Made by a program: the position numbers and the translations under genes
Assembly: GCA_001800285.1 (NCBI GenBank)
Contig: MGVC01000020.1
Span: 17,574-81,573, forward strand
From: Elusimicrobia bacterium RIFOXYA2_FULL_39_19
GTDB lineage: Bacteria; Elusimicrobiota; Endomicrobiia; CG1-02-37-114; XYA2-FULL-39-19
Length of the DNA stretch: 64,000 bases
Direction of reading: 5' to 3'
The notes under the pieces: generated by a model
Told to the model about the DNA's origin: nothing
Seen by the model: the letters and a program-made list of their open reading frames with translations, nothing else
The model's database searches: none
In this document: in pieces, positions 1-64,000 of the stretch
How positions within the stretch are numbered: the first letter of the stretch is position 1
Layout of the letters: the number at the start of each line of letters is the position of its first letter

Positions 1-1
1 G

Positions 2-1390
2 ATTTCAACAGATCAGCACAGGGCAGATGCAGCAGGTATTTACGGCAACCCTGTTATTAAAACACCCAATATTGACAGGTTAGGAAAAGAAGGGGTTGTT
101 TTTACCAATGCTTTTACTTGTGCGCCAGTCTGCGGGCCGTCCAGAACCAGCATTTTAACCGGCTGTTACCCGCACACGCACAGGTCCAACAATAACGATT
201 TGCCTATTGCAAAAGGCCAGGTAACTTTAATTGATTTATTAAACAAAGAAGGATACCTGACAGCTGCTGTAGGTAAAATGCATTTTGCGCCGCCGGAAGC
301 TGCTTACGGGTTAAAATATAAAGTTTTAACAGAAGAAGGCAGATTACCTGCAGACAAAGATGCATTTCAGAAATTTCTAAAGAAAAATGGTTTTGGCGGG
401 AAAGAAAGAAAATGGGACTGGAATACATATCATAAAGATTTTCAGGCCGTTACATCACCCCTGCCGGAAGAATGTTTTGACAGCACTTTTATCGGCAACG
501 AGGCGGTTGATTTTATTAAAAAGAAAGGAAATAATAAATTCTTTTTATGGGCTTCTTTTGTAGGCCCTCACCTGCCGTTTGTAGCACCCAAGCCGTTTGA
601 TGTTATGTATGACCCCAAAAAAGTACCGATGCCTCATTATCACAAAAAAGAACCCGGCTCAAAAACGCAGCTGCAGAAAGATATTTATAAAAGATTCGGG
701 TTTAATAAACTCAATGAAAGAATAATAAGAAAAGTAACGGCTTATTACTATGGCCAGATTTCACTGATAGATAAAAATATCGGGAAAATAGTAAGACAGC
801 TTGAAGAACAGAACCTTTTAAAAAATACTCTGATAATTTTTACCAGTGATCACGGTGAAATGCTGGGCGACCATAAAATGTTATGGAAAGGCCCTTACAT
901 GTATGACGGGATAGTAAAGATTCCGTTTATCTGCAGAATGCCCGGGACGAAACATAAAAAAGTTAATGCCATGATTTCAAATGTGGACATATTGCCTACA
1001 ATAATGGAATATCTGGGTTTGCCGGTGCCTGAGTTTGTGCAGGGGAAAGGCCTGTCAGGTTTAGTCAAACACGGCCGGCAGGAAGATTGGCGCGAAGCGG
1101 TATTCAGTGAGCTTGGCAAAAGCATAAAAATGATACGGACTAAAGACTGGAAATATGTTTATTATTACAATGAACCAATCAGAGAATTATATAATCTGCG
1201 CAAAGACCCTTATGAATATCATAACCTGGCTTACAAAAAAGGTTATGGAAAAAAATGCAGGGAAATGGAAAATAAATTACTTGCCTGGATGATAGATACA
1301 GAAAACAAGCCCGTAAAAAGAGGCTATAAAATAAAAAGAACCTTCCAGGATAAATTTAAAACCCTTTACTACGATAAAATCCAAAAATAA
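2..1390 (+). CDS. Sulfatase, Cys-type (5'-truncated by window edge)
   Basis: Sulfatase of the alkaline-phosphatase superfamily, hydrolysing a sulfate ester from a substrate that cannot be named. The frame is open from base 2, so the N-terminus lies outside the window; the first in-frame ATG (base 200) is downstream of the active site and is not the start. The active-site motif is C-G-P-S-R with its Cys codon at 131-133, the Cys that radical-SAM maturases convert to formylglycine. The metal-site Thr-Asp-Gln-His near the truncated start and the later T-S-D-H-G-E-M-L-G-D-H segment fit the family. It ends 26 bp before an enolase-superfamily gene, probably co-transcribed. Presence or absence of a signal peptide cannot be judged. 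Confidence 0.93.
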   Translation: MSTDQHRADAAGIYGNPVIKTPNIDRLGKEGVVFTNAFTCAPVCGPSRTSILTGCYPHTHRSNNNDLPIAKGQVTLIDLLNKEGYLTAAVGKMHFAPPEAAYGLKYKVLTEEGRLPADKDAFQKFLKKNGFGGKERKWDWNTYHKDFQAVTSPLPEECFDSTFIGNEAVDFIKKKGNNKFFLWASFVGPHLPFVAPKPFDVMYDPKKVPMPHYHKKEPGSKTQLQKDIYKRFGFNKLNERIIRKVTAYYYGQISLIDKNIGKIVRQLEEQNLLKNTLIIFTSDHGEMLGDHKMLWKGPYMYDGIVKIPFICRMPGTKHKKVNAMISNVDILPTIMEYLGLPVPEFVQGKGLSGLVKHGRQEDWREAVFSELGKSIKMIRTKDWKYVYYYNEPIRELYNLRKDPYEYHNLAYKKGYGKKCREMENKLLAWMIDTENKPVKRGYKIKRTFQDKFKTLYYDKIQK

Positions 1391-1416
1391 TACGAACAGA
1401 AGAGAGGAATTTTTAA

Positions 1417-2787
1417 ATGAACTCAGACATTAAGGTATTGGAAATCAAAGCTTATTTTAGTTTAGAGCTGGCGCGCTATCCCCTAAAGTTCGGCGCAGTA
1501 ACCATGGACAGGATAACTTATGCCCAGATTAAAGTAAAAGTTCAAAACAAAGCCGGCAATACTGCCTACGGCTACGGCAGTATATTTTTATCGGACGTCT
1601 GGGCTTTTCCTACTTTTGCCATAAGCCATGAAGAAAAAGACAAAGCCATGTCCGAAATAACCCGCAGGTTCTCTAAAATGGTTTTGGATTATAAGGAATT
1701 CGCGCACCCTGTTGAAATTTTCATGGACTTGGAAGAAGATTTAAAAAAACTTACGAAAGATATATCAAAAGAATTTAATTTCAAGGAAGAAATGCCGTTT
1801 TTAGCCGGGCTTGTGTCAGCATCGCCCATAGATGCGGCCTTGCATGATGCTTTCGGAAATGTAAATAATATTTCAACTTATGACGGCTATTCAAAAGATT
1901 TTATGAAACACGATATTTCCAGGTGGCTTGGCAATAGTTTTAAAGGAAAATATATAAGCGATTACATAAAAAAGAGTTACGGCGAAAAAATTCCTGTGTT
2001 CCATTTGGTGGGTGGTTTAGATAAATTGCTGGAATCGGAAATTGACAGCAAGGACCCAAAAGACGGGTTGCCTGTTTCGCTTGAAAAATGGGCAGAAGCG
2101 GATGGTTTGTTCTGCTTGAAAGTAAAACTCAGGGGCAAGGATTTGCAGTGGGATGTTGATCGCTTTGTGGATGTTGTCAAAGTTACGCATAAATCAAATA
2201 AGGAAGCAAAAGAATTTTTCTTTACCGTAGATACCAACGAGCAGTGCGAGACACCCCAATACATGATAGATTTCTGCATGAAGGTAAAAGAAAAATATCC
2301 TCTGGCTTTGGAAGAAATGCTTTACATAGAACAACCTACGGAGAGAGATTTAAGGCTGCATAAATATGATATGAGTAAATTATCAAAAATTAAACCGGTT
2401 ATGATAGACGAAAGCCTGATTTCTTTTGAAGATTTTGACCTGGCCATGGATCTGGGCTGGAGCGGTGTTGCATTAAAGGTATGCAAATGCCATTCTTCCG
2501 CTTTATTATTCATGGCAAAAGCGGATGAAGCAAAAATAAAATATACTGTTCAGGACTTAACTAATCCAGGGATAGCGTTACTGCAGTCCGCAGGGTTTGC
2601 ATCCAGGATAAATACAATTAAAGGAGTTGAAGCAAACGCTCACCAGTTCTATCCGAACACCTCTCTGCCGGAAGCAAAAGTACACCCGGGAGTTTTTAAA
2701 AGAGAAAAAGGTTGTCTGAACCTGACAACTTTAAAAGGCAGCGGGTTTGGATACCAGATGGATAAAATAAACCGCAAATTTGAATAA
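1417..2787 (+). CDS. Enolase-superfamily sugar-acid dehydratase/racemase-like protein
   Basis: A 456-residue member of the mandelate racemase/muconate-lactonizing branch of the enolase superfamily, which abstracts a proton alpha to a carboxylate and typically dehydrates or epimerises sugar acids. Visible signature residues are a K-x-K base motif (KVKLRG, about residues 232-237) and acidic metal ligands in DTNEQ, IEQPT and IDES, followed by a basic K-V-C-K-C stretch where the second catalytic side usually sits. The ATG at 1417 has a GAGAGGA ribosome site. It lies between a sulfatase and a TIM-barrel isomerase, which suggests catabolism of the released sugar or uronic acid. It is longer than most family members (about 360-420). 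The exact substrate is unknown. Confidence 0.82.
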   Translation: MNSDIKVLEIKAYFSLELARYPLKFGAVTMDRITYAQIKVKVQNKAGNTAYGYGSIFLSDVWAFPTFAISHEEKDKAMSEITRRFSKMVLDYKEFAHPVEIFMDLEEDLKKLTKDISKEFNFKEEMPFLAGLVSASPIDAALHDAFGNVNNISTYDGYSKDFMKHDISRWLGNSFKGKYISDYIKKSYGEKIPVFHLVGGLDKLLESEIDSKDPKDGLPVSLEKWAEADGLFCLKVKLRGKDLQWDVDRFVDVVKVTHKSNKEAKEFFFTVDTNEQCETPQYMIDFCMKVKEKYPLALEEMLYIEQPTERDLRLHKYDMSKLSKIKPVMIDESLISFEDFDLAMDLGWSGVALKVCKCHSSALLFMAKADEAKIKYTVQDLTNPGIALLQSAGFASRINTIKGVEANAHQFYPNTSLPEAKVHPGVFKREKGCLNLTTLKGSGFGYQMDKINRKFE

Positions 2788-2799
2788 GAGGGAAATGAA

Positions 2800-3618
2800 A
2801 TGGAACTAATTGTTTTTACAAAACATTTTAAAGGACAGAGCATTGAAGAAACCATTGAAGCTATCAAAAAAGCAGGCGCAACCGGAGCGGACCTTTGCGT
2901 AAGGCCCGGTTATTATGTAACACCAGAAAATATTTCTGAAAAACTGCCTGAGGTTGTGAAGGTTTTCAAGGAAGCAGGACTTTCAATCCCGATGATTACC
3001 ACTCCCACGCTTTTTGTTTCTCCGGGTGACCCGGCGATGGAAAAAGTGCTGGTGGCCTGTGGAAAATCAGGAATAAGGCTGATAAAGCTGGGTTACTGGT
3101 TCATGGACAAAGAAGGTTATTGGCCTACGGTTGACAGGGTCCGCAAAGAACTGGAAAAGCTTGTTAAACTTGCACGGAAACATAATGTAAAAATATGTAT
3201 TCATAATCATTCTGAAAGTTCCATGGGCCTTAATTCGTGCAGTGTTATGAACCTGGTAAAAGGTTTCGACCCGAAATGTGTGGGTGTTATCCTTGACCCT
3301 GGGCATCTCTCAATAGTAGGCGAGCCGCTTCCCATGGCATTCAGCATTGTAAAAGAGTATATTTCCATAGTTGCAGTAAAAGATGTTACCAGGGAAAAGT
3401 ACAAAGATGAAAATGGATTGGATAAATGGAGAATCAAACCGGTGCCCCTGCGTGAAGGTTTTGTGGATTTGCACGATTTGGCAGTTTTATTAAATGAAAC
3501 AAAATTTTCAGGGCCCATTTCCATGCACAGCGAATACAATCTCCCCCTGGAAGCCCTGATAGCCCAGACAAAAACCGATATCGAATATTTCAAAAACCTG
3601 ATGGAAAAAGCAGGATAA
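2800..3618 (+). CDS. Sugar phosphate isomerase/epimerase (xylose isomerase-like TIM barrel)
   Basis: A 272-residue TIM-barrel protein of the AP-endonuclease-2/xylose-isomerase-like family, whose members isomerise or epimerise sugars using one or two divalent metals. Likely metal-binding segments are IHNHSESS, VILDPGHLS and SMHSEYNL (Asp, His and Glu ligands). It starts 12 bp after the preceding enolase-superfamily gene with a GAGGG ribosome site, so it is in the same operon. There is no signal peptide, so it is cytoplasmic. Its substrate cannot be told from sequence; context suggests the sugar released by the sulfatase upstream. Confidence 0.82.
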   Translation: MELIVFTKHFKGQSIEETIEAIKKAGATGADLCVRPGYYVTPENISEKLPEVVKVFKEAGLSIPMITTPTLFVSPGDPAMEKVLVACGKSGIRLIKLGYWFMDKEGYWPTVDRVRKELEKLVKLARKHNVKICIHNHSESSMGLNSCSVMNLVKGFDPKCVGVILDPGHLSIVGEPLPMAFSIVKEYISIVAVKDVTREKYKDENGLDKWRIKPVPLREGFVDLHDLAVLLNETKFSGPISMHSEYNLPLEALIAQTKTDIEYFKNLMEKAG

Positions 3619-3620
3619 AC

Positions 3621-3647
3621 TGTAACATTTTTACGGTTTGCACGTCT
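3621..3647 (+). promoter_or_regulatory. ECF-sigma-type promoter of the sigma/anti-sigma operon
   Basis: TGTAAC (3621-3626), then ATTTT, then CGTCT (3643-3647) with a 16-bp gap. These are a typical ECF -35 (GTAAC/GGAAC-like) and -10 (CGTCT). The same pair with the same spacing occurs at 5108-5134, so autoregulation by the adjacent sigma factor is the simplest reading. Confidence 0.7.
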
Positions 3648-3668
3648 TAAGAAGGCAACGGGGCCTTG

Positions 3669-4238
3669 ATGGTACAGGAAGATTCTAAACTTTTAGAAGA
3701 ATTTTTAAAGGGTGATGAACAGGCTTTTGAATCATTGGTATGTAAGTATAAAACGGTGGTTTATGGCACTATTCATTCCATTGTGGGAAATATCCAGGAC
3801 GCGGAAGACGTTTCACAGGAAGTATTTTTAAATATTTACAAAACCCTGAATTCTTTCCGTGGGCAGTCTTCATTATCCAGCTGGATTTACAGGATAGCTG
3901 TTAATAAAAGCATCGATAATGTCAGGAAAAAGAAAAATAAGGCAATATCCCTTGAAACTGAGCTTGATAATGATGAAAAACTGAAATTATTGGATGTTTT
4001 ATCAAGCAAAGAAGACAGCGATCTGGTGGTTTTAGAAAAAACGGAATTTCAAAAAACAGTAAGTAAAGTAATGAATTCTTTGCCGGAAAAGTTCCGGGTA
4101 ATTTTAACATTAAAAGAACTGGAAGGATTGAGCTATGATGAAATTTCAAAAATTATGAATATTTCCGTTAATAAAGTCAAAGTTTGGCTGTTCAGGGCCA
4201 GGAAAAAATTAAAAAAAGATTTAGCTTTGTCTGATTAA
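3669..4238 (+). CDS. ECF RNA polymerase sigma factor (sigma-70 family)
   Basis: A 189-residue extracytoplasmic-function sigma factor directing RNA polymerase to stress or surface-function promoters. Region 2 contains the DAEDVSQEVFLNIYKTL segment (about residues 47-63). Region 4 contains SYDEISKIMNISVNKVKVW (about 152-170), a helix-turn-helix for -35 recognition. A TTG lies one codon upstream, but ATG 3669 sits 5 nt after a GGGG ribosome site and is preferred. It is followed after 16 nt by a zinc-finger anti-sigma gene and then a Spy-like sensor, an arrangement analogous to CnrH/CnrY/CnrX. A matching ECF promoter precedes this gene and the operon starting at 5209, so it probably autoregulates and drives secreted-protein genes. 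Confidence 0.9.
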   Translation: MVQEDSKLLEEFLKGDEQAFESLVCKYKTVVYGTIHSIVGNIQDAEDVSQEVFLNIYKTLNSFRGQSSLSSWIYRIAVNKSIDNVRKKKNKAISLETELDNDEKLKLLDVLSSKEDSDLVVLEKTEFQKTVSKVMNSLPEKFRVILTLKELEGLSYDEISKIMNISVNKVKVWLFRARKKLKKDLALSD

Positions 4239-4254
4239 AAGGGGGAAACAAGCC

Positions 4255-4722
4255 GTGGCTTGCAACGAACTATTATTGTCTTCATATATTGACAAAGAGC
4301 TGTCTCCGGTTGAAGAAAGGAAATTAACCGGGCACTTAAAAGAATGCGCGAGCTGCAGAAAAGAGCTGGGTTGTTTATTGCAAACAAGGAAATTATTTGC
4401 ATTGAAGGAAAGAAAGAATCCTGATGAGTATTTTGAAACAAGAATACTTGCCGGTATAAGAGCGAAACTGAAAGAAGAACAACAGCTTGCAGGCAGGCCG
4501 TTTTACGGGAAATTCATGCCTGTAACCATACCCGTAGCTGTAGTTTTGGTTCTTTTTGTGTTTGGGGTGATGAATCAAAAAACAAAACAGGGGCCGGTTA
4601 ATGTTCAAAGTGATATAAACAACGTGATGAAACTCAATGTAGACAAAGTTATAGATCAAGATTTTGATAAGGAGCTTATTGATTTGTATTACAATTCGTT
4701 TGGCCAGGAGATATTGAAATGA
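4255..4722 (+). CDS. Anti-sigma factor with zf-HC2 zinc finger and one membrane span
   Basis: A 155-residue anti-sigma factor. The cytoplasmic N-terminus has the ZAS zinc-binding pattern C3, H27-x3-C31-x2-C34, used by the family to sequester region 2 and 4 of an ECF sigma factor. One hydrophobic segment (about residues 83-102) would be the inner-membrane span, leaving roughly 50 periplasmic residues to sense signal. It starts with GTG, preceded by a GGGGG ribosome site. Its TGA stop overlaps the next ATG (ATGA), so it is translationally coupled to the Spy-like gene. Confidence 0.85.
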   Translation: MACNELLLSSYIDKELSPVEERKLTGHLKECASCRKELGCLLQTRKLFALKERKNPDEYFETRILAGIRAKLKEEQQLAGRPFYGKFMPVTIPVAVVLVLFVFGVMNQKTKQGPVNVQSDINNVMKLNVDKVIDQDFDKELIDLYYNSFGQEILK

Positions 4723-5105
4723 AAAGCATATGGAAAGTTCTTATAATAATAAGCTTGACAGTGAATTTGTTTGCAATCCTGTTTATTAGTTCAGAAGCAA
4801 GCAAAAACGAACCTGCAAATAGCGATATTGAAGCCCTGAGGCAGGAAAAAAGCGGTAAAAGTATTGATAATTTCGCGAAAAACTTAGGTTTGACTGAAAT
4901 GCAAAAGAAAGAAGCGGCTAAAATTATGGAAGAAGGCTGGGGAAAGGTAAGTGAAGAAAAGCAGAAGATGAGAGACAGGGTTTATCAAATTGTGCTGGAG
5001 ATGCATAAAAAAATTGCAAAATTGCTTACACCGGAACAATTGGAAAAATTTAAAACAACTTCAAAAAAATTTGAACAAATTGTTAAAGAAAAAGAAAAAA
5101 AATAA
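4719..5105 (+). CDS. Spy/CpxP/CnrX-like periplasmic stress-sensing protein
   Basis: A 128-residue protein with an N-terminal hydrophobic segment (residues 5-24, signal or anchor) and an alpha-helical body containing two LTxxQ signatures, LTEMQ (about residue 58) and LTPEQ (about 105). Those are the hallmark of the Spy/CpxP/CnrX group of periplasmic chaperone-sensors. It is coupled to the anti-sigma gene by a 4-bp overlap with an AGGAG ribosome site inside the upstream gene. By analogy with CnrX, it may bind the periplasmic part of the anti-sigma factor and control sigma release. That role is inferred from gene order, not shown. Confidence 0.78.
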   Translation: MKSIWKVLIIISLTVNLFAILFISSEASKNEPANSDIEALRQEKSGKSIDNFAKNLGLTEMQKKEAAKIMEEGWGKVSEEKQKMRDRVYQIVLEMHKKIAKLLTPEQLEKFKTTSKKFEQIVKEKEKK

Positions 5106-5107
5106 GG

Positions 5108-5134
5108 TGTAACATTTTGGATACTCATGCGTCT
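5108..5134 (+). promoter_or_regulatory. ECF-sigma-type promoter for the 5.2-14.5 kb operon
   Basis: TGTAAC (5108-5113), ATTTT, and CGTCT (5130-5134), again with a 16-bp gap, identical in layout to the promoter at 3621. A start near 5141 would fall inside the terminator hairpin that ends the sigma operon. Confidence 0.65.
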
Positions 5135-5135
5135 A

Positions 5136-5168
5136 AACAGCAGAAGCCGATTCTGCTGTTTTTTTTTT
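5136..5168 (+). terminator. Intrinsic terminator of the sigma operon
   Basis: A perfect 10-bp stem (5136-5145 with 5151-5160), loop GCCGA, followed by a T-run to 5168. It overlaps the predicted transcription start of the ECF promoter immediately upstream. Confidence 0.85.
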
Positions 5169-5175
5169 AAGCATT

Positions 5176-5193
5176 CGCGAAGACGTTTGCGCA
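5176..5193. promoter_or_regulatory. LacI-type palindromic operator, site 1
   Basis: CGCGAAGACGTTTGCGCA, an imperfect palindrome centred on ACGT between 5184 and 5185. It sits just downstream of a T-run and 15 bp before the start codon at 5209. It matches sites at 20153, 29155, 38251 and 45714. Confidence 0.65.
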
Positions 5194-5208
5194 AAAAGAG
5201 GTAAAACA

Positions 5209-8200
5209 ATGAACAAAACCCATTTTTTTTACAAGTCCGGCATTTGCAGTTTACTAATTATTGGAGCCTGGTTTTCCGGTGTTTCAAATGCGCAAATGGC
5301 TGAAGGGTTTGTAATTGCGCACCCGCATTATGATGTGGGCTACGCCAAAGACTATCTTACCTGCATGCAGTATTCCCGCGATCAAATAAGGACAAATATG
5401 CAGTTAATAGAAGGCGGAGAAACCAGAACGGTCTATAATCACGGCAACATCCTCAATGTCAAAGATTTCACTGTAAAAGAACCTCAATATACAAGCAATG
5501 TGACTAATTTACTTGCGCAAAAAAAGATGGATTTTCCGGCAAACTGGACCGGGGCATTTGTAAACGGCCATTCCGGGGAATATTTAGTAAGAACGGTTCT
5601 TTTTTCAGTCCGCTATCTTGAAGATACATTGAATTACCGGACTAACTGGTACCAGTTAAATGATACCCCGTCTTTTACGCCGCAGTTGCCGCAGGTACTT
5701 GCAAAAAGCGGAGTAAATTTTATCATAATACACTGGGGATACGGATGCCCCTCCCAGGTTGATACTTATTCAAAACGTATTTTCCGCATGGTGGGGCTTG
5801 ATGGTACGGGAATAATTGGTTATGCCGGCGCGGACAGATATTCTTTTAATTTAAATATAACTCCCGACGCAGCAGAGTCCGCATTAGGCGTGTGTTTTAC
5901 CCAGGCGGGCGGTGATTATGGAGTTACTTCAAGCGCGATAGTAGCCCGGGCTAATGATATAGCCACCTGGAATACGGCAAACAGCGCCTCCCAGAACCGT
6001 TTATGGCAGATGCGCCCGTGTTCTGAATTAGCGGATACGGTCAATAGTAAAATTACGGCAGGAGTTTATAACCCGGTAGCATTTAGTTCATACGGCATAC
6101 CCTGGAGAGGGCGTATTAAAAAAAAGGAAAGACAAAAATTTTGGTCCAACTATACAGCCAACCGGCTTCCAATAATAGAAAAAGTTTCGGTTCTTCTGGA
6201 TATGAAAGGGATATATTCTTATCCCCAGACAGAAATAAATTCCATATGGGAACGTATTTTATGGATGGAGGAACACAACGGCGGATTAGCTGTAGATTCT
6301 GAAGGCCTTACCACAGACGGGCGCAAGGACCTTGATGCTAAGGCAGGGTATGATTCAACTAACCAGCTTTTGAACGGGCAGATGGAATTATTAACCTCAA
6401 AAATCCAGAGGTCAAGAGCCAGCACGGCGGTAACTGTGTTCAATGCGCTCAACTGGACAAGAACAGACGCGGTAATAATAACAGTCCCTAAAAACGGAGT
6501 AACAACCCCGATGGTTGTAGATAAAGACGGAACCCGGGTTCTTACACAAACTCTTTCTTCTTCATCAACCGGATTTACGTTACTATTTGAGGCAAAAAAT
6601 GTCCCTTCAATGGGATACAAAACTTTTTATGTGGAAGAAGAAAGCGGAGCTGCCCCTTCCAGCGACCTTAGCGCGGCCGCGGGCCAGATAGAAAATACGT
6701 ATTACAGGGTAAACTACGCGGGAAATACAATAACATCCGTATATGACAAAACCAATTCTAAAGAAATGATGGAAAGCGGTTCGTTTGAATTTGGCGCGGG
6801 TATTTCTTCAAGCCTTTTGGAAGACGGCTCATTGAGAAAAAAAGTGCGTATAATCCGCAGCAGCGGCACGGTTGAGATTTCTTTATGCGCCTATACTGAC
6901 AGGGTAGATTTATGGGCAACCGCGAATCAGCTAAATCAGTCTTTTCCGATACATTACAACATAACTACTCCGGAACTTCAGGCAGGCATCCAGTATGGAA
7001 GCACTCCTGTCTCTGATGATATGAGCTGGAGATTTCATACGGACGCCGGGGCAAAATTTTCACAGCGCTCGGCCGCAAACACTTTTGTTTATGAATCTAC
7101 GGACCAGGACGACATGTTCCACCATCTTGGTAAATACTGGATACCGTCCAAATGGTGGGATGTTAAAAAAGCGGATAATAGTTATGGAATAACTACCGCT
7201 TACGCGGATTCGCACACGGAAATTCTTATAGGTTCCAGCGCGGGGATTTTTACCGGTGATGAAGCGGATGTTTATTTAATATTTTCGTATAAAGGGATAG
7301 GGGGCGAAGATATAAGTAGCCGGCCTGAGTTTAATTTTTCTTTTCGCGGCCATACCGGCAACTGGTCTACAACCAACGCGCCCCGGTTAGGCTGGGAAAT
7401 GTCCACCCCGCTGGTAGCAGGGACAGCGGCTACAAGCAATCCTACATTGCCTGAAGAAGAAAGTTTATTGACAGTCCCGGATAATAATGTAATAGTTTCA
7501 GTATTAAAAAAATGCGAGAGAAGTTCCGGTTATGTGTTGCGTTATTTTGAAACTCTTGACCAGGATGTATCTGCGGACATAACCTTTGATTCATTTTTCC
7601 CCGTAGTGGGTGCCCAAAGAGCAAACCTGATAGAAGAATCATCAACCACGATAGCAATTACAGCCGGCAATATAACTGTCCCGACATTAAGCCAGGGTAT
7701 AGAAACAGTGTTATTATCAATGTCATCTGATAGCACGCCGCCTAATGCGCCCGCAAATCTTACCAATCCAACAAAAACCCAGACAACTTTATCATTAGTA
7801 TGGGCCGCAAGTACGCAAGCAGGCGATGGTGATTATGCAAGTTATTACAGGGTATACAGGAATTCCGTGCAGATAAGTACAGCAACAGGTGTCAGTTATG
7901 TTGATAGCGCATTGACAGCGGGAACCACTTACAGTTATGGAATTTATGCGGTAGATGATTCAAATAATGTAAGCGTTTCTTCGTCCGCAGGAAGTTTTTG
8001 CACATCAGCAAGCACAGGAACTCCTCCCCCGGTATTAGACACCACTCCGCCGAATGCACCGGCAAATTTAGGCAGTTCTGCTCAGACCGAAACCAGCATA
8101 ACAATATACTGGACTGCTTCCGCGAAAGCCAGCGACAACGATTATGCAAGATATTATAAAATTTCAAGGGATTCGGTTCAGATAAGCACCACTTCAAACA

Positions 8201-9690
8201 CAACATTTACAGATACTGGATTAATCGCAAATACCACATATAATTATTCTATTTATGCGGTAGATGATTCAAGCAATGCTAGCACTACTGCGGCAACAGG
8301 AAGTTTTTCTACATTGTCTTCGGGAGGCGATATTATCCCGCCGTCACTGGTTTCTGTAACGGCAATAAGTTCAGGGGCAATAAATGTAGAATTCAGCGAG
8401 CCGGTGGATGAAGTATCAGCGGAAACAATCGGTAATTACAGCATAGATAATTCAATAACAATAACAAGCGCAGTATTGGGCGCGGATTTAAAAACAGTAA
8501 CATTTGCCACAAGCGAGCACAGCGCCGGAATAACTTACACAATAACGATAAACGGTATCCAGGATAAAGCCGGCACACCCAACACAATAGCGGCAAACAG
8601 CCATTTAAGTTATATGTTCGGGGATACAACTCCTCCGTCAAAAGTAACTCAAATCAGCACAAAAGATTATATTGCGGACGTTGGGGATAAAATAATAGTC
8701 AGCTGGACGAAAGTTGCTGACGCAGATGTTTCAGGTTACAAAATATATTACGCTTACACGCAGTTCACCAGTACTATGGAAGCTACGTATTTTAGCGGTT
8801 CGCCGTTAACAAATGCGACTGTATCTTCCTGCGCGGTTACCGGGCTGGATAATACGCACGATTATTATTTTGCGGTAGTGGCTGTAGATTTATCAGGGAA
8901 TATTGACCCTGTGTTGTTAAGCACCGGGCCCATAAAAGCAACAAATAATAGAGTTGGTACAGGAAATTATGAAATAGTATCAGGATTTAACTCAAAACTA
9001 AAAGTCATAGTCCCCGCAGGGACCAACAACGGGGTGTATATAGACATATCAGTGCCGGGTTCAGATAAAACAGCAAAAATTAATTCAGCAAACACAACGG
9101 CGTTAAGTGATACAAAAATTGTTGCTGCAACTGTCAATCAGTTGTCGGATACCTGTACGGAATTCAAAGCGAAATTAAGTTTATTGTCGGAAGTTACAAT
9201 AGTTATACCCTATACGGCAATGATAACAGGTGAAACGGAAGACGGATTGAAAATTTATACGTTAAATGAAACAACCAACGAGTGGGAACTGGTAAGCGGA
9301 AATCAAACAATAGATAAAGTAAACAATACAGTATCAGCGATAACTTCGCATTTCAGCGTGTTTAGAATATTGGGAACTGTATTATCAGCGGATAAGCTCA
9401 CAAATGTGCGGGTATACCCTAATCCGTTCAAACCCAATGACAACAAACCTCAAACCGGTGACTGGGATACCGGGATAATCTTTGACGGATTAACAAATAA
9501 TTCAACAATAAAGATTTATACAATGTCAGGAGAACTTGTAAACACGCTTGAAGAAACAGACAATGACGGGAAATACCAGTGGGATGTAAAAAATAAAGAG
9601 AAAGAAAAACTTTCCAGCGGAACCTATATCTACAGAATCACCAATTCTTCCGGAGAAAAGATAACCGGGAAAATCGGAATAGTGAGGTAG
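5209..9690 (+). CDS. Secreted GH38-like glycoside hydrolase with Fn3 domains and type-IX-like C-terminal tail
   Basis: A 1493-residue secreted protein. Signal peptide is residues 1-28 (cut near SNA-Q). The N-terminal catalytic region has H-x-H-x-D-x-G-Y at 38-45, close to the H-x-H-x-D-x-G-W zinc motif of GH38 alpha-mannosidases, so a mannosidase-like or DUF5054-like hydrolase is likely. Then come Fn3 domains (about 842-935, 945-1040, 1140-1240), a bacterial Ig-like domain (about 1042-1140), and a C-terminal domain (about 1400-1493) starting VYPNPFKPND and ending in a short basic G-K-I-G-I-V-R. Such tails are used for outer-membrane translocation with PorV in type IX secretion, and a PorV-like gene follows 28 bp later. 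It has an ECF promoter and a LacI-type operator in its leader. Confidence 0.8.
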   Translation: MNKTHFFYKSGICSLLIIGAWFSGVSNAQMAEGFVIAHPHYDVGYAKDYLTCMQYSRDQIRTNMQLIEGGETRTVYNHGNILNVKDFTVKEPQYTSNVTNLLAQKKMDFPANWTGAFVNGHSGEYLVRTVLFSVRYLEDTLNYRTNWYQLNDTPSFTPQLPQVLAKSGVNFIIIHWGYGCPSQVDTYSKRIFRMVGLDGTGIIGYAGADRYSFNLNITPDAAESALGVCFTQAGGDYGVTSSAIVARANDIATWNTANSASQNRLWQMRPCSELADTVNSKITAGVYNPVAFSSYGIPWRGRIKKKERQKFWSNYTANRLPIIEKVSVLLDMKGIYSYPQTEINSIWERILWMEEHNGGLAVDSEGLTTDGRKDLDAKAGYDSTNQLLNGQMELLTSKIQRSRASTAVTVFNALNWTRTDAVIITVPKNGVTTPMVVDKDGTRVLTQTLSSSSTGFTLLFEAKNVPSMGYKTFYVEEESGAAPSSDLSAAAGQIENTYYRVNYAGNTITSVYDKTNSKEMMESGSFEFGAGISSSLLEDGSLRKKVRIIRSSGTVEISLCAYTDRVDLWATANQLNQSFPIHYNITTPELQAGIQYGSTPVSDDMSWRFHTDAGAKFSQRSAANTFVYESTDQDDMFHHLGKYWIPSKWWDVKKADNSYGITTAYADSHTEILIGSSAGIFTGDEADVYLIFSYKGIGGEDISSRPEFNFSFRGHTGNWSTTNAPRLGWEMSTPLVAGTAATSNPTLPEEESLLTVPDNNVIVSVLKKCERSSGYVLRYFETLDQDVSADITFDSFFPVVGAQRANLIEESSTTIAITAGNITVPTLSQGIETVLLSMSSDSTPPNAPANLTNPTKTQTTLSLVWAASTQAGDGDYASYYRVYRNSVQISTATGVSYVDSALTAGTTYSYGIYAVDDSNNVSVSSSAGSFCTSASTGTPPPVLDTTPPNAPANLGSSAQTETSITIYWTASAKASDNDYARYYKISRDSVQISTTSNTTFTDTGLIANTTYNYSIYAVDDSSNASTTAATGSFSTLSSGGDIIPPSLVSVTAISSGAINVEFSEPVDEVSAETIGNYSIDNSITITSAVLGADLKTVTFATSEHSAGITYTITINGIQDKAGTPNTIAANSHLSYMFGDTTPPSKVTQISTKDYIADVGDKIIVSWTKVADADVSGYKIYYAYTQFTSTMEATYFSGSPLTNATVSSCAVTGLDNTHDYYFAVVAVDLSGNIDPVLLSTGPIKATNNRVGTGNYEIVSGFNSKLKVIVPAGTNNGVYIDISVPGSDKTAKINSANTTALSDTKIVAATVNQLSDTCTEFKAKLSLLSEVTIVIPYTAMITGETEDGLKIYTLNETTNEWELVSGNQTIDKVNNTVSAITSHFSVFRILGTVLSADKLTNVRVYPNPFKPNDNKPQTGDWDTGIIFDGLTNNSTIKIYTMSGELVNTLEETDNDGKYQWDVKNKEKEKLSSGTYIYRITNSSGEKITGKIGIVR

Positions 9691-9718
9691 GTATAAAAAA
9701 TTCAGGAGGTGTACTTAA

Positions 9719-10666
9719 ATGAAAAACAATAAAAGGAATTTAGTACCCGCGATGTTGTTATTTTGTCTGATGGAATTTTCAGGTGTTGTTTATTCCGCTG
9801 GTACTACGGGAGCGGATTTCTTAAATATTGGCGTGGGAGCGCGTCCAATAGCCATGGGAGGAGCGTACGCGGGTTTATCGGATGATATAAATGCCATGTA
9901 CTGGAATCCAGCGGGATTGAATAATGTCAGCGGCAGGGAAATCAGTGGCAGTTACATCATGTGGCTGGAAGGAATCAGCAGCGGCCAGCTGGCGTTTGCC
10001 CAGAAACAGTCCAACGGGAATGTGATAGGAATCGGGGTGGACTATTTAACCAGCGGTACAATAGAACAGACAGAAATAGACACAAACAGTAGTTATGTAG
10101 CGACAGGAAAAACCTTCAGCAGTAACGATATGATGGCAAATGTAAGTTTAGCTAGATCGATAGGCAGTGATACAGTAGGAGGGGTAAGCTTAAAGCTCAT
10201 TCAGTGCAAGATAGAAAACGAATCAGCCAGCAGTTACGCGGGAGATGTAGGCATATTAACTGATTTGATAAACTATGACCTTCCTTTAATGTTAGGCATA
10301 TCTGTACAGAACCTGGGTTCGGGAATAAAGTACACACAGGATACTGAAACCCTTCCTATGACTTACCGGGTTGGTTTATCGTACATATACATGGTTGCTA
10401 AATCCGAAGACAAAATAAATTTAGCTTTTGATGTAAGCAAGGCGGGAAGCAATGATATGGACCTGCATTTGGGAGCGGAATATATGATGGGCAAATCAAT
10501 AGCGCTTAGAGCCGGGTATAAGAAATCCGGAGGCAGTGAAAGTTTAACCAGTTTATCCGGCGGGTTCGGATATATAGATAAAAGCGGAATAGGCCTGGAT
10601 TATGCGTGGGTGCCCTATGGGGATTTAGGCGTAGCGCATAGGATTTCAATAACGAATAGATTTTAA
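9719..10666 (+). CDS. PorV/PorQ-family outer-membrane protein
   Basis: A 315-residue outer-membrane beta-barrel with a signal peptide ending near residue 26 (VYSA). The conserved N-terminus has ADFLNIGVGARPIAMGG and DDINAMYWNPAGL, characteristic of PorV-like FadL-fold proteins, and it ends in Phe as outer-membrane proteins often do. In type IX secretion, PorV carries C-terminal-domain cargo from the translocon to the attachment complex. Here it lies between two proteins with such tails (5209 and 10681). A strong AGGAGG ribosome site precedes it. Whether a true type IX translocon exists cannot be seen in this window. Confidence 0.85.
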   Translation: MKNNKRNLVPAMLLFCLMEFSGVVYSAGTTGADFLNIGVGARPIAMGGAYAGLSDDINAMYWNPAGLNNVSGREISGSYIMWLEGISSGQLAFAQKQSNGNVIGIGVDYLTSGTIEQTEIDTNSSYVATGKTFSSNDMMANVSLARSIGSDTVGGVSLKLIQCKIENESASSYAGDVGILTDLINYDLPLMLGISVQNLGSGIKYTQDTETLPMTYRVGLSYIYMVAKSEDKINLAFDVSKAGSNDMDLHLGAEYMMGKSIALRAGYKKSGGSESLTSLSGGFGYIDKSGIGLDYAWVPYGDLGVAHRISITNRF

Positions 10667-10680
10667 TTTGAAAATAAAAA

Positions 10681-13600
10681 ATGAAAAATAACTTCCTTTA
10701 TTTTATTGCAGCAATAATATTATTCTCCGTGCCTGGATTATACGCGAAAGAATGGACTATTCTTGTATATATGAACGGGGATAATGATGTAGAACCCCTG
10801 GCTATAAAAGACATCAACGCAATGGAAAGGGGCATTAATCCAAGTTTAATGAACGTAGTTGTTCAGTTAGACCGCGCGCCCGGCTATGACAGTTCAAACG
10901 GAGATTGGCAGAATGTAAAAAGATTTGAGCTTGTGTCTGACACAAATAGCGATAATACCATAAGGTCAACCGAGATTGCGAACTTGGCGGAATTCCGGTC
11001 AGCCGATCCTGATAAACTTGCCGAGTTTGTAATTTGGGGCATGCAGAATTATCCCGCTAATAAGTATTGCGTGATAGTCTGGGGGCACGGGTATTCCTGG
11101 GTCGCATCGGTTGCAGCAGGAGCTATGAACTGGCCTCCTTACTCTCCGGTTTCAAGTTTATCTATAAAAAAAGTCCCGGGTTCGAAAAGTATTGAAGAGC
11201 TTCTCTATGAAGGGCCGGGCCTAATGGGTTTCTGCGGCCCTGATGTAACAAATCAGCCGGCTGATAATTTATACGGCCCGGAACAAATCGGTGTTTCTGA
11301 CGGCGAATTAGCTTCAGCTATGCAGTCCATTAAAACACAGCTTGGAAGGAAAATTGATCTGTTAATTTTCATGAACTGCCGGATGGGCCAGGTGGAAGTG
11401 TTTGATGAGGCCTCGGAGTACAGCGATGTTGTTGTGGGTGGCGAAGGAAGTATTCCTAATTTTGAAAATTCCGCAAGGGATAATTTGCAGTGGCTATCGG
11501 CGAATCCCACAGCTACGGCGCAACAGCTTGGGGCCTCCTGGACCGATAAATATATTTCTTATTTTGCCGCAGGGAGTGCATATTCCTGTACAGTCAACTT
11601 GAATGAGGATTATACGCAGCTTTTGGATGCTATAAATTTGTTCGCCCAGGAATTAATTAATGCAGGAGGAAAAACCAGGGCCGAAATTATCCAGGCAAGA
11701 ACCAATTGCGCTTATCTCAATGATGCTGCGGATACCGGGCTAATCTACAAAAAAGAAACAGTTGATCTATACGATTTCTGCGAAAAGATAATAGCGCAAA
11801 CAGCTCTGCCGTCAGCTGTACGCAATGCGGCGCAGGGTGTAATTAATGCTTTCGGGCCGTGTGTTTTGGCAGAGGGGCATGTCAGCGTTGTCGGCACTCC
11901 AAACTATATTGTGCGCTGGCAGTCTTTACATGGATTAGGAATTTTCTATCCAAGAACAGATTATATCAATACCATGAATGAATATGCGGGACTGCATTTC
12001 GCCCAAAACAATGCCTGGTATGCATTTATCACAGGCGCTACCGGTGATTCGTCTCCTCCAAACCCGCCAACTAACCTAATCAGCCCAAACAGGACACAAG
12101 CAAGCATCGGCTTGAGTTGGACTGCCTCAACTCAGGCAGGTGACGGAGATTATGCAAGTTTTTATAGAGTATACCGCAATTCAATATTAATAAGCACGGC
12201 GGCCGGAACAAGTTATACTGATTCGGGATTAGCAGCAGGCACAACATACAATTACGGGATCTATGCAATAGATGATTCAAACAATGTAAGTGTATCGTCG
12301 GCAGCAGGAAATTTTTATACTTCTACCGGCAGTTCAATCACTTACACAATCAGCGGATACGTGAAAGATAATTCCAGTACAGCGATAAGCGGTACAGTGG
12401 TAAATTTAACCGGAGCGTTAACAGCCAACACCGGCACAAACGCTACCGGGTATTATCAGTTTACAAATTTATCCGGCGGAGGGAATTATACGGTAACACC
12501 CGCTTCAGCGGGCTGGACAATTTCCCCAACAAATAAAGTATATACTTCGCTTTCCGCTAATCAAAGTAACCAGAATTATTTTGGGTCAATAACGGCAGTA
12601 ACCACCTGCACTATCAGCGGATATGTAAAGAATAACAGCAGCGCGGCGATTTCAGCAGTGACCGTGTATATAAACGGCAGTTCTCATTCCAGCGTGAGCA
12701 CCAATGCATCAGGATTTTATCAGTTTAGCGGATTGGCTCTTGGCGGCAGCTACACTGTCACGCCAGCCAAAACAGGATATATAATCAGCCCTGTAAAAAA
12801 AGTTTATTCGTTGTTATCGGCAAACCAGGCCAATCAAAACTTTTTTGGCGCTGTAATTGCAGTAACCACTTACACTATCAGCGGGTATGTAAAGGACGCA
12901 AGCAGTATAGCGATAAACGGTATAGCGGTAAATTTAACCGGCAGTTTAACGGATAATACAAGAATAAACGCTTCCGGGTATTATCAGTTTACCGGGTTGG
13001 CGGCCGGGAATTATACAATAACTCCGTCGTCAACCGGCTGGGTTATATCCCCGGCGAATAAAGTATATACTTCACTTTCTGCTAATCAAGGTAATCAGAA
13101 CTTTTTTGGAACCCGCGTTTGTAAAATCAGCGGGTATGCGCTGGATGATTTAAGCCTGGCAATATCCGCAGTGACAATGAATTTGACAGGAGCAGCTACA
13201 CGGGCAATAACTACTGATGGCGACGGATACTATGAATTTACCGGTCTGGCCTACGGCACATATCAGTTAACACCGTCAAAAACGAACTGGACCTTCAATC
13301 CGGCAAATGTATCTTATTCTTCGCTTGATTCGGATCAAGACCAGAACTTCCTTGGAGTGACAACTGAATTAACTTATTCAATAAGTGGTACAGTTCGTGA
13401 CGGGGCCAACGCGCCGTTACAGGGAGTAACAATAAGCCTGTCAGGAACAGCGGCAGCGTCTGCTAGAAGCAACAGTTCCGGAGTATACAGTTTTTATAAT
13501 TTAAGCTCAGGCACTTATACAATAACGCCATTTTTAGAAAATGCTGTATTCAGTCCTGTAAATAAAATATACAGTTCACTGAATACAAATCAGCTAAACC

Positions 13601-14526
13601 AAAACTTTGCCGGCATAGTTACGCAGGCCTATTCAATCAGCGGGTATGTTACTAATGATTCAGGGTCCGGTTTGTCGGGCCTGCAATTAAATTTAATGGG
13701 TGTTTCTATTTCATCAGTCGTAACGGATAATTCCGGATATTATATATTTTCAGGTTTAACAGCAGGCAATTACACGATTACACCCGTCGCCGCGGAGTAC
13801 ACGTTTGACCCGGTAGAATTACTATTTAGTTCATTGGTTTCAAACCTCTCCGGCCAAAGCTTTACCGGGACAGCGTTTGTAAGCAGTTTGACGCCCGATG
13901 CAATAACGGACTTAAAAGCGCAACCCGGGATTAACGCGGGAGAAATAAAGCTAAGCTGGACAGCCCCGACGATTAATAATGTGCCAGGTTACGCGGACAG
14001 TTATGATTTGAGATATTTATTTATTACTGTGACAGATGTTGACTGGAATTTGGCGATTCCATATTTCGTGCCTCTTGCGCCGAAAATAAGCGGAGCAAAA
14101 GAAATTTTAACAATTACAGGATTAAATCCGGAAAAAACATACTATTTTGCGATAAAAGCTATAAAAGGAAGTAATAGGTCTTTAATTGTAAATACTGTCA
14201 GCGCAAAGCCCAGGGAAATTTTTTCTACAGTGTTGGATAATATAAAGGTATACCCAAATCCGTTTAAGCCCAATGATAACAAACCTGAGACCGGCGATTG
14301 GAACACGGGAATATTCTTTTACGGTTTGACAAATAATTCAACGATAAATATATACACGGTGTCGGGTGAACTTGTAATCATGCTTGAAGAAACGGATAAT
14401 GACGGGAAATACCAGTGGGATGTAAAGAATAAAGAGAAAGAAAAACTTTCCAGCGGGAAGTATATTTATAGAATTACTGATTCTTCCGGAGCAAAGATAA
14501 CGGGGAAAATAGGGGTGGTGAGATAA
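10681..14526 (+). CDS. Secreted clostripain-like (C11) protease with six Cna-B-like repeats and type-IX-like tail
   Basis: A 1281-residue exported cysteine protease candidate. Signal peptide is residues 1-22. The catalytic region resembles peptidase C11: His136 in W-G-H-G and Cys233 in M-N-C-R-M-G-Q-V-E would be the dyad. It is followed by Fn3 (about 458-550), six carboxypeptidase-regulatory or Cna-B-like repeats of about 85 residues, each starting (Y/K)-x-I-S-G-x-V/A (near 554, 643, 731, 814, 898 and 984), another Fn3-like domain, and a C-terminal tail (about 1185-1281) nearly the same as the tail of the 5209 protein. It starts 14 bp after the PorV-like gene with almost no ribosome site, so coupling is likely. 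C11 identity is good; substrate is unknown. Confidence 0.82.
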   Translation: MKNNFLYFIAAIILFSVPGLYAKEWTILVYMNGDNDVEPLAIKDINAMERGINPSLMNVVVQLDRAPGYDSSNGDWQNVKRFELVSDTNSDNTIRSTEIANLAEFRSADPDKLAEFVIWGMQNYPANKYCVIVWGHGYSWVASVAAGAMNWPPYSPVSSLSIKKVPGSKSIEELLYEGPGLMGFCGPDVTNQPADNLYGPEQIGVSDGELASAMQSIKTQLGRKIDLLIFMNCRMGQVEVFDEASEYSDVVVGGEGSIPNFENSARDNLQWLSANPTATAQQLGASWTDKYISYFAAGSAYSCTVNLNEDYTQLLDAINLFAQELINAGGKTRAEIIQARTNCAYLNDAADTGLIYKKETVDLYDFCEKIIAQTALPSAVRNAAQGVINAFGPCVLAEGHVSVVGTPNYIVRWQSLHGLGIFYPRTDYINTMNEYAGLHFAQNNAWYAFITGATGDSSPPNPPTNLISPNRTQASIGLSWTASTQAGDGDYASFYRVYRNSILISTAAGTSYTDSGLAAGTTYNYGIYAIDDSNNVSVSSAAGNFYTSTGSSITYTISGYVKDNSSTAISGTVVNLTGALTANTGTNATGYYQFTNLSGGGNYTVTPASAGWTISPTNKVYTSLSANQSNQNYFGSITAVTTCTISGYVKNNSSAAISAVTVYINGSSHSSVSTNASGFYQFSGLALGGSYTVTPAKTGYIISPVKKVYSLLSANQANQNFFGAVIAVTTYTISGYVKDASSIAINGIAVNLTGSLTDNTRINASGYYQFTGLAAGNYTITPSSTGWVISPANKVYTSLSANQGNQNFFGTRVCKISGYALDDLSLAISAVTMNLTGAATRAITTDGDGYYEFTGLAYGTYQLTPSKTNWTFNPANVSYSSLDSDQDQNFLGVTTELTYSISGTVRDGANAPLQGVTISLSGTAAASARSNSSGVYSFYNLSSGTYTITPFLENAVFSPVNKIYSSLNTNQLNQNFAGIVTQAYSISGYVTNDSGSGLSGLQLNLMGVSISSVVTDNSGYYIFSGLTAGNYTITPVAAEYTFDPVELLFSSLVSNLSGQSFTGTAFVSSLTPDAITDLKAQPGINAGEIKLSWTAPTINNVPGYADSYDLRYLFITVTDVDWNLAIPYFVPLAPKISGAKEILTITGLNPEKTYYFAIKAIKGSNRSLIVNTVSAKPREIFSTVLDNIKVYPNPFKPNDNKPETGDWNTGIFFYGLTNNSTINIYTVSGELVIMLEETDNDGKYQWDVKNKEKEKLSSGKYIYRITDSSGAKITGKIGVVR

Positions 14527-14533
14527 TACCCTC

Positions 14534-15508
14534 TTAGCAAAATTTCCATTTTTGGAATTTTATATTTGGCAGTTTTGAGTAATTCTTTTCATTTAATTTT
14601 TTACCGATGAGTTTCAGGGGATTTTCAAAGCCCGCTTTCCATAAATCATTTTCACTCAGCAGATTAAGCGAAGACAGATAATCCATGCAGGGTATCATTG
14701 TACTGCTGGAGCCCGCCAGGTAACCGGTTCCCTTTAGGCTTAGCCTGCCGTTTTTTTCAATAAGAATATCTTTGCCCATCCAGCTATACTCACCGGGTTT
14801 CATCCCTGAAAGCGCTGCTGCATCACTGGTTACAATAAATCTATCAAGGGTTTTTGTTTTTAGCGCTACTTTTATAAATTCCGCCGGCAAATGGATTCCG
14901 TCAGTAATAAACATACCCCAAAGCGCGTCATTGGATAATTCCGCCCATAGCGGATTTAAGAACCTGTGTATGGAATTTTTTATGCCATTTCCCAGGTGAG
15001 TACAGCATTTTGCGCCTTTTGAACAAGCTTCCTTTATTGTTTTTGCATCTGCGTTGTGATGCCCGAGAGAAACAACAACTTTGCTGTTTTTTGCAATATA
15101 TTGAATAAGCTTCATAGCGCCGTCAATTTCCGGAGCCAGGGTTATCATCACTATTTTGCCTTTGGCTAAATCATGCATTTTCTTGTATTTTTCAATACTT
15201 GGTTTTATTATGTGTTCTTTCGGGTGGGCACCTCTGGCGCCTTCTTCAGGTGAAATAAATGGCCCTTCTATATGAATTCCAAGAAGATGAGGTTTTAAAT
15301 CGGGTTCTTCCATAGCTTTTGCAATTACGGGCAGGCAATGTTCATAAACTTTCATGGAATTTGTAACTACCGTAGGACAGTAAGCAATTGTGCCTTTTTT
15401 GACAAGTTCTTTTGTTATGTAGCGGATATCTTCTACAGTAATTGCAGTTGATGAAAAATTCTTGCCAAGATGGCCGTTTAACTGTAAATCTACAAATCCT
15501 TTTCTCAC
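14534..15508 (-). CDS. nagA: N-acetylglucosamine-6-phosphate deacetylase-like amidohydrolase
   Basis: A 324-residue cytoplasmic metal-dependent amidohydrolase, removing acetate from N-acetylhexosamine 6-phosphate. NagA signatures are HIEGPF (metal Glu), SLGHH, THLGNG and TSDAA (catalytic Asp). It begins directly at the barrel (GFVDLQLNG) and lacks the N-terminal beta-sandwich strand of typical NagA (about 380 residues). It starts with GTG, overlapping the maturase stop (GTGA) behind an AGGAGG site, so both are in one operon. It converges with the 10681 gene, 7 bp apart. The activity is consistent with amino-sugar catabolism, but the shortened form leaves some doubt on substrate. Confidence 0.8.
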   Translation of the reverse strand: MRKGFVDLQLNGHLGKNFSSTAITVEDIRYITKELVKKGTIAYCPTVVTNSMKVYEHCLPVIAKAMEEPDLKPHLLGIHIEGPFISPEEGARGAHPKEHIIKPSIEKYKKMHDLAKGKIVMITLAPEIDGAMKLIQYIAKNSKVVVSLGHHNADAKTIKEACSKGAKCCTHLGNGIKNSIHRFLNPLWAELSNDALWGMFITDGIHLPAEFIKVALKTKTLDRFIVTSDAAALSGMKPGEYSWMGKDILIEKNGRLSLKGTGYLAGSSSTMIPCMDYLSSLNLLSENDLWKAGFENPLKLIGKKLNEKNYSKLPNIKFQKWKFC

Positions 15509-16641
15509 TTTGATACCTCCTGAGCAGGGCCCATTTCTTTTTTTATTGTTATTGCCAATTCTTTAAGAGCCGGAAGAGCGTGGGCATAAAATTGTTTCCA
15601 GCCCTCGCATAACCAGCTTAGTTTTTTTGGGTTATTATTTTCAAAAAGCCGGTGTTTAAGGCAGTCTCCGGCGCAAAATTTAATGTATGGGCATATTGCA
15701 CAGGCATCATTCCATAAAAGTTTTTGTTTTCCAAAACTCAGGTATTTTTCGGAATTCATAAGTTCGTCCCAGGAATTATTCATAATATTTCCAAGCTTCC
15801 TGTTCTCTTCAACAAAAAAATCACAGGGATAAATATCGCCATTATGTTCTACAATGAAATAACTGCAGCAGTTGCTTTGCATATTACAGACATTATAAGT
15901 GCCGTTTATCATATAAGTAAGTATAGAATCAAAGAGGCGGACAGAAACCTTTTTTGTGTCTTTTTTTAGCCATTCGTCAAATATTTCACATAAAAAATTG
16001 CCCCATTGCCGGCCGGAAATGGCAAAAGGTTTAAGGTTTGCCTGGGTATCAAACTCAACACAGGGTATATATTGATGAAATAGAAAACCATTATCACAAA
16101 GATAATGATAAATTTCTTTAGCTTTCGTTACATTTGCGGAGGTCACAAGTGTAAGTATATTAAACTCAACATTATTGCGTTTAAGGCACTCAATCCCTTT
16201 TAAGGCATCTGCATGAGAGCCCCTGCCGTCAACAGTTTTTCTATAATGGTCATGAATTTCTTTCGGCCCGTCAAGGCTGACTCCGATTAAAAAATTATAC
16301 TTGAAAAAGAGCTGGGCAAATTCATCATTAAGCAGTTTTCCATTTGTCTGAAGCGTGTTGCCTGCAACAGCTCCTCTTTTACCGTATTTTTCTGCCAGGG
16401 AAAGGGCTTTACGGAAAAAATCTATTCCCAGAAGTGTAGGTTCACCGCCTTGCCAGCCGAAGATGTACTGGGGTTGTTCGGTTGCCATATAACTGGAAAT
16501 CATTTTTTCCAGGATTATTTCCGGCATTTTATGACAATTAGTCTGCGGATAAAGAAACTTTTTGTCTATGTAAAAACAATGTTTGCAGTTTAAGTTGCAG
16601 TCAGAAGAGGTTGGTTTTATTAATAAGGTAAAGGGTTTCAT
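15505..16641 (-). CDS. Anaerobic sulfatase-maturating enzyme (radical SAM)
   Basis: A 378-residue radical-SAM enzyme that oxidises the active-site Cys or Ser of sulfatases to formylglycine, in the cytoplasm. The N-terminal C-x3-C-x2-C cluster motif is C15, C19, C22. The FGWQGGEPTLLG and SLDGPKEIHD segments are typical of the AnSME/SPASM family, and C-terminal Cys-rich segments (about residues 250-350: CNMQSNCC, YPCDFF, CAICPYIKFCAGDC) would bind the two auxiliary 4Fe-4S clusters. It is the only maturase in the window and all five sulfatases here have Cys-type motifs, so it is the likely activator of all. It is coupled to nagA downstream. Confidence 0.93.
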   Translation of the reverse strand: MKPFTLLIKPTSSDCNLNCKHCFYIDKKFLYPQTNCHKMPEIILEKMISSYMATEQPQYIFGWQGGEPTLLGIDFFRKALSLAEKYGKRGAVAGNTLQTNGKLLNDEFAQLFFKYNFLIGVSLDGPKEIHDHYRKTVDGRGSHADALKGIECLKRNNVEFNILTLVTSANVTKAKEIYHYLCDNGFLFHQYIPCVEFDTQANLKPFAISGRQWGNFLCEIFDEWLKKDTKKVSVRLFDSILTYMINGTYNVCNMQSNCCSYFIVEHNGDIYPCDFFVEENRKLGNIMNNSWDELMNSEKYLSFGKQKLLWNDACAICPYIKFCAGDCLKHRLFENNNPKKLSWLCEGWKQFYAHALPALKELAITIKKEMGPAQEVSK

Positions 16642-16670
16642 GTTTTTTGAAAAGAAATAAGATTTACATA

Positions 16671-16699
16671 TTTATAACAAAAATGCGGGGTATTATCAA
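16671..16699 (-). promoter_or_regulatory. Sigma-70-type promoter for the maturase-nagA operon
   Basis: On the minus strand, TTGATA (16694-16699) and TATAAA (16671-16676) are separated by 17 bp, 30 bp upstream of the maturase start. Confidence 0.55.
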
Positions 16700-16714
16700 T
16701 TTTTCTGGAAGACA

Positions 16715-16741
16715 TTGAAAGAATTTTAATAAAATTATACT
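16715..16741 (+). promoter_or_regulatory. Possible sigma-70-type promoter for the GGDEF-like gene
   Basis: TTGAAA (16715-16720) and TATACT (16736-16741) are separated by 15 bp, or TACTAT (16738-16743) by 17 bp. The start codon at 16759 is only about 11-16 nt from the expected transcript start, so the mRNA would have little leader. Confidence 0.35.
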
Positions 16742-16758
16742 ATAAAGCAAGTAATTAT

Positions 16759-17733
16759 ATGATTAATATAACTAAAGAAGAAAAACGCGAAGTATTTTAT
16801 GTGAATTCATCTGAAACTGAATTGATGATTTCCGGTATTTTATCAAGTGTAACACTTTGTTTGATAATTTTTTTAATGGTGTTATTATTTGGTGTATATA
16901 TTTTTGAAGCCAAATTTGTTTTATTAAAAAAAGTCCTCCCTTTTATGCTGATTTTGTGCATGGCAGGAATAGTTACCGGGGCATTAAAAAAGAAGGAATA
17001 TCTTATTGAAAAAAAGATTCCGTTAACATACCTGCTGCTTTCTTTCTCTATTTTTATAATATGCATAATAGAATTAATGGTTTCTGTTTCAAAAAAAGGT
17101 ATTTTTGCAGAATCTATTATGAAGCTTTCAGGTATTTTACAGATTAATTTCATTTTCTGGCTGAGTTCATTTTCTGTATTTATGCTGCTGTCTTTTATTT
17201 TAGGCGGCCCGCTGGAAAAAATTTTGGGCGAAATAAATATATATTTTCTGGAAAAAATATGCCAGATAGATTATCGCGGGATTGTAAACCAAAAATATTT
17301 CTATTTAAAACTGCAAGAGGCATTTTATAATGCAAAAAGATACCAGGTATCTTTTTCTATAGCTACGTTCAAGATAGAGAATATCAGTGAAATTAAAAAC
17401 AAATTTAAAAAAAAGAAGCAACAACTTGCGATGTATGATGAATTGTTGTTGATAATGGAAGAAAACATAAGAAAAACGGATATTTCAGGCTACATTAAAG
17501 AAGGTGAGGTTTATTCAGTTATATTTTTTGCAAATAAAGACCAAACAGAAAAAGTGTCCGAACGGCTCAAAAATATAATAATTGATAAATTTTCCGGTAA
17601 ATATGGGGCAAATTTCATGGAAATTTCCATCAAGGTTTTGGGTTATTCTTCCGATTGGCAAACCCATGAGGAAATGATTAAAAGCATTATGAACGAAGTT
17701 GTTGAAAAGCCGGATATTATAAGGCTGCAATGA
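16759..17733 (+). CDS. Membrane protein with degenerate GGDEF-like domain
   Basis: A 324-residue protein with four hydrophobic segments (about residues 22-48, 53-72, 83-107, 121-148) followed by a cytoplasmic domain (about 170-324) that reads like a GGDEF fold: IDYRGIVNQKYFYLKLQEAF, then GYIKEGEVYSVIFF where the active GG(D/E)EF hairpin should be. The signature is reduced to E-G-E-V, so cyclase activity is unlikely; such domains often act as receptors or structural partners. It is monocistronic and its end overlaps the GH78 gene tail-to-tail by 17 bp. The assignment is by pattern and moderately weak, but a c-di-GMP-type riboswitch lies at 28938. Confidence 0.6.
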   Translation: MINITKEEKREVFYVNSSETELMISGILSSVTLCLIIFLMVLLFGVYIFEAKFVLLKKVLPFMLILCMAGIVTGALKKKEYLIEKKIPLTYLLLSFSIFIICIIELMVSVSKKGIFAESIMKLSGILQINFIFWLSSFSVFMLLSFILGGPLEKILGEINIYFLEKICQIDYRGIVNQKYFYLKLQEAFYNAKRYQVSFSIATFKIENISEIKNKFKKKKQQLAMYDELLLIMEENIRKTDISGYIKEGEVYSVIFFANKDQTEKVSERLKNIIIDKFSGKYGANFMEISIKVLGYSSDWQTHEEMIKSIMNEVVEKPDIIRLQ

Positions 17734-19969
17734 ATTTATACATTCCAGACTTATCTATCACAAAATATATATAATTTTCTTTTTCATAAATAGCAGCTAT
17801 CCCGTCAGTTTTAGATTTAATTCCCAACTTATCCCAGACTAATTTGTTATTTAAATATATTTTATTGAAATATAATCCAGGAACAGCAATGTCTCCAGTA
17901 GTCCCTTCAGGTATATGTACAAATTCCCTTAAAGAATATTTATTGATTTTACAATAAACACTTATTAAACCATGAGGGCACAAAACAGAGCCTTTTACCC
18001 ATTTTAATCCGGCCAATTTTGGTATGACGCTGAACTTTTTAAAACCCGGAGCTGCTGGTTTAATGCCTAAAACGTTTGCCTGTAATGAATAGCAAACTCC
18101 GGTTGACCAGGCGTGGCACATGCTCATTGCGGGCAGTAAATAATTTTTATTTACAGGAAAATTTTCCCAGAAAGTTGTTGCCCCTCTTTTAATCAACTCT
18201 CCCCATACTCTGCGCAATAATTTTAAAGCGTTTTCTGTAAAACCAGCAATGAAATGGGCTTCTATTTGATTGAAGTTCAGCCAGATTATAAGCATATTTT
18301 CTTTTCTTTGATATTTATCTGTCCTGAAAGAACCGTATTTCATCCATAAATTATTTTTTAGATAATTCAAAATATATTTTGATTGTTGTCTATTTGTAAT
18401 GTCAAATAAAACAGCTAAAGAATTCCCATCCTGAGTTATTGTGTCAGATATATGGCTGCCGTTTCGGTATTCAACAAAAGCATTTTTATTTTTAGGCCAC
18501 AACCTTTTTACAAGCGATTCTTTAACTTTTTTGGAAATATTCAGGTATCTTTGAGTATTTCTAAAGTCACCGGCAATTTTGGCCATTACGGATGAGTCAG
18601 TAAGAATTTTATAAAAGAGGCACTGAATGTAGGTTTTTTCACCAGATTGATTATTTCCTCCGGAAAAAAAATCTGATATAAGTTCATAATTGTTAGGGTA
18701 TGAAAAATGGAATAAACCGTATTTGTCCCTGTTTTTAAGAAACCATTCCGTTGCTTTTTTTATAGATTTATAATGTGTTTTAACAAATATCCTGTCTCCG
18801 GAATAGAAATAGTACTCATACATTGAAATGATATACCAGGCCACATAATCAACTGAAACTAATTTATCTTCTTTGCCTGAGGGCGGCACATGGTGGGGAA
18901 TAGTTCCGTTTTCAAATTGATAGTGAGAAAGTAATTTGAGGGAATGTTTGATTAGTTCTTTATCTCCAAATAAATAGTAATTTACCAACGCCTGAATGCG
19001 TAAATCACCTGGATAGCATAACCTGTCTCTTTTAGGGCCGTCTTCATAATATTCCTTCATACATAAATGAGCTGTGTAACGGCCTGTTTGCCATATTTTA
19101 TTTAGCAGTTTATCTGAACAGGAAAAATGTCCTGCGTATTTTACCGGGTAAACAGAAGATTTTAATGTTATAGATTTAATCAGAACTTTGTCGGAGCAGT
19201 TTTGAAATACAAGTTTAACATAGCGGAAGGCGTGCCTTTTGGGGCTTATCCATTTTTTTGAAAATCTTTCAAGTATTATTTTATCTTCCTGATACCTGTA
19301 CAAGTAGTTGTTCGGCCTTTTCTGAACTTCTTTTAATGATTCACCATACTGTATAGTTATTTTACCTGAACCGCAGGAGGCAATTTTAATTTCCAAAAAG
19401 CCGGCCCGTTCTTTTTCAAAATCCAGTATAAATGATGAATTGTTTTTGTTTTTGCGCTTTATTTTGGTTACAGGAAAAATATTTTTTGTTACAAGTTTGA
19501 ATTTTGGTTTTGGTTCAGAGGATTTTTTAGGCAGGGCCCAGGGTATTTCTTTAAAAGATTTTACATTAGTTTTATCTACTTTATTCCAGAAAGAATCATT
19601 AAATTCTATTTTTTGCCAGTTTTTAAAATATTCCTGTGAAGTAAGCCAATTATGGTTTGTTATTATATGTTCTTCATTACCGGTATGAAACTTGATAGAT
19701 GTATCCATCATAAATCCGCCTGTAGTAGCTGTATTATTTATAACTTCTACTGCAATTACATTTCTACCTTTCTTAAGATAACTGAATACATTATAGCCCT
19801 GAAGATTTATCCAGTTGTCTTCTTTATCAATTATTTTTGAGTTTATATAAAGGTTAAACGCATCTTTTGCATAGATTTTCACGCTTGCTTCAGTAAAATT
19901 ATCCAGGAGTTCAATAGATTGCCTGAAGTAACTGGTTTTATTTGTTGTTTTTATCCATAATGGATTCAT
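17717..19969 (-). CDS. GH78-family alpha-L-rhamnosidase
   Basis: A 750-residue cytoplasmic enzyme (no signal peptide) predicted to cleave terminal alpha-L-rhamnose. N-terminal beta-sandwich domains are followed by an (alpha/alpha)6 barrel containing C-M-K-E-Y-Y-E-D-G-P-K-R-D-R (acid-residue region of GH78) and T-T-F-W-E-N (general-base Glu region). A C-terminal beta domain follows. The frame is open to a GTG at 19996, but ATG 19969 is chosen because AAAGGAA lies 8 nt upstream. Rhamnosidase next to sulfatases suggests a sulfated, rhamnose-containing polysaccharide such as ulvan-like or pectin-like material; that is inference. Confidence 0.85.
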   Translation of the reverse strand: MNPLWIKTTNKTSYFRQSIELLDNFTEASVKIYAKDAFNLYINSKIIDKEDNWINLQGYNVFSYLKKGRNVIAVEVINNTATTGGFMMDTSIKFHTGNEEHIITNHNWLTSQEYFKNWQKIEFNDSFWNKVDKTNVKSFKEIPWALPKKSSEPKPKFKLVTKNIFPVTKIKRKNKNNSSFILDFEKERAGFLEIKIASCGSGKITIQYGESLKEVQKRPNNYLYRYQEDKIILERFSKKWISPKRHAFRYVKLVFQNCSDKVLIKSITLKSSVYPVKYAGHFSCSDKLLNKIWQTGRYTAHLCMKEYYEDGPKRDRLCYPGDLRIQALVNYYLFGDKELIKHSLKLLSHYQFENGTIPHHVPPSGKEDKLVSVDYVAWYIISMYEYYFYSGDRIFVKTHYKSIKKATEWFLKNRDKYGLFHFSYPNNYELISDFFSGGNNQSGEKTYIQCLFYKILTDSSVMAKIAGDFRNTQRYLNISKKVKESLVKRLWPKNKNAFVEYRNGSHISDTITQDGNSLAVLFDITNRQQSKYILNYLKNNLWMKYGSFRTDKYQRKENMLIIWLNFNQIEAHFIAGFTENALKLLRRVWGELIKRGATTFWENFPVNKNYLLPAMSMCHAWSTGVCYSLQANVLGIKPAAPGFKKFSVIPKLAGLKWVKGSVLCPHGLISVYCKINKYSLREFVHIPEGTTGDIAVPGLYFNKIYLNNKLVWDKLGIKSKTDGIAAIYEKENYIYFVIDKSGMYKFIAAL

Positions 19970-20073
19970 TTTTTTTCCTTTATATTGGAAAATCACGATA
20001 ATATTATATCAATTGCAACAAGAAGTCAATATTTTGGCTAAACTTGTTCATATTTTCATTTTTCAAAAAACCA

Positions 20074-20102
20074 TTGACAAAATAAGGTTTATGTATTATA
20101 TA
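20074..20102 (+). promoter_or_regulatory. Sigma-70 promoter for the 20.2 kb sulfatase operon
   Basis: TTGACA (20074-20079), 17 bp, TATATA (20097-20102), preceded by AAAAAACCA. The same context and 17-bp spacing recur at 28867, 38155 and 45630. Confidence 0.75.
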
Positions 20103-20152
20103 TGTATTGAAAGGACGTCTGGCAGCATGTGGGCGTTTTATTTTTAGGTATA

Positions 20153-20170
20153 TGCGAAAACGTCTGCGCA
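20153..20170. promoter_or_regulatory. LacI-type palindromic operator, site 2
   Basis: TGCGAAAACGTCTGCGCA, centred on ACGT, 12 bp before the start codon and about 44 bp after the expected transcription start. A weaker ACGT-centred copy may lie at 20108-20125. It almost covers the ribosome-binding region of the sulfatase gene. Confidence 0.7.
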
Positions 20171-20181
20171 AGTGAAATAAT

Positions 20182-21687
20182 ATGAAAAAACCCAATATTT
20201 TGCTAATTACTACGGATCAACAACACTGGAATACATTAGGTACCATTAACCCTTCAATAAAAACCCCATCCTTAGATCGTTTAGCAAATGAAGGTGTACG
20301 TTTTGAAAGAGCCTATTGCAGCAACCCTACCTGTTCCCCCGCAAGAGCCAGCATAATTACCGGCATGTACCCATCAAATCATAATTGCTGGGCTATCGGA
20401 GTAAAATTACCGGAGGACGTTCCTACCGTAGGCGATATATTTATGAAAAACGGCTACCATACAAGTTTAATAGGGAAGGCTCATTTTCAGCCGACAGTAT
20501 CTGCCGCGGGAAGTGAATCTCTTGAATGTCATCCTGTATTACGTGACCTGGATTTTTGGAGAAAATTTCACGGGCCCTGGTATGGTTTTGAACATATAGA
20601 ATTGGCACGCAATCATGCTGATGAACATCTGGTGGGACAGCATTACGCAATCTGGCTGGAGGAGCATGGTTTAAAAAACTGGCGGGATTATTTTGTAAGC
20701 TGGCCTAAAAAAGATGAACCTTTACGAAAACATGCCTGGGACTTGCCGGAAAAACTTCATTACACTACCTGGACCGGCGAACGCACCATCGCACAGATTG
20801 ATAAAAGCCCGCAAGAAGATAAACCGTTTTTTATCTGGTCAAGTTTTCATGACCCGCACCCGCCTTACCTCGTGTCCGAGCCCTGGGATAAAATGTATAA
20901 TCCGAAAAATGTTAACCCCGGTAAATTTACAAAGGGCGAGTTTGATAAAATGCCTCCGCATTACGCAAAAACCCAGAAAAGAAATCAGGATTATTCTATG
21001 TATAAAGAAGAGCATAATATTATCGGGCTTAAATGCCACTTGATAGAAGAAAAGGAACTCCATAAAGACCTGGCTGTTTATTACGGTATGATTAGTTTTG
21101 TAGATTATCAGATTGGAAAAATACTTGGATCTCTTGAAAAATCCGGTCAGGCTGAAAATACTATCGTAATATTTACTACAGACCATGGCCATTTTTTAGG
21201 CCAGCACGGATTAATTGATAAAGGCCCGTTCCACTATGAAGATTTGCTGAAAATTCCTATGATTGTCCGGTATCCGGGCCAGGTTCCGGAAGGAAAAACC
21301 AGCAGTGCTCTTCAGTCACAGGTAGATTTTGCTCCTACATTTTTAAATGCTTGTGGACTTGAGGTGCCCGGCTATATGCAGGGTGTAAATCAGCTGGATA
21401 CCTGGTGCGGCAAAACAGAAAGTTCAAGGGATTCAGTAATTGTAGAAAACCGCATGCACCCGACACGCATGAATTTACGTACTTATATAAATGAAAGATA
21501 TAAAATCACCATATACCGCGGGCAGGATTACGGGGAACTGTTTGATTTAAAAGAAGACCCGGGTGAGTTAAATAACTTGTGGGATAATCCGGCAAGTGAT
21601 GGCTTAAAGAAAACCTTGCTGCATAAATTCGTTCAGTCAGAAATTGAAAAAGAATCTGTCCGTATGCCAAGAATATCAGGTTCATAA
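20182..21687 (+). CDS. Sulfatase, Cys-type, no signal peptide
   Basis: A 501-residue sulfatase. It begins directly with the family N-terminus (KPNILLITTDQQH, metal Asp residues) and has no signal peptide, so it is probably cytoplasmic. The active-site motif is C51-S-P-A-R, and later T-D-H-G-H-F-L-G-Q-H supplies metal and sulfate ligands. It is the first gene of an operon with a GH20-like enzyme and an MFS transporter, under a TTGACA/TATATA promoter with a LacI-type operator over the leader. There is no good Shine-Dalgarno sequence before its ATG. Confidence 0.93.
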   Translation: MKKPNILLITTDQQHWNTLGTINPSIKTPSLDRLANEGVRFERAYCSNPTCSPARASIITGMYPSNHNCWAIGVKLPEDVPTVGDIFMKNGYHTSLIGKAHFQPTVSAAGSESLECHPVLRDLDFWRKFHGPWYGFEHIELARNHADEHLVGQHYAIWLEEHGLKNWRDYFVSWPKKDEPLRKHAWDLPEKLHYTTWTGERTIAQIDKSPQEDKPFFIWSSFHDPHPPYLVSEPWDKMYNPKNVNPGKFTKGEFDKMPPHYAKTQKRNQDYSMYKEEHNIIGLKCHLIEEKELHKDLAVYYGMISFVDYQIGKILGSLEKSGQAENTIVIFTTDHGHFLGQHGLIDKGPFHYEDLLKIPMIVRYPGQVPEGKTSSALQSQVDFAPTFLNACGLEVPGYMQGVNQLDTWCGKTESSRDSVIVENRMHPTRMNLRTYINERYKITIYRGQDYGELFDLKEDPGELNNLWDNPASDGLKKTLLHKFVQSEIEKESVRMPRISGS

Positions 21688-21708
21688 AAATACACTTCGA
21701 ATAATCCA

Positions 21709-22653
21709 ATGAAAAGACGCGGCTACTACAAACTCAGGATTCCAGAAATTAATTTATGCGGAAAGAACTTGCTTAAACTAAAAGAGCAGGAAATACCTCT
21801 CTCGGGTTTTTTAATTCATATCAGCCATTATGATCCGGTCTGGTGCCCGCTTAAATCAAAAGAAAAACCCTTCGACCTTGATTCAGCACTTAAAGTCGTG
21901 GATGCTATGTCAAAAATTGGGATGAATATGCTGGTTATCGATATCGCAGATGGCGTCAGGTACAAATCCCATCCTGAATTAGCCAGAAAATATTCGGTTC
22001 CGATTTCTAACCTTAAAAAACTGGCTGATTACGCAAGAAGCAAAAATATTGAAGTGATTCCAAAACTGAATTTTTCACAAAGCAGTCACAGTCAGCACAA
22101 TCACTGGTTTAGGCCTCATCATGAACTTTTTGATAATAAAGAGTATTGGAAACTGGCATTTGAGGTCATAGATGAAATAATTAAGGCATGCGGTCCTGTT
22201 AAATATTTTCATGTGGGCATGGATGAGGATCATAGCAGGGCCTACTCCCAGTATATAGACGCCATCATCCAGCTTAGAAATGGTTTGAAAAAGCGCGGTT
22301 TGCAGACCATAATCTGGAATGATTCTGCCTACTGGCACCTTGCTAAAGCTGTGATATATGCAGAAAAATCCGTAGCCGCAGAAAAAAAGATACCGAAAGA
22401 TATTATTCACATATTATGGGACTATAACAGGCTGCAGCCCGGCATTATCCGCCGGATTGTAAAACAGGGGTTTCAGGTATGGGTGGCTCCCGGAGCCAAT
22501 CCGGAGCGGATACTTAAGTGGAAAGAAATTCTTTTACATTACAAACAAAAGGGAATGCTCATGACTATATGGATCCCCTGCCGGAAATCAAATTGTTCAA
22601 AAGTTATAAAATACATAAAAACTGTCGGGCCCCTCTTTACCGGGAAGTACTAG
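21709..22653 (+). CDS. GH20-like beta-hexosaminidase-type TIM-barrel protein
   Basis: A 314-residue protein that looks like an isolated GH20-type TIM barrel. The F-H-V-G-M-D-E-D segment (about residues 166-173) corresponds to the catalytic Asp-Glu pair of beta-N-acetylhexosaminidases (H-x-G-x-D-E), and earlier strands (MLVIDIADGVRY, IEVIPKLNF) fit the barrel. GH20 enzymes usually carry an extra N-terminal domain, missing here, and the protein has no signal peptide. It lies 21 bp after a sulfatase and 5 bp before an MFS gene, so it may act on imported amino-sugar oligosaccharides. A role other than hydrolysis cannot be excluded. Confidence 0.68.
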   Translation: MKRRGYYKLRIPEINLCGKNLLKLKEQEIPLSGFLIHISHYDPVWCPLKSKEKPFDLDSALKVVDAMSKIGMNMLVIDIADGVRYKSHPELARKYSVPISNLKKLADYARSKNIEVIPKLNFSQSSHSQHNHWFRPHHELFDNKEYWKLAFEVIDEIIKACGPVKYFHVGMDEDHSRAYSQYIDAIIQLRNGLKKRGLQTIIWNDSAYWHLAKAVIYAEKSVAAEKKIPKDIIHILWDYNRLQPGIIRRIVKQGFQVWVAPGANPERILKWKEILLHYKQKGMLMTIWIPCRKSNCSKVIKYIKTVGPLFTGKY

Positions 22654-22658
22654 CGAAT

Positions 22659-23951
22659 ATGGAAGCTCAGGAAAACACTGGTTTTGTTTATAAAAATCTT
22701 AAATGGAACATGTCAATGCATATGCTTGACGGCATATTTTTTGAGATTGGCATGTATTTTGCTAATACGGCAACAGTTTTACCGGCTTTTGTGGCAATGC
22801 TAAACAGTTCTCCGATACTAATAGGTTTAATTTCTTCAATCCGCACAGTAGGCTGGCTGTTTCCCCAGTTGTTTTCCGCATACTTTGTTGAGGGTTTGGA
22901 ATTCAGAAAAATGGTTATGTTTAAAATCGGGTTGGGCCAGAGGCTGCCGTGGTTTTTTATTTTTCTCTTTACTATGCTCTTTGCTAAAACCAATCCCGAA
23001 ATTGTATTAATAGCCTTTTTTGTTTTTTTTGCAGTTGCCATGTTCAGCGGCGGTTTGAATATGCCTGTCTGGCTGGATTTTGTGGCTAATACGGTTCCTA
23101 CCGAATGGAGAGGCCGTCTTTTTGGTATAAGGTCCACTATAGGCGGTTTTTTAGGAATAGTTGTGGGTTTAGTGGTTGGATATATACTGGAAAAATTCAC
23201 TTTTCCGGATAATTTCAGCATATGTTTTTTCACGTATTTTATTTTTGCTACAATTTCTATAATATTCGTTATGCTGGTTAGAGAGCCTCAACAGGAGAAA
23301 ATAAGAAAACATTTTTCAATAGCCAAATATTTTAACAGCGTAAAGGGTATAATCAGAAATAACAGGAATTATGTCAATTTTATTGTTGGGCGCATACTAT
23401 TAACTTTTATAAGCATGGCCGTTGCATTCTATACTCTTTACGGCATAAAAAATTTAGGCGCCGGCGGCAAAGAAATCGGCGCTTTTATGGTATCCTCCCT
23501 GTTGGGAAGCTCATTGAGCTATTTTTTCTGGGGCTACCTGGGGGATCATAAAGGGCATATGTTGGTGATAAAGTGGTCTTCTCTGGTGGGCATAGCAGCC
23601 GTGTTTTTAGCCGGCATGGCTGATACATTGTACTGCCTATACGCTGTATTTTTTCTTGATGGTGTATATATGGCGGGCCAGTTAATTTCCGGGTTTAATC
23701 TTGTAATGGAATTTTCTTCTCCCGAAGAAAGGCCCACCTATATCGGATTAACAAATACGCTTATTGCCCCGTTTGGAACTGCTGTGCCGGTATTAGCAGG
23801 ATTGTTATTAGCCCGCAATATTTTTAGTTATTCATCGATATTCGTTTTTTCAGGAATTATTTCGTTGTTGGGTTTGTTGATTTTAACTTTCATGGTAGTT
23901 GAGCCGAGGCATTTAAAAATAACTTTAGTAGAAAAAAGGGAGGGTGTGTGA
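22659..23951 (+). CDS. Major facilitator superfamily transporter
   Basis: A 430-residue integral membrane protein with about 12 hydrophobic spans, and an MFS loop-2/3-like segment (F-V-A-N-T-V-P-T-E-W-R-G-R-L-F-G) typical of sugar- or oligosaccharide-type MFS carriers. The frame is open back to 22518, overlapping the upstream gene by 136 bp, but ATG 22659 follows a GGGAAG site and starts the natural N-terminus. It ends in a TGA that overlaps the next GTG start (GTGTGA), showing coupling to the oxidoreductase gene and that TGA is a stop in this genome. The substrate is probably a sugar product of the sulfatase operon. Confidence 0.85.
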   Translation: MEAQENTGFVYKNLKWNMSMHMLDGIFFEIGMYFANTATVLPAFVAMLNSSPILIGLISSIRTVGWLFPQLFSAYFVEGLEFRKMVMFKIGLGQRLPWFFIFLFTMLFAKTNPEIVLIAFFVFFAVAMFSGGLNMPVWLDFVANTVPTEWRGRLFGIRSTIGGFLGIVVGLVVGYILEKFTFPDNFSICFFTYFIFATISIIFVMLVREPQQEKIRKHFSIAKYFNSVKGIIRNNRNYVNFIVGRILLTFISMAVAFYTLYGIKNLGAGGKEIGAFMVSSLLGSSLSYFFWGYLGDHKGHMLVIKWSSLVGIAAVFLAGMADTLYCLYAVFFLDGVYMAGQLISGFNLVMEFSSPEERPTYIGLTNTLIAPFGTAVPVLAGLLLARNIFSYSSIFVFSGIISLLGLLILTFMVVEPRHLKITLVEKREGV

Positions 23952-25189
23952 AGAAGAATTATTTATTGGTAGGTTCGGGGTCAAGAGGGATTCATATGTT
24001 TGCAAAACCTATGGTGGATCAATTTAAGGAAACAGCTTCCTTGGTAGGCCTGATGGATATTAATATCAAAAGGGCAGAAGCCGCAAATAAAATCCTTAAA
24101 ACAAATCTTCCGGTGTACAATGATTTTAATAAAGCAATGAAAGAACTAAAAATTGATACCGTACTTGTAGCTACCCGGGACTCTCAGCATGTCGAATATA
24201 TAATCAAATCACTCAAGGCCGGCAAAGATGTAGTTACAGAAAAACCTCTCTGTATTGATGCCGCCCAGTGCAAAAAAATACTGAAAACACAGAAAGAAAC
24301 AAAGAAAAAAGTTTATGTTACTCATAATTACAGGTATCAACCCTGCATGATGCTCATTAAAAAAATGCTTAAAGAAGGCGTCATAGGGGATATATTATTT
24401 ATTGATTTTCACGAAAAACTTGACCGCCTGCACGGGGCAGATTATTTCAGGCGCTGGCATAGGGTAAAAAAGAATTCAGGCGGGTTGATGATTCATAAAT
24501 CATGCCATTGTTTTGACCTTATGAACTGGTTTGTTGATTCAGAACCGGTTGAAGTTGTGGCTACCGGTGACCTGGTAGTGTATGGCAAAAATGGAAAGTT
24601 CCGTTCAAAAAGGTGCCGCGGATGCGCTCATCAAAGCAAATGTGAATTTTATGTTGATATGTTCCCTGAAAATTCTGAAGCAAATGATTTATATTTGAAT
24701 GCCGAAAGTGAAGACAAATACTACAGGGATGCCTGTGTTTATGATAAAGAAATTGACATTGAAGATATTGCAAATGTGCTTTACTACTATAAAAATGGTG
24801 TTCGGGTAGATTTTTCACTTATGGCATTCACAACTTATGAAGGCATAGATATAATTATTGAAGGAACAAAAGGACGGCTTGAATATTCAGTGATACATGA
24901 TAATTCCTGGATGGCAGGAAAAGTTACGGTTCACGGCCTTGCAAGTTCTTTGGGTGAAAAGCTGGTGCTTTACACCAGTGAAGGTGTAAAAAATATGGAA
25001 ATTCCCAAAGCTGAAGGCACGCACGGCGGTTCAGATCCGCTTTTAAGAAAAGATATATTTATTGAAAGAATTCCTAACAGTCCGTTGGCAACTCTTGAAG
25101 AAGGGATCAACGCTGTACTTGTTGGCGATGCCGCAAATAAAAGCATTAAAACAGGCAAACCGGTAAAAATAAAGGATTTGAGAAAATGA
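23948..25189 (+). CDS. Gfo/Idh/MocA-family NAD(P)-dependent oxidoreductase
   Basis: A 413-residue dehydrogenase-type protein. A Rossmann N-terminus (LLVGSGSRG) and the conserved E-K-P-L motif (about residues 97-100) bind NAD(P), and H-K-S-C-H-C-F-D-L-M provides the catalytic-type His of the family. A Cys cluster, C-R-G-C-A-H-Q-S-K-C (about 220-229), suggests a bound metal, unusual for the family but seen in some long members. GTG start with GGGAGG upstream; its TGA overlaps the next ATG. It probably oxidises, reduces or eliminates on a sugar substrate of this operon. Confidence 0.85.
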   Translation: MKKNYLLVGSGSRGIHMFAKPMVDQFKETASLVGLMDINIKRAEAANKILKTNLPVYNDFNKAMKELKIDTVLVATRDSQHVEYIIKSLKAGKDVVTEKPLCIDAAQCKKILKTQKETKKKVYVTHNYRYQPCMMLIKKMLKEGVIGDILFIDFHEKLDRLHGADYFRRWHRVKKNSGGLMIHKSCHCFDLMNWFVDSEPVEVVATGDLVVYGKNGKFRSKRCRGCAHQSKCEFYVDMFPENSEANDLYLNAESEDKYYRDACVYDKEIDIEDIANVLYYYKNGVRVDFSLMAFTTYEGIDIIIEGTKGRLEYSVIHDNSWMAGKVTVHGLASSLGEKLVLYTSEGVKNMEIPKAEGTHGGSDPLLRKDIFIERIPNSPLATLEEGINAVLVGDAANKSIKTGKPVKIKDLRK

Positions 25190-25644
25190 TCCGCATGAAA
25201 CCGCATCATTTTGTCGATATTATCACTGATTTTGGTGAGGGAAGCCTGAGCTTCGAGCCTCATCCTTACGGGCATGCTAATTACACCGTGAGCAAAGAAA
25301 TTCTGGCGAATCCTGATGTAATGCTTGAAATGGAACTGGGTGCAGATGATATCTGTAAACCCTGCAGACACAATATTAACGGTTTGTGTGATAATATCAT
25401 AGATATTTCTTTCAGGCCCACCGCTCCGCTTTCAGAAAGAGAATATAATCTTTTGCTGGACCAGCGCTGGTGTAACCGGTTGAATATCAAACAGGGAGAC
25501 AGGTTGACAGCAAAAGAATTTTGCGCTTTGTTAAATAATCTTACCGGAGATATTATGGATATCTATATTGAAACCCCGGCAGAGATGACCAGGGAAAGAG
25601 AAAAATATTTAAAAAAAGGAATTAAGAAGTTTGTAAAATTATGA
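25186..25644 (+). CDS. DUF1284-like cysteine-rich protein
   Basis: A 152-residue protein resembling the DUF1284 family (R-x-K-P-H-H-F start, in place of the usual R-P-H-H-L, with a C-x2-C and later Cys pattern: C-K-P-C-R-H-N-I-N-G-L-C near residues 58-69). The Cys pattern suggests an iron-sulfur or zinc site. It is coupled on both sides by ATGA overlaps, to the oxidoreductase upstream and the UroD-family gene downstream. Function is unknown; the neighbours suggest a part in corrinoid-type methyl transfer or sugar handling, but nothing in the sequence proves it. Confidence 0.6.
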   Translation: MIRMKPHHFVDIITDFGEGSLSFEPHPYGHANYTVSKEILANPDVMLEMELGADDICKPCRHNINGLCDNIIDISFRPTAPLSEREYNLLLDQRWCNRLNIKQGDRLTAKEFCALLNNLTGDIMDIYIETPAEMTREREKYLKKGIKKFVKL

Positions 25645-26729
25645 ACTTGAGAGAAAGATTTATTCGGTATTTTAAAGGTGAAAAAGGAATTAACCCGCCG
25701 TTTTTACAGTGCTTTAATCCTATGTCGCAAACAATAGAGCGCTGGCTTTCAGAAGGAATGAAGACACCGGATGAGTGGTTTTATAAGGTATGATTTGAAG
25801 GCCAGCCTGATATGGAGTTTTGTAATTGGTTGCCGATAAATGCTTTTATTTGCCCTGAATTTGATGTAGAGGTTTTAGAAGATAACGGGGTAACCAGAAC
25901 AATACGTGATCGTTCCGGTGCAATTAAAAAAGTTTCTAATGAAAGGTTATCACTTCCTTTGACAATAGAGAGCCCGGTTAAGGACAAAAAAACCTGGGAA
26001 AACATAAAACCAAGGCTTAAAATAGCTTCGGGAAATAGATTTCCTGCAGATTGGAAAAATATTTGTGAAATAAACCAAAAGAGCGATATGCCGTCTTTTA
26101 TCGGCGGTTCACCCTGCGGCTTTTATGGCGCTTTGCGTGAATTGTTCGGGCCGGAAGCGGTGCTTTATTCTTTTTATGATATGCCTGATGTTGTTAATGA
26201 TATGATGGATACGTTATGCGAACTCTGATGTGAATTATTTACACAGACAGCAAAACAGGCCCGCGTGGATTTCGTATATATTTGGGAAGATATGTGTTAT
26301 AACCACGGGTCCATGATTTCCCCGAAATTATTCAGAGAATTAATGCTGCCCAGATATAAACTTTTGACTGATGCTGTGCATAAAGCGGGTATTGAGTTTG
26401 TTTTTGTTGATACTGACGGTGATTGTACGGAATTACTTGATTTAATTGTTGAAGGCGGTTGTGATGCAGTGCTTCCTTTTGAAGTAGGTTCCGGAATGGA
26501 TGTGTCAGTTGTCAGGGCAGAATATCCGAAATTAGGTTTGGCAGGCGGAGTTAATAAAATTGTTCCGGCAGGCTCAGTTTTGCAAATTGAAAAAGAATTA
26601 GAAAAGGTTGAAAAAGTTATAAAAAAAGGCAGGTATATACCCAGCAGCGATCATCCCGTTTTGCCGAATGTTTCCTATGAACAGTATATTTCTTTTTATA
26701 CGCGCATCGGCAAGATGATGGGAAGATAA
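25641..26729 (+). pseudogene. UroD/MtaA-family methyltransferase-like gene with two in-frame TGA codons
   Basis: One frame of 363 codons reads as a uroporphyrinogen-decarboxylase-family protein (cobalamin-dependent methyltransferase type): N-terminus M-N-L-R-E-R-F-I-R-Y-F-K-G-E-K, then G-G-S-P-C-G-F-Y-G-A-L, then D-F-V-Y-I-W-E-D-M, and a C-terminal G-K-M-M-G-R before TAA. It is broken only by TGA at 25791-25793 (codon 51) and TGA at 26226-26228 (codon 196), with no frameshift. The ATG overlaps the upstream TGA (ATGA). Neighbouring genes stop at TGA, so a genome-wide code change is unlikely. A two-hit nonsense pseudogene (probably TGG to TGA at the second site) is the simplest call; recoding is possible. 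Confidence 0.75.
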
Positions 26730-26761
26730 GATTTTCTTTATATTTTAAATTTGAGGTTTTG

Positions 26762-26805
26762 AGTAGGACGAAACTCTGAAATTCTTACAGATTAATTTCG
26801 GAGAA
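26762..26805. repeat. 44-bp hairpin repeat, copy 1
   Basis: AGTAGGACGAAACTCTGAAA and following; 41 of 44 bases match 30898-30941. It can fold by pairing CTCTGAAATT with AATTTCGGAG. It lies between the interrupted UroD gene and the dehydrogenase gene. There is no T-run, so it is not a standard terminator. Confidence 0.75.
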
Positions 26806-26822
26806 ATTATCAGGAGGAGTAG

Positions 26823-27866
26823 ATGAAAAGATTATCGGTAATGCTTGATGGTTACGGGAAAATAAGCGTTGATGAACAGGAAGTTCCTAAAATAACGGAT
26901 AATGATGTTCTTGTGGAAGTGCATGCTTCGCTGATAAGCCCCGGCACGGAAATGGGGGACGTGAAGTGTTTCCGTGACAAACCAGACCCGAATTTTAAAA
27001 AGATTCCCTTTGGTTACAGCAATGCAGGTATAGTTCTTGAGGCTGGTAAAAACTGTAAACGCCTGAAAAAAGGCATGCGTATAGCAAGCATGGGAAATAA
27101 ATATGCCCAGCATAGCAGCCACAATATTGCTGCCCAGAATATGTGCGTGCCTATTCCTGATAATGTGTCTTTTGAAGATGCTACTTTTGCCTGCCTGGGG
27201 GCTACGGCCCTGCAGTCCATAAGAAGAGCCGAGCTTGAATTCGGAGAAAATGTGCTTGTTGCCGGGTTGGGTATTATAGGAAATTTTGCAGGCCAGCTGG
27301 CACGTTACAGCGGGTGCCATGTTATAGGTATGGATTTATTTGAACTCAGAAAAGAGCTTTCTATGAAAACAGGTTTTGATAAAGTTATTGACCCTAAAAA
27401 AGAAGATATGATAAAAGCTTGCGCAGAGTTTACTAAAGGGCGTGGTATTGATTGTGCTTTTATATGCCTTGGCGGAGATGGTACAGAGTTGTTAAAGAAT
27501 ATCTATAAAACAATATCAATTGCTCCCGATACGCACCGTTGGGGCAGGATAGTTATTCCCGGCGGAGTTCAAATAACTACAACTTTTGCTGCGGCTCTTG
27601 GTAATGTAGACCTGCGCAGTTCAGCCCGCACGGGCCCGGGTTATTTTGACCCTGCTTATGAGCAGGGTGCAGATTATCCGGCAGTGTTTGTTCCTTGGGA
27701 TACGCAAAGAAATCTTGAAGAGATTGTAAGGGGAATAGCCGAAAAGAAACTTTCAGTAAATCCCATGATTTCTCACAGATTTCCTCTTGCTAAAGCTGCG
27801 GATGCCTGCGATCTTTTAATAGAGCATCCAGACCAGAGCCTGGGTGTGATTTTGCAGCCGAGGTAA
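26823..27866 (+). CDS. Medium-chain dehydrogenase/reductase (zinc-type alcohol dehydrogenase superfamily)
   Basis: A 347-residue NAD(P)-dependent dehydrogenase of the medium-chain family, threonine/sorbitol-dehydrogenase-like branch. The Rossmann site is GLGIIGNFAG (about residues 143-152). The early S-L-I-S-P-G-T-E-M replaces the usual catalytic Cys-Gly-x-Asp/Ser zinc ligand region and the G-H-E zinc motif is absent, placing it in a zinc-poor subgroup found beside Gfo/Idh/MocA enzymes. A strong GGAGGAG ribosome site precedes ATG 26823. A Gfo/Idh/MocA gene follows 56 bp later, consistent with a sugar-oxidation pathway. Confidence 0.82.
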   Translation: MKRLSVMLDGYGKISVDEQEVPKITDNDVLVEVHASLISPGTEMGDVKCFRDKPDPNFKKIPFGYSNAGIVLEAGKNCKRLKKGMRIASMGNKYAQHSSHNIAAQNMCVPIPDNVSFEDATFACLGATALQSIRRAELEFGENVLVAGLGIIGNFAGQLARYSGCHVIGMDLFELRKELSMKTGFDKVIDPKKEDMIKACAEFTKGRGIDCAFICLGGDGTELLKNIYKTISIAPDTHRWGRIVIPGGVQITTTFAAALGNVDLRSSARTGPGYFDPAYEQGADYPAVFVPWDTQRNLEEIVRGIAEKKLSVNPMISHRFPLAKAADACDLLIEHPDQSLGVILQPR

Positions 27867-27922
27867 TCGGCATGATTAATCTGAGATCTCAAATTTCAAA
27901 TTAGAATTTTTAAGGAGAAGGT

Positions 27923-28819
27923 ATGATTAAAATCGGGTTAGTGGGTGCGGCAAAACGTTGGCACGGAATTGCTTTTTCAGAAATAATCAATGGTTATGAT
28001 AAAGATAAAGCTGTTGCAAATAAATGGCGTCCTTTAAGTAATGTAAAACTGGAAAAAGATGCCAAAATTACGCATATCTGGAGCCTGGACAAAAAAGATG
28101 CCCAGGAAGTTGCCGGTATCTGCGGTATAGACAATGTAGTAAACGAAAAAGAAGATATGATTGGTAAGGTTGATGCTGTATTAATTCCTGATGACAGTAC
28201 ATTGAAACACCAAAAACATGCTTTAGCTTTTTTAAAAGCCGGAATACCTGTATTTATAGATAAACCTTTTTCTCCAGATATAGAGGAAGTCAGGGAGTTA
28301 ATGGCACTGGCAAAGAAACACAGCGCTCCTTTAATGTCCTGCTCTGCTTTAAGGTACGCAAAAGAAACCTTGGATTTAAGGAACAAAAAAGACGATATTG
28401 GTGATATCCTTACCGGCTCTGCTATATGTAAGGAAGAGCTGGGTAATTTGATTTATTACGGCATTCATCCGATTGAACTATTGGTATCTGTTGTTGGGCC
28501 TGGTATCAAATCAGTTAAGAATATTGGTGAAAAATCAAAGGATTTAATAATCATTAAGTACAAAGACTGCCGGGAATTTGTTATTTTTGCGTACGAAGCT
28601 ATTGATTATGTTTTTCAATTAAATCTTTATGGTACTAAAGGTTTTAGAACTATTAATGTACAAGATTCAAATTCATTCTATTTCAATATGCTTACTGATT
28701 TTATCAAAATGGTTGAAACTAAAACAGAACCCATCCCGCTAAGTGAAACCCTGGAAATTGTGCAGACGGTTGTCCTGGCAGAGGAATCAAAAGAAGGAAA
28801 CCGGGAAATGTTTCTTTGA
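27923..28819 (+). CDS. Gfo/Idh/MocA-family oxidoreductase (short form)
   Basis: A 298-residue NAD(P)-dependent oxidoreductase-type protein with a Rossmann start (IKIGLVGAAKRWHG), the D-K-P-F variant of the conserved E-K-P motif (about residues 113-116), and Y-G-I-H-P-I-E-L (about 180-187), the catalytic-type His region. The C-terminal alpha/beta domain is shorter than usual (most members are 330-400 residues). It has a TTAAGGAGA site. It ends 47 bp before the promoter of the GH123-like gene and probably closes the operon. Confidence 0.8.
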   Translation: MIKIGLVGAAKRWHGIAFSEIINGYDKDKAVANKWRPLSNVKLEKDAKITHIWSLDKKDAQEVAGICGIDNVVNEKEDMIGKVDAVLIPDDSTLKHQKHALAFLKAGIPVFIDKPFSPDIEEVRELMALAKKHSAPLMSCSALRYAKETLDLRNKKDDIGDILTGSAICKEELGNLIYYGIHPIELLVSVVGPGIKSVKNIGEKSKDLIIIKYKDCREFVIFAYEAIDYVFQLNLYGTKGFRTINVQDSNSFYFNMLTDFIKMVETKTEPIPLSETLEIVQTVVLAEESKEGNREMFL

Positions 28820-28866
28820 TTTATTGACGGTAAATTGATGTCAAAAAAATATTTTTAAAAAAACAC

Positions 28867-28895
28867 TTGACAAAAATACAATTATATATTATAAA
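28867..28895 (+). promoter_or_regulatory. Sigma-70 promoter upstream of the riboswitch
   Basis: TTGACA (28867-28872), 17 bp, TATAAA (28890-28895), preceded by AAAAAACAC as at the sister promoters. The leader that follows is about 300 nt and contains the riboswitch, terminator and operator. Confidence 0.75.
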
Positions 28896-28937
28896 CTTAG
28901 CAGACAACCTTGTTCTTTTAAAGTTACTGAAAGTTAG

Positions 28938-29055
28938 AGAAGACCCGAAATGGTAAACCCTGGGAAACCAGGGGGCGCAAAACCAATGGGCCCTGAGCGA
29001 AGTCCTGAGTGAAGTCAAAGGATGAGTTGGATGGGCAGCCGGTTGCCGATAATGC
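28938..29055 (+). ncRNA. c-di-GMP-I (GEMM) riboswitch aptamer
   Basis: The leader of the 29201 gene contains the GEMM consensus: TGGTAAACC, then a 6-bp stem CCCTGG-GAAA-CCAGGG with a GNRA tetraloop, then GGCGCAAAACC, a variable arm, and GGGCAGCCGGTTGCCG. These match in order and spacing the known cyclic-di-GMP-I aptamer core. By my alignment to the Vc2 aptamer, the position that discriminates c-di-GMP from cGAMP is G, favouring c-di-GMP. About 40 bp downstream is a terminator, the expected expression platform. Boundaries are approximate. Confidence 0.85.
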
Positions 29056-29092
29056 AGACGCGAAAAATAAGATTTAGCCGATTAATATTATT

Positions 29093-29147
29093 ACGAGCTA
29101 TTGAAGGTATCTCTATAAAAGATAATTTCAGTAACTCGTTTTTTTTT
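29093..29147 (+). terminator. Riboswitch-linked intrinsic terminator
   Basis: A long stem pairs ACGAGCTATTGAA (29093-29105) with TTCAGTAACTCGT (about 29127-29139) with few mismatches; an inner stem TATCT/AGATA is possible. A run of about nine T follows. It lies between the aptamer and the operator, so it would attenuate transcription of the 29201 gene. Confidence 0.8.
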
Positions 29148-29154
29148 GAATAAA

Positions 29155-29172
29155 CATGAAGACGTTTGCACA
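29155..29172. promoter_or_regulatory. LacI-type palindromic operator, site 3
   Basis: CATGAAGACGTTTGCACA, same ACGT-centred motif as sites 1, 2, 4 and 5, placed after the riboswitch terminator and 28 bp before the ATG. Confidence 0.6.
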
Positions 29173-29200
29173 GCGATATTTGGTTTAAAAAGGAATAAGA

Positions 29201-30898
29201 ATGAAACTAAAATTAATTTTTCTGGCTTTAATAACAACTTTAATGTTTTGCGGAAACGTATATGCAAAAAAATCTGCCGAAAAAATAGCTTCCGAAGAAC
29301 GGGACCGGCAGACCACGATGAAGATATTGCTAAGAACACAATATATATTAAAACAAACTCCCGAAACTACAGTTTTAAGAACACCAACCAAAGAAGAAAC
29401 CGGTCGCGGTTATGTGCTTTTTGTTTGTGATTACATAGATAGAGTATACCGCAACACTGTTCCTAAAGAAAAAGAAATTAAAAATATAATTAATACATTT
29501 GCCACACCTGGTGAATATGAACCAATTACTTTTGCTGTATACCCGTTAAAAGATTTGGGTCCAGTTCAGGTAAAAGTGTCTGATCTTACAACTGCTGATG
29601 GAAGCAAAATAAGCAAAGAAAATATTGATATCAGAAAAGTCTCTTATCTGTTAAAAAGAACTTTTCCAGAAAGCAAGGTCTGCAGAGAAGTACCGCAGCT
29701 TCTTGAAAAAATAGATACAGTTGATATTTTAAATGGTAATACTCAGGAATGGTGGCTGACTGTAAAAGTACCTGAAAATGCAAAAGCAGGCATATATAAA
29801 GGGAAAGTTACAGTTAATAGTGAAGCTAAAACTACCGGTGAGTTGGCTATATCTTTTGAAGTTTTACCTTTTAAACTGCTTAGTTCACAGGAAACCGGAG
29901 TTTGGACCGGCGTATATGCTTATAGTGATGATAATATGCAAGACCTTGCTGATATGAGGGAGCACGGTATTACAGGATTTAATGATTTTAGTATTTCAAA
30001 GACAAAGAATAGTTTTGAAGATGCAGATAGATATATGGAAAATCTTAAAAAAGCCGGGTTAAAAGGACCTGTTTATCTTTATTACGGTACAGAAATTGCC
30101 ATTTCACCGGAATTTAAAGATAGATTATCAAATTTGAAAAATCATCTTAAGTCAGCCAACTGGCCGGAAGTTCTAATTTATCCGGTTGATGAACCTACCG
30201 CAGGAACCCAGGCAACTTTAGACCAGTGTTTGATAGCTATGAAAACCATAAAGAATATCCCGGGATTAAAAACTTATGTAACAATTACCAACAATACTGA
30301 CCCAAAATTAGATTTAGTTCTGCCTTATACGGACATAGGCCCCTATAATCCTAACCGTACAAAATTGTTAGAAGCTTTAGAAAAAACAAAAAAAGCAGGA
30401 AAAGATTTTTTCTGGTATAACGGCCTTACAAGAGACAATCATCCCAGAAGAGGCCGTATATTGTGCGGATTGTGGAATTGGAAATTAAATGCAAAAGGTT
30501 TTACTAACTGGCATTACAACGAAACCCAGGGCGACCCCTTTAATGATTTAGACGGCGCCGGCATGGATGCCGCTTTTGTTTATCCTTCCCGGGAGCAGGA
30601 ATCAGGCGAACATCTTGAAGGAATTCCTACTTTGATTTGGGAAACCATGAGAGAAGGCATAGATGACCGCAGGTATATTGAAACTCTGAAATCATACATT
30701 ACAAAAGCAAATTCATCTAAAGATCAGAACAAAATTAAAGCAGCAGCCCAGGCAGCAAAAATGCTTGATGAAATTTTTAACAGCCTTCCCATTTTTGATA
30801 AATGGGAAAATACAGAAAAATGGTTTCTTGAAATTGATGCAGATAAAGTTCAGGGATACCGCAGGCAGATAGCGGACGCCATAAAAAATTTACATTGA
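29201..30898 (+). CDS. Exported GH123/DUF4091-like glycoside hydrolase
   Basis: A 565-residue exported protein with signal peptide 1-23 (cut after VYA). The body matches the pattern of DUF4091/DUF6067 proteins, the family that includes GH123 beta-N-acetylgalactosaminidases: a beta domain from G-R-G-Y-V-L-F-V-C-D-Y, then a barrel with V-L-I-Y-P-V-D-E-P (likely catalytic Asp-Glu) and an arginine/aspartate-rich C-terminal E-G-I-D-D-R-R-Y-I-E-T-L. A paralogue with an extra N-terminal domain lies at 61328. Expression passes a c-di-GMP riboswitch with terminator plus a LacI-type operator. AAGGA ribosome site. Substrate is probably a surface or extracellular amino sugar, inferred from family. Confidence 0.76.
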   Translation: MKLKLIFLALITTLMFCGNVYAKKSAEKIASEERDRQTTMKILLRTQYILKQTPETTVLRTPTKEETGRGYVLFVCDYIDRVYRNTVPKEKEIKNIINTFATPGEYEPITFAVYPLKDLGPVQVKVSDLTTADGSKISKENIDIRKVSYLLKRTFPESKVCREVPQLLEKIDTVDILNGNTQEWWLTVKVPENAKAGIYKGKVTVNSEAKTTGELAISFEVLPFKLLSSQETGVWTGVYAYSDDNMQDLADMREHGITGFNDFSISKTKNSFEDADRYMENLKKAGLKGPVYLYYGTEIAISPEFKDRLSNLKNHLKSANWPEVLIYPVDEPTAGTQATLDQCLIAMKTIKNIPGLKTYVTITNNTDPKLDLVLPYTDIGPYNPNRTKLLEALEKTKKAGKDFFWYNGLTRDNHPRRGRILCGLWNWKLNAKGFTNWHYNETQGDPFNDLDGAGMDAAFVYPSREQESGEHLEGIPTLIWETMREGIDDRRYIETLKSYITKANSSKDQNKIKAAAQAAKMLDEIFNSLPIFDKWENTEKWFLEIDADKVQGYRRQIADAIKNLH

Positions 30899-30941
30899 AT
30901 AGGACGAAACTCCGAAATTCTTACAGCTTAATTTCGGAGAA
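30898..30941. repeat. 44-bp hairpin repeat, copy 2
   Basis: 41 of 44 bases match copy 1 at 26762. The stem CTCCGAAATT (30910-30919) pairs perfectly with AATTTCGGAG (30930-30939), with a 10-nt loop. It starts at the last base of the preceding stop codon. Confidence 0.75.
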
Positions 30942-30988
30942 GATTTCAAATTTTAAATTTGAGATTATAGATTTTCAGGGGGATAGCA

Positions 30989-33900
30989 ATGAAAAGAATA
31001 ATTAGTTTTATTTGTCTTATGTTTTTAACGGCCAATTCAGTTTTTTCTGCAACAGAGTTTATTTGTACTATTAAAGCCGCTGGTGGGGATTACAACAATT
31101 TAAAAGACTGGGAAAATGCTGTTGACAGTGACCTGACAGATTCAAGGAATGTGGTTTTTAGCGGGACTCTTACAGGAACGATGGCTGACGGAGCAAATAT
31201 TACAGGATCCATATCGGGAGCAGGCGGATCAGTGTATCATGTGACAGCAACCCAGATATATGTATGGGCAAATTCGGGTACTTTTGTTTCCGGTGAAAAC
31301 ATACAGGTAGACGGCAGCAATTATTTTACAACCAGTAATGCGGGAGATTCTCCTATTGCGGTGGCAGAATGTTATGCTGTTAATGACACAAACGGGTTAT
31401 CCATATCTGGCTGGGGCGTAACAGCTGGCGGGACCAGTGCTACAAATTACATAGTAATCCGTGCCACAAGCACCGGCAGGCATGCAGGTATATGGGATGA
31501 TGCAAAATACAGAATAAGCGCCGGCACCAGTACTGATGTTATTAATATTGGTGAATCAAACGTAAGAATAGACGGCGTGCAAATATATCTATCAAAGGAT
31601 GATGCGGTTGATGGTAATGGAATCCAGATATATGGAGACACAGGCGGAGCTCAGGATATAAGAATATCAAACTGTATAATTAAAGGCCCTGGCAATTTTG
31701 CAAATATAACAAAAAAAGGAATATTCGGGGCTAATACTGCAGTGGCAGGTTCTACTGCAAGAATTTGGAATAATATTATTTATGATATCACGGGTGCAGG
31801 CGCCTCAGGATATTTTGGTATTTACATACGAAATGCCAATAGGACCTGTTATTTGTACAACAACACTATTGTAAACTGTAAAAATTATGGAATTTACAGA
31901 GATTTAGCAACTGGAACAGCTAAAAACAATATAACTCAGGATTGTGCCGATGGCTATGCTCCATCCAGCGGCTGGTCTGCTGAAACATCAAACAATCTTT
32001 CAGATGTTGCCAGTGATGCTATTGGTACAAACCCGGTAACAGCCATTGTTTCATTTGTAGATAAATCCGGTAAGAATTTCCACCTTGCTTCTTCTGTTGG
32101 CGGCGCCCGGGATGCAGGAACTAATCTTTCTACCGATACTTATATATCATTTCTTACAGACATAGACGGCAATAACAGGCCAAGCAGCTGGGATATTGGC
32201 GCCGATGAATGCATGACAGCGGCTTCAGGTGCTATACTCAGTGGATTTGTTCTTAACGGGGCAACCGGAGTCAGCGGTGTTACTGTAAGTTTAACAGGCA
32301 GTGAAACTGGTTCTTTTGTTACCGGCTCAAATGGGGCTTATTCATTTGTAGCTTCAACAGGCGTAGGGCAGAATTATACACTAACGCCCACTTTAACTAA
32401 CTGGTCTTTTTCACCGGTAAGTATTGTTACAAACGGTTTTGTATCAGATACTACCAGTCAGTTTGATTTAAGTTCTTATACCGGTTCCTATGTTTCCATC
32501 AGCGGAACTGTCAGGACCAGCACCGGTACTGTAATTGGCGGGGTGAGCTTAGCTCTTTCAGCAAGCCTTCCCGGAAGTTCTACCAGCACAGTAACAACTT
32601 CAAACGCAAGTGGTGCTTATACTTTCAATAACTTGTATGTCATTACTGCCAGCAGTTATACTATTACTCCTTCAAAAACAGGCTGGGTTTTTGGCCCTGT
32701 AAGTATCAGCTCAACATCAGGTTCAAATATAACCGGCGCAGATGTAACCGGTACTAAACTGGATATTAATTCAACTCCGGCTGAATTTGTCTGCAAAATA
32801 AAAGCTACCGGTGGAGATTATACCCGCTTGTATGACTGGGAAGCTGCTATAGACAGTGATTTAACCAGCAGTAACAATCTTGTTTTTAGCGGGGTTAAAA
32901 CAGGTACCATTAATGATGGCGCTTCAGTAACCGGTGCAACTTCTGGTGCTACCGGGACCGTATATCACTGTACTGACACCCAGATATATCTGGCCGTAGT
33001 AAGCGGGTCATTTCAATCAGGTGAACAGGCCCAGGTAGACGGAAGCAATTATTTTACTATTGCAGGTTTAGGCAGTATGGTAATAGCAGTTGCAGAATGT
33101 TACGGCATGACAGATACTAAACCGGTAACTATAGGCAGCTGGGGAGCAGCAGGAGCAGGAACAAGCGCTTCTAATTATATATTAATTCGTACTTCAGGTA
33201 CAGGCTCTCATACCGGTAAATGGACCTCCACTGCTTATATTTTAGATGTAGGGACCAGTACAGATGCATTGTATTTTGATGAAGCAAATGTGAGAGTAGA
33301 AGGAGTTCAGATAAACATATCAAAAAATGATGGCGGTACAGGCAATGGAATAACTGTTGATGGTGATACAACCGTAGAAGATATGAGAATAAGCAATTGT
33401 ATTTTTAGAGGCACAGGTGCATTTTCTACCGGCACAATAAGAGGTATATTCGGAGCAAAAACTGCTACTACAGGTATGTCTAATACATTAAGAGTTTGGA
33501 ACAATTTGTTTTACGATATAACCGGCCCAATCGGCAACAGTCTGGCAATGTTTTTAAGAGATGCAGACAGGACCGCTTACGTGTATAATAATACAATTGT
33601 TAATTGCTGGTATGGAATGTATCAGGATGACAGTACGATTTTTGTTGCAAAGAACAATTTAATTCAGGATTGTACTAATGGTTTTGTGGGTACGTTTGAT
33701 GCCACCTCAGATTATAATTTATCAGATATAGCCAGCGATGCTCCCGGTACAACAAATTTTACAGGTGATGTAACTTTCCTTGATATAGCAGGCAAAGATT
33801 TTCATCTTACTTCTGCAGATACTGTGGCGCGTGATATCGGATTTGACCTTTCAGCAGATTCATATCTTGCTTTCAGTACAGATTTTGAAGGAAATCCAAG

Positions 33901-35623
33901 AGGTACCTGGGATATAGGATCGGATGAATACTACGTTGTATCCGGAGATTCAACTCCGCCTAATGCGCCTACGAATTTAGTCTGCGGGACAAAAACAGAA
34001 ACCAGCCTTGCTTTAAGCTGGACTGCTTCTACAGCAGCTTTAGACGGAGATTTTGCCAGTTATTACAGGTTATACCGCGGAGCTGTGTTAACAACTTCAA
34101 CAATAATGACATCATTTATTGATACAGGATTAACGGCATATACAACCTATGTCTATACAGTCTATGCGGTAGATGATGCAGATAATGCAAGTACAACAGG
34201 CGCTACCGGCAGTTATCAGACTCTTGTAGACACCACCCCTCCTACCATAAATACAACTACTGCTTTATCTTCTACTTCAGTCAGAGTGGTTTTCAGTGAA
34301 TCAGTTACCCAAGCCTCAGCTGAAACTGCAGCTAATTACAGCATCAGCGGCGGAATAGCCATTAGCGCCGCATCTTTGGGCGGAGATTTAGTAACTGTAA
34401 CATTAACAACTGCACAATTAACCGAAGGGACAACATATACATTAACAATAAACAATGTGGCAGACCGTTCACCATCTCCAAATACAATTGCTGCCAATAG
34501 TACTAAAACATTTACTTATGTTCAGGATGCTATACCTCCTTACATTATTTCTTTTTCACCTTCAGATAAAGCAACCGGTGTGTATGCAGATGTAACAATA
34601 AAAGTGGTTTTCAGCGAGGAAATGGATCAGGCAACCCTGAATTGCATAACAGTAACCGATATAAGAGATAAAGACGGAGCAGTAACCAGTACTCTTGTTT
34701 CAGGTACTACAAGTTACAATACATCCACATCTGAACTTACGCTTACCCCTGCATCAGCAGTTGGTTACAACCATAAATTCCGCGTAGCGGTTGCAGCCAC
34801 AGCAAGAGACCTTGCTGGTAATTTACTGGCGGCGGCTACTAATTTTACTTTTGAAACTATTGCAAATTACAGTGAAAGCAATACAGTTATTTCAGGAAAC
34901 CAGAAAGTAAAAGTTGAAATTGCAGCAGGCGCAACCGGTACCGATTACTACTCTATGAAAATCAGTACAGACCCGGCCAATGCACCTGATGAAGTTACAC
35001 CGGCGGATATAACCACAGCAAACGGCAAATTAACTTCCACATATCAGCTTACTAATATTCTGTGTGAAATAAATTTGTATGATAATTCAGGTTCTCAATT
35101 GTCTGGAGGCTTAGCCGGAGATGCTTATGTAACTATGACTTATCCGGATGCCAATAATGACGGCATAGTAGACGGCACTGCTGCTTCAGTTAAAGAAAGC
35201 AATTTGAAAATCTACTACCTTAATGAAGCTGCCCAGGTATGGGAAGAAGTAACCGGCTCGGTAGTTGACACAACTGCAAACACGGTCAGGGTGAAAGTAG
35301 CCCACTTTTCAGTATTTGCTTTAATAGGTACCGAAGGCAGTGCAAGCAGTGACCTTAAGAATGCTCATGCATTTCCAGTCCCCTTTAAACCCAGCCTCGG
35401 GCATACAGTTATTACATTCAGTAACTTAACAGCAGCTGCAAAAATTAAAATATACACCATTAGCGGCGAATTAATAATTGAACTTGAAGAAACCGGTAAT
35501 GACGGTAAATATGAATGGGACGCCAAAACCAAAGAAGGAAAATTATTGGCCAGCGGCGTTTACATTTATTACATATACGATGATTCAGGATATAAAACCG
35601 GTAAATTCATGGTAGTGAAATAG
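30989..35623 (+). CDS. Giant secreted protein with duplicated parallel beta-helix and type-IX-like tail
   Basis: A 1544-residue exported protein. Signal peptide 1-20. Two homologous parallel beta-helix units (about 24-410 and 599-985), both opening with EF-[IV]-C-x-I-K-A-x-G-G-D-Y and containing asparagine-rich coils, are separated by two Cna-B-like domains (about 415-500, 500-590). Then an Fn3 domain (about 988), two Ig-like SbsA-type domains (about 1081 and 1184), a linking domain, and a C-terminal tail (about 1459-1544) starting F-P-V-P-F-K-P-S. Beta-helix proteins are often polysaccharide lyases or adhesins, but no catalytic set is recognised. A PorV-like gene follows 9 bp later, consistent with cargo and carrier pairing. 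Confidence 0.78.
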   Translation: MKRIISFICLMFLTANSVFSATEFICTIKAAGGDYNNLKDWENAVDSDLTDSRNVVFSGTLTGTMADGANITGSISGAGGSVYHVTATQIYVWANSGTFVSGENIQVDGSNYFTTSNAGDSPIAVAECYAVNDTNGLSISGWGVTAGGTSATNYIVIRATSTGRHAGIWDDAKYRISAGTSTDVINIGESNVRIDGVQIYLSKDDAVDGNGIQIYGDTGGAQDIRISNCIIKGPGNFANITKKGIFGANTAVAGSTARIWNNIIYDITGAGASGYFGIYIRNANRTCYLYNNTIVNCKNYGIYRDLATGTAKNNITQDCADGYAPSSGWSAETSNNLSDVASDAIGTNPVTAIVSFVDKSGKNFHLASSVGGARDAGTNLSTDTYISFLTDIDGNNRPSSWDIGADECMTAASGAILSGFVLNGATGVSGVTVSLTGSETGSFVTGSNGAYSFVASTGVGQNYTLTPTLTNWSFSPVSIVTNGFVSDTTSQFDLSSYTGSYVSISGTVRTSTGTVIGGVSLALSASLPGSSTSTVTTSNASGAYTFNNLYVITASSYTITPSKTGWVFGPVSISSTSGSNITGADVTGTKLDINSTPAEFVCKIKATGGDYTRLYDWEAAIDSDLTSSNNLVFSGVKTGTINDGASVTGATSGATGTVYHCTDTQIYLAVVSGSFQSGEQAQVDGSNYFTIAGLGSMVIAVAECYGMTDTKPVTIGSWGAAGAGTSASNYILIRTSGTGSHTGKWTSTAYILDVGTSTDALYFDEANVRVEGVQINISKNDGGTGNGITVDGDTTVEDMRISNCIFRGTGAFSTGTIRGIFGAKTATTGMSNTLRVWNNLFYDITGPIGNSLAMFLRDADRTAYVYNNTIVNCWYGMYQDDSTIFVAKNNLIQDCTNGFVGTFDATSDYNLSDIASDAPGTTNFTGDVTFLDIAGKDFHLTSADTVARDIGFDLSADSYLAFSTDFEGNPRGTWDIGSDEYYVVSGDSTPPNAPTNLVCGTKTETSLALSWTASTAALDGDFASYYRLYRGAVLTTSTIMTSFIDTGLTAYTTYVYTVYAVDDADNASTTGATGSYQTLVDTTPPTINTTTALSSTSVRVVFSESVTQASAETAANYSISGGIAISAASLGGDLVTVTLTTAQLTEGTTYTLTINNVADRSPSPNTIAANSTKTFTYVQDAIPPYIISFSPSDKATGVYADVTIKVVFSEEMDQATLNCITVTDIRDKDGAVTSTLVSGTTSYNTSTSELTLTPASAVGYNHKFRVAVAATARDLAGNLLAAATNFTFETIANYSESNTVISGNQKVKVEIAAGATGTDYYSMKISTDPANAPDEVTPADITTANGKLTSTYQLTNILCEINLYDNSGSQLSGGLAGDAYVTMTYPDANNDGIVDGTAASVKESNLKIYYLNEAAQVWEEVTGSVVDTTANTVRVKVAHFSVFALIGTEGSASSDLKNAHAFPVPFKPSLGHTVITFSNLTAAAKIKIYTISGELIIELEETGNDGKYEWDAKTKEGKLLASGVYIYYIYDDSGYKTGKFMVVK

Positions 35624-35632
35624 GGGGACAAA

Positions 35633-36880
35633 ATGAGAAAAACTACAATAATTCTTTTAGTCAGTATTATTTCAGCCTGCAACTTATACAGTGCAGGTAC
35701 CACAGGTTTGAATTTTTTAAAGATTGGCGTAGGAGCCAGGCCCATAGGTATGGGTGGAGCTTTTGTGGGGGTGGCAGATGATTTAAATGCTATCAACTGG
35801 AACCCTGCAGGATTGGCTTCTCTTAAAGGCCGTGAAATGTCGGCAACTCATTTAACCTGGATAGAAGGAATGAGTTCCCAGTATGCGGCTTTTGGTACTC
35901 CTCTAAATAATGGCAAGGGAGCCATAGGATTGAGCGTAAATTCTATCAGCATGGGTGAAATAAGAGGTTATGATGAAAATGATGCGCCTACTGCGGTTGT
36001 CAATGCCGGAGGTATGGCAGTAGGTTTGACATATGCCAAAGGTGAACTAATGGAAGGTAAAAAGAATCTTTCCGGAGGAATAACGGTTAGAATGGTACAG
36101 GAAACACTTGCAGATAAAAGTGTTTCTGTTCCGGTGGTTGATATAGGAATTCTAAATAAAAAAGCTTCTGAGAATGGAAAAATGTCTCTGGGAATTAATA
36201 TACAGAACTTGGGTTCAGGAGCAAAATATATAACTGACGTAGACCCTCTACCTCAAAATATCAAAGTTGGTATAGGTTATAAATCCAATGAAAAGACAAC
36301 GCTTTGCGCAGATTATAATATGCCCAGCGATAATGCGGGATATTTTTGCGCCGGAGTAGAATATCAGTTTAATCAAATGGTAAAATTAAGAGCAGGCTAT
36401 AAAAGCGGCACAGATGTAGACATGGGAGTGAGGGCAGGTGTTGGAATATGGAAAGATAATATTGGCTTAGATTATGCCTATGCCGGATATGGTGATTTAG
36501 GAATAACCCACAGAATAAGCTTGAATTATAAACTTGCAGCAGTAGAAAAACCCGCAAAGAAGAAAAAGGCAGTAAAAAAAGTAGTTAAGGAAGTTAAAAA
36601 AGTAGAAATAGAGGAAGAAGTAGATGAAGAAATTGCAGATATTGAAGAACCAGAAACACCAGTTGAAGCAGTGGTTGTTAAAGAAGAAGTGAAACCAAGC
36701 AAAATTGAAACCAAATCATCTGTAGATACAGATAAACTTTATAAAAAAGCAGAAGTTTATTACAGCAGGGGCAAAATTAAGGAATCCTTGTTAGTATTAC
36801 AAGAGATATTGAAGGCAGAACCGAAAAATGAACGTGCCAGAGATTTATTTATGAAAATATCCATGGAAAAACAAAAATAA
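35633..36880 (+). CDS. PorV-family outer-membrane protein with acidic/basic linker and TPR
   Basis: A 415-residue protein: signal peptide to about 21, then a PorV-like barrel (LNFLKIGVGARPIGMGGAFV, DDLNAINWNPAGL) ending near residue 302, then a Lys/Glu-rich linker (about 303-365) and a single TPR-like helical pair (about 368-410). The barrel aligns with the 9719 protein, but the linker and TPR are additions, probably periplasmic and for protein contact. Preceded 9 bp by a cargo-type gene, with a strong GGGGG ribosome site. Confidence 0.8.
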   Translation: MRKTTIILLVSIISACNLYSAGTTGLNFLKIGVGARPIGMGGAFVGVADDLNAINWNPAGLASLKGREMSATHLTWIEGMSSQYAAFGTPLNNGKGAIGLSVNSISMGEIRGYDENDAPTAVVNAGGMAVGLTYAKGELMEGKKNLSGGITVRMVQETLADKSVSVPVVDIGILNKKASENGKMSLGINIQNLGSGAKYITDVDPLPQNIKVGIGYKSNEKTTLCADYNMPSDNAGYFCAGVEYQFNQMVKLRAGYKSGTDVDMGVRAGVGIWKDNIGLDYAYAGYGDLGITHRISLNYKLAAVEKPAKKKKAVKKVVKEVKKVEIEEEVDEEIADIEEPETPVEAVVVKEEVKPSKIETKSSVDTDKLYKKAEVYYSRGKIKESLLVLQEILKAEPKNERARDLFMKISMEKQK

Positions 36881-36887
36881 ACTTGGG

Positions 36888-36933
36888 CTCCGAAATTTCT
36901 TTTAAATTGGTAATCGGGACCTAAATTCGGGAG
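36888..36933. repeat. Diverged hairpin repeat over the ribosome site of 36939
   Basis: CTCCGAAATTT (36888-36898) pairs 9 of 11 with AAATTCGGGAG (36923-36933). It resembles the 44-bp repeats at 26762 and 30898. The right arm overlaps the GGGAGG ribosome site. Confidence 0.5.
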
Positions 36934-36938
36934 GAAGA

Positions 36939-38078
36939 ATGATATTGAAAAAAATCGGATGGTTAACTGCAATAATGGTTTTATTGAATTTTGGTTTAGT
37001 TTGCACTATAGAAGCAAAGACTTTGACTGTATTAGATACAGAAAATGGTGAAATGCCCAATAGCATAAGTGATAATTCATCAGCAACTTTTAGTGATGAA
37101 TATGAAGGCGAAATCGGTATGGCATTAAAAATAACATTGGTTTGGAAGGCTGATGATAAACCCTGGGGTTGGACAGGTGTGTCTAATCCAAAACGGTCCT
37201 GGGCAGAATTTGATAAACTTTGTTTTGATGCGTATAATCCCACTGATGAAATGTTGTCTTTAAGCCTTACAATAAGGGATATGCCGGCCAGTCAGGGTAA
37301 ACCATTTGATGAAAAATTTGTATTAAAACCCGGGAAGAACGAAATAGAAATTGAATTATCAGGAGCAAAATCCAGCGATGGCCATGAAATAGATTTTGCA
37401 AAACTGGTTTCCTGGGCTTTTACGGGTGTCGGAGACAATTTCAAAGAGCCAAAAATATTTTATGTAAGCAATATAAGGCTGGCCACCAGTGATGAAGTGA
37501 AAAAAGGCAGCGGAAAAAAAGAAACAAAAAAGAAAGTAAAAAAGAAGGAAGTAAAAAAAGCTGAAAAGAAAACCGTAAAAAAAGCGGCAAAAAAATCCAG
37601 CGGAAAAACCACGCCTGTAATAAACATTGAAAACGGTGAAAACCTTGTTAATATAAGTGAGAATTCAGAAGCAAAAATCAGTACAGATTTTGAAGATGAA
37701 ATAGGAGAAGCTTATAAAATAACTTTAGCCTGGAAAGCAGCTGACAAACCCTGGGGTTGGGCAGGAATGGGCAGTCCCAAAGGTTCATGGGCAGAGTATA
37801 ACATGTTTAAATTTGATGCGTATAATTCGGGAAAGGAATTATTAACTATTAGCTTGCAGCTTAGAGATATGCCTGCCAGCCAGGGTGCTGCATTTACTTC
37901 AAATTTTGTTCTTCAACCAGGGAAAAATGAAGTGGTTATAGAATTAGCCGGCGCAAAATGCGGAGATGGTCACGAACTTGATTTAAGTAAATTAACTATG
38001 TGGTGTTTTACAGCAGCCGGTGAAACAATAAAAGAGCCAAAAACATTTTATATAACCAATATTCGTTTGGAAGAATAA
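36939..38078 (+). CDS. Exported protein with two tandem beta-sandwich-like domains and a lysine-rich linker
   Basis: A 379-residue protein with a signal peptide (1-about 26). Two homologous domains (about 27-185 and 223-379) share W-K-A-x-D-K-P-W-G-W, R-D-M-P-A-S-Q-G and F-V-L-x-P-G-K-N-E; they look like a galactose-binding or carbohydrate-binding sandwich, but no family is certain. A linker of about 35 residues rich in Lys joins them. The gene may lie under a hairpin that covers its ribosome site. Likely binds a surface polysaccharide or envelope component; function otherwise unknown. Confidence 0.6.
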   Translation: MILKKIGWLTAIMVLLNFGLVCTIEAKTLTVLDTENGEMPNSISDNSSATFSDEYEGEIGMALKITLVWKADDKPWGWTGVSNPKRSWAEFDKLCFDAYNPTDEMLSLSLTIRDMPASQGKPFDEKFVLKPGKNEIEIELSGAKSSDGHEIDFAKLVSWAFTGVGDNFKEPKIFYVSNIRLATSDEVKKGSGKKETKKKVKKKEVKKAEKKTVKKAAKKSSGKTTPVINIENGENLVNISENSEAKISTDFEDEIGEAYKITLAWKAADKPWGWAGMGSPKGSWAEYNMFKFDAYNSGKELLTISLQLRDMPASQGAAFTSNFVLQPGKNEVVIELAGAKCGDGHELDLSKLTMWCFTAAGETIKEPKTFYITNIRLEE

Positions 38079-38093
38079 GAATAAGAAAAAAAA

Positions 38094-38124
38094 CCTGTGT
38101 TTTTTCCGACGGAAAAAACACAGG
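38094..38124. repeat. Perfect 14-bp inverted repeat, terminator-like on minus strand
   Basis: CCTGTGTTTTTTCC (38094-38107) and GGAAAAAACACAGG (38111-38124) with loop GAC. The minus strand has a T-run following the stem, the plus strand does not, although flanking genes are plus. Confidence 0.7.
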
Positions 38125-38154
38125 AAGAAGAGAAAAACATTTTTTAAAAAACCC

Positions 38155-38183
38155 TTGACTTTTTATCGTTTCCGTATTATACT
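38155..38183 (+). promoter_or_regulatory. Sigma-70 promoter of the 38.3 kb operon
   Basis: TTGACT (38155-38160), 17 bp, TATACT (38178-38183), preceded by AAAAAACCC, the same context as the sister promoters. Confidence 0.75.
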
Positions 38184-38250
38184 TAAGTATCAGTTTTTTG
38201 TTCTTTAGTTTTTGAAAGATTTTTGAGGAATTTATTTTTTTTGTAAAATT

Positions 38251-38268
38251 CATGAAGACGTTTGCGCA
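38251..38268. promoter_or_regulatory. LacI-type palindromic operator, site 4
   Basis: CATGAAGACGTTTGCGCA, ACGT-centred. A second weaker copy (AAGACATCTGCAC) follows at about 38280-38292. Confidence 0.62.
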
Positions 38269-38304
38269 GAACTATAAAAAAGACATCTGCACTAAATTTA
38301 TAAA

Positions 38305-40074
38305 ATGAAAAAACAAACAATGCAATTATTTAAAACAATTCTAATTCTTGCCTTCTTAACAGCCACAACCGGCATTCAAGCCGCCTGGATTTCACCAGCC
38401 CCGGACCCTTGGAACAACAGAAAAGCAATAACAGTTACCAATAATTCATCTACAGCAATGGCAGATTATCAGATATTTATTTCATTTACTGATCTTGGAA
38501 CCGCATCTTTAATATCCTCAGGAAAAATGATCTCAGATTATTCTGACATTAGGTTTACAGACAGCGATGGGTCAACATTGTTAAACCATTGGGTAGACAG
38601 CACGGGCATATATATAAAGGTAAGCGCAGCCGCTTCCACAGCTAAAACCATATATATGTATTACAATAACCCTGCCGCGGTAAATATCAGCAGTTTTTTA
38701 AATACAATGAAAATTTCACCGGATGCTTCTACGGTAGGATTATGGTATTTTGACGAAAAAACCGGTACAACAGCAAAAGATTCTTCAGTCAATGGCAATA
38801 ATGGAACAATAGCCCTTAGTTACGAATGGTTAAGTTCTGATTGCCCCAAAATTGGCGCTAATACAGTAACCCTTTCAACCGGTTCAGCATTGGACCTTGA
38901 AGTTGCCGGAAGTTATGGTACTGTGGATTGTTCGGATAGTGCTAGTTTTCAGAATATAAGCAGTGCAGTTACTATTGAAACCTGGATAAATATGAGTGCT
39001 GTAGGTTCTTCGGCTAAAGGATATATTGCCTGCAAGCAAAGAGGTGGCTCATCGGGCCCTTATTATATTAAGATTGACGGTGCAACCAGCGCGTTAGATG
39101 TAGGTGTAGAAGTTGCCAGCACAGCAAATAAAGTAATTGGAGCAACAGCACTGCAAATTAATACCTGGTATCACGCAGCAATGACTTATGATTCATCTAC
39201 GAAGGAATTAAAAGTGTATCTGAATGGTGCTCAGGATGGTTCATTAACATTAACAGCTGCTGTTCCTACGCTTACTAATGTGAATAATAGCAGGAGTTTT
39301 TGGATAGGGACTCAGGATTTATTGTCAACAATGACAGAAAAGTTTTTTGGTATGGTAGATGACATGGCAATATATAACAGAGCGCTTAGCGCAGAAGAAA
39401 TTCAGGCACATTATAAAAGAAGAAATTATATAAGCCCCGCTCCTTCAGTTTCTGTTGGTTCTGCTGAAGGTTTGGTAGAGATAACTTTTACCGTAGATCC
39501 AGAAGTATTAAAACCAGGATTGGCAACATTTACTTATGATTTTACTACTGACATGGATACCGGGACCATTCCAACTGTTACATTAAATCCCAGTGTTGGC
39601 AGCAGTATAAACATTACGGGTACTTGGATAAGTTTTACAAAATATCAATGCACTTATACAATCACATCAGCCGTTGCAGATGGAGCCAGCACAGTTTCAT
39701 TTAGCGGGGCTAAGCTTGCAAGCGGAGCTCTTGTAGGGGCATATAATTCTGCTTCAATTTATATTGATTCGGAAGAATTGTTGCCTGCGAACAAAGAATT
39801 TTTTCCCAACCCTTTTTCACCAAACGGTGACGGTTTTGTTGATACCACAGAATTACCGCTTTTTATAAACAGTACGGTTAAAGTTAATTGTAAAATATTT
39901 GATTTAAGAGGCAGGCTTGTGCGTTACCTTGTAAATGCTGAAAAAAGTACAAATACAACAATTCAATGGGACGGCAGGAATGACCTGGGAGAAATAGTTC
40001 CCATAGGAATTTATATTTACCAGATAGAAGTAGGCGGACAGCTTACATCCGGTTCAGTAGTAGTGACTAAATAA
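38305..40074 (+). CDS. Secreted DUF2341-LamG protein with type-IX-like C-terminal tail
   Basis: A 589-residue exported protein: signal peptide to about 27, a DUF2341-like N-terminal domain (about 30-135; W-N-N-R-K-A-I-T-V, Y-Y-N-N-P), a LamG/concanavalin-like jelly roll (about 150-375; ATVTIETWI-type strands), an Ig-like domain (about 385-495), and a C-terminal tail (about 495-589) with FFPNPFSPNGDG. LamG domains usually bind sugar; with the tail this looks like a surface adhesin or binding protein. Its start has no clear Shine-Dalgarno sequence. It heads an operon with the outer-membrane genes to 44349. Confidence 0.78.
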   Translation: MKKQTMQLFKTILILAFLTATTGIQAAWISPAPDPWNNRKAITVTNNSSTAMADYQIFISFTDLGTASLISSGKMISDYSDIRFTDSDGSTLLNHWVDSTGIYIKVSAAASTAKTIYMYYNNPAAVNISSFLNTMKISPDASTVGLWYFDEKTGTTAKDSSVNGNNGTIALSYEWLSSDCPKIGANTVTLSTGSALDLEVAGSYGTVDCSDSASFQNISSAVTIETWINMSAVGSSAKGYIACKQRGGSSGPYYIKIDGATSALDVGVEVASTANKVIGATALQINTWYHAAMTYDSSTKELKVYLNGAQDGSLTLTAAVPTLTNVNNSRSFWIGTQDLLSTMTEKFFGMVDDMAIYNRALSAEEIQAHYKRRNYISPAPSVSVGSAEGLVEITFTVDPEVLKPGLATFTYDFTTDMDTGTIPTVTLNPSVGSSINITGTWISFTKYQCTYTITSAVADGASTVSFSGAKLASGALVGAYNSASIYIDSEELLPANKEFFPNPFSPNGDGFVDTTELPLFINSTVKVNCKIFDLRGRLVRYLVNAEKSTNTTIQWDGRNDLGEIVPIGIYIYQIEVGGQLTSGSVVVTK

Positions 40075-40075
40075 T

Positions 40076-42232
40076 ATGACAAATAAAATAATTATAAAAA
40101 GTATTTTGCTGCTTTCTTTAGCAATGACGGCATTTTATCCCTCAATTTCTTTTTCTGCGGAAAGAAAATGGCAGAAAGGAGAAATAGATCTTTTGGGTCC
40201 TACCTATTATAATAGTTTCGGTGAATCTATAGGTAAATTCAGCCTCATATATGATTTTAATAATTCGTTTACTTTTGATAACCAGGGATATTCACAATTT
40301 ACCAAGCGTTCATATCTATACTATCCTTCGTACTATTACTTAAGCCTTGAAGGCAGCCCCAGATTTTATGTAAATGACTGGTATGCCAGTCAAAACAGTA
40401 AAAACCTGAAAACATCTATGTTAATAACAAACCATTCAAATATGTGGTCTCTTAGAAGAATGATAGTATTTACACCCTATACTTTATCCAAAGTACAACT
40501 GCCGGGTTTAAGAGCTAATATTGAATCCCGCCCGCTTAAAACTTCACTTGATATGATATATTCACGTTTAAACCCGGTAGAAGAGTCTTTTTCCGATAAT
40601 GCTGTTAATACATATGAAGATATAGAAGGTATTGTGGGAACAAAACAAAAAAATTGGTCTGAACTTGTAGGTGGACGCTTAAAAATTAAAAAATTGAATG
40701 CTTCAGATTATACCGATCTTTTTGAAATGGAATTAAGCCCCGGTATGAATTATATCAGCATAGGTGATAAAAACGGATCTTTAAATTATAGTTCAACAGA
40801 TACTTTAAAAATAGTAGGTTATGATTTGGAAGGGAAAATAGAAGGAGTTAATTTTAAAGGGGAGTATGCTTTAAGTGAAAAAAACCTGCTTTCAGCTACA
40901 ACTTCCGGAACTGTTATGACCTTTAAGGCAGATAAAGGTTTTTTTGAGGATAATGTAATTGTAGGCGGCGAGTATTATAAAATAGATCCGCAATATTCTA
41001 CCACTTATGGTAATCCTTCCGCAGGTTCAGGCGGTTTTAATCTTGTAGATGATAATGATGACAGTGACAAATGGGTAGATTACAACACTTCCGGCCAGCA
41101 GCATGGTTTATATGACAGAATAAATCCAGGTAATTTATACGTTTGGCCTGCTGTAGATGGAAATACGAGTTGGGGCAATAATTCTACTACTATGTTCAAT
41201 TTTGAATATGACCGCGATGGTGACGGTATTGCAGACTGGGAACAGATAAATTTAGCTTATTTGGCTGATGATCCTGTACTTTGGGTAGGTGAAGACAGAA
41301 ATAATAACTGGATAGTTGACAAATATGAAGATGACCGGCTTCCAGATTATACCTACTGGGGAAATGATTTAGAAGGAAACAATGCTTATGTTAAGTATAA
41401 ATTTGATGATTTAATAACCCGGGCAAACATTGATGCTGAAGGAGAAACTGCCTGGTTAATAGCCCCTATACAGCTTACGGTTGGTGCCCAGTCCGAAAAT
41501 ATGATAACCGTTCCTTCATCTTCAACAAAAGCAGGTTATGTGGTGCTGGATTACCAGAAAGATTTTACCAGCAATGTAAAGTTTAAATTACAATATGAAA
41601 CAAAACAGGTAACAGATACATATCCTAATGATTTAGTGGCATATTCCGGCTTTGGCGGTGATGATGTTCTTGATTTTACAAACAGCCAGTATGATACGAC
41701 AACCCTGGGGTTGGATTTTAAATTCCTGAAAAAACTTACCGTTGAAAACCTGTATGTTTCAAGGTTTAATAATAAACTTGATGCGGGAACCACACAGAAG
41801 AAAGCAGGATTCAGTTCACGCATAGGATATCAGTATAAATTTCCTAAATCCCTTACTGAATCAGACCCTACAAGTTTGCTTGAAAAATTTACGTTAATAC
41901 CTAAGTACAGATATGTAACCACCTCTTCAAGAGATGACCTGGCCTTTTCAGGCGGAAACAGCAATTGTTTTATGTTCCAGCTTGTATATAAACCGCTTGA
42001 CGGCCTTACTTTTAATCTCGGTAAAAATTTGCGTTATTCAAGAAATACAGATGCAACAAAAGATGCTGACCAGAGCTTGCTGGCCCTGGAAATGTCAACA
42101 GAAACATCTATAGGAAGAAATTATAACTTTGTTTTATACGGCGGGTTCCAGAAGAAAGAAACAGTTGCTCCTGCAACAAAATTAAAAACGCAGGATGAAG
42201 ATATCTATTTTGTTAAGGTATATATAAAATGA
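40076..42232 (+). CDS. Large exported protein, probable outer-membrane beta-barrel
   Basis: A 718-residue protein with a signal peptide (1-about 27). The body is rich in alternating beta-strands with aromatic residues and ends V-Y-I-K, consistent with an outer-membrane barrel; a central D-R-D-G-D-G-I-A-D-W segment (about 381-390) looks like a calcium-binding loop. No family is recognised. It starts 1 bp after the LamG gene's stop and overlaps the next gene by ATGA, so it is part of the same coupled surface operon. Confidence 0.55.
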   Translation: MTNKIIIKSILLLSLAMTAFYPSISFSAERKWQKGEIDLLGPTYYNSFGESIGKFSLIYDFNNSFTFDNQGYSQFTKRSYLYYPSYYYLSLEGSPRFYVNDWYASQNSKNLKTSMLITNHSNMWSLRRMIVFTPYTLSKVQLPGLRANIESRPLKTSLDMIYSRLNPVEESFSDNAVNTYEDIEGIVGTKQKNWSELVGGRLKIKKLNASDYTDLFEMELSPGMNYISIGDKNGSLNYSSTDTLKIVGYDLEGKIEGVNFKGEYALSEKNLLSATTSGTVMTFKADKGFFEDNVIVGGEYYKIDPQYSTTYGNPSAGSGGFNLVDDNDDSDKWVDYNTSGQQHGLYDRINPGNLYVWPAVDGNTSWGNNSTTMFNFEYDRDGDGIADWEQINLAYLADDPVLWVGEDRNNNWIVDKYEDDRLPDYTYWGNDLEGNNAYVKYKFDDLITRANIDAEGETAWLIAPIQLTVGAQSENMITVPSSSTKAGYVVLDYQKDFTSNVKFKLQYETKQVTDTYPNDLVAYSGFGGDDVLDFTNSQYDTTTLGLDFKFLKKLTVENLYVSRFNNKLDAGTTQKKAGFSSRIGYQYKFPKSLTESDPTSLLEKFTLIPKYRYVTTSSRDDLAFSGGNSNCFMFQLVYKPLDGLTFNLGKNLRYSRNTDATKDADQSLLALEMSTETSIGRNYNFVLYGGFQKKETVAPATKLKTQDEDIYFVKVYIK

Positions 42233-43716
42233 AAAAACTGATAATTATTTTATTGGCAATAGTATTCATAACCGGTAATAGTTTCTGTGCTTTTGATGAT
42301 ATGTACAGCACATCTATACGTGCCCAGGGTATGGGTGGTGCATTTTGTGGGTTATCAGATGATGCGCACAGTTGGCTTATTAACCCGGCAGGTTTGGGAA
42401 AAATAGAAAGCACGAATATCGGATTAAGCTACTCTCAGTTATATCCGGGCCTGGTAAATGATAATATTTCTCAAAATCTTGTTGGAGTTGCATATCCAAA
42501 GGATAATTATATTGTAGGATTAACTTATGCAAGCCTGTCATCCCAGAAATATACGGAGTTATTATATTCTATATCTGCAGCAAAACAGTTTTTTATAGAT
42601 GACTTATATTTTGGAATAAACGTAAAGTCTCTTGGCTGGACCGGTACAGAATTGAAATATTTTAACAATACAGGTGAAAGCCTGGCAAAAACAAATTTTG
42701 GTGTAGACCTTGGTGTTTTGTATGCGGTTTCAGAAGAACTTGACTGGGGAACAAACTTAATTAATTTGAATCAGCCTGATATCGGAAGCAAGATACAAGA
42801 AGAACTGCCCCTTAAAATAAGAACAGGTATATGTTATAAGTATTCAGAAGAATTAAATGTATTAATGGATGCTGAAATTGATAATAATCTTATTGTCGGA
42901 GGACCGCAGTTTTCTGCAGGTATTGAAAAGTGGTTTAAAGAAAAGCAATATGCTGTCCGCGGCGGTATGCAAAGTTCCCTTGAAGGCAATAGTATTTCTC
43001 TTGGCGCAAGTTACAGAAAAGATATGAACAAAGATTTGCTGGGTATTGAGATAGCTTATATACTTCCCATGGAAATGAAACAGAGTTCAATTATGCGTTT
43101 TTCACTTCTTTATTGGCCGGGAACAGTAAAGGCAGATAAAACAGAAGAAGTCAAAGAAGAACAAATAGAAATCCCTGCGGATGAGTTTGAAGAAGTAGAA
43201 GAAGATTTAGCTCCGGGAATAGAAGAGAAGAAGGAAGAAAAAGTTGAAACACCGGCAGTGATTGTCCCTGCATCGGGCAGTAAAAATATTGAAGAAACAA
43301 TTGAAATGATAAAATCCGGTAAAATTGCAGGTGTAAAATTTGATAAAAACGGTAAAAATATCACCGGTGGCACAGAAACATTAGATAAAATAGGTCAAAG
43401 TCTTGCAACAAACACAAAAATTAAAATTAAAATAGAGTCGCATACTCCCACGACGGGTGACCCTCTTGATAATATTGATATTTCTAATAATCAAGCCAAA
43501 AAAGTTAAAGATTATTTTATCGAGAAATATAAAATATCAGCGGATAGGATAGAATGCCTGGGATGGGGCGGCATGATGCCAATTTATGATGTAGAAGAAG
43601 AAATAGAAGAGAACGTAATTGATGAAGAAGGAATGGAAATTAAAAGAAAAGTTAAAAGGAAAATTCCGGAAAATATAGAAAAAAACAGGCGTATAGAGTT
43701 TAGTATTATTAAATAA
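42229..43716 (+). CDS. PorQ-like barrel fused to an OmpA-type domain
   Basis: A 495-residue fusion. Signal peptide to about 20; PorV/PorQ-like barrel (A-Q-G-M-G-G-A-F-C-G, N-P-A-G-L; about 22-295); acidic linker (about 300-355, Glu-rich); and a C-terminal OmpA/peptidoglycan-binding-like domain (about 360-495) with V-K-F-D-K-N-G and I-x-S-H-T and R-I-E-F at the end. An acidic/basic insertion (about 455-485) interrupts the OmpA domain. The fusion would tie a PorQ-type barrel to the cell wall. Coupled to the upstream gene by ATGA. Confidence 0.75.
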   Translation: MKKLIIILLAIVFITGNSFCAFDDMYSTSIRAQGMGGAFCGLSDDAHSWLINPAGLGKIESTNIGLSYSQLYPGLVNDNISQNLVGVAYPKDNYIVGLTYASLSSQKYTELLYSISAAKQFFIDDLYFGINVKSLGWTGTELKYFNNTGESLAKTNFGVDLGVLYAVSEELDWGTNLINLNQPDIGSKIQEELPLKIRTGICYKYSEELNVLMDAEIDNNLIVGGPQFSAGIEKWFKEKQYAVRGGMQSSLEGNSISLGASYRKDMNKDLLGIEIAYILPMEMKQSSIMRFSLLYWPGTVKADKTEEVKEEQIEIPADEFEEVEEDLAPGIEEKKEEKVETPAVIVPASGSKNIEETIEMIKSGKIAGVKFDKNGKNITGGTETLDKIGQSLATNTKIKIKIESHTPTTGDPLDNIDISNNQAKKVKDYFIEKYKISADRIECLGWGGMMPIYDVEEEIEENVIDEEGMEIKRKVKRKIPENIEKNRRIEFSIIK

Positions 43717-43758
43717 TGAGTACATTTATTAGAGTTATATCAAAAAGCGTGATTAAGC

Positions 43759-44349
43759 ATGATTTGCAAAATAAGAATATTAAAAATATCTTCAATATTA
43801 TTTTTATTACTCTGCTTTAATATTTCCATCCTTTGCGCAAAACCGCATCTTATAGTAAACCCGCTAAGAAATAATTCAGATTTCAAGGAAAAATGCTGGG
43901 ATATTTCCAGGGAATTTACTAAAGATCTAAAAAAAAGCCTTCTTAAAGAATTCTCATTAACAACTTCAACCGGTGAAATATTAAGTTCAATTATAGTTTA
44001 TGGCAATATAAAGGAATTTGATATTACTTCAAAGGAATACAGCGCTATGCCTTTGGTGGGCCAGCGTTTTTATGTTGCTAAAATTGTAGTAGAACTTTAT
44101 TTGTCTTCAGCAACGTCCTGCAGCGTTACTAAAATTATTTCAGAACAAGAAAAAACATACAATAAAATAACCGGTTTTTTTACTTTGCCGGAGGAAGAAG
44201 ACGAAATAAATACAAGAATGGCTGATTTTAGTAAAAGAGATAAGATAAAATGGGGTTCAGAAGAATTTAATAAGAGCATTCTTGGGAAAGCTCGTGATGA
44301 AGCAATAAGAGATTTGACAGAGAAAGTAGTGAAAAAACTGAAACAGTGA
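43759..44349 (+). CDS. Small exported protein of unknown function
   Basis: A 196-residue protein with a hydrophobic N-terminus (about residues 8-26) that resembles a signal peptide, followed by V-N-P-L-R-N-N-S and K-D-L-K-K-S-L-L. The N-terminal pattern recalls the N-terminal domain of CsgG/LpoB-type assembly proteins, but the match is weak and no lipobox is seen. It is the last gene of the surface operon, 42 bp after the PorQ-OmpA gene. Confidence 0.45.
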   Translation: MICKIRILKISSILFLLLCFNISILCAKPHLIVNPLRNNSDFKEKCWDISREFTKDLKKSLLKEFSLTTSTGEILSSIIVYGNIKEFDITSKEYSAMPLVGQRFYVAKIVVELYLSSATSCSVTKIISEQEKTYNKITGFFTLPEEEDEINTRMADFSKRDKIKWGSEEFNKSILGKARDEAIRDLTEKVVKKLKQ

Positions 44350-44371
44350 AGCACTATAGCAGCTGCTTCAT

Positions 44372-44392
44372 CTTCGGCAAAAACCGCCGAAG
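44372..44392. repeat. Small GC-rich hairpin
   Basis: CTTCGGC (44372-44378) and GCCGAAG (44386-44392), loop of 7 nt, in a stretch richer in GC than its neighbours. Confidence 0.5.
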
Positions 44393-44395
44393 CAC

Positions 44396-44466
44396 ATCCC
44401 CTGTCGCTAACCGCTTCTGCAATATTCGCGGCTATTTGCCGCATTGCATAAGCAGCTTTAGGGGAT
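44396..44466. repeat. Nested 71-bp palindrome
   Basis: Outer arms ATCCCCT (44396-44402) and AGGGGAT (44460-44466); inner GCTTCTGCAAT with ATTGCATAAGC, 10 of 11 paired; and a core GCGGC-TATTT-GCCGC. The element sits in the 236-bp gene-free stretch 44350-44585 and has higher GC than the flanking genes. Otherwise nothing is seen there. Confidence 0.6.
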
Positions 44467-44585
44467 ACCCTACAACGCATTCACGCCTAAGTTTACACTC
44501 GGGGCATTCTGCGAAAGCGGGTAAATAAAGATGCTTGGCTATGATGTTTGGCAGAATATTTTAAAAAGTTAGAGAGAGAATATTA

Positions 44586-45595
44586 ATGGATACTGTAAAA
44601 ATAGAAAATATTTCCAAGAAATATATTCCAGAAGTAGTAAAAATATGGAATGAGAGTTTTTCAGGTTTGTATATGGAACCAAAAATATCCAAACAGTCAT
44701 TAATTAAAAAAACATATGAATCGGTGCAGTTTGATGAAAGTGCAAGTTTTATTGCTTTTAATAATTCAAAAATGGTTGGTTTTGTCATTTCATTTGCTGA
44801 CAAACAATTTGAAAACGACAGCTACTGGCATATGGCAGTAAGCGGTTGGATAGGAGCTATGGCTGTCAGTGAGCCTTACAGAAAGCAACAAATAGGCGAA
44901 CAATTACTAAAATCTGCCGATGAAGTTCATAAAAGCAAAGGACGTCCGATTATTTTTACCGGCGGCGGTGAGGGTATAGATAGTTTCTTTCCGGGTATTG
45001 AAGACACAATGATAAATGCAAGTGATTTTTTTAAAAAAATGGTTATGGATTTGTGCGCAGAACATGTTTTGTTGAAGCAAATCTAAAAAATTATCAATGT
45101 CCCGTGGAACTTGTTAAAAAAATAAAAGAATTAGAATCAGAAGGTATTACTATAAGAAAAGCAAAAAATTCTGATAAAAATGCCTTCATCCAATATATGA
45201 AAGATGACCTTTGGCCGCAAGAGAGACAGAGCGGGTTTGCAAATAATTTTAATCAACAATGTAAAAATATGATAATTAGCGTACAAAAAAATAAAATAGC
45301 GGGTGCTTTAACCGGATATGAAGTGAATTCTAAAAAAATATCTAATTACGGCGGCGTAGGTGTTTTGGCTGATTATCGTAATTATGGAATAGGAAAACTT
45401 CTTCTTGCTAAAGCTATGGAAGAATGCAGCAAATTGGGTAGTACTAAAATGAAGCTTTGGACCCGTCCGCAGACTGCAGACAGGTTTTATAACAAACTCG
45501 GGTTTAGCGTGGCAAAAAATTATGATGTGTATGCCAAAGAAATACCCCAGGATTTTATAACCGAGAAATGGATTGCAAGAAACAGATTCCTTTGA
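44586..45595 (+). CDS. Tandem GNAT-type acetyltransferase split by a -1 frameshift
   Basis: Two GNAT-fold halves that read as one protein of about 336 residues. The first part (44586 to about 45037) has an acetyl-CoA-type segment (M-A-V-S-E-P-Y-R-K-Q-Q-I-G-E-Q-L); the second (from about 45038 to 45595) has G-V-L-A-D-Y-R-N-Y-G-I-G-K-L-L. The first frame stops at 45084-45086 and the second has no good ATG (GTG 45053). Joining at T7A7 (45026-45039) with one extra A restores S-D-F-F-K-K-N-G-Y-G-F-V. GNAT proteins acetylate amines or amino sugars using acetyl-CoA. It is a pseudogene, a sequencing error, or programmed slippage on A-AAA-AAA. Confidence 0.7.
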
Positions 45596-45629
45596 CTACA
45601 TCGATATAACTACAACTTTAAAAAAACCA

Positions 45630-45658
45630 TTGACAAAATACAGTTTTCGTACTATATA
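45630..45658 (+). promoter_or_regulatory. Sigma-70 promoter of the 45.9 kb sulfatase operon
   Basis: TTGACA (45630-45635), 17 bp, TATATA (45653-45658), preceded by AAAAAACCA. A CGAG/CTCG hairpin-like stretch with a T-run follows at about 45669-45706. The rest of the 266-bp gap 45596-45861 holds the operator and a long leader. Confidence 0.75.
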
Positions 45659-45713
45659 TGTATTAGAGAAGCGAGTAGGTAATTTGGGCGTTTTCTCGTT
45701 TTTTTTGCATAGT

Positions 45714-45731
45714 TGCGAAAACGTCTGCACA
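45714..45731. promoter_or_regulatory. LacI-type palindromic operator, site 5
   Basis: TGCGAAAACGTCTGCACA, nearly the same as site 2 (20153). It lies about 49 bp after the expected transcription start and 131 bp before the TTG start. Confidence 0.65.
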
Positions 45732-45861
45732 AGCTAAAATATGCATTATAATGGCTTGTTTCTGAAAATCAGCACTAAGACATAGTATTTAAACTAAGTA
45801 TTAGCATATAAAGTAATTCTGCACTTTCCGGAAAAAGGGCACTGATGCAGGGTAAGCTAAA

Positions 45862-47337
45862 TTGGGAAAGGTAAAAAGCTTAATATTTTCAATATTTATC
45901 CTTATACTTATAACCATTAACAATACTGATTCACAATCAAAAGAGACTAAAGCAATAATTAGAAATAAAAGCGAAGAGATTACAAAGGAAAAGGTAAAAA
46001 AAATGAGTGAATTAAAAAAGAAACCAAATATCATATGTTTTTTTACGGACCAGCAAAGGTGGGATACCATAGGTTGTTACGGCCAGAAGTTAAATGTTAC
46101 TCCTAACATTGACAAGATGGCGTCGGAGGGCGTTTTATTTAAAAAAGCCTTTACATGTCAACCAGTCTGTGGCCCTGCACGTGCATGTATACAGACAGGA
46201 AAATATGCCACAGAAAATACAGTGATAGATAACGGGCTTCCATTGCCTTTAAATGAAAAAACTATTGCTAACTGGTTATCAGAAACCGGTTATGAAGTTG
46301 GGTATATAGGTAAATGGCATCTTGCATCAAACGGAAAACAGCAAGACTACAGAACAAAAGCAATTCCTCCGGAAAGAAGAGGCGGATATAAGGATTATTG
46401 GTTAGCTGCGGATGTTCTTGAATTTACTTCACATGGTTATGATGGTTATTTGTTTGATGCTGACATGAATAAAGTTGATTTTGAAGGATACAGAGTTGAT
46501 TGTTTAACAGATTTTACTATTGATTATCTCAATACACGAAACGGTGAAAAACCTTTCTTTCTGTTTTTGTCATATCTTGAACCTCATCATCAGAATGACC
46601 GCAATAGATGTGAAGGGCCGGAAGGTAAGGCAAAAGAATTTGAAAATTATGAAGTTCCCGAAGATTTGAAAGATAAAGAAGGGAATTGGAAAGAAAACTA
46701 CCCTGATTATCTGGCTTGTTGCAACAGCCTGGACTATAATTTGGGTAGGATTAGAGAAGAACTAAAAAAGTTAAAAATAGATGATAACACTATAATTATA
46801 TATTTTGCCGATCACGGCTGTCATTTTGAAACTCTTAATGAAGGGTATAAACGTACCTGTCATGAATCTTCAATTCGTATTCCATTAATTATTTACGGTC
46901 CGGGCTTTAAAGGCGGGAAAGTTGTAGACGATATCGTAAGTTTAATAGATGTACCTCCTACGGTTCTTGCTTCGGGAGGTGTAGAAAAACCTGAAAGTAT
47001 GAAAGGGCGACCATTGCAGGAAATTGGCTCAGAAAAAGACCCGGCCTGGCCTAAAGAAGCGTTTATTCAAATAAGCGAGAGTCATGTTGGGCGCGCGCTG
47101 AGAACGCAGAAATGGAAATATTGTGTAACAGATCCCGATAAAGAAGGCTGGCGTGATGCAGGAAGCGACAGGTATTATGAAGATGGTTTATTTGATTTAG
47201 AAAAAGACCCTTTTGAAAAAAATAACCTTGTAAGAGTTCCTGAACTTTTAAATGTGCGTAAAGAACTTGCTGAAATATTAAAAAAACGTATGGTTCAAGC
47301 CGGAGAAAAATCACCTGAAATATTATCCGCAAAATAG
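45862..47337 (+). CDS. Sulfatase, Cys-type, with possible signal peptide
   Basis: A sulfatase of 491 residues from TTG 45862. The N-terminal 25 residues include a hydrophobic stretch (S-L-I-F-S-I-F-I-L-I-L-I-T-I) that could be a signal peptide, the only one among the sulfatases here. The active-site motif is C103-G-P-A-R; D-Q-Q-R-W and Y-F-A-D-H-G-C-H-F are the metal and sulfate ligand regions. The alternative start, ATG 46003 with AAGGAA upstream, would make a cytoplasmic form of 444 residues and starts just before the family core, so the start is not settled. A LacI-type operator and a sigma-70 promoter precede it; a second sulfatase follows 2 bp after. Confidence 0.88.
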   Translation: MGKVKSLIFSIFILILITINNTDSQSKETKAIIRNKSEEITKEKVKKMSELKKKPNIICFFTDQQRWDTIGCYGQKLNVTPNIDKMASEGVLFKKAFTCQPVCGPARACIQTGKYATENTVIDNGLPLPLNEKTIANWLSETGYEVGYIGKWHLASNGKQQDYRTKAIPPERRGGYKDYWLAADVLEFTSHGYDGYLFDADMNKVDFEGYRVDCLTDFTIDYLNTRNGEKPFFLFLSYLEPHHQNDRNRCEGPEGKAKEFENYEVPEDLKDKEGNWKENYPDYLACCNSLDYNLGRIREELKKLKIDDNTIIIYFADHGCHFETLNEGYKRTCHESSIRIPLIIYGPGFKGGKVVDDIVSLIDVPPTVLASGGVEKPESMKGRPLQEIGSEKDPAWPKEAFIQISESHVGRALRTQKWKYCVTDPDKEGWRDAGSDRYYEDGLFDLEKDPFEKNNLVRVPELLNVRKELAEILKKRMVQAGEKSPEILSAK

Positions 47338-47339
47338 AT

Positions 47340-48800
47340 ATGAAAAAGACAAAAAATCTTCCCAATATTTTGCTAATTCTTACCGATCAGCACCGGTATG
47401 ATTCTGTAGGTATAAACGGGAATAATATCTGTAAAACACCTAATTTGGATAATCTTGCAAGAGAAGGAGTTAGGTTTGAGCAGGCTTATACGCCCTGTGC
47501 GCTTTGCACGCCTGCAAGAGCCTCAATTTTTACCGGCAGGTATCCGCATAATCACGGCCTCTGGAATAATTGCGATATGTTTCAGTATGCAAAACCGGAA
47601 CTGCCTGATTCAGAGGTACTATTTAATCAAATACTCAAAAAAGATAAAAATTATAATTGCGGTTATGTTGGTAAATGGCATATAGGTACTAAAAGAGGCC
47701 CGTCTTTTTATGGTTTTGAGGGAACAGACTTTCCTGGATACGGTTACGCACCCAAACATAAAGATTATCAGGATTACCTAAAATCAAAAGGGTTAAAATC
47801 ACCTTATGAAGATAAAAATATTAAAAATAAATTGTTTGGCTTAGGCGGCAAATTCTTAATAGGCGGTACTATTCCCGGGCCGGCAGAAGCAACAGTTCCT
47901 TCTTATCTGGCACAAAGAAGTTCAGAGATGATTAAAAAATACAGCCGGGATTATAATAAAAAGAATAAACCATTTTTCATTACCTGCAGTTTCTGGGGGC
48001 CTCATGAACCCTATTTAGTTCCTGAGGAATTGATGAGTATTATTAATCCGGAAGATATTCCTGAATGGGGAAATTTCAGAGATAAATTTATCAATAAACC
48101 CGAAGCTCATAAAAAATTTGCTGCAGAATTCTGGAAACTTAATCTTGGTTGGAAAAAGTGGCGGAAGATAGTTGCTCTTTACTGGGCTCATGTATACCTG
48201 GTTGATATGCAGATTGGGCGTATCTTAAAAACTCTGGATGAATGCGGACTTAAAGAAAATACTCAGGTTGTTTTCACTACTGATCACGGAGATATGGTCG
48301 GTGCTCACGCAGGGATATTTGATAAAGGGCCGTTCATGTATGAAGAAACATACCGTATTCCTATGATAATGAGATGGCCGGGCAGGATTAAAGAAGGTCA
48401 GGTTTCTGATAAGCTTGTTTCGCTTTTAGATTTAGCCCCTACTTTTCTGGCAATAGCGGGCATAAAATCAAAAACTACAGAAAAAATGGACGGAAAAAAT
48501 CTTTTACCTTTAGTAACATCTAAAAAAACAAAATGGAGAGACAGCGTGGTTGCAGAAAGCCATGGTCATCATGCATTGCTTTCACAGCGCATGATACGTT
48601 GGAATAAATACAAATATGTTTTCAGCCCCTATACAACAGATGAATTATATGACCTTAAAAAAGATCCTTATGAACTTACGAATTTGGTGCAGAATAAAAA
48701 ATATAGAAACTTGATCCGTAATATGAAAAAGAAGCTTTCGTTATGGATGAATGAGACAAAAGACCCTATCAGAGCTAGTTCAAATATTTATTTAAGTTAA
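47340..48800 (+). CDS. Sulfatase, Cys-type, no signal peptide
   Basis: A 486-residue sulfatase starting directly with N-L-P-N-I-L-L-I-L-T-D-Q-H-R, so it is probably cytoplasmic. The active-site motif is C56-T-P-A-R, with T-D-H-G-D-M-V-G-A-H supplying the metal-ligand region. It follows the upstream sulfatase by 2 bp and is likely co-transcribed with it. The C-terminus keeps the E-L-Y-D-L-K-K-D-P-Y-E family hallmark. Its closest paralogue here is the 54446 gene. Confidence 0.93.
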   Translation: MKKTKNLPNILLILTDQHRYDSVGINGNNICKTPNLDNLAREGVRFEQAYTPCALCTPARASIFTGRYPHNHGLWNNCDMFQYAKPELPDSEVLFNQILKKDKNYNCGYVGKWHIGTKRGPSFYGFEGTDFPGYGYAPKHKDYQDYLKSKGLKSPYEDKNIKNKLFGLGGKFLIGGTIPGPAEATVPSYLAQRSSEMIKKYSRDYNKKNKPFFITCSFWGPHEPYLVPEELMSIINPEDIPEWGNFRDKFINKPEAHKKFAAEFWKLNLGWKKWRKIVALYWAHVYLVDMQIGRILKTLDECGLKENTQVVFTTDHGDMVGAHAGIFDKGPFMYEETYRIPMIMRWPGRIKEGQVSDKLVSLLDLAPTFLAIAGIKSKTTEKMDGKNLLPLVTSKKTKWRDSVVAESHGHHALLSQRMIRWNKYKYVFSPYTTDELYDLKKDPYELTNLVQNKKYRNLIRNMKKKLSLWMNETKDPIRASSNIYLS

Positions 48801-48820
48801 ATAATTATTTGTAATAATAC

Positions 48821-48849
48821 TTAAAATACTGTGTTTAATTTAGTATAAT
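48821..48849 (+). promoter_or_regulatory. Possible promoter for the UroD-like/ABC operon
   Basis: TTAAAA (48821-48826), 17 bp, TATAAT (48844-48849), 13 bp before the ATG at 48863. Spacing is good but the -35 is weak. Confidence 0.4.
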
Positions 48850-48862
48850 TTACGAAGGAAAA

Positions 48863-49927
48863 ATGGACTTACTAAAGTACAAATCTGATTTTAAAGAAGC
48901 TAAACAATACTGGAATGCTTTCTGGAACAAGGAAGTTATTGACCGGCCCTGTATATCAATTACAGCTCCCTTGGATGAGAAGTCAAAAAAATTAAGGCCG
49001 TATCAAAGAGCACGTTGTTCTGATACTGAATTTGATAAAGTACTAATAGATTTTGATGTCTGGGCAGAATCAACATATTTTGGTGCCGATGCAGTTCCTT
49101 TTTTCAGGTTTTCATTCGGGCCGGACCAATTCAGTAGTTTTTTAGGAGCTGAGCTAACAGTTGCAGAAGATAAACAAACCTCGTGGGTTAACCCATATGT
49201 TACTGATTGGAAAACAGTAAAACTACAGCTTAATGAAGACAATGAAAATTGGAAGAAAATGCTTTATTATATTAATAAAGCTTCTAAATTTGGTGAAGGT
49301 AAATTTATTACAGGAATGATAGACTTGCACAGCAATATGGATTGTTTAAGCGCTGTAAGGGACCCGGCTAATCTCTGTATGGATATACTTGATTGCCCTG
49401 AAGAACTGGATAAAGTTATGAAACAAGTCCGGTCCCAGTATGTTCCTATACATAAAGCTATACATGAAGCAGGAGCTATGGTAGACAGGGGATGTATAGG
49501 CTGGATTCCCTGTTATGCCGAAGGCAAATTCGCCGTCGTGCAGTGTGACTTTATGTGCATGATAAGCCCGGAGCATGCACGTCGTTTTGTTATGCCGGCG
49601 GTTGCCGAAGAAGCTGCCTATCTTGACTACTCAATCTTTCATTTAGACGGAGCAAATGCCTTGGTTCATCTTGATGATATTCTGGCAATACCTGATATAG
49701 ATGCTGTTCAATGGGTGCCGGGTGCCGGTAAACCGCCGTTAATAGAATGGATGGACATACTGAAAAAAATAATAAAAGCAAAAAAAGGAACACAGCTATA
49801 CTGTACTGTTGAAGAGGCAAAAATATTTCACAAAGAACTTGGCCCCCAAGGTGTTTTTTACGATATAGGTGCTACTTCAAAAAAAGAAGCGGATGATTTA
49901 ATTGCTTGGTTTAAAAAAAACACATAG
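48863..49927 (+). CDS. Uroporphyrinogen-decarboxylase-family protein (methyltransferase-like)
   Basis: A 354-residue TIM-barrel protein of the UroD superfamily, which also contains cobalamin-dependent methyltransferases (MtaA/CmuA/MtbA type). Pattern evidence: N-terminal helical stretch Y-W-N-A-F-W-N-K-E-V-I-D-R-P, and I-F-H-L-D-G-A-N-A and V-Q-W-V-P-G-A-G in barrel strands. It lacks typical heme-synthesis context and sits between sulfatases and an ABC importer, so handling of a methylated sugar is plausible but unproven. A second UroD-family gene, broken by two TGA codons, is at 25641. The ABC gene follows 64 bp later. Confidence 0.78.
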   Translation: MDLLKYKSDFKEAKQYWNAFWNKEVIDRPCISITAPLDEKSKKLRPYQRARCSDTEFDKVLIDFDVWAESTYFGADAVPFFRFSFGPDQFSSFLGAELTVAEDKQTSWVNPYVTDWKTVKLQLNEDNENWKKMLYYINKASKFGEGKFITGMIDLHSNMDCLSAVRDPANLCMDILDCPEELDKVMKQVRSQYVPIHKAIHEAGAMVDRGCIGWIPCYAEGKFAVVQCDFMCMISPEHARRFVMPAVAEEAAYLDYSIFHLDGANALVHLDDILAIPDIDAVQWVPGAGKPPLIEWMDILKKIIKAKKGTQLYCTVEEAKIFHKELGPQGVFYDIGATSKKEADDLIAWFKKNT

Positions 49928-49991
49928 ATTTTATCTATGTAATCAGTGTGTTGAATCTATATAATTGAATTTATGAACAATGGAGAGTATT

Positions 49992-52439
49992 ATGAAAAAG
50001 TTTCTAACAAGAAATAATATTTCAAGGATTGTCCTATCATTTATTTTTTATTCTATTTTTTCTTTTAATTCTTTAACATCAGCACAAGAGCAGAAAACAG
50101 TGAAAATATTGATTGACCAGAATGTTATTCCCGAAGAAGGCAACCCAACAGCTGATGCTATTGCAAAAAGAAAAGTTCTTCAGGCATTTAGGGCGAAATA
50201 TCCTTATATAGAAGTTGTAACCAATACGGGTTTGCGCATAGAAGGTATGGGCCAGGAAGTAGGAAGGCTTATGTCTATAGCAGGCGATGTAGCCCCTGAT
50301 GTAATATCCATCAGTTTCCGCAACTCAGATGGATTTATAAAACGCGGTTTTTTATATCCTCTTGATGAATGGATTAATAAAGTTCCTGAAAATGAATTAA
50401 ATGAAAGAGTAAAACAGTCTGTAAAGGATGTTCTTTATCGTGTAGGATCTGACGGTAAAAAACACTGGTATGGATTTCCTTACGATAACTGGGTAATGGC
50501 TTTAGTTTACCGAAAAGATTTATTTGCTGAGGCCGGTCTTGACCCTGAAAAACCTCCTAAAACCTGGGATGAAATGATGGCATATTCACGTAAAATCACA
50601 AATCCCGAAAAAGGTATTTACGGGCTGGGCCTAATGGGCGGGACTGCTGCTTCCTGGAATTTTTATTCCTTTCTTTTATCTGCCGGAGCCCGGGCTGTGG
50701 AAGAAGATGAAAATGGAACCTGGAAAGCTGTTTTTGATACTCCCGAATCTGTAGAGGCAGTTTATTTTTATGCAAGGCTTTTACAGGAAAAGTTTGTAAA
50801 AAACGGCAAAACTATTTATGGTGCGGCAGTAAGGGATGAAAATATATGGAGAATGTGGAAAGATGAAAAAATAGGAATGACCTATAATTATCTCAGTGAC
50901 CAATTAATGCAGAACGTTAATCCGGAACAGGTGGGAATAGCACCTGTCCCTAAAGGGCCCACCGGTATTAGAGGTTCTGAAATCAATTGCGGAATATTGT
51001 GTGTATTCGGCGGCGTAAAAAATCCGCAGGTTCGTGATGCAGCCTGGAAGTTTGTTGAGTTTTGGGGAAGCCCTGAAGCTATAAAAATACGTACCCAGGT
51101 GCTCATTGAAAATGGATTTGGCCATCTTGTTAATCCAGGGTATCTTAGAAAACATGGGCATACGGAATACTTAAAATATGTACCCAAGGGCTGGGAAGAG
51201 ACATTTAAAGAAGCTCTTGCAAACGGTGTTCCTGAACCTTACGGGACTAACTGTCAGGTAGTTTATGACTATATGACAAAACCTCTAGATATATCAATTG
51301 TTGAAGATTTGGGAAATAAACCGCCTTCGGAAGCACTACCACGTATTCAGAAAATATTAAATGAAGCAGTAATTGAAACCAACGAAAAAATGATAGGAAT
51401 TGTCCCGAAAGACAAAATGTCCTATAGAAGAAAAGTTGCTACGGCGGTGGGTGTAATTATTGCTTTTGCTTTTTGCTGGGCTTTCTGGTATTTAAGAAAA
51501 ATATTTACACCTTCAAGCGTTAAGGTTAGATGGGGTTTTAAAAAATACTGGATTGCTTATCTTATACTTTTACCTGCTTTAGTATTTGAAATCTTATGGC
51601 ATTATATTCCCACCTTCAGCGGTGCCATAATTGCTTTTTTAGATTATAACGTAATGGGCGGCAGTAAATGGGTAGGTATTGATAATTTTGCTAATGTACT
51701 TTTTGATAAAACGTTTTGGGAAACATTATGGCATAGTTTATATTTTTCCGGGCTGTATATTTTAATTGGTTTTTTATCACCGATATTTTTAGCTCTTTTA
51801 TTACACGAAGTACCTAAGGGAAAAGTATTTTTCCGGGTAATTTATTATCTGCCTGCAGTAATCAGCGGGCTTGTGGTAATATTCCTCTGGAAAAACTTTT
51901 ATGATCCTTCCGCAGGCGGTTTGTTGAATAAAATATTGAGTATTGTGTGGACCAGCATTTCCCCGAATGAATTTGTACCGCAAAGATGGCTGCAGGATCC
52001 GAAGTGGGCTATGTTATGTACTATAATTCCTATCGTATGGTCCTCCATGGGCCCGGCCTGCCTGATATATCTGGCAGCATTAAAAACTGTACCTGATGAC
52101 TTATACGAAGCTGCAGATATTGATGGTGCAAATTTATGGCACAAAATAATGCATATTACATATCCTACCATCAAACCTCTGGTTTTAATAACCTTTATAG
52201 GTGCGTTTGTGAATACTTTTAAAATGTCAAATAACTATATATTGGCAATGACAGGAGGCGGCCCGGCGGGGGCTACAAAAGTCTTGCCCTTGGAAATATT
52301 TTTTAATGCATTTCTGTATTTGAAATTTGGTATTGCAACAGCCATGGCGTGGCTGTTAGGGTTTATTTTATTGGGTTTCACGGTATATCAAATGAAACGC
52401 CTAAGCAGAATGCAGTTTAAAGCATCGGGGAGGGGATAG
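49992..52439 (+). CDS. ABC importer component: solute-binding protein fused to MalF-type permease
   Basis: An 815-residue fusion. Signal sequence to about 32, then an extracellular solute-binding protein of the sugar family (about 33-440), a hydrophobic segment (about 481-500), and a MalF-type permease (about 517-815) with the EAA loop E-A-A-D-I-D-G-A near 705. Normally these are separate polypeptides. The upstream start (49980) overlaps its own GGAGAG ribosome site, so ATG 49992 is chosen. It is coupled to the second permease gene by 1 bp. The importer has no ATPase in the window; a shared MsmK/UgpC-type ATPase elsewhere is likely. Confidence 0.88.
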   Translation: MKKFLTRNNISRIVLSFIFYSIFSFNSLTSAQEQKTVKILIDQNVIPEEGNPTADAIAKRKVLQAFRAKYPYIEVVTNTGLRIEGMGQEVGRLMSIAGDVAPDVISISFRNSDGFIKRGFLYPLDEWINKVPENELNERVKQSVKDVLYRVGSDGKKHWYGFPYDNWVMALVYRKDLFAEAGLDPEKPPKTWDEMMAYSRKITNPEKGIYGLGLMGGTAASWNFYSFLLSAGARAVEEDENGTWKAVFDTPESVEAVYFYARLLQEKFVKNGKTIYGAAVRDENIWRMWKDEKIGMTYNYLSDQLMQNVNPEQVGIAPVPKGPTGIRGSEINCGILCVFGGVKNPQVRDAAWKFVEFWGSPEAIKIRTQVLIENGFGHLVNPGYLRKHGHTEYLKYVPKGWEETFKEALANGVPEPYGTNCQVVYDYMTKPLDISIVEDLGNKPPSEALPRIQKILNEAVIETNEKMIGIVPKDKMSYRRKVATAVGVIIAFAFCWAFWYLRKIFTPSSVKVRWGFKKYWIAYLILLPALVFEILWHYIPTFSGAIIAFLDYNVMGGSKWVGIDNFANVLFDKTFWETLWHSLYFSGLYILIGFLSPIFLALLLHEVPKGKVFFRVIYYLPAVISGLVVIFLWKNFYDPSAGGLLNKILSIVWTSISPNEFVPQRWLQDPKWAMLCTIIPIVWSSMGPACLIYLAALKTVPDDLYEAADIDGANLWHKIMHITYPTIKPLVLITFIGAFVNTFKMSNNYILAMTGGGPAGATKVLPLEIFFNAFLYLKFGIATAMAWLLGFILLGFTVYQMKRLSRMQFKASGRG

Positions 52440-52440
52440 T

Positions 52441-54324
52441 ATGTCGTTACTGACCACCGTAGGTAAAAAACCATTAAGCATGAAAATAATAATAGCTTCA
52501 GTATATATTCTCCTGATTCTTGGCAGTATTACAATGATATATCCATTTATGATAATGGTATCAGGATCATTTAAAAGTGAAGTTGATGTTTATGAATATG
52601 ATGTTATACCCAAATATTTTTATAACGATACTATGTTATTCCGAAAATATCTGGAAACAAAATATAATGAATCGGTAATGGACTATAATATTAATACAAG
52701 GGAAGGAGAGTATTCTTTTAAGAAAATAGATCCACCCAGCAAATTAAATGAAACAAAAATAGCAGACTGGAAAGAATTTTTAGACAAGGTTGATATGCCC
52801 CAGACTTACAGTATGTTAGGCCATGTTTTTTCACGGCCTCCTAAAGTGGTCTACCCGGAAATGAACCGCGAGTACAGGGGTGCTTTATACAATGAAAGCA
52901 AAGGTTCTCTTGATATTTTTAATGAAAAATATGATGCACAATCAAATTCCTGGAGATGGATAAATTATCCGCACACGGTTCGTGTAACTCCTGCCTGGCG
53001 CCAGTATAAAATGCCTGATACAAAAATAGAAAATAAACGTATGGATTTTAAAGCCCTTCAGCCTAAAAGTTATTTTTACTATTTATCTTTAGACGGCAAA
53101 TATATTCAGGAATACCTGTATTTTAAGTATGGCAAGAAAATAGAAGACTATAATAAAGCTCATTCAACGAATTATGAAAACTATTCACAGGTATTTCTTT
53201 CGCAAACTTTGCCTATAAACGTTAAAGAAAGAGCTGACTGGGTAGAATTTGTAAAAAAAGAATTAAACCTGCAGTTTATTAAAGTTAATTCTGCGGCCCG
53301 GGATATATATGCCGGCCATCTTAGAAAAAAGTATGACAATAATATTTCCCTGTTGAATAAATCATACAATTCAGATTACAAATCTTTTGAAGAAATTAAT
53401 TATCCAAAAAACATTTTGATGGCAGGTTCCAGATTAGTGGATTGGGAAGAATTTATCCAAATAGTTCCGGAGAATTACCTTTCTCTGACAAGCCCGGAGT
53501 TTTTATGGAGAGATTTCCTGGAAAATAAATATGGCAATACGGAATCTCTAAATAAAGTACACGAAACAGCTTATGCGTCATTTAAAAGCATACCTATGCC
53601 TACCAAAGAAGCGGATTATGCCTATTTACTTGGAAGCAAAAAGCATTTCAAATGGGAGTTTGCAACAAGAAATTATAAACATGTATTCCAGTATCTTATC
53701 ACACGCGGTAGGGGTGTCTGGAATACTTTTGTGTTCTGTTCCCTTACGGTTTTATTTGCTTTGATTGTAAATCCTATGGCAGCTTATGCCATGAGCAGAT
53801 ATAATTTGCCGTCAACTTATAAAATATTGATGATTTTTTTAGCTACAATGGCATTCCCTCCAATGGTAACTGCTATTCCGAATTTCCTTATGATAAAACA
53901 GCTGGGTTTGCTTAATACATTTGCTGCATTAATTCTGCCCAGAGTAGTGCACGGATACAGCATATTTTTGCTTAAAGGATTTTTTGATAGTTTGCCCAAG
54001 GAATTATATGAATCAGCAATGATTGACGGAGCAAACGAGTGGACCATGTTCTGGGATATGACAATGTATCTTTCAAAACCTATTCTTGCTGTAATCGCTC
54101 TTGAAGCTTTTAATACTGCCTATGGAGCATTTATGTTTGCTTTTATAGTTTGTCAGGATGAAAAAATGTGGACTTTAATGGTCTGGTTGTATCAATTACA
54201 GCAATACAGCCATACGGCTGTGAATTATGCCGCATTGATAGTTGCAGCTATTCCTACACTGGGAGTATTTCTTCTTGCCCAGAGGTTTATTATCAAAGGT
54301 ATAGTTGTACCGGTAGAAAAATAG
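52441..54324 (+). CDS. MalG-type ABC permease with large repeat-rich insertion
   Basis: A 627-residue permease, against about 280 for ordinary MalG. One membrane span (about 15-38) is followed by an insertion of about 380 residues (about 40-420) and then the remaining permease (about 425-627) with the EAA loop E-S-A-M-I-D-G-A near 525. The insertion has five copies of a motif of the form (F/Y)-L-x2-K-Y-x5-L-N-x2-Y-x3-Y-x-S-F-x2-I-x2-P at about 67, 146, 221, 290 and 356, most followed by D-W-x-E-F. By topology it lies outside the membrane, next to the substrate path. It is coupled to the SBP-MalF fusion gene. Confidence 0.85.
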   Translation: MSLLTTVGKKPLSMKIIIASVYILLILGSITMIYPFMIMVSGSFKSEVDVYEYDVIPKYFYNDTMLFRKYLETKYNESVMDYNINTREGEYSFKKIDPPSKLNETKIADWKEFLDKVDMPQTYSMLGHVFSRPPKVVYPEMNREYRGALYNESKGSLDIFNEKYDAQSNSWRWINYPHTVRVTPAWRQYKMPDTKIENKRMDFKALQPKSYFYYLSLDGKYIQEYLYFKYGKKIEDYNKAHSTNYENYSQVFLSQTLPINVKERADWVEFVKKELNLQFIKVNSAARDIYAGHLRKKYDNNISLLNKSYNSDYKSFEEINYPKNILMAGSRLVDWEEFIQIVPENYLSLTSPEFLWRDFLENKYGNTESLNKVHETAYASFKSIPMPTKEADYAYLLGSKKHFKWEFATRNYKHVFQYLITRGRGVWNTFVFCSLTVLFALIVNPMAAYAMSRYNLPSTYKILMIFLATMAFPPMVTAIPNFLMIKQLGLLNTFAALILPRVVHGYSIFLLKGFFDSLPKELYESAMIDGANEWTMFWDMTMYLSKPILAVIALEAFNTAYGAFMFAFIVCQDEKMWTLMVWLYQLQQYSHTAVNYAALIVAAIPTLGVFLLAQRFIIKGIVVPVEK

Positions 54325-54445
54325 TAGATTAGTGATTTCAAATTTGAAACTACATTAATTATCCTGACTGATTTCTGTCTTGCATTGCGTAAAGTGAGAC
54401 AAACTTCAAAAAAACATTGTCTTGGTATTAAGCCCTGAGGTTTTA

Positions 54446-55924
54446 ATGAAAAAAAAACCTAATATATTATTTATAATAACCGACCAATGGCGTTACGATG
54501 GATTAGGTGTAAATGGCAATAAAACATGCAAAACACCCAACCTGGACAAATTGGCTCAGGAAGGAATAAATTTCACACATGCCTTTACAACAACAAGTCT
54601 TTGTACTCCTGCCAGAGCCTCTCTTTTTACAGGCCGTTATCCGCATAACCATGGCCTTCTGAATAATACTCATGAACGGGATGCCGTAAGCCTGGAACTT
54701 CCAAAAACTGAAGTAACCTTAGCACAGATAATTAAAAAAGAAGGCTATAAAACTTCCTATGTAGGAAAATGGCACGTGGGAAGAGACCTTATGCCCGATA
54801 AATGGGGTTTTGATATTCATTGCGGAAGTGAAGATGATTTTACTCCTTATGAAAATTATCGTAAGAATTTTATAAAAACAAATGAAACCAAATTATCAGC
54901 AGAAGATATTGTTTCCGGCACAAAAACTGATCCTAAAGTAAAAAGTGCACTAAAATGCAAATGGATGCTTGATAAAGATGAAAGTACGGTTTGTGGAACA
55001 GACCCCGTGCCGGTAGAAGGCACAGCAACTCATTTCAGGACCAACCTTGCCCTTGAACAGCTGGATAAATTAAATAAAATAACAGACCCATTTTGTCTTT
55101 TTGTAAGTTATTTCGGCCCCCATTATCCCAGCATAATTCCAGAACCGTTTGCCTCTATGTATGACCCGGAACAAATTCCAGAAGTACCTAATTTTAAGGA
55201 TGATTTTAAAAATAAATCCTATGTTCACCATAAAAAGTTACAACAATGGGGTGTGGAAAAGTTTACGTGGAAAGACTGGCAGAAATATATAGCTTTTTAT
55301 TGGGGTTATATATCATTTCTTGATTATGAAATCGGCAGGATACTGGACCGGCTTAAAGAAAACGGTATGGACAAAGAAACTATAGTAATATTTACGACAG
55401 ATCACGGGGATTTTGCAGGCAGTCATAGGCAGTTTAACAAGGGCCCGTTGATGTATGATGAAACCTACCGGATTCCACTAATAATTAAATGGCCTGAAAA
55501 AACAAAGGCAGGTTCGGTTTCTGATAGTTTTGTGCGTATCCTGGACTTGATGCCTACCATTTTAGAATCTGCCGGGGCAGAAATTCCCGGAAATATTGAC
55601 GGTAGAAGTATTGTTCCTATTCTTGAAGGCAAAGTGCCGCAAGACTGGCCTCAGGAAGTATTTTGTGAACAGCACGGTGATGAACTGGGCCTTTATTCCC
55701 AGAGAATGATAAGAACCAGGGAATATAAATATGTATATAATGTTGAAGATAAAGATGAGATGTATGATTTGGTAGAAGACCCTTATGAACTGAATAATTG
55801 CGCGGATGACCCGCAATATAAAGATACACGGATAAATCTTGAGAAGAAACTGTTGAGTTGGATGCGAAAAACAGATGATATGATTGCCCGCTGGGCAGCA
55901 AGTTTGTTAGGCGGCAGAAAATAA
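54446..55924 (+). CDS. Sulfatase, Cys-type, no signal peptide
   Basis: A 492-residue sulfatase that starts directly with K-K-K-P-N-I-L-F-I-I-T-D-Q-W-R, so it is probably cytoplasmic. The active-site motif is C53-T-P-A-R; T-D-H-G-D-F-A-G-S-H is the metal region. The frame is open to TTG 54422, but ATG 54446, with TGAGG 8 nt upstream, gives the natural start. It is 121 bp downstream of the ABC importer genes and 120 bp before the GH36-like gene, so it may have its own promoter. It resembles the 47340 protein. Confidence 0.92.
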   Translation: MKKKPNILFIITDQWRYDGLGVNGNKTCKTPNLDKLAQEGINFTHAFTTTSLCTPARASLFTGRYPHNHGLLNNTHERDAVSLELPKTEVTLAQIIKKEGYKTSYVGKWHVGRDLMPDKWGFDIHCGSEDDFTPYENYRKNFIKTNETKLSAEDIVSGTKTDPKVKSALKCKWMLDKDESTVCGTDPVPVEGTATHFRTNLALEQLDKLNKITDPFCLFVSYFGPHYPSIIPEPFASMYDPEQIPEVPNFKDDFKNKSYVHHKKLQQWGVEKFTWKDWQKYIAFYWGYISFLDYEIGRILDRLKENGMDKETIVIFTTDHGDFAGSHRQFNKGPLMYDETYRIPLIIKWPEKTKAGSVSDSFVRILDLMPTILESAGAEIPGNIDGRSIVPILEGKVPQDWPQEVFCEQHGDELGLYSQRMIRTREYKYVYNVEDKDEMYDLVEDPYELNNCADDPQYKDTRINLEKKLLSWMRKTDDMIARWAASLLGGRK

Positions 55925-56044
55925 TAAGTTAATTATATTTGTCCTCATAAATACACCTTCTAAATGAACCAATTTTCAACTAAACCAATCATAAAATACA
56001 TACTAAATGCAGTTTAAATAAAAATATAAGGAAAGGTAAGGAAA

Positions 56045-57880
56045 ATGGAAGGGCTGAAAGTATCTCTGGAAATAAAGGCAGATGGCAGGGTTTTTAAGTT
56101 TGATAATATCAACAACAGCAAGAATAATTATCTTATAGGAAAATATAATTTAAAAGTTAAAAGAGGCAAACACCTGGAATATTCTTTTTCACGCGGTGAT
56201 GAAAAAGAGATAAATATTGAAAGATATAAAATAAATGTAAACCTGCCCCTGCAGAGCATTTCTCAGGTCATAGCGCCTGAATGCGGACGGGAGTATACAG
56301 AAACATTTTTTCCATTATATTTATGGAGGCGTTCATTTTTTATAAATCTTCCTATAGACGGGCACCCTTTTATGTCTTTGCTTGACGGCCAGAAACAACC
56401 GTATTTTTCTTTTGGAATTATAGGAGGGTTTCGTGAAACCAGATTTACCTGTGTAAGGCCCGGAGCAAATAAAAAAAATACCCTGGTTGCTTCCAATATA
56501 CTGGAAATAGAAATAGAAAGGCCTTATGAAAAATTCAAATGGGGGGAAACAAAAGTTTTAAAAGAAATGTTGTTTATGGACGAATCAAACAAAACCTGGT
56601 TTCATGCATTCCGTGAATACACGGATATTTACAGAAAATGGCTTAACGTAGAAACAGAAATACCAAAATTATCTGCTTATGAACCTGTATGGTGTACCTG
56701 GACAGCGTTTTTTTCAAAGCTAAACGATAAAAAAATTATTAAAAATGCTGTAATAGCAAAAAAACTTGGTTTAAAGTCTATTATAATAGATGATGGCTGG
56801 TATGGCCCAGGGTTGGATGAAGAAAAGGGAAACAGAATGGGTGATTTCTATCCGGACAAAAAGAAATTCACTGATTTTAACAAAATGATAAAAACTATAC
56901 AAAAGATGGGCCTGAAAGCCATTTTGTGGATAGCTCCGCACGGAATTGCCCCTATTTCAAAAAAAGTAAAAACTTATGGTCATTTATTTGTTAAACTTGA
57001 TGGAAAGAACTTTTTGACCCGTAACGGGTACCATACACTTTGCCCCTGTAATAAGGAAGCACGTGAATATGTAGTTAAGGAATCAGTGCGGTTGCTGAAA
57101 GATTACAGAGTTGACGGTTTAAAAATAGATTTGTTTAACAATTATACAAACAGGGTTTGCGAAAGTAACCACTCTCATGACTGCAGTTCAATGATTGAAG
57201 GTTTGCACTTGATGATGAAAGATATCTGGGAAGCAATGAAAGCATACAATCCGGAGGTTATTCTTGAATTGAAACAGAATTATGGTAATGTGCTTACCGA
57301 ACAATATGGCAGTATGGTAAGAGCGGGAGATACGCCTTTTGATATTGATTTAGACCTTTGGAGATGTTTTTATATTCAGGCGTATGCCAGGGTTATTCAT
57401 AATGATTATCTTGCCTGGACACCCAGTGAAAAACCGTTGAATCTTGCTGTTATGATGATAAAATTGATTACTGCGGGAGTTCCTACATTTTCTTCAGCCT
57501 TGACCGGGGTACCTAAAAGCCACCTGGAAGTTATAAAAAAATGGATGACTTTTTACAATGACCATTTATGGCTGTTAAAAGAAAAAAGAGAGCCACAGGT
57601 TGGCGATATGAGTGTCTGGCAGATAAAGACGTCTGAATCCAGTTTGTACAGCCTGGTTTTTACTGCACAATTAGTGGAACTTGAATCAAACAAACAGATA
57701 ATTATCCTTAACGGAACAAGAAATGAAAAAACCTACATAAAAACAGCTAATGGATTCATTTCAAATGCAGAATTCTACGATTATAAATGCAACTTGGTAA
57801 ATAAATCTAAATTAAAGATATATGATGGCGTATCTCTTCCTGTTTCTCCCGGCGGTTATGTTGTTTTGAAAAGAAAATAA
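56045..57880 (+). CDS. GH36-like alpha-galactosidase
   Basis: A 611-residue cytoplasmic enzyme (no signal peptide). A beta-sandwich N-terminal domain (to about 215) is followed by a TIM barrel with I-I-I-D-D-G-W-Y-G (about 248-256), L-W-I-A-P, and L-K-I-D-L-F (nucleophile Asp, about 361-366), and R-A-G-D-T-P-F-D-I-D with a likely acid/base Asp. The pattern is that of melibiase/GH36 alpha-galactosidases, but more divergent than the classical family. It has AAGGA and AGGAAA ribosome sites and precedes the SBP lipoprotein gene by 12 bp. Confidence 0.75.
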   Translation: MEGLKVSLEIKADGRVFKFDNINNSKNNYLIGKYNLKVKRGKHLEYSFSRGDEKEINIERYKINVNLPLQSISQVIAPECGREYTETFFPLYLWRRSFFINLPIDGHPFMSLLDGQKQPYFSFGIIGGFRETRFTCVRPGANKKNTLVASNILEIEIERPYEKFKWGETKVLKEMLFMDESNKTWFHAFREYTDIYRKWLNVETEIPKLSAYEPVWCTWTAFFSKLNDKKIIKNAVIAKKLGLKSIIIDDGWYGPGLDEEKGNRMGDFYPDKKKFTDFNKMIKTIQKMGLKAILWIAPHGIAPISKKVKTYGHLFVKLDGKNFLTRNGYHTLCPCNKEAREYVVKESVRLLKDYRVDGLKIDLFNNYTNRVCESNHSHDCSSMIEGLHLMMKDIWEAMKAYNPEVILELKQNYGNVLTEQYGSMVRAGDTPFDIDLDLWRCFYIQAYARVIHNDYLAWTPSEKPLNLAVMMIKLITAGVPTFSSALTGVPKSHLEVIKKWMTFYNDHLWLLKEKREPQVGDMSVWQIKTSESSLYSLVFTAQLVELESNKQIIILNGTRNEKTYIKTANGFISNAEFYDYKCNLVNKSKLKIYDGVSLPVSPGGYVVLKRK

Positions 57881-57892
57881 AGGTTTTGTGGT

Positions 57893-59185
57893 ATGGTATA
57901 TAAAAAAATATTTTACATTGAATTGTTTTTTCTTGGGATTTTACTAATTTCAGGTTGTACTAAGTCTGAACTAAATAATCCGAATGAATTGAAAGTAGCT
58001 TTTCCTGCCGGCGGCATGGAATTCATCAGGCTTATGAAGAATATGTGCAAAAATTTCCAAAAAAATAGGCCCGGGCTAAAAGTAAAAACTATAGCTGTAG
58101 GAGCAGCCAACTATAATGAAAAAATAATGACCATGATTGCTACAGATGATTCTCCTGATGTTTTTCGTATTCAACCAAATTATATCCCTTTATTTGTTAA
58201 GAAAGGGTTAATAATAGACCTGGAAAAGCTGATTGAAAAAGACAAATATTTCGACAAAAGTATATACTATCCGGTTGTTTTAGAGGATTTAACCTGTAAT
58301 GGTAAATTATATGGTTTGGCTTACGGGTTTACGCCAAAAATTATTTATTACAACAAGGATTTGTTTGATTCTGCAGGGGTCCCTTATCCAAAAGCCGGCT
58401 GGAACTGGGATGAATATTTAGAAATAGCAAAAAAACTCACTATTAAAGACAGTGACGGTAATATAAAACAATTTGGCGGGATAATTGAAGGTTTTGATAT
58501 ATTGCATTTTGCAGATACTTGGGGTGGGAACATGTGGAATAAAAATAAAACCCGTTGCACCATTGATTCACCCGCAGCCCGTGCCGGTATAGGTTTCTTT
58601 ATAGATTTAATCATTAAATATCACGTTACACCAAGCCCAAGGGAAAGGCAGTCTCAGGGTGATTATGAAGTATTTAAAAACGGCAGGGGCGGCATGTTGC
58701 TCAGCGGGCGATGGCAAACATTTGATTTAAAAAATGTTAAAAATATGAGGTGGGGTATTTGTGAAATTCCTCAAGGAAAAAGAAAAGTAAACCGCATAAC
58801 AGCAAACGGGTGGGTAATATCAGCAAACTGCAGTAATCAGGCAAAAGCATTTGAAATATTGAAATATATTTGCGGCGAAGAAAATGTGAAGTATATTATG
58901 AAAACCGGCGATTGCGTGCCTTCAATAATAAAAGTTGCTGAAACAGATTTTTTAGATAAAAATGCAAGTTTTTCTGAAGAAGATAACAGCTATTATCTTA
59001 AAAGTATAAGTTTTGCAAGTTCTTATAAAAAATATTTACATCCGGATATATCTTGGATTGAATTAGGGGGAATGATTTTTGGAAAAAAGATTGAACCCTT
59101 ATTATTCCAGAGATGCGATGTGAAAACCTATACAGAGAAAATGCAGAAAGAAATAAACGAATTCCTGGCAGCCAAGAATAAATAA
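57893..59185 (+). CDS. ABC sugar-binding lipoprotein
   Basis: A 430-residue solute-binding protein. The lipobox L-I-S-G-C at about residues 18-22 makes it a lipoprotein. The body is the sugar SBP type: early L-K-V-A-F-P-A-G-G-M-E-F, then I-Y-Y-N-K-D-L-F-D-S-A-G and the G-M-L-L-S-G-R-W segment. It follows the GH36-like gene by 12 bp and is not next to permease genes, so it may serve the importer at 49992-54324 or another elsewhere. Confidence 0.88.
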   Translation: MVYKKIFYIELFFLGILLISGCTKSELNNPNELKVAFPAGGMEFIRLMKNMCKNFQKNRPGLKVKTIAVGAANYNEKIMTMIATDDSPDVFRIQPNYIPLFVKKGLIIDLEKLIEKDKYFDKSIYYPVVLEDLTCNGKLYGLAYGFTPKIIYYNKDLFDSAGVPYPKAGWNWDEYLEIAKKLTIKDSDGNIKQFGGIIEGFDILHFADTWGGNMWNKNKTRCTIDSPAARAGIGFFIDLIIKYHVTPSPRERQSQGDYEVFKNGRGGMLLSGRWQTFDLKNVKNMRWGICEIPQGKRKVNRITANGWVISANCSNQAKAFEILKYICGEENVKYIMKTGDCVPSIIKVAETDFLDKNASFSEEDNSYYLKSISFASSYKKYLHPDISWIELGGMIFGKKIEPLLFQRCDVKTYTEKMQKEINEFLAAKNK

Positions 59186-59196
59186 AGGATCCATTA

Positions 59197-61269
59197 ATGC
59201 ATACAATTGAGAATACATCAAGTTATTTAATTAAAAAACGTAAAAATGAATATTTTAGTGTCAATAAAAATAAATGCATATTCAATATAAAGGTTGCGGG
59301 TGACAGGGAACCGCAGGAACAGGAGTTTTTGCTAAGACGCTCAAGAGGTGTTCTAAAATCAACAGTAGTTGTTAATAGCAAATCTGTTGATATTTCTACA
59401 GTTGAAAGTATACTTGCAGGACTAATTAAAAAGGGCATGTCTGACAAAGAAAAAGCCATTGCAATTTATCGTTTTTGTTCTCCAGGAACACTTCTTCACT
59501 GGGAGCCTGCAGATTTTTCAAATAATATTTTAAAGCTTTTAAATATTTACGGGTATGGGACATGTGGAACACATGCATTTTTGTTTTATCAGTTATGCCG
59601 GCATGCAGGGCTAAGGGCGGCTCATTTAGGCATAGATGTTCCCAGGTATCATACTGGGCATCAACTGGCAGAAGTATATTACAACAATAAATGGCATGTA
59701 TTTGATTGTGATGCGGGCCATTACTATTTAAATGCAAGAAGTGAAATTGCCAGCGCTGATGAATTGAAAAAAGATCCTGATTTGATTAATCAGTCAGCAG
59801 ATCATTTTGGGTTAAATCATATCGGCTGGCCAATAGGTTGTTTAAAATATCTTCATAAATATTCTGATTTTCACAGAGATGAAAAAGTTCCGGTTCATTC
59901 TTTAAAACCTATTGATTATATAATGAAACAGAATTCACTGAAATTTGTTTTTAAGCCTTTAGATGAGATAATAGATGTTCAAAGAATTACTAAATTGTGG
60001 AAAATGCCCGCCCCTGTTTTCAATATTGGAAAGATTAATTCGAACCTGCTTAAACCATTAAACTTAGGTAAAAATAAGGTAATATTTAAAAATAGAAATA
60101 ATGAGTCTTTTAAAGGGAAAATAGTTTTTCGTTGGACAGAGAAATATTTGAAATCTTCTGCCAAAGCAAAGGCAGATAATATTAAATGGGCAAAGGAAGA
60201 AAAACTGTTCTCAGACAGCGCAGGGGAAAATAGAAATGCTTTTCCTATTGTGGATTCTAATGGAAATATTAATTTAACAGGGCAGTCTCTAAATAAAAAT
60301 ACGTCTGAAATCTGGCATGGTAGTTATAAAAGTGCAGATTTCAAAAAAACTGTGATATTTAAAAAAGAAAAAATATATCCAGCATATCCAAAATTATATG
60401 TAGATGAATTAAATCAGTCCCATTTAGTATTTCAAACCAATACATACAACAAAAGTTCTGATATTTATTATCTTAACACAAAGAATGTAAAGAAAATCAT
60501 AAGAATTAATCAGGAAGATAAATATTCCCGTTCATATTTTCCCAATATGGCAGGTTATAAAGATGCTATTGCAATTATCTGGCAGGGACCCAATGTGTCC
60601 AGGGGCGGCGATGCAAATTTCAATAAAGGTTATTCAAACAGCTGGTTTAAAATATTCAGAAACGGGAAATGGGAAAAAGCTGTTGTCAGAAACGGATATT
60701 GGAAAAACCTGATTTTACCATCAATAACATCAGATTCAAAAGGTAATTTTCACTGCTTATATCTTTATCAGGGGGTTGAATACGAAAATATCACTAGAGC
60801 TGTTCATAATTCAAAAGATTCAATGATTAACATTTCTCCTTACAATAGTTATTATTCTTTTGGTTCTGACATAACCACAGATAGAAAAGATAATATCTAT
60901 GCATTATGGTCTATGGCAAATTATGGTTTGCGGCCTAATATATATTTACGCCTTAAACAAGCAGGTACCTGGGGAAAATGTGTAAGAGTAAGTGCTTGGG
61001 ATAAAATTGACGCAAAGTATCCTTCTGCGGCCTGCGGGTTAAACGGTGAATTGTTTATTGTTTGGGAAGATTACCGGCATGGAAATTCTGTTATTTATTA
61101 TAAGGAATTTGACGGGAAGCAATGGTTGCCGGAAATAAGGCTAAGTAATAACAAAAAAGGTGATGCGCATTACCCAAAAGTTATTGTTGATAAAACAAAT
61201 AAACCTGTTATTTTCTGGCATGATAACCGTGACAAAAAAACACAGATTTATTTTAAGCATAAGAAATAA
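59197..61269 (+). CDS. Transglutaminase-like protein with beta-propeller-like C-terminus
   Basis: A 690-residue protein without signal peptide. A transglutaminase-like domain (about 65-205) has the catalytic pattern Cys in Y-G-T-C-G-T-H, His in H-T-G-H-Q-L-A-E, and Asp in F-D-C-D. The C-terminal half (about 330-690) has repeated blade-like segments (E-I-W-H-G, A-I-I-W-Q-G-P, F-I-V-W-E-D-Y, V-I-F-W-H-D-N) that suggest a beta-propeller, possibly sialidase-like. Function is unknown; the gene lies between the lipoprotein SBP and a GH123-like gene. Confidence 0.65.
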   Translation: MHTIENTSSYLIKKRKNEYFSVNKNKCIFNIKVAGDREPQEQEFLLRRSRGVLKSTVVVNSKSVDISTVESILAGLIKKGMSDKEKAIAIYRFCSPGTLLHWEPADFSNNILKLLNIYGYGTCGTHAFLFYQLCRHAGLRAAHLGIDVPRYHTGHQLAEVYYNNKWHVFDCDAGHYYLNARSEIASADELKKDPDLINQSADHFGLNHIGWPIGCLKYLHKYSDFHRDEKVPVHSLKPIDYIMKQNSLKFVFKPLDEIIDVQRITKLWKMPAPVFNIGKINSNLLKPLNLGKNKVIFKNRNNESFKGKIVFRWTEKYLKSSAKAKADNIKWAKEEKLFSDSAGENRNAFPIVDSNGNINLTGQSLNKNTSEIWHGSYKSADFKKTVIFKKEKIYPAYPKLYVDELNQSHLVFQTNTYNKSSDIYYLNTKNVKKIIRINQEDKYSRSYFPNMAGYKDAIAIIWQGPNVSRGGDANFNKGYSNSWFKIFRNGKWEKAVVRNGYWKNLILPSITSDSKGNFHCLYLYQGVEYENITRAVHNSKDSMINISPYNSYYSFGSDITTDRKDNIYALWSMANYGLRPNIYLRLKQAGTWGKCVRVSAWDKIDAKYPSAACGLNGELFIVWEDYRHGNSVIYYKEFDGKQWLPEIRLSNNKKGDAHYPKVIVDKTNKPVIFWHDNRDKKTQIYFKHKK

Positions 61270-61327
61270 TATTAGTAGTACATTTTTCCGCTCTTTTTAA
61301 AAGAGAGGATTGAGGAGAGTTAATAAG

Positions 61328-63736
61328 ATGAAAGTATCAAGATTATTTAATTTAATGTTAGTTTTGAGTTTATTATTAGTGTTTCCTGTAAAAAGTTTTG
61401 GTTCAGATATTCCGGCAGGAATGAAATGTTTTGATTTTGGCCCAGAAAAATCGGTTGTTTGGCCTGGCTTTGTGTCAGTGACAGCAAATATGTCTTATAG
61501 TAAGGATAAAGGTTTTGGCTGGGAGGGAACCACGCCGCCGCAAGCTGTGTTTAGAAAAGACCACCAGGCAGATGCCTTGGCAGGTGACTATATAGGCTGG
61601 CAAAAAAAAGATTATAACACTACCCCTGCTCCTCAATATACATTTATTTTAGATTTACCAAACGGTGATTATGAAATAGCAGTGATGGCATCAAATCCTG
61701 ACCCATTGAAACCTTACGGAATAATAGCTAATGGCAACAAGTTATTTTGGGAGGAAGTGACGATAGATAATTATGTTGAGAAATACTTAAATAGGCACAG
61801 GGCAGCGGCGTATAAACCTGACCAGGATGTATTCAAAGAGCATGTAGACCTGGAACATCCTGTGAAAAAATATATAGTTAACATAAAAGACGGGAAATTG
61901 AAATTACAGTTACAGTATGTTGCACTTGAAATGCTGGTAGCATATCCTCTTTCATTGCAAAAAGATGGAGATGAATTTTTGAAAACGTTATGGGACGAAA
62001 GGCGCAGTGAATTTTACAGCAGTGCTTATAAAGAAGTTTTGCCGGAGTCTAAAGACCCCAAGCCGGGAATATCAAAAGAAGATAAAGAAAAGGGTTTTGT
62101 TCTTTTTGTAAGGGATTATCTGGAAGAAATTTATCCTACAAGTTATCCGAAAAAAGAGGAAATAAATTCTAAAATTAATTTGACTGCTGCAAAAGGGGAA
62201 TTTGAACCAGCATTATTGGGGTTATGGCCTCTTAAAGAACTAAAAGGTATAAGGATAAAATTTTCAGATTTAAAAATGGAGGGCGCAGTTATTGCAGCAT
62301 CTTCAATAGAATTACGTAAAGTACGGTATTACCAGAAACAGATAAGTTCAGCTGATAATGTTCACACAATAGTGCCGTTTATTTTAGAAAAGCCCCAGCA
62401 GGATAAAATAGACATTCCAAAAGATGAGACCACCGGCTTATGGCTGACAGTAAATGTCCCCAGAGATGCAAAAACCGGCACCTATACAGGAAAAGTAGAA
62501 GTAATAACACAAGACGGCAAAAATTCTTCCGTCGCTATAGAGCTTGTCGTTCGTCCCTATTTATTGCCGGATCCGGAAGATATTTCTGCTACTCTTATGT
62601 GGTATTACAGAACGCCTCTCTGGAAACATGAACGTTATAAATTAAGCTGGTTTGGAGCTGAGGGTAAACCTTTGGCAACAAAACTGCTTGAAGCAGATTT
62701 AAGGAGCATGAAAGAACATGGCTGCAACGCTTTACATTTACCTGAAGTGCTTATTACGGCAGTTGACGGGAGCGGAAAAGTAACAGTGGATTTTTCAGAG
62801 TTAGCATGGGTTGTTGAAACAATGAAAAAAGAAAATATCGGGCTTAAACACCCTAATCTGCTTTTTACTCTAAAAGCAGCCAATCAGCTGATTAAAGAAT
62901 ATGAAATGGAAGAATTCGGTGATAAGTTTAATAAAACATTTAAAAATTATATTGCAGAATTAGTTAAATGGTTTGGAGAACAGAAAATTGATGTGCTCTA
63001 TTGGGTTGTAGATGAGCCAAGAGAAAGAAATCTTTCTTCCTGGAACCGTAATTATGATGATACAATGAAATATGTTCAGTTAGTATCTGAAGTTAAGGGT
63101 GCCAAGAGTTCGGTTTCTTTTATGCGTGATACTGAAGGCAGTAAGGATTATTCAGCCGGCGCTGAAAAAACAGACAATACTATAACCTTTCCAGGCGCTG
63201 ATTCTGTGAATCTGCGTCAAATTTCTTCAAACAGAGGAAAGGATAAATTATGGCTGCATAATTCCGGAAAAAATATTAACAGAACAGCGTTTGGTTTTTA
63301 TCCCTGGAGAGTATCTGCTTCAGGCCGGGTTCAGTGGAACTATGACTATCAGGAAATACCTTATTATCCTTTTGAAAATATGTGTGGGTTTACATGGGGT
63401 TCCGTAGCTGCAACGTTCCCGTCAAGTGAAGGGCCTGTTCCTACAACCTGGTATGAATGGTCCCGTGAAGGCATAGATGACTGGAGATATATAGAGCTGG
63501 CAGAAAATTTAATAGCAAAAGCAAAAAAAACTGGTAATTCTGAAAAGGTTAAGTTAGCAAAAGAAACAGAAAGGATTCTTAAAAATATAAAAGAAGAAAT
63601 ACCTGAAAGCCTTCCTATGGAAATAATAGTTGGAAATAACGGTATGGCTTATGACGGGCCTCTTTTGAAAAATACCCATATTTGGCGTGAAAAAATAGCT
63701 GATAGTATTGGAAAGTTGTTAGCTGATGAGAAGTAA
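61328..63736 (+). CDS. Exported GH123/DUF4091-like glycoside hydrolase with N-terminal malectin-like domain
   Basis: An 802-residue exported protein. Signal peptide 1-about 25. The N-terminal part (about 30-200) resembles a malectin or rhamnogalacturonan-lyase-type carbohydrate-binding domain (F-D-F-G-P-E-K-S-V-V-W-P-G-F). The rest (about 250-802) is homologous to the 29201 protein: G-F-V-L-F-V-R-D-Y, then Y-W-V-V-D-E-P (likely catalytic Asp-Glu) and E-G-I-D-D-W-R-Y-I-E-L. The frame is open to TTG 61310; ATG 61328 follows GAGGAGAG and is preferred. A very strong terminator at 63793 ends the transcript. Confidence 0.78.
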   Translation: MKVSRLFNLMLVLSLLLVFPVKSFGSDIPAGMKCFDFGPEKSVVWPGFVSVTANMSYSKDKGFGWEGTTPPQAVFRKDHQADALAGDYIGWQKKDYNTTPAPQYTFILDLPNGDYEIAVMASNPDPLKPYGIIANGNKLFWEEVTIDNYVEKYLNRHRAAAYKPDQDVFKEHVDLEHPVKKYIVNIKDGKLKLQLQYVALEMLVAYPLSLQKDGDEFLKTLWDERRSEFYSSAYKEVLPESKDPKPGISKEDKEKGFVLFVRDYLEEIYPTSYPKKEEINSKINLTAAKGEFEPALLGLWPLKELKGIRIKFSDLKMEGAVIAASSIELRKVRYYQKQISSADNVHTIVPFILEKPQQDKIDIPKDETTGLWLTVNVPRDAKTGTYTGKVEVITQDGKNSSVAIELVVRPYLLPDPEDISATLMWYYRTPLWKHERYKLSWFGAEGKPLATKLLEADLRSMKEHGCNALHLPEVLITAVDGSGKVTVDFSELAWVVETMKKENIGLKHPNLLFTLKAANQLIKEYEMEEFGDKFNKTFKNYIAELVKWFGEQKIDVLYWVVDEPRERNLSSWNRNYDDTMKYVQLVSEVKGAKSSVSFMRDTEGSKDYSAGAEKTDNTITFPGADSVNLRQISSNRGKDKLWLHNSGKNINRTAFGFYPWRVSASGRVQWNYDYQEIPYYPFENMCGFTWGSVAATFPSSEGPVPTTWYEWSREGIDDWRYIELAENLIAKAKKTGNSEKVKLAKETERILKNIKEEIPESLPMEIIVGNNGMAYDGPLLKNTHIWREKIADSIGKLLADEK

Positions 63737-63792
63737 ATATTTATATGAAGTTTTGTAGCTAAAAAGATACCTGTATTGTAAAAATAAGTGTG

Positions 63793-63844
63793 ATTAATAA
63801 AACAAAAAAGACAGCTTGAAGGCTGTCTTTTTTGTTTTATTAAT
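63793..63844 (+). terminator. Very long perfect terminator hairpin
   Basis: A perfect 23-bp stem (63793-63815 with 63822-63844) with loop TTGAAG. The stem contains AAAAAAGACAGC/GCTGTCTTTTTT and functions in both directions because its outer part is A/T-rich. It closes the GH123-like gene transcript. Confidence 0.9.
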
Positions 63845-63848
63845 TTTG

Positions 63849-64000
63849 TTCCGTAGAGATATATTTTTGATACGGCAGATAGCCGTGTTGATTAAAAATA
63901 TGAAAACGAAACGGCTGTGTTCCGTTGAATTATAGTTTTAAAATGTCGGATAGACATGATTATTAAAACTATGTTAATGAAACGGCTGTGTTCCGTTGAA
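63849..64000. repeat. Array of 71-bp structured direct repeats (runs off window)
   Basis: Two complete units (63849-63919 and 63920-63990) and the start of a third, with GAAACGGCTGTGTTCCGTTG plus AA repeated at 63908-63929 and 63979-64000, 71 bp apart. The units match at 54 of 71 bases. Each folds as an outer stem, an inner 5-bp stem and a GATA-type loop, and three of the changes between units are paired compensatory substitutions. No coding frame is seen in it. The end of the array is outside the window. Confidence 0.75.

Follow-up and report, generated by a model that had tools for sequence, protein, structure and literature searches.

The window analysed here, i.e., the whole stretch of 64,000 nt from contig MGVC01000020.1 of Elusimicrobia bacterium RIFOXYA2_FULL_39_19 (contig C20 of genome G000 in our numbering), closes with a short array of a 71-nt repeat (Table 1). 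Base 64000 of the window is also the last base of the contig (81573 bases), so that the assembly truncates the array and provides no count of units beyond this point: the third unit starts at 63993 (CCGTTGAA) and is cut off at 64000, the 15 nt at 63986-64000 being identical to the linker and the start of U2. The 71-nt period and the 17 differences among the 71 positions of the two full units, both reported in an earlier sequence-only reading, were confirmed on coordinates in the phase used there, and the small junction hairpin AACGG-CTGTGTT-CCGTT claimed in it is present. This 17-mer occurs exactly three times in the genome (twice in C20, once in contig C49) and once more with two mismatches; the CTGT of the linker between U1 and U2 takes the position occupied in other copies by a 4-nt tag. 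In comparison with 200 dinucleotide shuffles, U1 and U2 both have better folds, whichever strand is taken (z from -3.8 to -4.7). A terminator-like hairpin separates the array from the plus-strand ORF 61310-63736. It had been described as a strong terminator preceding the array, and the hairpin is indeed there; however, it is symmetrical, would act from both sides and, when the minus strand is read, comes after the array, an order repeated at a tRNA-Ser locus in C49.

Table 1. Hairpin units and associated features located in the window.
Feature	Position	Strand	Remarks
Composite MITE-like repeat, ~180 nt	44346..44524	-	edges TTAC (left) and TTCAC (right); boundaries by eye
Second hairpin copy in the window	44396..44466	-	73.8 bits; inside the composite repeat; one of 11 identical-core copies
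Symmetrical terminator-like hairpin	63792..63845	strand-neutral	fold -30.4 (+) and -28.2 (-) kcal/mol
Hairpin unit U1	63851..63914	+	64 nt; 71-nt period including the 5' linker; 82.0 bits (R1 model), 59.7 bits (R2 model)
Linker CTGTGTT between U1 and U2	63915..63921	+	forms a small alternative hairpin with AACGG/CCGTT
Hairpin unit U2	63922..63985	+	85.4 bits (R1 model), 61.8 bits (R2 model)
Linker CTGTGTT (63986-63992) and first 8 nt of the third unit	63986..64000	+	cut by the contig end

A BLAST search of the same genome revealed the unit in three further contigs, C49, C79 and C14, each time joined to the 3' end of a tRNA-Ser gene (the anticodons being TGA, GCT and CGA), with the CCG at the tRNA end common to tRNA and unit; C14 also contains another unit, of greater divergence. 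In this genome every tRNA-Ser gene recovered, three in all, has the unit at its 3' end. In C49 the tRNA-Ser gene is followed by the unit, the linker and the terminator-like hairpin, and such a hairpin comes after the unit in C79 as well. The tRNA transcript of these loci carries the strand opposite to the hairpin strand. The tRNA search of the genome gave at least 44 matches among the best 150 of 223 candidates scored, and 39 of them were typed. No tRNA-Ser(GGA) occurs among these 39; the five untyped matches are 71-74 nt long, which is short for tRNA-Ser, and the tRNA-Ser(GGA) of a relative, used as a query on this genome, gave five matches with the best E value of only 0.83. Judging from these sequence comparisons, a tRNA-Ser(GGA) gene may lie in the gap past base 64000 with the array trailing it. 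The earlier remark was that no gene seen there explains the array; from the arrangement in C49, C79 and C14, the explaining neighbour would be a tRNA-Ser gene located past the end of the contig. In the relatives G001, G002 and G003 the hairpin is absent from the 3' flanks of seven tRNA-Ser genes (one flank being just 39 nt long), where T-runs or unrelated sequence are found; the gene of G004 is cut by its contig end.

The composite repeat enclosing the second hairpin copy of the window is present, together with its hairpin, in 11 copies in the source genome, which have an identical core and different outer flanks. By eye, the end of the composite at 44346-44524 supplies the stop codon of ORF 43759-44349.

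The consensus of the unit, read by eye as CCGCCGAAGCTRTGNNNNCAATRCGGC-GAATA-GCCGYGNYTATTGNNNNCAYGTYTAGCGNAGGCGG with the hairpin base CCGCCGAAGC...GCGNAGGCGG, corresponds to a 71-position model with 26 pairs arranged in four helices of 7, 3, 11 and 5 pairs. There are two GNYT-like bulges of 4 nt each, only on the 3' strand, an internal loop GAA/GNA (3x3) and a terminal loop RRATA, and one fold is common to the matches in the source genome and in 12 other carriers. The compensatory changes noticed in the first two units are real: among seven units, 9 of 24 pairs were changed on both sides, and in a structure-blind MAFFT alignment of 47 copies (alignment A4; alignment A3 leaves out ten loci, L083-L092, with an identical composite) double changes were found in 25 of 26 pairs. 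This alignment contained 269 double-change cells versus 79 in shuffles, and 91.6% of its cells were paired versus 28.6-45.9% for slid structures; in a further set, of 57 distinct copies that were fitted to the model, 24 of 26 pairs were double-changed and 93.2% of cells paired. Pairing in these sets is inflated by the way the copies were collected, i.e., by a structure-model search, the model behind the 47 copies having been derived from seven of the units. The covariation in further copies bears out the early suggestion of a selected single-strand structure rather than plain satellite DNA. Cells with G-T exceeded those with A-C approximately 2:1 (41 versus 19 in A4, 40 versus 20 in A5), which points to the strand shown as the one that probably folds, with the reservation that the model search itself favours G-U.

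Two covariance models, R1 built from seven units and R2 from 47 copies, were used for the search of the genome and its relatives that the sequence-only reading had proposed, and it yielded many further copies with much further covariation. R1 gave 29 rows in the source genome, three of them repeating listed units on the opposite strand, as well as 18 rows in G034, 6 in G037, 26 in G048 (a genome of the same class as G000) and 1 in G001; in 14 genomes there were weak matches only (E 0.0019 to 0.68). Identical stretches identify G048 as an Endomicrobiales MAG, which places the window in the class Endomicrobiia of the Elusimicrobiota. With R2, 16 of 340 Elusimicrobiota genomes had matches at E <=0.001, and 13 of them are strong carriers: G000, G001, G024, G034, G037, G048, G164, G169, G172, G173, G174, G338 and G339, that is, 12 beside the source genome. 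The marginal genomes G059, G120 and G219 (26-28 bits) were left out of the carrier count, and copy numbers are lower bounds, as up to 14 candidates per genome were scored in the phylum search. The source genome itself has at least 39 R2 matches at E <=0.01 among the best 150 of 1054 candidates scored, so the repeat is not a feature of one spot. An exact-pattern search of a genome contigs database retrieved three loci, all from one Endomicrobiales MAG; another exact-pattern search of this database gave no matches, nor did the exact pattern in a viral contigs database, and plasmids and phages gave no match to one 71-nt query at blastn sensitivity. In eight loci the hairpin matched no Rfam family at gathering score, which tRNAs alone attained, and other families showed weaker overlaps below that score. 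Literature searches brought up no description of the hairpin family among the entries listed, which in itself does not prove absence.

With just two full units and a stop where the contig ends, the array could suggest a common tandem satellite or an artefact of assembly, options of the kind named earlier among those that would overturn the structural reading. However, the unit lies inside contigs C49, C79 and C14, the family is present in 12 other genomes, and the copies covary; these independent copies in other contigs and genomes refute a plain satellite or a misassembled tail, and we give this explanation next to no credence.

The relation of the hairpin to tRNA genes extends beyond tRNA-Ser. 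In a set of 119 copies, from which the three rows of the window were set apart, 21 are no more than 150 nt from a tRNA gene, whereas random positions in the same loci gave a mean of 5.45 and a maximum of 12 in 300 trials; the other 98 are not near a tRNA gene. Sixteen of the 21 are located on the 3' side of the tRNA (the copies of L002 and L004 overlap the tRNA gene and are on the 3' side by sequence), and 10 have the same and 11 the opposite orientation to it. In seven cases a broken copy of the neighbouring tRNA lies within 23 nt of the hairpin. By eye, the break falls on the same T-loop bond, GGTT|CRA, in four loci of other genomes: a Met tRNA copy split with two hairpin units (L219), an Ala copy (L235), an Arg copy with two units and a second small palindrome between them (L233), and a Gln copy with a pair of hairpins (L112). 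Also by eye, an Ala tRNA copy is broken at the D-arm in L107, while in L096 the 5' parts of Arg and His tRNAs are copied upstream with their leader bases; here the hairpin lies ~14 nt past the tRNA break near the D-loop. An intact tRNA is kept in each of these loci.

The surroundings of the copies were analyzed in the same sets after two short A5 rows had been dropped (this applies to the tRNA-distance, edge, loop, direct-repeat, register and ORF tests) and, further, rows too close to the end of a locus or resembling one another in their flanks, which left 85 non-redundant copies for edges, direct repeats and register and 88 for the loop test. The 4 nt 5' of the hairpin are weakly conserved (0.46, 0.15, 0.18 and 0.32 bits at -4 to -1), with at most 0.06 bits at -5 to -9 and at most 0.12 bits past the 3' end; the tag is of several types, such as GCCT, GGTG, GGGT and similar. 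Only 25 of the 119 copies lie inside ORFs of at least 100 aa versus a mean of 89.7 and a minimum of 79 for random positions in the same loci (200 trials), i.e., the copies are mostly intergenic. Tandem spacings are 71 nt in the source genome, 75 in G164, 98 in G172, 108 and 151 in G339, and 241 in G024 (the tandem counts come from a separate analysis, a loose pattern of our own having given two false places, L215 and L233, and missed copies). By eye, several arrays take in flanking DNA, e.g., half a terminator or part of a tRNA, and in G172 the loop region of one unit encloses a further palindrome. Flanking direct repeats of at least 5 nt are in excess (13 of 85 copies; shuffled mean 4.0, maximum 10, 200 trials), and in these 85 copies they have no fixed register, so target-site duplication is not established. 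Insertion into hairpin loops as a general rule was rejected: the joined flanks form a stem of at least 6 bp in 4 of 88 copies, the shuffled mean being 5.35. The 60 nt beside the copies fold at mean values of -20.0 and -14.3 kcal/mol versus -9.2 and -9.8 kcal/mol at 340-400 nt away, a comparison which includes the composites and is therefore not relied on. An all-against-all comparison of the fetched loci gave no filled/empty pair of orthologous sites. A single hairpin copy in G001 (L142, 1998-2067) stands between what look by eye like fumarase and panD genes and seems to supply the stop codon of the upstream gene.

Y1 transposases were searched for as candidate mobilising enzymes. They are encoded in all 13 strong carriers versus 162 of 327 other genomes, as raw counts that ignore phylogeny and genome size. 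No convincing hairpin was found within 1.5-2 kb of the 46 Y1 loci scanned out of 74 matches (those of the 13 carriers and G002, the three of G164 being outside the 46); the best match, of 17.6 bits (E 0.015), covers 28 nt, and linkage of the hairpin to these genes is thus unsupported. Two sources (PMC3733652; PMC8266576) describe REPs as palindromes of 20-40 or 20-50 nt (20-50 nt in PMC8266576) with a GTAG or CGTC tag, which may be reiterated in tandem together with flanking DNA. The present family resembles the REPs and BIMEs of RAYT (TnpA-REP) systems, so described, in being a short, intergenic, imperfect and bulged palindrome and in forming tandem clusters with flanking DNA. It differs in the length of the hairpin (65-71 nt; 26 pairs), which is above the 20-50 nt given there, in its two 4-nt bulges and 3x3 internal loop, in the absence of a RAYT gene beside copies at the 46 loci, and in having tRNA loci as hot spots. 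A tetranucleotide does precede the hairpin as in REPs, but it is weak and reads GCCT, GGTG, GGGT and similar instead of GTAG or CGTC. A true REP of a REPtron, to which the likeness and the presence of Y1 genes in every strong carrier would point, is an improbable identity for the hairpin; several Y1 genes have, by eye, inverted ends of their own.

As separate observations, the Y1 genes at L283-L290 and L301 are of ~220 aa, and several have short inverted ends, e.g., GGGGACGGTTCT / AACCGTCCCC or GGGACAGC / GCTGTCCC by eye; they look like a separate small insertion element.

Strong covariation, the unit following all three tRNA-Ser genes with a terminator-like hairpin next in C49 and C79, and the excess of G-T over A-C cells, according to which one strand is probably the folded one, would suit a structured RNA, namely a tRNA trailer or a small RNA processed from tRNA-Ser transcripts and kept for its function. 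Yet the tRNA transcript of the tRNA-Ser loci has the opposite strand, the orientations near tRNA genes are balanced, copies occur inside broken tRNA copies and composite repeats, none of the eight loci has an Rfam family at gathering score on the hairpin, and the hairpin is missing at seven tRNA-Ser genes in relatives; an excess of G-T would be just as compatible with single-stranded DNA. Hence an RNA of this kind is unlikely, and the RNA option of the sequence-only reading, taken as an RNA gene, does not emerge clearly from a dispersed family lying in either orientation to neighbouring tRNA genes.

Taken together, the results speak for a mobile, REP/MITE-like DNA hairpin that accumulates near tRNA genes rather than for a dedicated RNA gene. 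The array consists of two full head-to-tail copies and the start of a third of a dispersed 71-nt bulged hairpin, which probably spreads as a non-autonomous mobile palindrome of this sort. This reading is drawn from the covarying family with its single fold, the 11 identical-core copies with different flanks, the intergenic scatter, the weak tag edges, the tandem arrays and the broken tRNA copies, together with the clustering at tRNA genes, the 10/11 orientation, the hairpin-free tRNA-Ser flanks of relatives and the direct-repeat excess. Against it stand the missing Y1 linkage, the unregistered direct repeats, the lack of a filled/empty pair, the junctions that sit in hairpin loops no more often than chance, the weak mixed tag and the structure-model search, by which pairing is inflated. 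For such a mobile palindrome, a folded single strand of the hairpin would be recognised by a putative enzyme, copies would move, the array would grow after insertion, and DNA rather than RNA would be what is selected.

Among other known systems, palindrome-rich MITEs and IS200/IS605-derived elements are likewise non-coding and form near-identical copies, and one hairpin-carrying composite has the edges TTAC and TTCAC; unlike them, most copies in other genomes lack composite flanks. Integron attC sites have a RYYYAAC...GTTRRRY pair at the hairpin base. The hairpin shares with them one-sided extra-helical bases and an unpaired spacer near the base; the RYYYAAC...GTTRRRY pair is, by eye, missing from the consensus base, a GTTRRRY-like string being present at just one end of some tRNA-Ser units, and no cassettes were seen. 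tRNA-targeting integrative elements are similar in that a tRNA 3' fragment is repeated beyond the insert and the break is in the T-loop. Here, however, an insert of ~75 nt and repeat units of at most 241 nt leave no room for an integrase gene, and the D-arm cases copy the 5' part of the tRNA instead.

A more far-reaching version is a new mobile DNA hairpin with tRNA genes as its homing sites, which enters at the D- or T-loop, duplicates so much of the gene that an intact one is left, and multiplies in tandem, Elusimicrobiota tRNA loci being nurseries of nested hairpins served by a putative single-strand recombinase; we consider this possible, though on balance doubtful. The presence of the hairpin at one T-loop bond of broken tRNA copies, next to intact tRNA genes, raises a testable question, namely whether a tiny hairpin can enter essential tRNA genes and leave a working copy. 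The family adds a covarying, single-strand-shaped repeat without an Rfam match to a little-studied phylum, and its conserved bulges and loop could serve to find a protein that binds it. Such arrays may also explain assembly breaks, and a tRNA gene could be lost thereby.

Several tRNA loci carry features of other kinds. Other inserts also break the T-loop in L123 and, in G164, in L229, L231 and L251, again with an intact tRNA in the locus; in the latter three a different insert ending ACTTGTAGGA stands just before the 3' part of tRNA-Gly/tRNA-Arg copies, which start after GGTTC. In L002, broken 5' and 3' parts of tRNA-Ser(TGA) (1262-1288 and 1749-1765) flank the intact gene and are surrounded by other palindrome-like sequence. 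A broken tRNA-Pro copy of G048 (L104, 139-222) has, by eye, apparent small palindromes at its D, anticodon and T arms.
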